From Planoprotostelium fungivorum (lineage: Eukaryota > Evosea > Variosea > Cavosteliida > Cavosteliaceae): DNA of 23,692 nt. Location: the NCBI GenBank assembly GCA_003024175.1, contig MDYQ01000273.1, positions 1 through 23,692 of the forward strand. Reading direction: 5' to 3'. Both the position numbers and the translations under genes were made by a program. Positions 1 through 23,692 of the stretch are shown in pieces; the first letter of the stretch is position 1; each line of letters starts with the position of its first letter. Under the pieces are notes generated by a model. The model was not told where the DNA came from and did not search any database. It worked only from the letters and a program-made list of their open reading frames with translations.

Positions 1-84
1 ACATCTACATCCATACATCTACATCCATACATCTACATCCATACATCTACATCCATCAAACCACATCCATACATCTACATCCAT
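1..84. repeat. 14-bp tandem repeat at window edge
   Basis: The unit acatctacatccat is present in four perfect head-to-tail copies at 1-56, then one degenerate copy and one further perfect copy ending at 84. It starts at the window edge, so the true array may be longer. A looser form of the word (acatccatcgat) recurs just upstream of the gene at 2961. This is probably a short minisatellite in an intergenic spacer; no coding role is seen. Confidence 0.9.
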
Positions 85-153
85 CAGTATAACCATCGAT
101 CACACTGAACGTGCTCAGTATCACCCGGGGCATTGCACTCACCACCACAAGAG

Positions 154-597
154 ATGCGATCACCACGGCTGACAGCATCCTTCTCACCTCCACAGAATGA
201 GGGACAGAGGACAAACGACTCAACGAAGACCATCAACGAAGCCCTGCAACAAAAGATCGATGCCATGAGAGCCCAGGGAGAGCTGTGAGTTGAGGTTGGA
301 GTGTAGAACTGAAGGAGGACAGACGTGATAGGAGACTGGAGGAGGCGAGGGAACAAGTGAAAACGCTGACCGAGAAGATGGAAGAGATTCTGTTGGGTAA
401 GCTGCAAGGGCAGACGTCGTGGGTGGAGGCCTACAAGACCTACCTCAAGGAACAATATGCAAAGGTGAGAGGAGGGGGAGAGTGAGAATGACACAGAGCA
501 GCAAATCCTGGAGCTGCAAGATACAATCATTGACAAGGACACGCAGATTGAGATACATAAGTCAGATAACTTAGTTCTATCAGAGAGGATGAAATGA
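154..597 (+). CDS. Small coiled-coil protein, possibly the 3' part of a longer gene
   Basis: No family is recognised. Three exons join in phase: 154-284, 323-464 and 487-597 (TGA stop), giving about 127 residues. The introns are 38 nt (285-322) and only 22 nt (465-486), both GTGAG...AG. From about residue 20 on, the protein is rich in Glu, Lys, Arg, Gln and Leu with heptad-like spacing (for example EEAREQVKTLTEKMEEILL and EQQILELQDTIIDKDTQIE), so it should form an alpha-helical coiled coil and probably acts by oligomerising or scaffolding. The ATG at 154 is the first in the open frame, but the frame stays open a little further left, so an upstream exon beyond the repeat cannot be excluded. 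No signal peptide or membrane segment is visible. A longer open frame on the opposite strand here has low-complexity composition and is treated as a shadow. Confidence 0.5.
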
Positions 598-661
598 AGT
601 GATTGTAATGTCTTTCTCACCTCATCTATTATGTCGGCTCAAGCGTCTGTCATCAGTTTTA

Positions 662-1346
662 TTATGACATCATATCGATGTGTCTCTGCTGTTCATAATT
701 CTCAAGCATCTGATTGATGCATAGATTCAAGTATGCTGCAGGGTCTCCTTGTCTTGTGCAGGTGATGGCGTCAATAAATTCCTCCCTATTCAATCGATTG
801 AAACAAGGAGGGAGGTGACCCTGCCTCCTCAGCATGAGGAGGAGGAGCAGGCGTCCAGTGCGCCCATTCCCATCATGAAATGGATGGATTGACTCAGGAT
901 AACCACTTTAAATTTTGAATACATCAACTAAGTCACCATAGATACAGAGATCAGGTCATCAGCCTCAGGGATGTGGAATTTTCGTGTATATCAAAGATGA
1001 AATTCTCAGTGATTGGATGATCCAATTTCTTCAAGATCCACTCTTGTGTCAGAGTATTGTTGATATACATCATGATATCACCAGCAGGTAAATGTGGGTG
1101 GGTTGTGTGGTAGTCATGTACAAACTGTTTGGTGTCAATCTCTGCACAGAAGTCTTGACTGGTCCCCATCAGCTCATTGTACATCTCTCGAAGTCCTGTC
1201 GTATTGTTGAGGAGGACAAGGCTGCCTGGCACAAGACTATAAATATTCTCAAGGGTGGCTTGGTCATGAGCTGAGGGAGGAGTTGCAGCTACAGCCAACA
1301 CGGGGGCAGTGGCTCCTGTTCCTACGTGGTATGCAACTACATTCAT
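662..1346 (-). CDS. Fic-domain protein (probable AMP transferase), join uncertain
   Basis: The 3' exon (892 down to 662, TAA) encodes the complete Fic active-site motif HPFHDGNGRTGR (886-851), followed by a hydrophobic Leu-rich helix (LLLLLMLRRQGHL) and an amphipathic tail, as in Fic proteins. Family knowledge: the motif His is the catalytic base and the GNGR loop holds the nucleotide phosphates; most members transfer AMP to Ser/Thr/Tyr of a target protein. All key residues are present. The 5' exon (from ATG 1346) is open to a TGA at 951 and encodes about 130 residues typical of the region before the motif. I could not find a GT-AG intron joining it to the Fic exon in frame: a donor at 936 (gtgac) with an acceptor ending at 893 gives a good end for the Fic exon, but from another upstream frame. 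This implies a frameshift, an unusual intron or an assembly error. No inhibitory (S/T)xxxE(G/N) helix was found. Confidence 0.65.
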
Positions 1347-1349
1347 GAT

Positions 1350-1823
1350 CTGGAATGAGTCAGAATACAGAGATGAACCGACGCCGACGTCTTGAAGATT
1401 GAGAGGCCAAGCGTTCGGTCCAAGGTATATAATTACCTTTTGGAGTTTTGAGGTGGCCGTGCACGGCGATGGATGTGAGGGATGAGATCTGATGTGACGG
1501 TCAGAAAATGTAAACATACACCGACGTCTATTGCAGGCGTCTAATTTTTGGGTGAGGTGTATATTATTACCTTGTGGGTAGCTTGAATTGTGGCCCACGG
1601 TGAATGGACGGTGACGTTACCGACTTGAAACCTGATATGAATGTCAGAAGAGACGGAGATGAAACAACGTTGGGTCGGGCGTGTTGTTACCAAGAGAAAT
1701 GCTCTAAGGGTCTTCGAACGGACAGTGGAATATGGACTCAAGATCTGGAATAGAGCCGACATCGGCGAGGTGTCGTTACCTGTGGACGCTCAAGACGAGT
1801 CTATAAAGATACGGCCCGAAGAT
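1350..1823 (-). other. Repeated exon/intron-like cassettes upstream of the Fic gene
   Basis: Read on the minus strand, this stretch has a serial pattern of acceptor, 44-61 nt block, donor. Donors are all GTAAY (gtaacg at 1779, gtaaca at 1690, gtaata at 1570, gtaatt at 1436). Blocks mostly begin CAG|ATC (1823, 1744, 1488, 1349; one begins GTTTC at 1631). The intervening intron-like pieces (35, 59, 82 and 87 nt) share words such as gacgtcgg/gatgtcgg. This differs from the GTGAG donors used elsewhere in the window. It could be the 5' exons of the Fic gene or a 5' UTR with duplicated exons. I could not thread one open frame through all blocks, so no protein is claimed. Confidence 0.35.
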
Positions 1824-1839
1824 CTGAAAAGAAATAAGT

Positions 1840-1852
1840 CCTCTTTTTATAT
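1840..1852 (-). promoter_or_regulatory. TATA-type core promoter element
   Basis: The minus strand reads atataaaaagagg here, about 17 nt upstream of the first exon-like block (1823). The identical 13-mer occurs on the plus strand at 20837-20849, upstream of another small gene. It probably drives the leftward Fic-region transcript. The rightward membrane-protein gene starts at 1921, so the two genes are divergent. Confidence 0.45.
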
Positions 1853-1920
1853 GATGCGTTTCACCGTTCTACAATTTTATCATCTCCAACCCTGAGAAAC
1901 TCAACACAACCAGCGACAAG

Positions 1921-2629
1921 ATGAGCCCAAAGCCAGAATTATCGCGGAAGACGAGACTTCTTCAAATTTTTGTCATGATCTTCTGTCTGATTTGTATCGT
2001 GAGTTGCAATATAGAAAATAGAGTGGATTGAATAGAGCAGGGAGTTGTGGGATGGTATCTCGCAAATTGGTGAGCGGAGGATCTTCGATTATAATTGATG
2101 TGTTTGTAGGGTGAGCACCATTAAGGCGGGCAATACTTTGGGGATCATTCTCTATTCTCTATCGATCTTCTTCACACTCTTGTTCGCAACTTGTTGCATT
2201 ATCGTTGCTTGGATGACAAAATCAAAGCTCCTCAAAATGGTATGTCGAACGATGAGACTCGACTAACGGTATCAGGCAGCTCAAGGACTGATAATGATCG
2301 CGCTATTTACTTTAGCGCAGATGATTGTGACGTCTGTTGGATTTGCCTTCTGCGATCAACCAAAAAACTCGATCAATGGGATATGTTACACAGACAAAAA
2401 CTCACAGATATTCTTGTATTATCTTCCAAGTTGTATATTGATCACTGCAGCTGTAAGTACAGATACTTCGTTTACGCTTACAAGTTTTCAGTTCACTGCA
2501 GGCGTCCTGGCTTGTGTACTCCTGCCAAGCATGAACTCTGACAAACTCGAGGGTGAGTGCACTGTAATGATATCAAGAATTGACTTATAAGGTGGATCTG
2601 CTTCGGGAGGAGGAGGAAATTATTACTGA
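1921..2629 (+). CDS. Four-helix (tetraspan) membrane protein
   Basis: Six exons join cleanly in phase: 1921-1998, 2038-2069, 2110-2239, 2276-2452, 2492-2552 and 2592-2629 (TGA), with introns of 36-40 nt; the product is about 171 residues. Four hydrophobic helices are visible: near residues 12-36 (IFVMIFCLICIV...), 45-75 (LGIILYSLSIFFTLLFATCC), about 82-103 (LIMIALFTLAQMIVTSVGFA) and about 122-148 (YYLPSCILITAAFTAGVLAC). The loop after helix 3 holds two Cys (FCDQP...GICYTD) that could pair. The tail is short and Gly-rich (GGSASGGGG). The topology recalls the claudin/PMP22/tetraspanin type, but no diagnostic motif (W-GLW-C-C or CCG) is seen, so only the fold class is called. The ATG at 1921 is the first in the exon and directly precedes a basic patch and helix 1. 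It is probably a plasma or endomembrane protein of unknown function. Confidence 0.7.
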
Positions 2630-2960
2630 GGAAACAGCTACCGAGCAGAACAAATTATCTCATGAATACATTTTTATCAAAATGCGCAGTTGATCAAAAG
2701 GTGCTCAATGTTTGACCATATTGATGGCAGGTCTTCTGCTGATATTCATCTGTTGTCTTCATCCACCTAAGAAAAGATGTCGGTGAGAGATCACACCTGA
2801 TGACAATTCACGAGAGTTGTGGGTGGCTGCCTCAACCGTTCGCTCCATCGCCAGATAAGGCATCGTTCCAAATCAAAAGGTCCCAACAACGAAAAATAAA
2901 ATAATAATCCACCATTTCTGACCGGCATACATCCATCGATACACCCACCCATCCACGACG
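2630..2960 (+). other. Spacer between membrane-protein and PARG-like genes
   Basis: No convincing gene. It holds a 21-codon open stretch at about 2727-2792 (ATG GCA GGT...) encoding a hydrophobic piece followed by HPPKKRCR, like the last helix and cytosolic tail of another membrane protein. It may be a relic of a duplicated exon or an alternative 3' exon of the gene at 1921. An AT-rich run (aataaaataataat, near 2896-2909) could act as a polyadenylation signal. The last 30 bp contain the acatccatcgatacaccc-type repeat words found at the left edge. Confidence 0.4.
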
Positions 2961-4148
2961 ATGAGCGGTAGTCAAGGTTTACCAGAAGGATGTTTAGTCA
3001 GAGTTACAAAAGACTCCAAGAAACTATGGAAGAATTTTAGACCCAAGATGCAGAGTAGTAACAAGCGACTTCTATTGGACATGATCGACAAAGAGGGAGA
3101 GAAGCCGCAAGGAGATCTCATCTTTGAGCGTTGGTCGATCATCCAGCCATCTTCGCTCTCGCTGGATCCAGAGAGGTTGAAAGGACTAATAGTGGAAGAA
3201 ACACTCGATATCTATCGCTACCAACAGACAGATACGGAGGACTATTACGTCAACTTTGCAGACGCCAGTCTCTTTGGGTTCTACGGAGGACCTCTATTTG
3301 CACAAGACGAACATCAGGTGTGTGCCTCCTCGTACCTCGGTCTATTTTCTCATGCTTCATAGGTAGCAGAACATCCCATCTTGGGGTCTCTGAGAAGATG
3401 GTTGGACCTAGAAGCGGCAAGCGAAACGAAGAACAAAGAGGCCATTCCGTGGACGAAGATCGGAGATAATGCCACACCGTGTCTCATCTTCAACGCACAA
3501 CGCTCACTCGTGATCGAGACACAAGCAGACCCAACCAAGGGCAGACAGAGTATATACGGAAATTCCTTCTCTTATGCTTCTCCAGCTACGGTGAGTCTGA
3601 TCACCCTAGCACGATCACCGATCATCTTATCTATAGACACTCCTGACGGTCACAGATAAGAGCAGCCACAACAGTGATAACGAAAGAGACGGCCGAATTG
3701 AATGGATTGAGAAGCCACAACAATTTCATCGCCATCGAGGCACCAAAGCACGGACACGGAACATACGACCGATCCGAGATCGAATACATCTTCTTCACCG
3801 CATTCTCTGGTTTCGAAGCGGCTCGATTGCACAGTGGAGACAAGGTGAGATGACACAGACGAGGGAGAAACGATTGAGACATGGCAGACTGTCATCCATA
3901 CGGGGAACTGGGGTTGTGGTGCATTCGGAGGGAATGGAAGCATCATGGCCATGTTGCAGATCGCTGCTGCTGCGATGAGTGGAGTGAAGAAGATCGTATA
4001 CCACACGTTCGATCAGAAGCACACCCGGCTCTTCCGTGAGGGTCAAAAGAAGCTTCAAGATCTGTGGAACTCAAGGAGGGATCTGCACGCTCTCCTCGCT
4101 GCCATACAAGAAGAGGAGTATCAGTGGGGTGTGGGTAACGGCACATAG
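2961..4148 (+). CDS. Poly(ADP-ribose) glycohydrolase-like protein
   Basis: Four exons join in phase: 2961-3317, 3363-3590, 3656-3844 and 3879-4148 (TAG), giving 347 residues. The C-terminal part (about 264-285) carries HTGNWGCGAFGGN followed by a long helix MAMLQIAAAAM and VKKIVYHTF. This is the hallmark of the PARG catalytic domain (TGNWGCGAFGGD...LIQ..AAA...YFTFGD). Upstream, residues 97-118 read VNFAD...FYGGPLFAQDEH, aligning with the PARG signature F-A-N-x-x-x-GGG...QEE: Gln115 and Glu117 match, but the first Glu is Asp116 and the Gly triplet is GGP. PARGs cleave ribose-ribose bonds in poly(ADP-ribose), using the second Glu of QEE. The retained Glu117 allows activity, while the changed loop could alter specificity. 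No targeting signal is visible, so it is probably cytosolic or nuclear. Confidence is high for the family, low for the exact reaction. Confidence 0.75.
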
Positions 4149-4335
4149 TCCATGAAATAAGAGATCAAGGAAGGGAAGGGGTGATAAAGAAGAGAGATGA
4201 TAGAAAGACACGATGGAGACGTGATAAAAGAGATGGTAGAGCAGAGGAGACATAAGAAGAGGGCAGAGGAGACATAAGAAGAGGAGAGAGGAGACATAAG
4301 AAGAGGAGAGAGGAGACATAAGAAGACAAGAGAGA
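4149..4335. repeat. Purine-rich spacer with 22-bp tandem repeat
   Basis: This lies between two convergent genes. The plus strand is almost all purine. From 4243 to 4330 a 22-bp unit (agaggagacataagaagagg plus two variable bases) is present in four near-perfect copies; 4160-4242 has looser relatives. No coding frame is supported. Such arrays change length easily and may form triplex-like structure. Confidence 0.85.
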
Positions 4336-6084
4336 TTATTGAGGGGCAGAGTTCCATTCCACCTTGAGACCGTGTAGAGCCTTGATGGTTCCGTTCAAGA
4401 TGATGAAAGAACCGACGATCTGACCCGTTCTGATGTGAAATCCAACGGGGGCAAAGAACGCCATGCCGTACCTCACGAGAGGCTTGATGCTGGTTGGGAT
4501 GTTCTGGGGCAACCTATCTCCTTCACTCTCTCTCCTCTCTCCCTCCTCACCTCGTGTCTGACTTCTTCACGTAATCCTCCCACAGTGTGGAGTAACTCTT
4601 GTGGGGGGCCATCAGCTTCAGCACACTCATGTTGTGCACCACGTGGGAGAGATAACCACAGATCACACCGGCAGCCAGTGATCCCATGGCATTGCGCACG
4701 GCTGATCCTGCTATCACTGTGGGGACTCTCTCCTCACAGTAATCGGACAGTTGGTTCAATCCAATTCCAAAGATCACCTTTCATCCCATCAGACTCTCCA
4801 TCGATGATAAAATAAGTAGAGATGGACAGAGTATACAATGATTCCTATAGTAGAGATGAATAGTAGAGATGGATGGTGATCATGATGGAGATAAAATAGT
4901 GACCTCTCTGGCACATCTGGGAACGAGACCTCTAGCCCATCTTCGAGACATGGGTTCAGGGTTGGAGTGACCGGCATTGGAAGCCTCCAAGATGGAGCTG
5001 ATGGGTGTCATGAGAACTCCAGGGGCAACGGCGAGAGACAGACGGAAGACACCGGGGTGGTCCTCGTAGTAATCTGGGAAGGTGCTCTGTAGATAGGGTA
5101 GTACCTGCCACCATCAGCTTATTCCCTCACTCAGACTCACAGTCGAATCAAAGTATTGTCTCAGTCCCTTGAAACCGTTGATGTACATGATACGTGTTGG
5201 GACTTGAATCTATTCATCCATCAGTCCACATCTCATAGATCATATTAGAGAGGTCATAGCAGCGATCATATTAGAGAGATCATCAGATGTAAGAAGAGCT
5301 GAGAGCGGATGGATAATCAGAGGGTGATGTGGATGAAACAAAGAGGATGAGTGGATGGATGAAAGAGGAATGAGTGGGTGGATGAAACGAATGAAAGAGA
5401 GTACGAACATGCATATTGGGGAAGAGTGCGCCCATCTTGACACCTGTGAGCTGCTGGTTGAGGACAGAGTTGAGTGCGGCACGGTAGAAACTCTCGATGG
5501 AAGCGGCGATGGATACGGCCAAGAAGGGAGTCTTGTAAGGTCTCTGCTCGAAGAGAGGTGTTCTCAGGCTGTTGGTGTATTTCCTGATCTCCATCGTCAA
5601 ACTGTTTCCATTCAGCACCCTCTTCCACTCGTGTTCCACCTGTGTGCGACGTTGTGTGCAAATTCGGGATCGGACCTCAGGGCCTTGTCTAGATCCTCGT
5701 GCTTCAGTTCGTAGGCGACGACATCAGAGACGCAGCGTGAGTTGGCATAACAGGGATCTTGTTTCAAGATGTGCAGACTTCCCACAGTCATTCCTCCCAT
5801 GTATGTGTTCACATCGTGGTACTTTCCTCCCACTAACTTTTGTCTGACGACCTGCTCGGAGTCATTTTCGATTTGCTCTGCAGATTTACCTCTCCATCAG
5901 CGATCACATAGAGGCGAGTCTGGCGGTCTCCCTCTCTCATCAAGAAGTGTCCCTTCTCATAGTACTGCCTCGACATCTTGCTTGCGATCTTTCGCAACTG
6001 CTCATCCGTGCAGCTGGATAACAGAACACTGTTGCGCAGAAGTTTGGTGCATTCTTCCAACTGCTCTCTGTTCAATTGACTCAT
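4336..6084 (-). CDS. Cyclic-nucleotide-binding domain fused to a mitochondrial-carrier-like domain
   Basis: Exons, read leftward: 6084-5890, 5851-5651, 5627-5409, 5209-5141, 5104-4904, 4777-4551 and 4513-4336 (TAA), all in phase, giving about 429 residues. Residues 1-130 form a CNBD: LLRNSVLLSSCTDEQLRKIA, then a beta roll (KGHFLMREGDRQTRLYVIADGE) and the phosphate-binding cassette region VGSLHIL...NSRCVSD. The cassette Arg is kept, but the usual Gly-Glu is Gly-Ser, so ligand binding may be weak or altered. Residues about 145-429 look like a diverged SLC25 carrier: hydrophobic segments, GFKGLR, GLVPRCAREVIFGIG and a third repeat with AAGVICGYLSHVVHNMSVLK, where the PxD/ExxK signature is degenerate (His for Pro). 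It is probably a mitochondrial inner-membrane or related protein gated by a nucleotide or allosteric ligand; this is inference. The third exon boundary uses a 23-nt intron (5650-5628). Introns 5408-5210 and 4903-4778 are unusually long for this window. Confidence 0.7.
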
Positions 6085-6501
6085 GGTGAACTAGGATGCA
6101 TTAGGATGGCTATTCAGAGGGAGGAGTGGTGGGAGATGAAAGAGAGGTCGACAAGAGAAATGGCTTTACCTAACACGCGAGGAGTAGAGTGTGTCGCAGG
6201 GAAATTGGCACTTCCTCTACAACTCGCAAACACAAACTACAAATTTGTCAATTGACAAAGAGACTTGACCAAGCGAGGCCCACGAAGAGAATAAACACCC
6301 TTTCTCCATTTATATTCTCATTTAGACCTTGATTTCAATAACCTTGAAAACTGAAGCTATTGTTCACACTGCTAATCCTCGATGGTATTGTCGCTTACCT
6401 CACTCGCACATGTACGTATGGTCAAAGTTTGACCTAAAAAGACTACGAGTTGTCCATCAGCACATCATCAGAAAGATAGAGAATACTTCATCGTATTCTA
6501 T
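6085..6501. other. Spacer between SHMT 3' end and CNBD-carrier start
   Basis: About 417 bp without a supported gene. Both neighbours are read leftward, so this contains the promoter of the CNBD-carrier gene at its left end and the SHMT 3' UTR at its right end. AT-rich words (tttgtcaattgacaaa, a near-palindrome near 6243-6258) are visible. No RNA gene is recognised. Confidence 0.5.
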
Positions 6502-8221
6502 TTATTGGTTCTCCTTGACAAAATTTCCGGGCAGAGGGAACTGCTTGGCGAAGGCTTCTACCTCATGTCGTAATGTCTCTACTTCCTTGTTGGCTCTCAC
6601 AGCTGGCTCGAAGTCGGCCATCATCTTTCCAACCTGATTCTCTCAGTCACTCCCCCTCCTCTCCCTCTCACCTTGCTCTGAATGTCCTTGGCGATCTCAA
6701 CACCCTTGTGCAACAGCTGAGCGATCTGAGCAAAGTGCTCTTCTGACAGACCTCTCGTGGTGAGAGCGGCCACTCCAATGCGAACACCTCCGGGTGCGAG
6801 TGCGGATGTATCACCTGGCACGGCGTTCTTGTTGACGGACATGCTGGCATACTCGTACAGCTGGATGACATCAGAAGAGAACGATAGAGAGGGACACACC
6901 TTCTCCAATTTGCTTCCGGTGAGGCCTTGGGGTCTGACGTCCCAGAGGACCAAGTGGTTGTCGGTACCTCCGGTGACCAACTTGTATCCCAGCTTGCTCA
7001 GTTCCTCAGCCAATCGCCTGGCGTTCTTCTGGATCTGGAAAGCGTATTCCTTGAACTCGGGTGTGTCAGCCTCACGCAGGGCAACGGCAACGGCAGCGAT
7101 GATGTGCTCGTGGGGTCCTCCCTGGCAGGAGGGGAAGACAGCAAAGTTGATGGGCTCCTCGATCTCGTAGTTTCCGATCTCCTTTCCGTTGACGGTCCTC
7201 TTTCCCTTTCGGTAGAAGATGAGTCCGGAGCGAGGACCTCTCAGGGTCTTGTGGGTGGTGGTGGTCACTACATCACACAACTCGAAGGGGCTCTTCAGAA
7301 CTTGAGCGGCCACCAGACCGGAGAAGTGAGCCATGTCACACATGAGGTAGGCTCCAGATCTGAATGCGTTAGGAGAGAGCAACGGTTGAATTGTCCTCAC
7401 TTGTCTGCGATGGTGCGGAGGCGAGCGTAGTCCCACTCTCTGGCGTAAGCAGAGGCACCACAGATGATCAGTTTGGGACGGAAGAGGGCAGCATTCTGCT
7501 CGAGACGATCGTAGTCGATGTAACCATCGAGACCGACCTGTCAGAGTCATTCCTCAATCCACCAGAGGATGTGTCACCTGGTAGGGCATGGACTCGAAGA
7601 AGATGGAAGTGGCAGAGATCTTCTTCTTATCGGTGGCATATCCATGAGTCAAACTGAGATCGATCAGCAACACAAAGAGCCAGGTATACGCACTGTCCTC
7701 CACTGGGCAGATCCAGACCCATGATGCGGTCGTGAGGCTTCAGGAGACCAGTGTATACGGCAAAGTTGGCAGGGCTTCCTAAGGTCGTTCAGTGAGTGTT
7801 GACCTAGTGCATGGATATACCGGAGTATGGCTGCACATTGACACCCCACAGAGTGGGGTCCAAGTGGAAGGTCTTCAAGGCACGGTCTCCACACAATCTT
7901 TCGATCTTGTCTACCACGTGGTTACCTCCATAGTATCTCTTGCCTGGTAAACCCTCAGCGTATTTGTTGGTCAAACACGATCCAGTAGCTTCCATCACAG
8001 CTCTTGATGTGAAGTTCTACATCACATTAGAATATGTGAGAAGAGATATGTTTACCTCTGAAGCAATCATCTCTAGACCCTCAAATTGACGTTGCTTCTC
8101 ATCCTCAATCAAGGCAGTGATTTCAGGATCAACCTCAGCCAGGGTTCGGTTACCCTCAAACTTGGCAAAGTATGTTGTCTGACATTGTCAGTTGTCTTCT
8201 TCATCATTGAGACCTCACCAT
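6502..8221 (-). CDS. SHMT: Serine hydroxymethyltransferase, cytosolic type
   Basis: This PLP enzyme converts serine and tetrahydrofolate to glycine and 5,10-methylene-THF. Nine coding exons, read leftward: 8221-8219 (ATG only), 8178-8056, 8016-7821, 7778-7694, 7653-7578, 7537-7401, 7359-6900, 6860-6672 and 6633-6502 (TAA). All phases close, giving 466 residues, the family's usual length. Diagnostic stretches are all intact: [85 protein letters not shown] (PLP lysine about Lys244) and APGGVRIG. There is no N-terminal extension, so no mitochondrial transit peptide. The start is the only ATG in the last open codon run after an upstream in-frame stop, and it is separated from the rest by a 40-nt intron. 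Introns are 38-42 nt. A function call with very little doubt. Confidence 0.97.
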
Positions 8222-8422
8222 GTTGATTATTGTGTTTCCGGAAGAATTTGTGAATGAGGACTTCCTAATATTGTCTACGTTTCATACACTAGCTAATGTA
8301 GACATCAATTTTATATCAAAATTAGGCGAATCTCGGTGTCTGCATTCCGAATGAAACCCAAAATGAAACGGTTTCAATCCATTATTACCTCGGGACATAA
8401 TTTTGTGTCATTTTCTCGAGTT

Positions 8423-9837
8423 TTATTCAAAGAGTCGAGGTCTGTTGTGTATAGCGTATTGGATACGATTGATTCCATAGGGGAGGTAGTCGAAGGTCAA
8501 TTGGGATATATGAGCTTGGACGAGTGCCCAGATACCCCAGAAGAAGTGACAGACTAAAGACATTCTCTGCACCTGTTCACCGTTAACAACGAGGGTGATG
8601 GCTCCTCCTCACATCAGTGTACCACTTCTCCAACTCCGATTCAGATGGATCACCTGAGCAGTTGAGAATCGATCGTATCATGTGAAACTCACGTCCATCC
8701 AGTCTCTTGAGGTATGACTTGAAGAATTCATACTGTTTCTCCTTCGATGGGTACTGCTCGTAGACCAACTCGAATCCACACCATTCACAGAAGTGATTCG
8801 CAATGTCGAACGTGTTGTAGTTGTATGCACCGTATTCATAATCGATGAAATAGATGTTCTCTGAATTGATGAGAAGTGATTCACAGTTGAATGAGATCTC
8901 ACTGTCGATGGGGTTATACACCACATTTCCAGCCAGGAGATCGTTGTGACAGAATCCAACACGGAGATCATCCTTCTCCAGCCTGTCCTTGAAGAAATGG
9001 ATCTTCCATCGTCAGCAATTGTAAGATGTCATCTGATGATCTTCCGATCGATAGTTCGATGGATGGGACAAGATTTCCTCCTACCTCTTCCAAGATTCGC
9101 GCCTTGCTCAAATTCGCCTTCTTCATCTGCTCGTTCTTCTCTTGGGTGGAGTATTCATCAGGCACTGGGTACGATCAGCACAGGGACATGAGAGGTTAGT
9201 ACCTAGAGAGAGATACTTCAAGAGCTTGTCCCAGATGGTCGGCCTCTTGTCCCCTTCTATGCCCTTGGAAGAATGCCACTCAGCCATTCTCTCAGCGATC
9301 TCTTTGTTGTGTACTCCATTAGCTAGAGCTGTACCTGGTCACGAAGAGACTATGACTAACTCACAAGTTGCGTCCAGCGTTTCTCCCTCATAGTATCCAT
9401 AGACGAAGCCGTTGTTGAATACGGCATGGATGGGTGGTGCGAGTGATATCTTCCCCAGCTCAGTAATGCACTAGATGTTGTTAATTCAGACGTTAACAGT
9501 AGGACTCACCCGCAGCTCTTCATCTCGATCGATCAGAACCTCTGTATTGCTTCCATATACACGCACCAGAACATGGTGGTCTTTAAATCCCACTCGATAC
9601 ACTAGTCTGCTAAGCCGATATGACAGCAGATGAACTCACATCGGTTAGTGATTCCGCCAGCAAGTTCTCTAACATGAATGTCATCGTCAGCTATATCCTT
9701 CCATTCTTCCATAGCGAGCTTTGCTATGTTTCTGAACATGGTTTAGAAAATGAGGCGAAAGATCTCTGAAAGACTCACAATGCATCTCTCTCTGGATCTT
9801 TTGTAACATCGATTGTGAGCTTGAGTCTTCGGTTCAT
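8423..9837 (-). CDS. Ethanolamine/choline kinase
   Basis: Catalyses the first step of the Kennedy pathway, phosphorylating ethanolamine or choline with ATP in the cytosol. Eight exons, read leftward: 9837-9779, 9731-9640, 9601-9510, 9470-9365, 9334-9203, 9164-9085, 9002-8613 and 8572-8423 (TAA). All phases agree, giving 366 residues. N-lobe: LAGGITNRLYRVGF and VLVRVYGSNTE (nucleotide loop). C-lobe: the Brenner phosphotransferase motif FCHNDLLAGNVVYN with catalytic Asp208, the Mg-binding IDYEYGAYNYNTFDIANHF with Asp241, and the C-terminal LVCHFFWGIWALVQA helix followed by FDYLPYG. The last exon is easy to miss because a stop lies 9 codons into the final 40-nt intron. The acidic IDYEYGAYNYN motif is common to ethanolamine and choline kinases, so substrate preference is not decided; length and N-terminus favour the ethanolamine kinase type. 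It starts 92 bp from the divergent MORN gene. Confidence 0.93.
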
Positions 9838-9929
9838 CCTCTCGACCGACGCTTAAAATTGTTCGTTGTGGACAACGTGGTGTCAGCTGTCAAAAAGAGG
9901 AATTCCTAAATTATTTCGCTTAAATTAGC
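9838..9929. promoter_or_regulatory. Short bidirectional promoter region
   Basis: Only 92 bp separate the ATG of the leftward lipid-head-group kinase (9837) from the ATG of the rightward MORN gene (9930). Any core promoters must lie in it or overlap the first exons. It has an AT-rich centre (taaattatttcgcttaaatt). No canonical TATA box like the one at 20837 is seen. Confidence 0.5.
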
Positions 9930-11249
9930 ATGGTGAGACATGCGACCACGATGAGCTAACCAAAGGAGTATGCAGGCTCATCCAAATCGGGATTACGACA
10001 TGGACAGGGTGAATATGCCTACCCTGGTGGATTATACAGGTATGCGGGAGAGTGGCAGGAAGGGAAGAAGCACGGCCGAGGTATCTTCCAAATGAAGGAT
10101 GGTACCACGTATGAAGGTGCGTTGCAGGTATTAGTTATGCATCCTGATGAGCGAAGGGAACTTTGTTCAAGGAGAGATCGAAGGCTACGGAGTCAAAACT
10201 TGGCCAAGTGGGAAGAAGTACGAAGGAGAATTTCTCGGTGGAGAATTCCACGGTCGTGGTCTGTTGACCTATTCCAATTCTACTCAGATGTGTCAAGGGA
10301 CGTGGAGGAACAACAAGTTACACGGTGTGTTCGTGTCTAATGAGTAAGCAACCAACAACGGGTAGGCGACGGAAGACGGTTGTACTCGGATGGATCTGTG
10401 TACGAAGGGCAATTCAATGATCACAAACCCCATGGATTAGGTTCATTTGAATATTCCAACGGATCCAATTACACTGGCTCCTTCATAGACGGAAAAAGGC
10501 AAGGAAGAGGAAAGATGATAGAGAATGCCTCTTTGTGGATTTATGATGGATCTTGGTCGGAAGATCAACGACAAGGTCTTGGTAAATACGAAGAACAGAA
10601 TGGTATACATTACCAGGGTTCGTGGGTGGATGATCAGCCCTCAAGTGAGTACACTCGCGATCGGAGCTTCATTCAATCACGGTAGATAAAGCGTCCTCCA
10701 TATCGACCTCATCGACCTCTATGAGTTTAGAGCCCCAAGAGATGTTCCCAACAATCACAGTCGAACTCCATAACAGTCTATCTCAAATGGTGTCAGAGGA
10801 ATCCGGCCGCCGATTAGGAGTGTCGGTGACTCCCAGCATATCGCACATTGGATCTCGCAGCACTCGTATGAGTGCCAACCGAAAGACGAGAGAAAGAAGC
10901 CCCCTCCCTCAAAGCTCTTCAAAAATCTCCCATAGTGCTGTGGGACTACCGAACGAATGGACCGATGCCAGCGTCGTATTGCCATCACCACAAACGCTCT
11001 CAATGGAAGTTTCAGTCGATTGTGGTAGAGCACTCATCTTGGGACCTCCATGCAGGTGATTGTCTTCGTACGTCTGGTGTCAAAATGACTGGATCTAGAG
11101 CGCCTTCGGAAGAGGGGGAATACAGAATCTTTATATCCGACGAGAGCGATAGTCCCACGTTTCGGAAACTGCCTACCATCACGATCCCACTCCATATTAC
11201 GAGCAATAAGAGAGGTATCCACAGCAGAGGGCAGAACAGCGGGCCGTAA
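9930..11249 (+). CDS. MORN-repeat protein
   Basis: Six exons join in phase: 9930-9932 (ATG only), 9966-10116, 10157-10324, 10366-10644, 10686-11055 and 11099-11249 (TAA), giving 373 residues. Residues about 8-185 are seven to eight MORN repeats of about 23 residues (GLRHGQGEYAYPGG, YAGEWQEGKKHGRG, YEGEFLGGEFHGRG, YEGQFNDHKPHGLG, YTGSFIDGKRQGRG, YDGSWSEDQRQGLG). MORN repeats form extended beta meanders that bind membranes or partner proteins, often at the cell cortex, cytokinetic sites or flagellar structures. Residues about 190-373 are Ser/Thr-rich with little order and end in a basic patch. There is no kinase, SET or other catalytic domain, so it is a scaffold-type MORN protein of unknown partner. 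The 43-nt intron at 11056-11098 links two frames that each look open alone, so an annotation that stops at 11059 would lose the last 50 residues. Confidence 0.85.
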
Positions 11250-11417
11250 TGAAAAAGAGAATTGTAATCCGAGTCTCGTTGTAACAAACTCTTTCTTAGA
11301 ATCTTCCTTTTTTTGTGCGAAGACATCACATCACATCACCCGAAGTTGTCTATGCTCAAACATTGGCGTTATTGGAAGTGCTCCTAATCCAAAGAGCCTC
11401 ATATAATATCTTGCCAA
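11250..11417 (+). other. Short spacer upstream of FYR/SP-RING gene
   Basis: This is 168 bp between two rightward genes. It contains the MORN 3' UTR and the promoter and 5' UTR of the next gene, with a short repeat of acatcac (near 11325-11340). An in-frame stop precedes the chosen ATG at 11418. Confidence 0.5.
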
Positions 11418-14400
11418 ATGGTTGAGCAGGAATCACTGATCCTGAATATCTACGATAACTCCACCGATTTAAGACCACAAAATTCCATCGACGCACACAA
11501 TTCATGGAATCCCATGTCACGAATATTGAACAGCACAGAATTGACTGGGTAATTGAAATGATCGATCGATCTGATGATCTATTACGACTTACACAAATAC
11601 AGCTCCAATGGAACATCTTTGAAGAGACCCTACGATGGATCCACGATGACGAATAATGTAAATAGATTACCCAGCATTTCCACCGTAGCTTCTCCCCGGG
11701 CGAGCAGTGAAGGCATCCATTATCTTCCTCCAGGTAAAATGTTTGACTAAGTTATTTTCTGACACCAAGTTCAGAGAGTGACCAAGTAAAGAGGCAGAGG
11801 ATTGAGGCGCTGCAGATGAGCCAACATGCTGGGCCACCGAGTGGAGGTCACAATCACATGCAAGGAAGTGGAATGCTCACCCAACCCACTTCACCCAACG
11901 CAACGGTGATGAAATATCCTCTACGAATCAACAATAGTATGGTCTTGCATAGACCCGGTCAGATCATGTTCGCAGAGCCTGCATTCCACACGAGAAATGC
12001 ATTCTACCCCATCAACTACTGTCTTCTCAGACTATTCCAATGTGAGTCGACATCCACTGCGAAACTGAGGTGTCCAGCTCTGCAAGATCCCACACGTCAG
12101 GGATATTGGAGATGCGAAGTGTTGTACCATCCAGGCTGTCCCGTCTTTCGGATCACCGAGGACTCTGCACCGGCCAACTCCTTCTCATCCAGGGACATCG
12201 ACCAAGTGGTGGCCGATCTCAGACTCAGTGCGTCGAACGAATCTCCCTCCCTGACATCCATCAGCCTTCCAGAAGATCGGCTTGACCTTTCAGCCTCCAG
12301 GAGCTTGGAGTGGGTTGTACTTCTTTGGGCTGAGCAATCCTGTGGTCATCAGCATCTTGGAGACTCTACCTGGTGCCGATCGCTTTCCAGACTACAGCAG
12401 ATCAACGAGTGAGTGAATGGGAACTATACAACTGACCATCTCAGACGACAACATCTTGGCTTTACCACCTCCCCATCCCAGTCTATCCATCCCAGTCATA
12501 CCCAATCTACCCCTGCCATCAAATCCACAGAATGTGACCATGTCGAGCAATCAAGCCAATGTACAGAACATGCAGAACACACAGCAGAGGAAACCTCAAC
12601 AGAAGCAACCCACTCTCGTGACTTCACCGCAGCCGATGCCACCTCAGAGAAAGGGCAGACAACCTACGACACCAACGCAGCGCGCGAGTGTGGCCACAGT
12701 GAGCAATCCCATACCACCGGTGAGTCCATCCGCAAGCAGTCCGAATCAGTCGGGGACGCTGATGATACCGAAGCATGTGAGTGGATGGGATGAGAGAAAT
12801 GCTGATGAGTACAGATCAAAGAGCAGATCAAGATACACAGAGCAACCCCAGTGCTACCGAAGGACTACCCAGACCATATGATCTTTGTCGAGACGAAGAT
12901 CACTGATCGCATGTATCATGTCGCTGCTATCTATTCCCTCAAGGTACTTCAACTACATTCCTCTCTCATCATCTCTCCTATTCATCTCATCATCTCTCTT
13001 CTTCTCATCTCTCCTCTTCATTGATGTAAGTCTGATTGTTGGTAGGAATTATTAGCCTCTTCATTTCTGAACGACAATCCCCAAGTAGTTCAGAGGTTCT
13101 GGGAAGTACTGAAAAGGTGCTTCGTATTGTTGAGCATGGATGATGTAGCATTTCATCCAAAGAGAATCATGGACATGTTGGACACTGCCCTACGAAGGAT
13201 AGACGTGTGGTCCGAAACCCAGCTGGCCGAGATCAACAAACAGCGTCAGATCGCCAACTATGCGATCAACACTCGATCCCAAATGCAACGACAACAGACA
13301 CAGCCGATGCAGCAGCCACAACCAACACAGCAGCCACAGCCGATACAACAACCACAGCAGAACGGAAGGAGTCCAGCCATGGAGCCAACGCAGAGCAAAG
13401 GAAATGCAGGTGGAGCCATCGCATTGACCTCAGATGCCTTGTCCTTCTGTAAGAAGATGAAGGATGAATCGTCCATGGTGAGAGGAACGGAGGGACATCA
13501 ATGACACGATCAGAATGACTCCACTGTGGAGAGGATCACCCATCTAGTCCCTGATCAGCCCTTCCGTGGTCCCGAGAAGATCTTCTTCTTCGATTTAGAT
13601 GCAAAGTCCCTCGAGCACATTCAGATGGGTCACCTTCCCTCCTCTCCTTCTCCTGGGTATCTCTTTTCTCCCTCTTCATCTTCTCTCTTCCTACTCTTCA
13701 TCTTCTCTCTTCCTACTCTTCATCTCCTCTCTTCCTAATCGAGGACAGGGACAATGAACAGATCATGACAGTGTCATTGCAAATGTTCAATGCAAACAAC
13801 GTTCAATCCCACGGACAGAAACCTATTTATCTGATCAACGTCAATGGAATTGTCATCCCTCCCAAATACGTAAGGACTATGAGATGACCCTCCTGACCTG
13901 TGACAGCAATACAGAGAGGCTTACCACATCAACAAGTTCTGCAGGGTGGGGAGGAACTTTGTCAAGATCACGAATGCTCCACAGACGGTGAGAGGGGACG
14001 TCTGCTGTCACTGATGGACACAGACGGACCATCCAGTCTACATCATCTCTGTCATCTTGAGGCGCTACTTCCCCGTCAACCACCTCCTTCGCAGTGTCAT
14101 CAAGAGCCCCAAGCCCTCCACGACCTCCATCATCAATGCCAGTATGTATCTCCCTCGTACCTCTCTGACCTCTCCAGTCAAAGCCTCCTTCAACGTAGAC
14201 TCTGAGGTAGAGCAGATCTCTCTCCCTCTCTCTCTGCGATGCCCCATCACCCGAGATCGAATGATACTGGCAGGAAGGTCTACCCTCTGCAGGCACGTTC
14301 AGCCCTTCTGTCTGCTCTCCTTTCTGCGCTACTCTGTCAAGTGAGTCATCTCTGTGAACCATCCACTGAGTCGTTGGAGGATGCCGAGGAACAAATGGAT

Positions 14401-14727
14401 ATGTCCTGTTTGTCACACGGGGCTCCCGTTCAATACGCTGTACGTGGATGAATATGTACAAAATATACTCAATGGGTTGAAATCAAAGGGGAGAGAAGAG
14501 GTGGAGCAGGTCTCCGTAGATCGAGGTGAGAGGAAAGACTCTCTCTTCGACTGACGACAACAGAGGGTGTATGGGCCACACCGGAGAAGAAGACCGAAGA
14601 GGAGCGAGTGGTGGATCTCAGTATGTTTGGAGATGATATCGTGGATGTCATAGAGTCCACGTGGTTAGAGTACCAGCAGGACATTATGATCTCTGTCACA
14701 GAGGATCCCGTCCAGTCTCAACAATAA
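11418..14727 (+). CDS. FYR-domain + PINIT + SP-RING (PIAS/Siz-type) SUMO E3 ligase
   Basis: Fourteen exons: 11418-11548, 11603-11733, 11775-12227, 12265-12408, 12445-12776, 12815-12943, 13046-13477, 13514-13656, 13749-13869, 13907-13987, 14024-14141, 14178-14340, 14371-14525 and 14564-14727. Every junction keeps phase, giving 898 residues. Residues about 135-240 match FYRN (FHTRNAFYPINY, GYWRCEVLYHPGCPVFRI) and about 240-286 match FYRC (SGLYFFGLSNPVV...ETLPGADRFPDY), the F/Y-rich pair of chromatin proteins. A Pro/Gln-rich linker follows (about 290-400), then a helical segment and a second Gln-rich linker near 510-550. Residues about 585-738 resemble PINIT (YLINVNGIVIPPKY, REAYHINKFCRVGRNFVKI). 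The SP-RING follows: LRCPITRDRM, LCRHVQPFCLLSF, KWICPVC, with zinc ligands Cys776, His778, Cys804 and Cys807. The usual Cys after HxQ is Pro, with Cys two residues on. It is probably a nuclear SUMO ligase directed to chromatin. A tandem two-gene alternative is possible but no start/stop pair supports it. Confidence 0.85.
13657..13748 (+). repeat. 22-bp tandem repeat inside an intron of the SUMO ligase gene
   Basis: This 92-nt intron is more than twice the usual size because it contains three copies of a 22-bp pyrimidine unit (ctcttcatcttctctcttcc plus ta) at 13672-13737, the last with one change. The 102-nt intron at 12944-13045 has similar but irregular ctcatcatctctc repeats. The length excess in both introns is explained by repeat expansion. 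Confidence 0.85.
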
Positions 14728-14728
14728 A
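14723..14728 (+). terminator. AATAAA polyadenylation signal overlapping the stop codon
   Basis: The TAA stop of the SUMO ligase gene (14725-14727) lies inside an AATAAA hexamer. The next gene on the same strand starts at 14806, so the 3' UTR, the cleavage site and the next promoter must share 78 bp. Confidence 0.5.
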
Positions 14729-14805
14729 GCTCTGACGTCACTTTGCTTTGTTTCTTTGAAAAAGTTATATTTTAATTCAAAGAGCGAAACCACATCGAAA
14801 GCGAG

Positions 14806-16287
14806 ATGAGCGGATATCCGGTGAGTTGAACTAGAGAGGCAATTGACTCATCGATCACAGGGATACGGACAACCACAGGGTGACTCTTTTGATGATGTCT
14901 TCTCGTTTTTGATCGATATGCAGGATATGGCCAACCACCAGCAGGAGGATACAAAGGTGAGACAGATCATCCAGTCGCATATTCTATGAAGGAAAGAAGG
15001 GACTGTATGTGTGATGACGCCACATAGGGCCCGGAGCACCACCACCAGCAGGTGTGAATCCTTACGGAGGTGCGCCAGGAGGACAAGGTAATCCACCTCA
15101 ACAGGGACAATATGGTCAGCCTCAAGGTGATCTTCTACGCACAGACATCTGTGTTCGAGTATCTAACTCGATACCAAGGACAGTATGGTGGATCTCAAGG
15201 AGCACCTCAAGGACAAGGACAGTACGGTGGCCCACCAGGGTACGGACAAGGAGGCCCTCAGGGAGGTCAGTACGGCGCACCACAGGGAGGACCACAAGGA
15301 CAGTACGGCGGTCCTCAAGGTGCACCCCAGGGACAACATGGTGGACCACCAGGATATGGACAAGGAGCACCACAGGGAGGACCCCCAGGTCAGTACGGAG
15401 GACCACAGGGAGGACCCCCAGGTCAGTATGGAGGACCACAAGGAAGACCCCCAGGACAGTACGGAGGACCACAAGGAGGACCCCCAGGACAGTACGGAGG
15501 ACCACAAGGAGGACCACAGGGTGGACCACAGGGTGGACCTCCAGGACAGTACGGAGGACCACAAGGAGGCCAACCAGGAGGCGGACAGAGCAGTTACGGT
15601 AAACCGCAGGACCTAGGATGGGTGTGGCCCTATCTTGGTTGTTAGACTGACAATGAACAGGGAAGCCAATACTACAACCAGATCAATCAACAGCAGATGA
15701 ACAATCTCCAAGGCATGTTCCAGAATGCAGATAGAGATCGATCAGGAAAGATCTCTGTCATGGAACTTTCTCAAATGCCTCTCTTCAATCGAGCAATTGG
15801 TCTCCCAAATGCGAGGACCCTAATGAAGGTGTTTGACAAAGACAACAGTGGTCAGATTGGTGAGCCTTCATGACTACTCTCGCTGAATGGTTCACAGACT
15901 TCTTTGAATTTGCCACTCTCTATCAGTTTCTGACCAACATGATGAATGCATTCACCAGTGCCGATACGGATCGATCAGGAAGTTTGGATGCCAGGGAGAT
16001 CTGGTCCGCTGTCTCAGGGGCAGGCTTCAACGTGGGACTGCAGACCATACAGGAGATCTGTGCTGGCTTCAACATCAACGGCCCTCCTGGTGAGACTCTC
16101 TTCCTCTATTTTGCTAAACCCAACAGGAAGTGGCATTGGTGTCGACCAATTCATCTCCATCTGCGCTCGCTTGGCAGCGATCCGTTCTATCTTCGAGTGG
16201 AACGACCGTGCAAGGACGGGAAGGGTCACCTTCAACTATGAGCAGCTGGCTCAGATTATCTTCAACCAGACCAACACAAACAACTGA
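14806..16287 (+). CDS. Penta-EF-hand protein (peflin/ALG-2 type) with repetitive Gly-Gln-Pro head
   Basis: Eight exons: 14806-14820, 14861-14879, 14924-14956, 15028-15126, 15179-15621, 15661-15859, 15898-16089 and 16127-16287 (TGA), all in phase, giving 386 residues. Residues 1-200 are a low-complexity head of GQYGGPQGGPP-like repeats. Five EF-hands follow: EF1 DRDRSGKISVME (227-238), EF2 DKDNSGQIDFFE (262-273), EF3 DTDRSGSLDARE (292-303), a degenerate EF4 (NINGPPGSGIG) and EF5 (NDRARTGRVTFNYEQL), with the paired C-terminal helix used for dimerisation in the family. EF1-EF3 keep Asp at positions 1 and 3 and Glu at 12, so should bind calcium. Relatives are calcium-triggered adaptors in ER-Golgi transport and membrane repair. 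The head is about twice the length of human peflin's and has an X-type composition like annexin VII or synexin tails. Confidence 0.93.
15179..15597 (+). repeat. Coding minisatellite (Gly-Gln-Tyr-Pro-rich, 33-bp core unit)
   Basis: Exon 5 of the penta-EF-hand gene is largely a tandem array whose core unit is 33 bp (residues GGPPGQYGGPQ). Four near-identical successive copies lie at about 15374-15510, with shorter variants (GGPQ) after them. Codon choice within units is nearly the same, which indicates recent unit duplication rather than old convergence. The opposite strand and other frames are open by composition alone. Confidence 0.9.
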
Positions 16288-16530
16288 TAATACACCATCC
16301 CTCAACTGTGTTGCTCTTTCTCGTTCGCACCTTTCCGTAGTACATGACACAAATGACCATTGCGATACCCAGAAGAGACGTCTTCATCTCACTGTTTTCG
16401 CTACAGGAGGGTGACTGTCAGAGAGCTACCGCATACAATTCGAAGACACAATGATCGTACCATCTCGGCATCCTTATGTTTATCGAAACTTCTCTGGCAA
16501 CGAAGACTGGATTCGTCTCGTTCACTGCGT

Positions 16531-17313
16531 TTAAGCTCTGCGTCTGCCCTTGTTGCCAACAAAAGGCCTGGATTCGAATCAGCCATTGCGCCGTGATGAT
16601 GGAAGGGAATGAGAGAAGGAAAAAAACTCACTTGGCGTGATCTCCCTTGATACCGGGGGCACCAAAGTGCTTGTAGGCCTCTCTGGCGTTGACGTTACCA
16701 CGGACCAACAGAGTGTTGGATCCCTCGGGGGCACGGAGAGCCAATTGATCGAAGGTGATGACCTCTCCTCCGGCCTTGATGATTCTGGCTCTGACGGTCT
16801 CAGTGACGCGAAGAGCAGCTAAAGTGATCTTGGGGACCTCGAGGACACGAGCATCGTCAGTGACAGTTCCAACGACGACGGCGATTTTGTTCTCATGTCC
16901 CTTGGAGGCAGAGATCAGTCTCTTGAGAGAAACGGGTGGCTTGTTCTTTCTGCTCATGATGAGTCTCTTCAGGACAACGCGGTTGAAATCAGCCTCGGTT
17001 CTGCGAGACAGGAATCGGTAGAGCTTGACCAACAGTCTGAGGTAGACGTCGTTGCTCTTGACTTCCTTGCGTCCCTTGTATTTGCGGTGCTTGAAACGGA
17101 GATCGATGGCCTGTGAAGATCAGAGATGATGTAATAGACTCTCTCATTAACAATGGGTATTATTATTACAACACTTTCATAGATGGATGTTCTCACATCA
17201 CAACATCGATTACCAATCACGGTTTGATGATGATGAAGATTCTATATACACAAGGTGGATGGTCGATGGATGGACATAGATGTTCATAAGACGATGGTTT
17301 CTTCGCTCACCAT
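16531..17313 (-). CDS. RPL18: 60S ribosomal protein eL18
   Basis: A structural protein of the large ribosomal subunit. Three exons, read leftward: 17313-17311 (ATG only), 17110-16632 and 16567-16531 (TAA), giving 172 residues. Core motifs are intact: [75 protein letters not shown] and the tail [14 protein letters not shown]. The 200-nt intron after the ATG is the longest in the window, as is often seen in ribosomal protein genes. The last intron (64 nt) hides the final 12 residues: reading through it gives an early stop at 16628. The C-terminus is shorter than the common GRKFEKARGRRASRGYKN end of animal and fungal eL18. Confidence 0.95.
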
Positions 17314-18384
17314 GTTCGCTGCGAGGATGGAAAGGATGAAGCTCGATCACTCAACAACAGAGAGCAAAACCATTCTTCCGTCCCTCCCCCCCCCCCAAAA
17401 ATTTACCTCCCTCCCTTCTCAATCCGAGAAATCGCATGTGACACAATCAGAGAGCACAGACGATCAACAGACATACTTCCATAAAAGCTCTTTGCAGTCG
17501 TATCATAGTCATGCGAACACTATATTGACACGTTCAACACTTGTTTTGTCCTTTTGATATGGCTATTGATGGACATGAGCTCTACCTCGAAAGAGCACAG
17601 CTGGTGCGTCACCCCCGACAAAAGTAGATCTGATGTGTAGGGTATACATACATGCATCCTTACATCGACCGAGATCGACACAGCGCACATTTTATCTCTT
17701 GACTCAGAAGATGAGGATAATATGCAACATCAGATTTATTACAGACATTCTGCCCATTGACCTAGCATATGACTTAGTTGTATACTTCGAGGACAAAGGT
17801 TTTATGATGGTATGAGCTCAGAACTAGTGAATATATTGAATCATGTATTATCATACTGACGTGCAAATCTATGTTTAAACATCATCGGAGAAGATTTTGA
17901 AGATGTTGTGATTATTACCTGTAGATCGACACAGCCGTGGAGGGGAATGGGCTATATTATTTCAGTGGGGTACAGAAAACATCGAGTTATTCGATAGGTG
18001 TATCAGTGGGTTAAAGTATACTCATGGTGAATAGTTATAGCGTATATATTAAAACATCATGTAAGATCTGAGCGATTGAGTGCCTGTTCCTACCTGGAAG
18101 AAACTAAAACTGAATCAGATTCTGAAAACAGTGATCTAGCAGAGAACGATCCTTGCTTCAGTATAGCGACAGTTGCTTTATATGTATCACAGTATTCATT
18201 GAGAGCGCGTAGCGCAATCATCAGGAAGAAAAAGAAGAAAAAGAGAAGAAGTGGCTCTCACCAGTCCTGTCCGTGTTATTCTGCTCCTGTTCTTGGCTGG
18301 GATAATAAGACATCCTAATTGAGATATCGTACCATTTGAGCTCGTTTGGTAACTACAAACCACGACCGATCTGTCATCCAGACC
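17314..18384. other. Large intergenic region between divergent eL18 and tricarboxylate carrier genes
   Basis: About 1.07 kb with no supported gene. The left end is the eL18 promoter. It holds an 11-bp C homopolymer (about 17386-17396) next to an A run. The stretch 17600-18330 is AT-rich with several short open frames that have no coding character, including one with a Lys-rich run near 18225-18260. Nothing resembles a tRNA or snRNA. It could harbour a non-coding RNA or an old, unrecognisable insertion. Confidence 0.5.
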
Positions 18385-19698
18385 ATGGCACCGAGAGACG
18401 GCCCAAAACCCAATTCTGCTGGAAAATCCGTGCTCGCGGGTGGTATCGCTGGTGCTATAGAGGTTTGTTAAACATCATCTTTCATTTCATTGAGTAGAAA
18501 TGCAGGCCACCGTCATGTTCCCAACAGAGTACATCAAAACACAGCTCCAGTTACAAAACAAATCACAAGTGATTGACGAGCGAATCATTGAACAAGAGCT
18601 GAAAAAACTGATAGCCGAAATACACAGGGATGTTCAATTGCGCGACAGTGACTGTCCGAGAAAACGGAATATTTGGTCTGTACCGTGGTTTATCTACCCT
18701 GCTCATTGGTGAGCCATCCCATTTCACCTCTACTCTCACCAAAACCTGGACTGTCCTTCACAGACTCTCATACTATTCGATATGATCTCTCTGAGAGAAT
18801 GCTGATACGATGAACAGGGTCCATCCCGAAGAGCGCCGTGCGATTCGGAGGCTATGAGGTGTTATCGTCCCAGCTGAAAGACGCAGAGGGAAAGATCTCC
18901 GCAGGGAATACCTTTCTATGTGAGTGAAGGTGCTGGATGGTATCTGAGTATGGCAGGCGGTTTGGGTGCTGGAGTGCTGGAGGCGATCTTTGCAGTCACA
19001 CCCATGGAAACGATGAAGACAAAGATGATACACGACCAGAATGCACCCTTGGAACAGAGGAAATACAGGGGGTTAACTCACGCAGTGGCCACAGTGGTCA
19101 GAGCAGAAGGTGAGGGAGGAGTGAGGTGGAAGTAACGTCGATAGGTATTGGGGGTGTCTACCAAGGGCTGATCCCAACGATCATGAAGGTGGGATGAATC
19201 AGAGTGGTGACACTGACACGATGAAGCAATCCACAAACCAAGGAACAAGGTGTCTGGATGTCACTGTGAGTCTGACAGAGACAGATTCTTGGTGTTTCAC
19301 GAGATCAAAAAGAAGTACAACGACTACTATCCAAACAAAGAGTTTGGGATGATGAAGAGTGCGCTTGCTGGAGGTGAATGGACACGAGATGAACATCTTT
19401 ATTGAATGCCTTAGCTATTGCTGGTGGAACATCAGTATTGGTCAATAATCCATTGGATGTAGTGAAGACTCAGATGCAAGGATTAGATGCCTCAAAATAC
19501 AAGGGTTCATTTGACTGCGCCAGACTTCTCTTCCGCACTCACGGTCCTTTCTTTTTTTACAAAGGTGAGGAGATTGTATCATGATCAATCCTGAGAAGAT
19601 GGATAGGTGCTGTACCAAGGTTGATCCGCGTTTGTGGTGATGCTGCCATTGCCTTCTCTGTCTATGGTCAGATTGTAAAATATCTCAATTCAATGTAA
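18385..19698 (+). CDS. Mitochondrial tricarboxylate (citrate) carrier, SLC25A1 family
   Basis: Exchanges citrate for malate or another tricarboxylate across the mitochondrial inner membrane, supplying cytosolic acetyl-CoA. Ten exons: 18385-18462, 18506-18568, 18615-18708, 18818-18919, 18957-19109, 19145-19188, 19227-19249, 19285-19373, 19415-19564 and 19607-19698 (TAA). Phases all close, giving 295 residues, the normal carrier size. Three carrier signatures are intact: [21 protein letters not shown] and [11 protein letters not shown]. Family-specific stretches include [52 protein letters not shown] and [20 protein letters not shown]. Exon 7 is only 23 nt. No transit peptide, as expected. Confidence 0.95.
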
Positions 19699-20302
19699 AT
19701 GACAGTACTTTGGCTCACACGTTTTCTCAACTTGTTTGTGTCCACATGTGTAAAGCCTTTTGATGATGTGAGGTGGGGCTCACTTTGCGTATCAATAGGC
19801 AGAGAAGAACCATTGGCTATAACCCATCACGGAAAGCCGAAATCGAATCCTAACACCGTTGATGTGTCGGCACATCTCAGCTCAAATCTAAGTTGATGAT
19901 GTTAGTGTCCTGCGTCATGTCACGCTGTCAAGGCGCTACGTTGATCCCACAACATTGATGGATGCATTCCCCTCGTTCGATTCCTCCCTCACCGGACTTC
20001 CCGTGAGCCAGATGTATCTCACAGCCAATTCACGATGACAGTGCCGATGGCCATCTCTTATCCCTATCACACAGCATTTTCTTGGTGTAAAGGAAACGCA
20101 TCGTCCGGGGTGAGCCAGGAAAGAGTACAGAGATCTGTGATCGCAGCACTCTCTGGAATGAGATGAAACGAGGGAGAATGGTATGGCTCACGCCACAATC
20201 GAGAGGAGATCAAGAGGGATCAAGGTTACGATGATAATCGATCGGGATGACTATGACTACAGATAACGAAACAAAGGCAAAGCGCCGCCAAACCTCGAGT
20301 TT
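19699..20302. other. Intergenic region downstream of the carrier gene
   Basis: About 600 bp without a supported gene: the 3' side of the tricarboxylate carrier gene and the 3' side of the leftward small gene at 20303. Short open frames occur but none has splice-linked continuation or recognisable motifs. Confidence 0.45.
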
Positions 20303-20690
20303 TCACGAATGGAGACTTTGATAGAATTTGACATCCCAGTGGTCACCAACGTGAAACTCGAATAGAACCAACCAGTTGCGCGCGGAATTCCGCGCTTCGT
20401 GATACAAAGAGCCGTAAGGGGTCTCTTGTGTTACGGCCGATTTCGTGTAGGTCGCTGAATTTGTCTGCCGTTCGACTTGAATCCATTGTTTATCTCGGAA
20501 GTGGGCACCATTCACTGCATCTGGAAGATGCTCTCTCTTGGTGGTTCTTGCGCTTGACTATGATCACTACCACCACAGCAGCTCTGGCCGTAGTACCAAC
20601 ACCACAATGATGGCACATGGCTGCCTTGTATTCTCCTCTCACCCTTCTCTTCTTCTCTGAGCTACGGATAAAATGTATGACAGCAAACAT
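20303..20690 (-). CDS. Hypothetical small protein
   Basis: Not recognised. A two-exon model, 20690-20601 and 20557-20303 (TGA) with a 43-nt intron, closes in phase and gives 114 residues. The second exon encodes a soluble-looking, aromatic-rich C-terminal half (FRDKQWIQVERQTNSATYT, NWLVLFEFHVGDHWDVKFY) that reads like a beta-rich domain rather than random sequence. The first exon has MFAVIHFIRSSEKKRR and a CHHC motif at its end. The donor (ggt|gttggt) is not the GTGAG usual here, so the 5' exon is the weaker part. A 16-bp perfect palindrome lies inside exon 2. Confidence 0.35.
20380..20395. repeat. 16-bp perfect palindrome gcgcggaattccgcgc
   Basis: A perfect inverted repeat without spacer, centred at 20387/20388, inside the putative leftward small gene. 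It could be a protein-binding site or chance in coding sequence (it encodes part of ARNSARN). Confidence 0.7.
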
Positions 20691-20836
20691 ATCGCTCAAT
20701 CTATCACTTTCATGATACCCAATCAGTACAAAGTTTTCCCAATTTATGCAGGAATGCCCTCCCCAATTTGGGGCATTGTCTGAAATTCCTCGGTGGAATG
20801 AGCTGTAGTAGGTGGTGTGGTGTGGTCGGTGGCACC

Positions 20837-20849
20837 ATATAAAAAGAGG
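20837..20849 (+). promoter_or_regulatory. TATA-type core promoter element
   Basis: The 13-mer atataaaaagagg lies 44 bp before the ATG at 20893 and is identical to the minus-strand element at 1840-1852. It is followed by ggtattatag, a word that recurs with a similar upstream context at about 21452-21473. Confidence 0.5.
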
Positions 20850-20892
20850 GTATTATAGTGCATTTATCTACAACTAAACAAACACACACTGA

Positions 20893-21181
20893 ATGCTTGC
20901 TTCCTGTGATCAGTGTGTAAATTCTCTGCAAAACATTTGTAAGCTTTTGTGTGCCCAGCCAAAACTCTCACCTGCCTCCCATCACTGACGCTGCCATTGA
21001 GAAGGGATTGACTCTCAAGATCACCTACGGCAGCAGTCAGAACAAGAACTGTGGGGCCCGAAACATCATTCCACAAGGATGGAGACAAAACAGAAAGACT
21101 TCGTTCAACGCAGATGATCTCACCTTTGCGGTAGAGGCACGACACGTATCCAAGACATTCCAGGCAGGAATGGGTATTTGA
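20893..21181 (+). CDS. Hypothetical small protein
   Basis: A two-exon model, 20893-20912 and 20944-21181 (TGA) with a 31-nt intron, gives about 85 residues. Residues from about 20 on (ITDAAIEKGLTLKITYGSSQ, then ARNIIPQGWRQN and FNADDLTFAVEARHVSKTF) have the alternating pattern of a small beta-barrel. They faintly recall WYL-type ligand-binding modules (a helix, a I-x-Y strand, R-x-I-x-P, then an aromatic-rich strand and a late F). That resemblance is weak and only a hint. A TATA-like element sits 44 bp upstream, which supports a real transcription unit. The frame cannot be extended past 21181 by any in-phase GT-AG intron that I could find. Confidence 0.4.
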
Positions 21182-21479
21182 GTGAGTGATCCCCCTGTTA
21201 AGTGAATATTTGAGTATCCCAAGGACAGTAGTCATCGCACGTGCAATGAGATGGCATCCCATCTGAGAGGGGAAGGTGTATCCAAGAAGGATCCCAACAA
21301 CAATACGAAGGATATAGCATCAATGAAGGTGGATCGTGCGTGATTGTCTTCATCACATGATGTGATTAGTGATGTGATGTGACATATGTTGCCGTCATGT
21401 GATGAATGAGACCTGGCCACCTGATTGTGTAGGGAGCAAATGTATGCCATCATAGTAAAAGGGGGTATTATAGCCATCT
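21182..21479. other. Spacer between small gene and mobile-element relic
   Basis: About 300 bp without a supported gene. It contains a cluster of short repeats of tgatgtgat (21357-21405) and, at 21452-21473, a near-copy of the TATA/ggtattatag sequence found at 20837-20860. The base composition changes to AT-rich at its right end. Confidence 0.5.
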
Positions 21480-22533
21480 GTTTGTTGTGAAATGTCCAGA
21501 AGTGTTTCTTCAATATTTTTATCAACTCATCATGTATGTTGTTCAAATGATCTACGAAGTTTCTGCCTGCATCTTGTTCACAATATTCATATTCATGACT
21601 CTTTGCTTGATCAGCTAAGCATCCACCTGCAAGCATCACAACTCCTACAGGCTCATGACTATGAGTATATGTTGTCTTTTGGTCTTTTTCTCCACTCTGT
21701 TTTATTTTCTTTAGAATACATTCAAAGTCATAAGCCCAAAACAAAGGTCTGACAAGCTCTGTACCAAAAGTCTGCTTATATTGAGTTGTAGAACTCTGAA
21801 TGGGTTTATCTTTAAATACAAGGACTTTATTGCTGTTTTGATCTTTCTGATGTTTGGCCATATGCTTATGATATCTAGTGCTGTTACTATATGCACCTTC
21901 TTGCACTTGTCACAAATAACAGTTTCAGCATATACTACAAGTGTTCTCAGTAACATATAATGGTTTTTGACCTGATCCAGATGCAGACAGATTGGTGAGC
22001 TGTTGGATTCATATAATTTCAGACTGTTTGGTTGTCATCTAAAGTATAAACTGTAAGATCTAAATTGAGCGCTTGGCAGCTACTTGTACATAATCTGTAG
22101 TGATTTGATCACATTGGTCAAAATACTGATCTCTAAGAACTATAGCCTTTTCTCTCTGCTGTTTGCTATTTGACCGTTCTATTCCTTTACAAGATGATTC
22201 ATACAAAGCAATAGCAATGCACCTCCAGAAACAGAGATTATCCTCAAGATTTGGATTCTTCAAACATCTTTTATTTTTAAGCCCAGCATCTACTGTATAT
22301 CCTTTGCACCCACCTTGCTGTGATTTGGCCATCTTAGGTCTGAAAGCAATGAATTTATGTATTCTATGTTTTGTATCAGGTACAGAATCATCAGTAGTGA
22401 AGGAGTTATTTATCCACAATGCAATGGTATTATTCAAATCACTGATGTGTTTTGTCAAAGATATCTTGATGGCATGATCTGAGGGAAACAAGTATGTTTT
22501 GTTGATGGTTGATCTGTCCTCTATATTGACCAT
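21480..22533 (-). pseudogene. Protein-primed DNA polymerase B, N-terminal half, frameshifted and truncated
   Basis: Three reading frames on the minus strand carry consecutive pieces. At 22533-22060 there is a region with KNRCLKNPNLEDNLCFWRC-like text; the NPNLEDNLCFWRCIAIAL stretch is a recurring feature in the N-terminal region of Polinton-type polymerases. At about 22060-21930 there are two short frames with LHLDQVKNHYMLL and a CDKC zinc-ribbon half. At 21906-21480 there is the partner HKHMAKH, then FWAYDFECIL, the exonuclease I motif with its Asp-x-Glu. At least three frame changes (near 22065, 22010 and 21915) separate these pieces. The polymerase palm motifs (DxxSLYP, DTD) are absent: coding similarity ends near 21480 and host-like sequence follows. 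It is therefore non-functional. The order and direction are as expected for one ancestral gene read leftward. Confidence 0.6.
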
Positions 22534-22913
22534 TGTACAGCTCAGTTCAATTTTGAAATAGAAGGGGTATGACTCCAGTACAATAGGTAGAACAGAATTT
22601 ACTTTTGAGCATATAACTGTTGACGTTTATTGATCATATACTGATGAAGTGATTGATTGTCTCACTGAGCATGATTAAAGCCTAGTTTATGCATGATTGT
22701 ATTTGTATGTATTCTTTGAGGTCACTCAATTTCCCTTGTCTCAAATCACCAATATATTCTAGTGATTTTAGAGTGTGTATAAGCAATTGTCTTTTGAAGG
22801 CATGGTGATTTGTCAATTTGTAATACATATCAGATGATCTTTTTTAAAAATGTAATTTATACAATAATAGTAATATTTATTTATATGGAAATAGAAAGCA
22901 ATTTATATAGAAC
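22534..22913. other. AT-rich spacer inside the mobile-element relic
   Basis: About 380 bp of AT-rich sequence between the leftward polymerase relic and the rightward integrase relic, which are divergent. No supported open frame. It may hold the former divergent promoters of the element. Confidence 0.45.
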
Positions 22914-23300
22914 ATGCACAGGGATAAAAGAATTAAAACTGTGCCTAGTTTGACTGAGTATCTTGTCACCATATGGCTAGATCCTTCTACTACATCTAAC
23001 TCTCTTGAAGGTCTATTCAAGAGTGCCAGCAGACATAATGTGTATGCTTTGGAGTTCTCAATGGATGATATTAGAATATTCTTATCTCATCAGTTCATTT
23101 ATAATAGGCATCTAGGTTTCAACTTGCAATACAAATGTAGAAACATACTGTTGTACCTGGTCCAATGCAGAAACATACCGTTGTACCTGGTCCAATGCAG
23201 AAACATACCGTTGTACCTGGTCCACTGGTCAAATGGCAGATGGATCTTGCTGATATGCAGAATTCTGCTGAGTATAACAATGACACCAACTATCTCTTAA
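22914..23300 (+). pseudogene. Polinton-type integrase N-terminal fragment
   Basis: The open frame from ATG 22914 encodes 128 residues. Residues about 14-75 (YLVTIWLDPSTTSNSLEGLF, ALEFSMDDIRIFLSHQFIYN) follow the pattern of the domain that precedes the catalytic core in Polinton and related integrases: an aromatic then DPS, a small-residue stretch, a helix, a V/I-rich helix ending in (W/F)Lx-Q, then a Y and a basic strand. The catalytic DDE core with its zinc finger is missing. The frame instead runs into three 10-residue repeats and stops at 23300. It is probably a broken gene; the family assignment is moderate. Confidence 0.5.
23139..23225 (+). repeat. 30-bp in-frame tandem repeat in the integrase relic
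   Basis: The 30-bp unit (begins agaaacataccgttgtacct) occurs at 23139-23168, 23169-23198 and 23199-23225 (last copy slightly short). Copies 2 and 3 are identical and copy 1 differs by one base (t for c). The unit length is a multiple of three, so it adds CRNIPLYLVQ-type decapeptides without breaking the frame. The near identity shows a recent duplication within an otherwise old relic. Confidence 0.95.
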
Positions 23301-23401
23301 CAATCAAAGATGTATTTTAAAAATACAAACAGGGACATACACACAAGTATAGGTGCACAAAATTGATCTCATATCAACAACAATTACAGATAATCAGATG
23401 T

Positions 23402-23692
23402 TTATATGATATTTTGTAATCTAAGGGCAATAGCTCCATAAGCTAAGCCAGCAGAGAGCAAATCTATAGAATCACAGAGATCATCCTCGAAATTAGGATC
23501 ATAGCAGTCTGCTGCTGTACGAGCCCTCCATAAATAGATTCCACATGTATACCAATGACTTCACCACTACGTAAGATAAGAGCACCTCCACAATCTCCCT
23601 CAAAACTTGGACATGAGTATGAAAGATAGCGTGGGTGGATCTTCCACACAGAGCCCTCTACAATACCCATTGTTGTGTTAGGGTTGATGTCC
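23402..23692 (-). pseudogene. Chymotrypsin-fold protease fragment with GDCGG motif, frameshifted
   Basis: The frame enters from the right edge and encodes HPRYLSYSCPSFEGDCGGAL then ILRSGEVIGIHVES, the nucleophile loop and following strand of a trypsin/3C-like (PA clan) protease. The nucleophile position holds Cys (GDCGG) where serine proteases have GDSGG. The current frame stops at 23470. The adjacent frame continues with good coding character (CYDPNFEDDLCDSIDLLSAG to a TAA at 23402), so a single-base change near the gga-ggg run at about 23525-23530 breaks the gene. The catalytic His and Asp lie beyond the window. It may be a further gene of the mobile element or an unrelated captured gene. 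Confidence 0.5.

Follow-up and report, generated by a model that had tools for sequence, protein, structure and literature searches.

An FYR unit and an SP-RING in one predicted protein, a putative SUMO ligase, of the amoebozoan Planoprotostelium fungivorum

The window analysed here is a stretch of 23,692 nucleotides (contig C229) from the amoebozoan Planoprotostelium fungivorum (class Variosea). It encodes an 883-amino-acid protein in which an FYRN-FYRC unit, a helical domain, a PINIT-like region and an SP-RING follow one another, ahead of an acidic tail. The order of the domains and the SP-RING cysteines and histidine are read directly from the protein, and the FYR, helical and PINIT-like domains are conserved in two relatives. 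We consider it probable that this SP-RING family member is nuclear, has a single-copy gene and acts as a chromatin-docked SUMO ligase; worded more broadly, it would be a SUMO ligase or coregulator of ZMIZ/PIAS-like type that works in the nucleus and has the FYR as its docking module. By analogy with known proteins, we infer both its nuclear location and the targeting to chromatin that the FYR unit would supply.

Gene model and domain layout

The gene model was obtained by joining GT-AG sites in the genomic DNA by hand, with the reading frame kept. It contains 14 introns of 36-102 bases each, and its product is identical, letter for letter over the full length, to the database protein PROFUN_15123 (P0001), which is already public and labelled as a hypothetical or SP-RING-type domain protein. 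A sequence-only reading had proposed a single in-phase open frame with FYRN and FYRC ahead of an SP-RING, which the spliced model and Pfam confirm. Its count of 14 exons and 898 residues is corrected to 15 exons by the spliced model and to 883 amino acids by the model and PROFUN_15123. The features, given in window coordinates, are as follows.

11418..14727, plus strand: whole coding region, 15 exons, 883 aa; spliced model, identical to PROFUN_15123
11418-11548, 11603-11733, 11775-12041, 12078-12227, 12265-12408, plus strand: exons 1-5
12445-12776, 12815-12943, 13046-13477, 13514-13656, 13749-13869, plus strand: exons 6-10
13907-13987, 14024-14141, 14178-14340, 14380-14525, 14564-14727, plus strand: exons 11-15
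11789..11800, plus strand: KRQR basic cluster (aa 93-96); P0002 has KRQR at the aligned position, P0003 does not
11912..12124, plus strand: FYRN (aa 134-192), exons 3-4; Pfam E 9.8e-13, six-frame match at the same coordinates
12140..12398, plus strand: FYRC (aa 198-271), exons 4-5; Pfam E 2.6e-8, six-frame match at 12291-12398
12399..12770, plus strand: low-complexity N/Q/P/S-rich linker (aa 272-383), intron-split; identity to P0002 23% (FYR: 53%)
12771..13297, plus strand: helical domain (aa 384-512), exons 6-8; kept in both relatives, helices in the predicted model
13298..13456, plus strand: Q-rich linker (aa 513-565); 16-26% identity among relatives over aa 504-565
13457..14203, plus strand: PINIT-like region (aa 566-735), exons 8-13; identity 54% to P0002, 39% to P0003
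14228..14419, plus strand: SP-RING / zf-MIZ (aa 744-794), exons 13-14; Pfam E 3.9e-12; C748, C764, H766, C789, C792
14608..14652, plus strand: two SUMO-interacting-like patches from a pattern scan, VVDL (aa 845) and IVDVI (aa 855), in the acidic tail

The KRQR cluster is a possible nuclear localisation signal, judged from its sequence. The tail scan gave three overlapping SUMO-interacting-like matches; at least two occurred in 662 of 5000 shuffled tails, and the patches were dropped as not significant. The weak Pfam matches, among them DUF6826 (E 0.067), were treated as noise. AlphaFold modelled the full protein with a mean pLDDT of 33.7, and only residues from about 401 to 510 reach values of 61-78. 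Searched at E<=0.1 against its own genome (36.9 Mb, 471 contigs), the protein has no second copy: apart from its own locus (82-99%), it matches only a SAP-type gene on contig C46 (30% over residues 667-826) and a gene on contig C289 (36%).

The FYR unit is the most clearly recognised part of the N-terminal half. Pfam places FYRN (48 bits, cut-off 24) and FYRC (34.3 bits, cut-off 21) adjacent to one another, and in a search of PDB sequences they match TBRG1 (2wzo) with an E of 1.6e-14 over residues 142-270. When a three-sequence profile is used, the FYR unit matches TBRG1 at E 1.4e-18 and the MLL-type methyltransferase KMT2D at E 1.7e-8. These scores lie far above the noise level that, in the sequence-only reading, would have counted against an FYR domain. 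The protein shares its FYRN-FYRC unit with TBRG1, which, unlike P0001, to our knowledge has no SP-RING; it shares the unit with KMT2D as well, but shows no SET or PHD match in the Pfam scan. FYR domains are poorly understood protein-protein modules, and we know of no histone mark that they recognise. In MLL, FYRN and FYRC keep the two halves of the protein joined (passages of PMC6529847), and for JMJ16, binding of its FYR to the MMD domain of MMD1 is described (passages of PMC10693458).

Elsewhere in the window, the matches are to pieces of ordinary genes, on the minus strand to SHMT (6621-7550), choline/ethanolamine kinase (8583-8924) and ribosomal protein L18 (16628-17032), and on the plus strand to MORN repeats (10380-10685). 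At 21232-22533, where the contig end is richer in AT, the minus strand has two frames (224 and 157 aa) with no Pfam match. At 15000-15600, a long Gly/Gln/Pro-rich repeat (GGPQGQYGGPQG) precedes a region with weak EF-hand matches.

Relatives and the unity of the protein

Protein database searches, in which 6230, 630 and 7260 candidates were scored, returned four proteins (P0001-P0004). P0002 (JGI) has 747 aa and P0003 (EukProt), by its name the open reading frame of a Trinity transcript, has 1051 aa. Both agree with P0001 in the order of their parts: the FYR unit, the helical domain, the PINIT-like region and then the beginning of the SP-RING. P0004 is a ZMIZ2 isoform and the sole profile-search match beyond P0001 and P0002 (E 9.4e-6). 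As the search needs shared exact words, the two relatives represent a lower bound; P0003 was missing from the third search, and the likely reason is a length outside the range of that query. A search for the same architecture elsewhere had been suggested by the sequence-only reading, and P0002 and P0003 supply it from FYR to the SP-RING start. The fused FYR/PINIT frame is likewise supported, as FYR and the PINIT-like region lie within one predicted protein in each relative.

Conservation is concentrated in the domains. Between P0001 and P0002, identity amounts to 53% in FYR, 39% in the helical domain, 54% in the PINIT-like region and 83% at the SP-RING start, against 16-23% in the N-terminus and linkers. 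The corresponding values for P0003 are 30%, 41%, 39% and 71%, with 15-28% elsewhere. Such conserved islands between diverged linkers are what selection acting on a single multi-domain protein would be expected to leave. By Pfam, P0002 has FYRN above the cut-off, with FYRC (14.2 bits, cut-off 21) and zf-MIZ (32.3 bits, cut-off 33.5) both below it, and P0003 has FYRN and FYRC above the cut-off and no zf-MIZ match. Neither relative shows a complete SP-RING, which among P0001-P0003 is seen only in the P. fungivorum protein. P0003 stops just past the first SP-RING cysteine. P0002 stops where intron 13 lies in the P. fungivorum gene, with YSIK followed by ten residues that differ from those of P0001; such an ending would fit read-through into an unspliced intron.

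These relatives bear on whether a wrong model has merged a neighbouring FYR gene with an SP-RING gene. The suspicion draws on the gene being known from a genomic model, in which low-complexity linkers and many introns part FYR from SP-RING. We hold such an artefact to be very improbable. P0002 unites FYR, the helical domain, the PINIT-like region and the SP-RING start, although its contig has at most 2335 bases; its 747 codons and stop occupy 2244 of these, so introns like those of P. fungivorum cannot separate its domains. In P0003, an apparent transcript product, FYR and the PINIT-like region likewise occur together. The two-gene artefact is disfavoured by the joined order that both relatives share.

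The SP-RING and the domains before it

The SP-RING scores 46.2 bits against the Pfam zf-MIZ model (cut-off 33.5). Together with the region that follows it, it matches SIZ2 (E 2.8e-15), SIZ1 (5.3e-13), PIAS2 (8e-12) and PIAS3 (9.7e-12) among PDB sequences. Residues C764, H766, C789 and C792, which we take to be the zinc-ligand positions of the SIZ1/PIAS SP-RING, are present and aligned to SIZ2. We infer SUMO E3 activity for P0001. The protein thus resembles the PIAS/SIZ SUMO E3 ligases in its SP-RING and downstream part, but differs from them in that no SAP is detected and an FYR unit and a helical domain stand in front. In the genome, SP-RING loci number three at E<=0.001, namely the present gene and those on C46 and C289.

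The sequence-only reading overlooked the helical domain that follows FYR and precedes the PINIT-like region. Over residues 384-503, this domain is 39-41% identical in all three pairs of P0001, P0002 and P0003. The best PDB fold match of its predicted structure is the ZMIZ1 TPR domain (5aiz, rank 1; Foldseek and VIA), and on this model the domain is probably TPR-like. By sequence, its similarity to the ZMIZ1 TPR is not significant: the score was reached by 336 (P0001), 12 (P0002) and 509 (P0003) of 1000 shuffles, and a profile of the domain found nothing below E 0.35 in the PDB. The fold match nevertheless points to ZMIZ-like proteins. These resemble P0001 in a helical domain, putatively of TPR type and by predicted fold only, followed by a disordered, proline-rich middle, a putative PINIT/GBD-like domain and an SP-RING, and ZMIZ2 is 29% identical to P0001 over residues 667-833. 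They differ in that the ZMIZ2 isoform P0004 has no FYR in the Pfam scan, and the ZMIZ GBD-like model PF25527 matches none of P0001-P0003 at E<=10. Drosophila Tonalli is presumably to be grouped with ZMIZ1 and ZMIZ2. Passages of PMC12170594 describe ZMIZ1 as having an N-terminal TPR that binds NOTCH1, followed by a disordered region, and as contacting SWI/SNF-type complexes.

The PINIT-like region is more difficult to assign. At E<=10, P0001 has no match to the Pfam PINIT model; searched against the PDB, a profile restricted to the region gave 0 chains. Across the whole genome, the same model found nothing, but controls were equally silent, so this is no evidence of absence. Pairwise comparison with the ZMIZ2 GBD-like domain gave scores reached by 3 (P0001), 0 (P0002) and 46 (P0003) of 1000 shuffles; with the PIAS3 PINIT domain, the numbers were 304, 122 and 1. 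An AlphaFold model of the PINIT-SP-RING piece has a mean pLDDT of 36. With pairwise support mixed, we designate residues 566-735 as PINIT-like, of uncertain subtype. The PINIT domain named in the sequence-only reading is therefore kept in part: some comparisons with ZMIZ2 and PIAS3 favour it, while the Pfam model is silent.

Putative function and ancestry

We postulate that the SP-RING would recruit the SUMO-loaded E2 (Ubc9), and that the PINIT-like domain would face the substrate and help to orient its lysine. The FYR unit and the helical domain may anchor the enzyme to its partners within chromatin or transcription complexes, and this docking would direct sumoylation to those complexes.

The same architecture could instead belong to a ZMIZ-like coregulator, a scaffold with little ligase activity in which the SP-RING is mainly a docking surface for proteins and the E2, and FYR brings one more partner. 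We regard this as a real but rather unlikely alternative. ZMIZ1 is described as a transcriptional coregulator in the title of a paper, so strong ligase activity of P0001 is not assured. The fold match to the ZMIZ1 TPR, the position of ZMIZ2 as the only further profile-search match, and the scores of the P0001 and P0002 PINIT-like regions against ZMIZ2 all agree with a scaffold of this kind. Against it stand the lack of a significant sequence match to the ZMIZ1 TPR, the unmatched GBD-like model and the weaker score of P0003 against ZMIZ2, and SIZ2 and SIZ1 also match the SP-RING strongly. Moreover, SUMO E3 activity is attributed to the SP-RING of ZMIZ1 as well (in passages of PMC12170594).

A separate proposal concerns ancestry and targeting and is compatible with a chromatin-docked SUMO ligase, the explanation we prefer. 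It holds that a PIAS/Siz ligase lost its SAP domain and gained FYR for access to chromatin, as the sequence-only reading had suggested when it gave FYR the role of SAP. P0001 indeed has no SAP match at E<=10, its SP-RING and downstream region match SIZ/PIAS, its closest match in the genome is the SAP-type gene on C46, and the P0003 region is well above shuffles in the PIAS3 PINIT comparison; P0001 and P0002 are not. The gene on C46 (C46:24500-30500, minus strand) has a SAP match at C46:27737-27820, 0.8 kb upstream of its SP-RING (C46:26762-26896) on the same strand, and is apparently the ordinary SIZ/PIAS-type gene of P. fungivorum. With such a gene still present, the FYR protein is an addition and not a substitute. 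Nor was a SAP found in P0004, the one ZMIZ2 isoform scanned, which together with the C46 gene makes replacement of SAP by FYR doubtful. P0001 moreover has its helical domain, a kind that we know of in no SAP-type ligase; since the fold match of this domain points to ZMIZ-like proteins and the ZMIZ2 isoform shows no SAP, FYR in the place of SAP is only one option. Overall, we judge the replacement unlikely.

The third SP-RING gene, on C289 (L019:2101-3950), has an N-terminus that resembles the ZMIZ1 TPR in BLASTP (E 1.4e-4 in a single comparison, 19% identity over 88 residues), with a score reached by 0 of 1000 shuffles; hhalign gives E 0.0071 and a probability of 5%, and Pfam finds nothing in this N-terminus. 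Based on this partial gene model, C289 may carry a separate ZMIZ-like gene in which no FYR was detected. If the likeness is true, the ZMIZ type of protein would predate the animals.

No description of an FYR-bearing SUMO ligase was found in the passages of open-licence PMC literature covered, in line with the sequence-only reading, which knew of no such E3. The principle of joining a chromatin module to an SP-RING ligase is already known, because a PHD finger is present in plant SIZ proteins: in SIZ1 it is needed for SUMO conjugation (passages of PMC10693458), and in a rice Siz/PIAS protein it binds methylated H3 (passages of PMC6814106). The plant proteins are thus likewise SP-RING SUMO ligases with a chromatin-protein module, but their PHD finger reads histone H3, whereas the FYR of P0001 is a protein-protein module. 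Of the new targeting logic that had been claimed, the FYR version is new, and the principle has this plant precedent in the sources cited. We raise tentatively, as a possibility below even likelihood, that FYR-TPR-PINIT-SP-RING proteins constitute a further class of SUMO ligase in P. fungivorum and the two relatives, in which FYR brings sumoylation to the partner complexes of MLL-type proteins or TBRG1. If true, the histone methylation machinery and SUMO would be linked in one polypeptide, and alongside the plant PHD-SIZ proteins this would show repeated gain of chromatin-protein modules by SP-RING ligases. The natural fusion of FYR to a SUMO-ligase core also hints at which kinds of partner FYR may bring together.

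A six-frame search of the genome gave further FYRN matches on C134, C452, C180, C126 and C287. Because FYRN occurs at these other loci and C452 holds an ARID-FYR frame, FYR appears paired with several partners in P. fungivorum. The C452 locus (L006:928-2145) is a single open frame of 405 aa with ARID (E 1e-19), FYRN and FYRC. Near the FYRN matches on C180 (L008) and C134 (L005) lie a PHD-like frame (21.2 bits, cut-off 24) and a Myb-like frame (22.1 bits, cut-off 24.4), respectively, which may or may not belong to the same genes. The FYRN matches at C126:17910-18128 and C287:18874-19092 have identical scores and may reflect recent duplication or alleles that were not collapsed.
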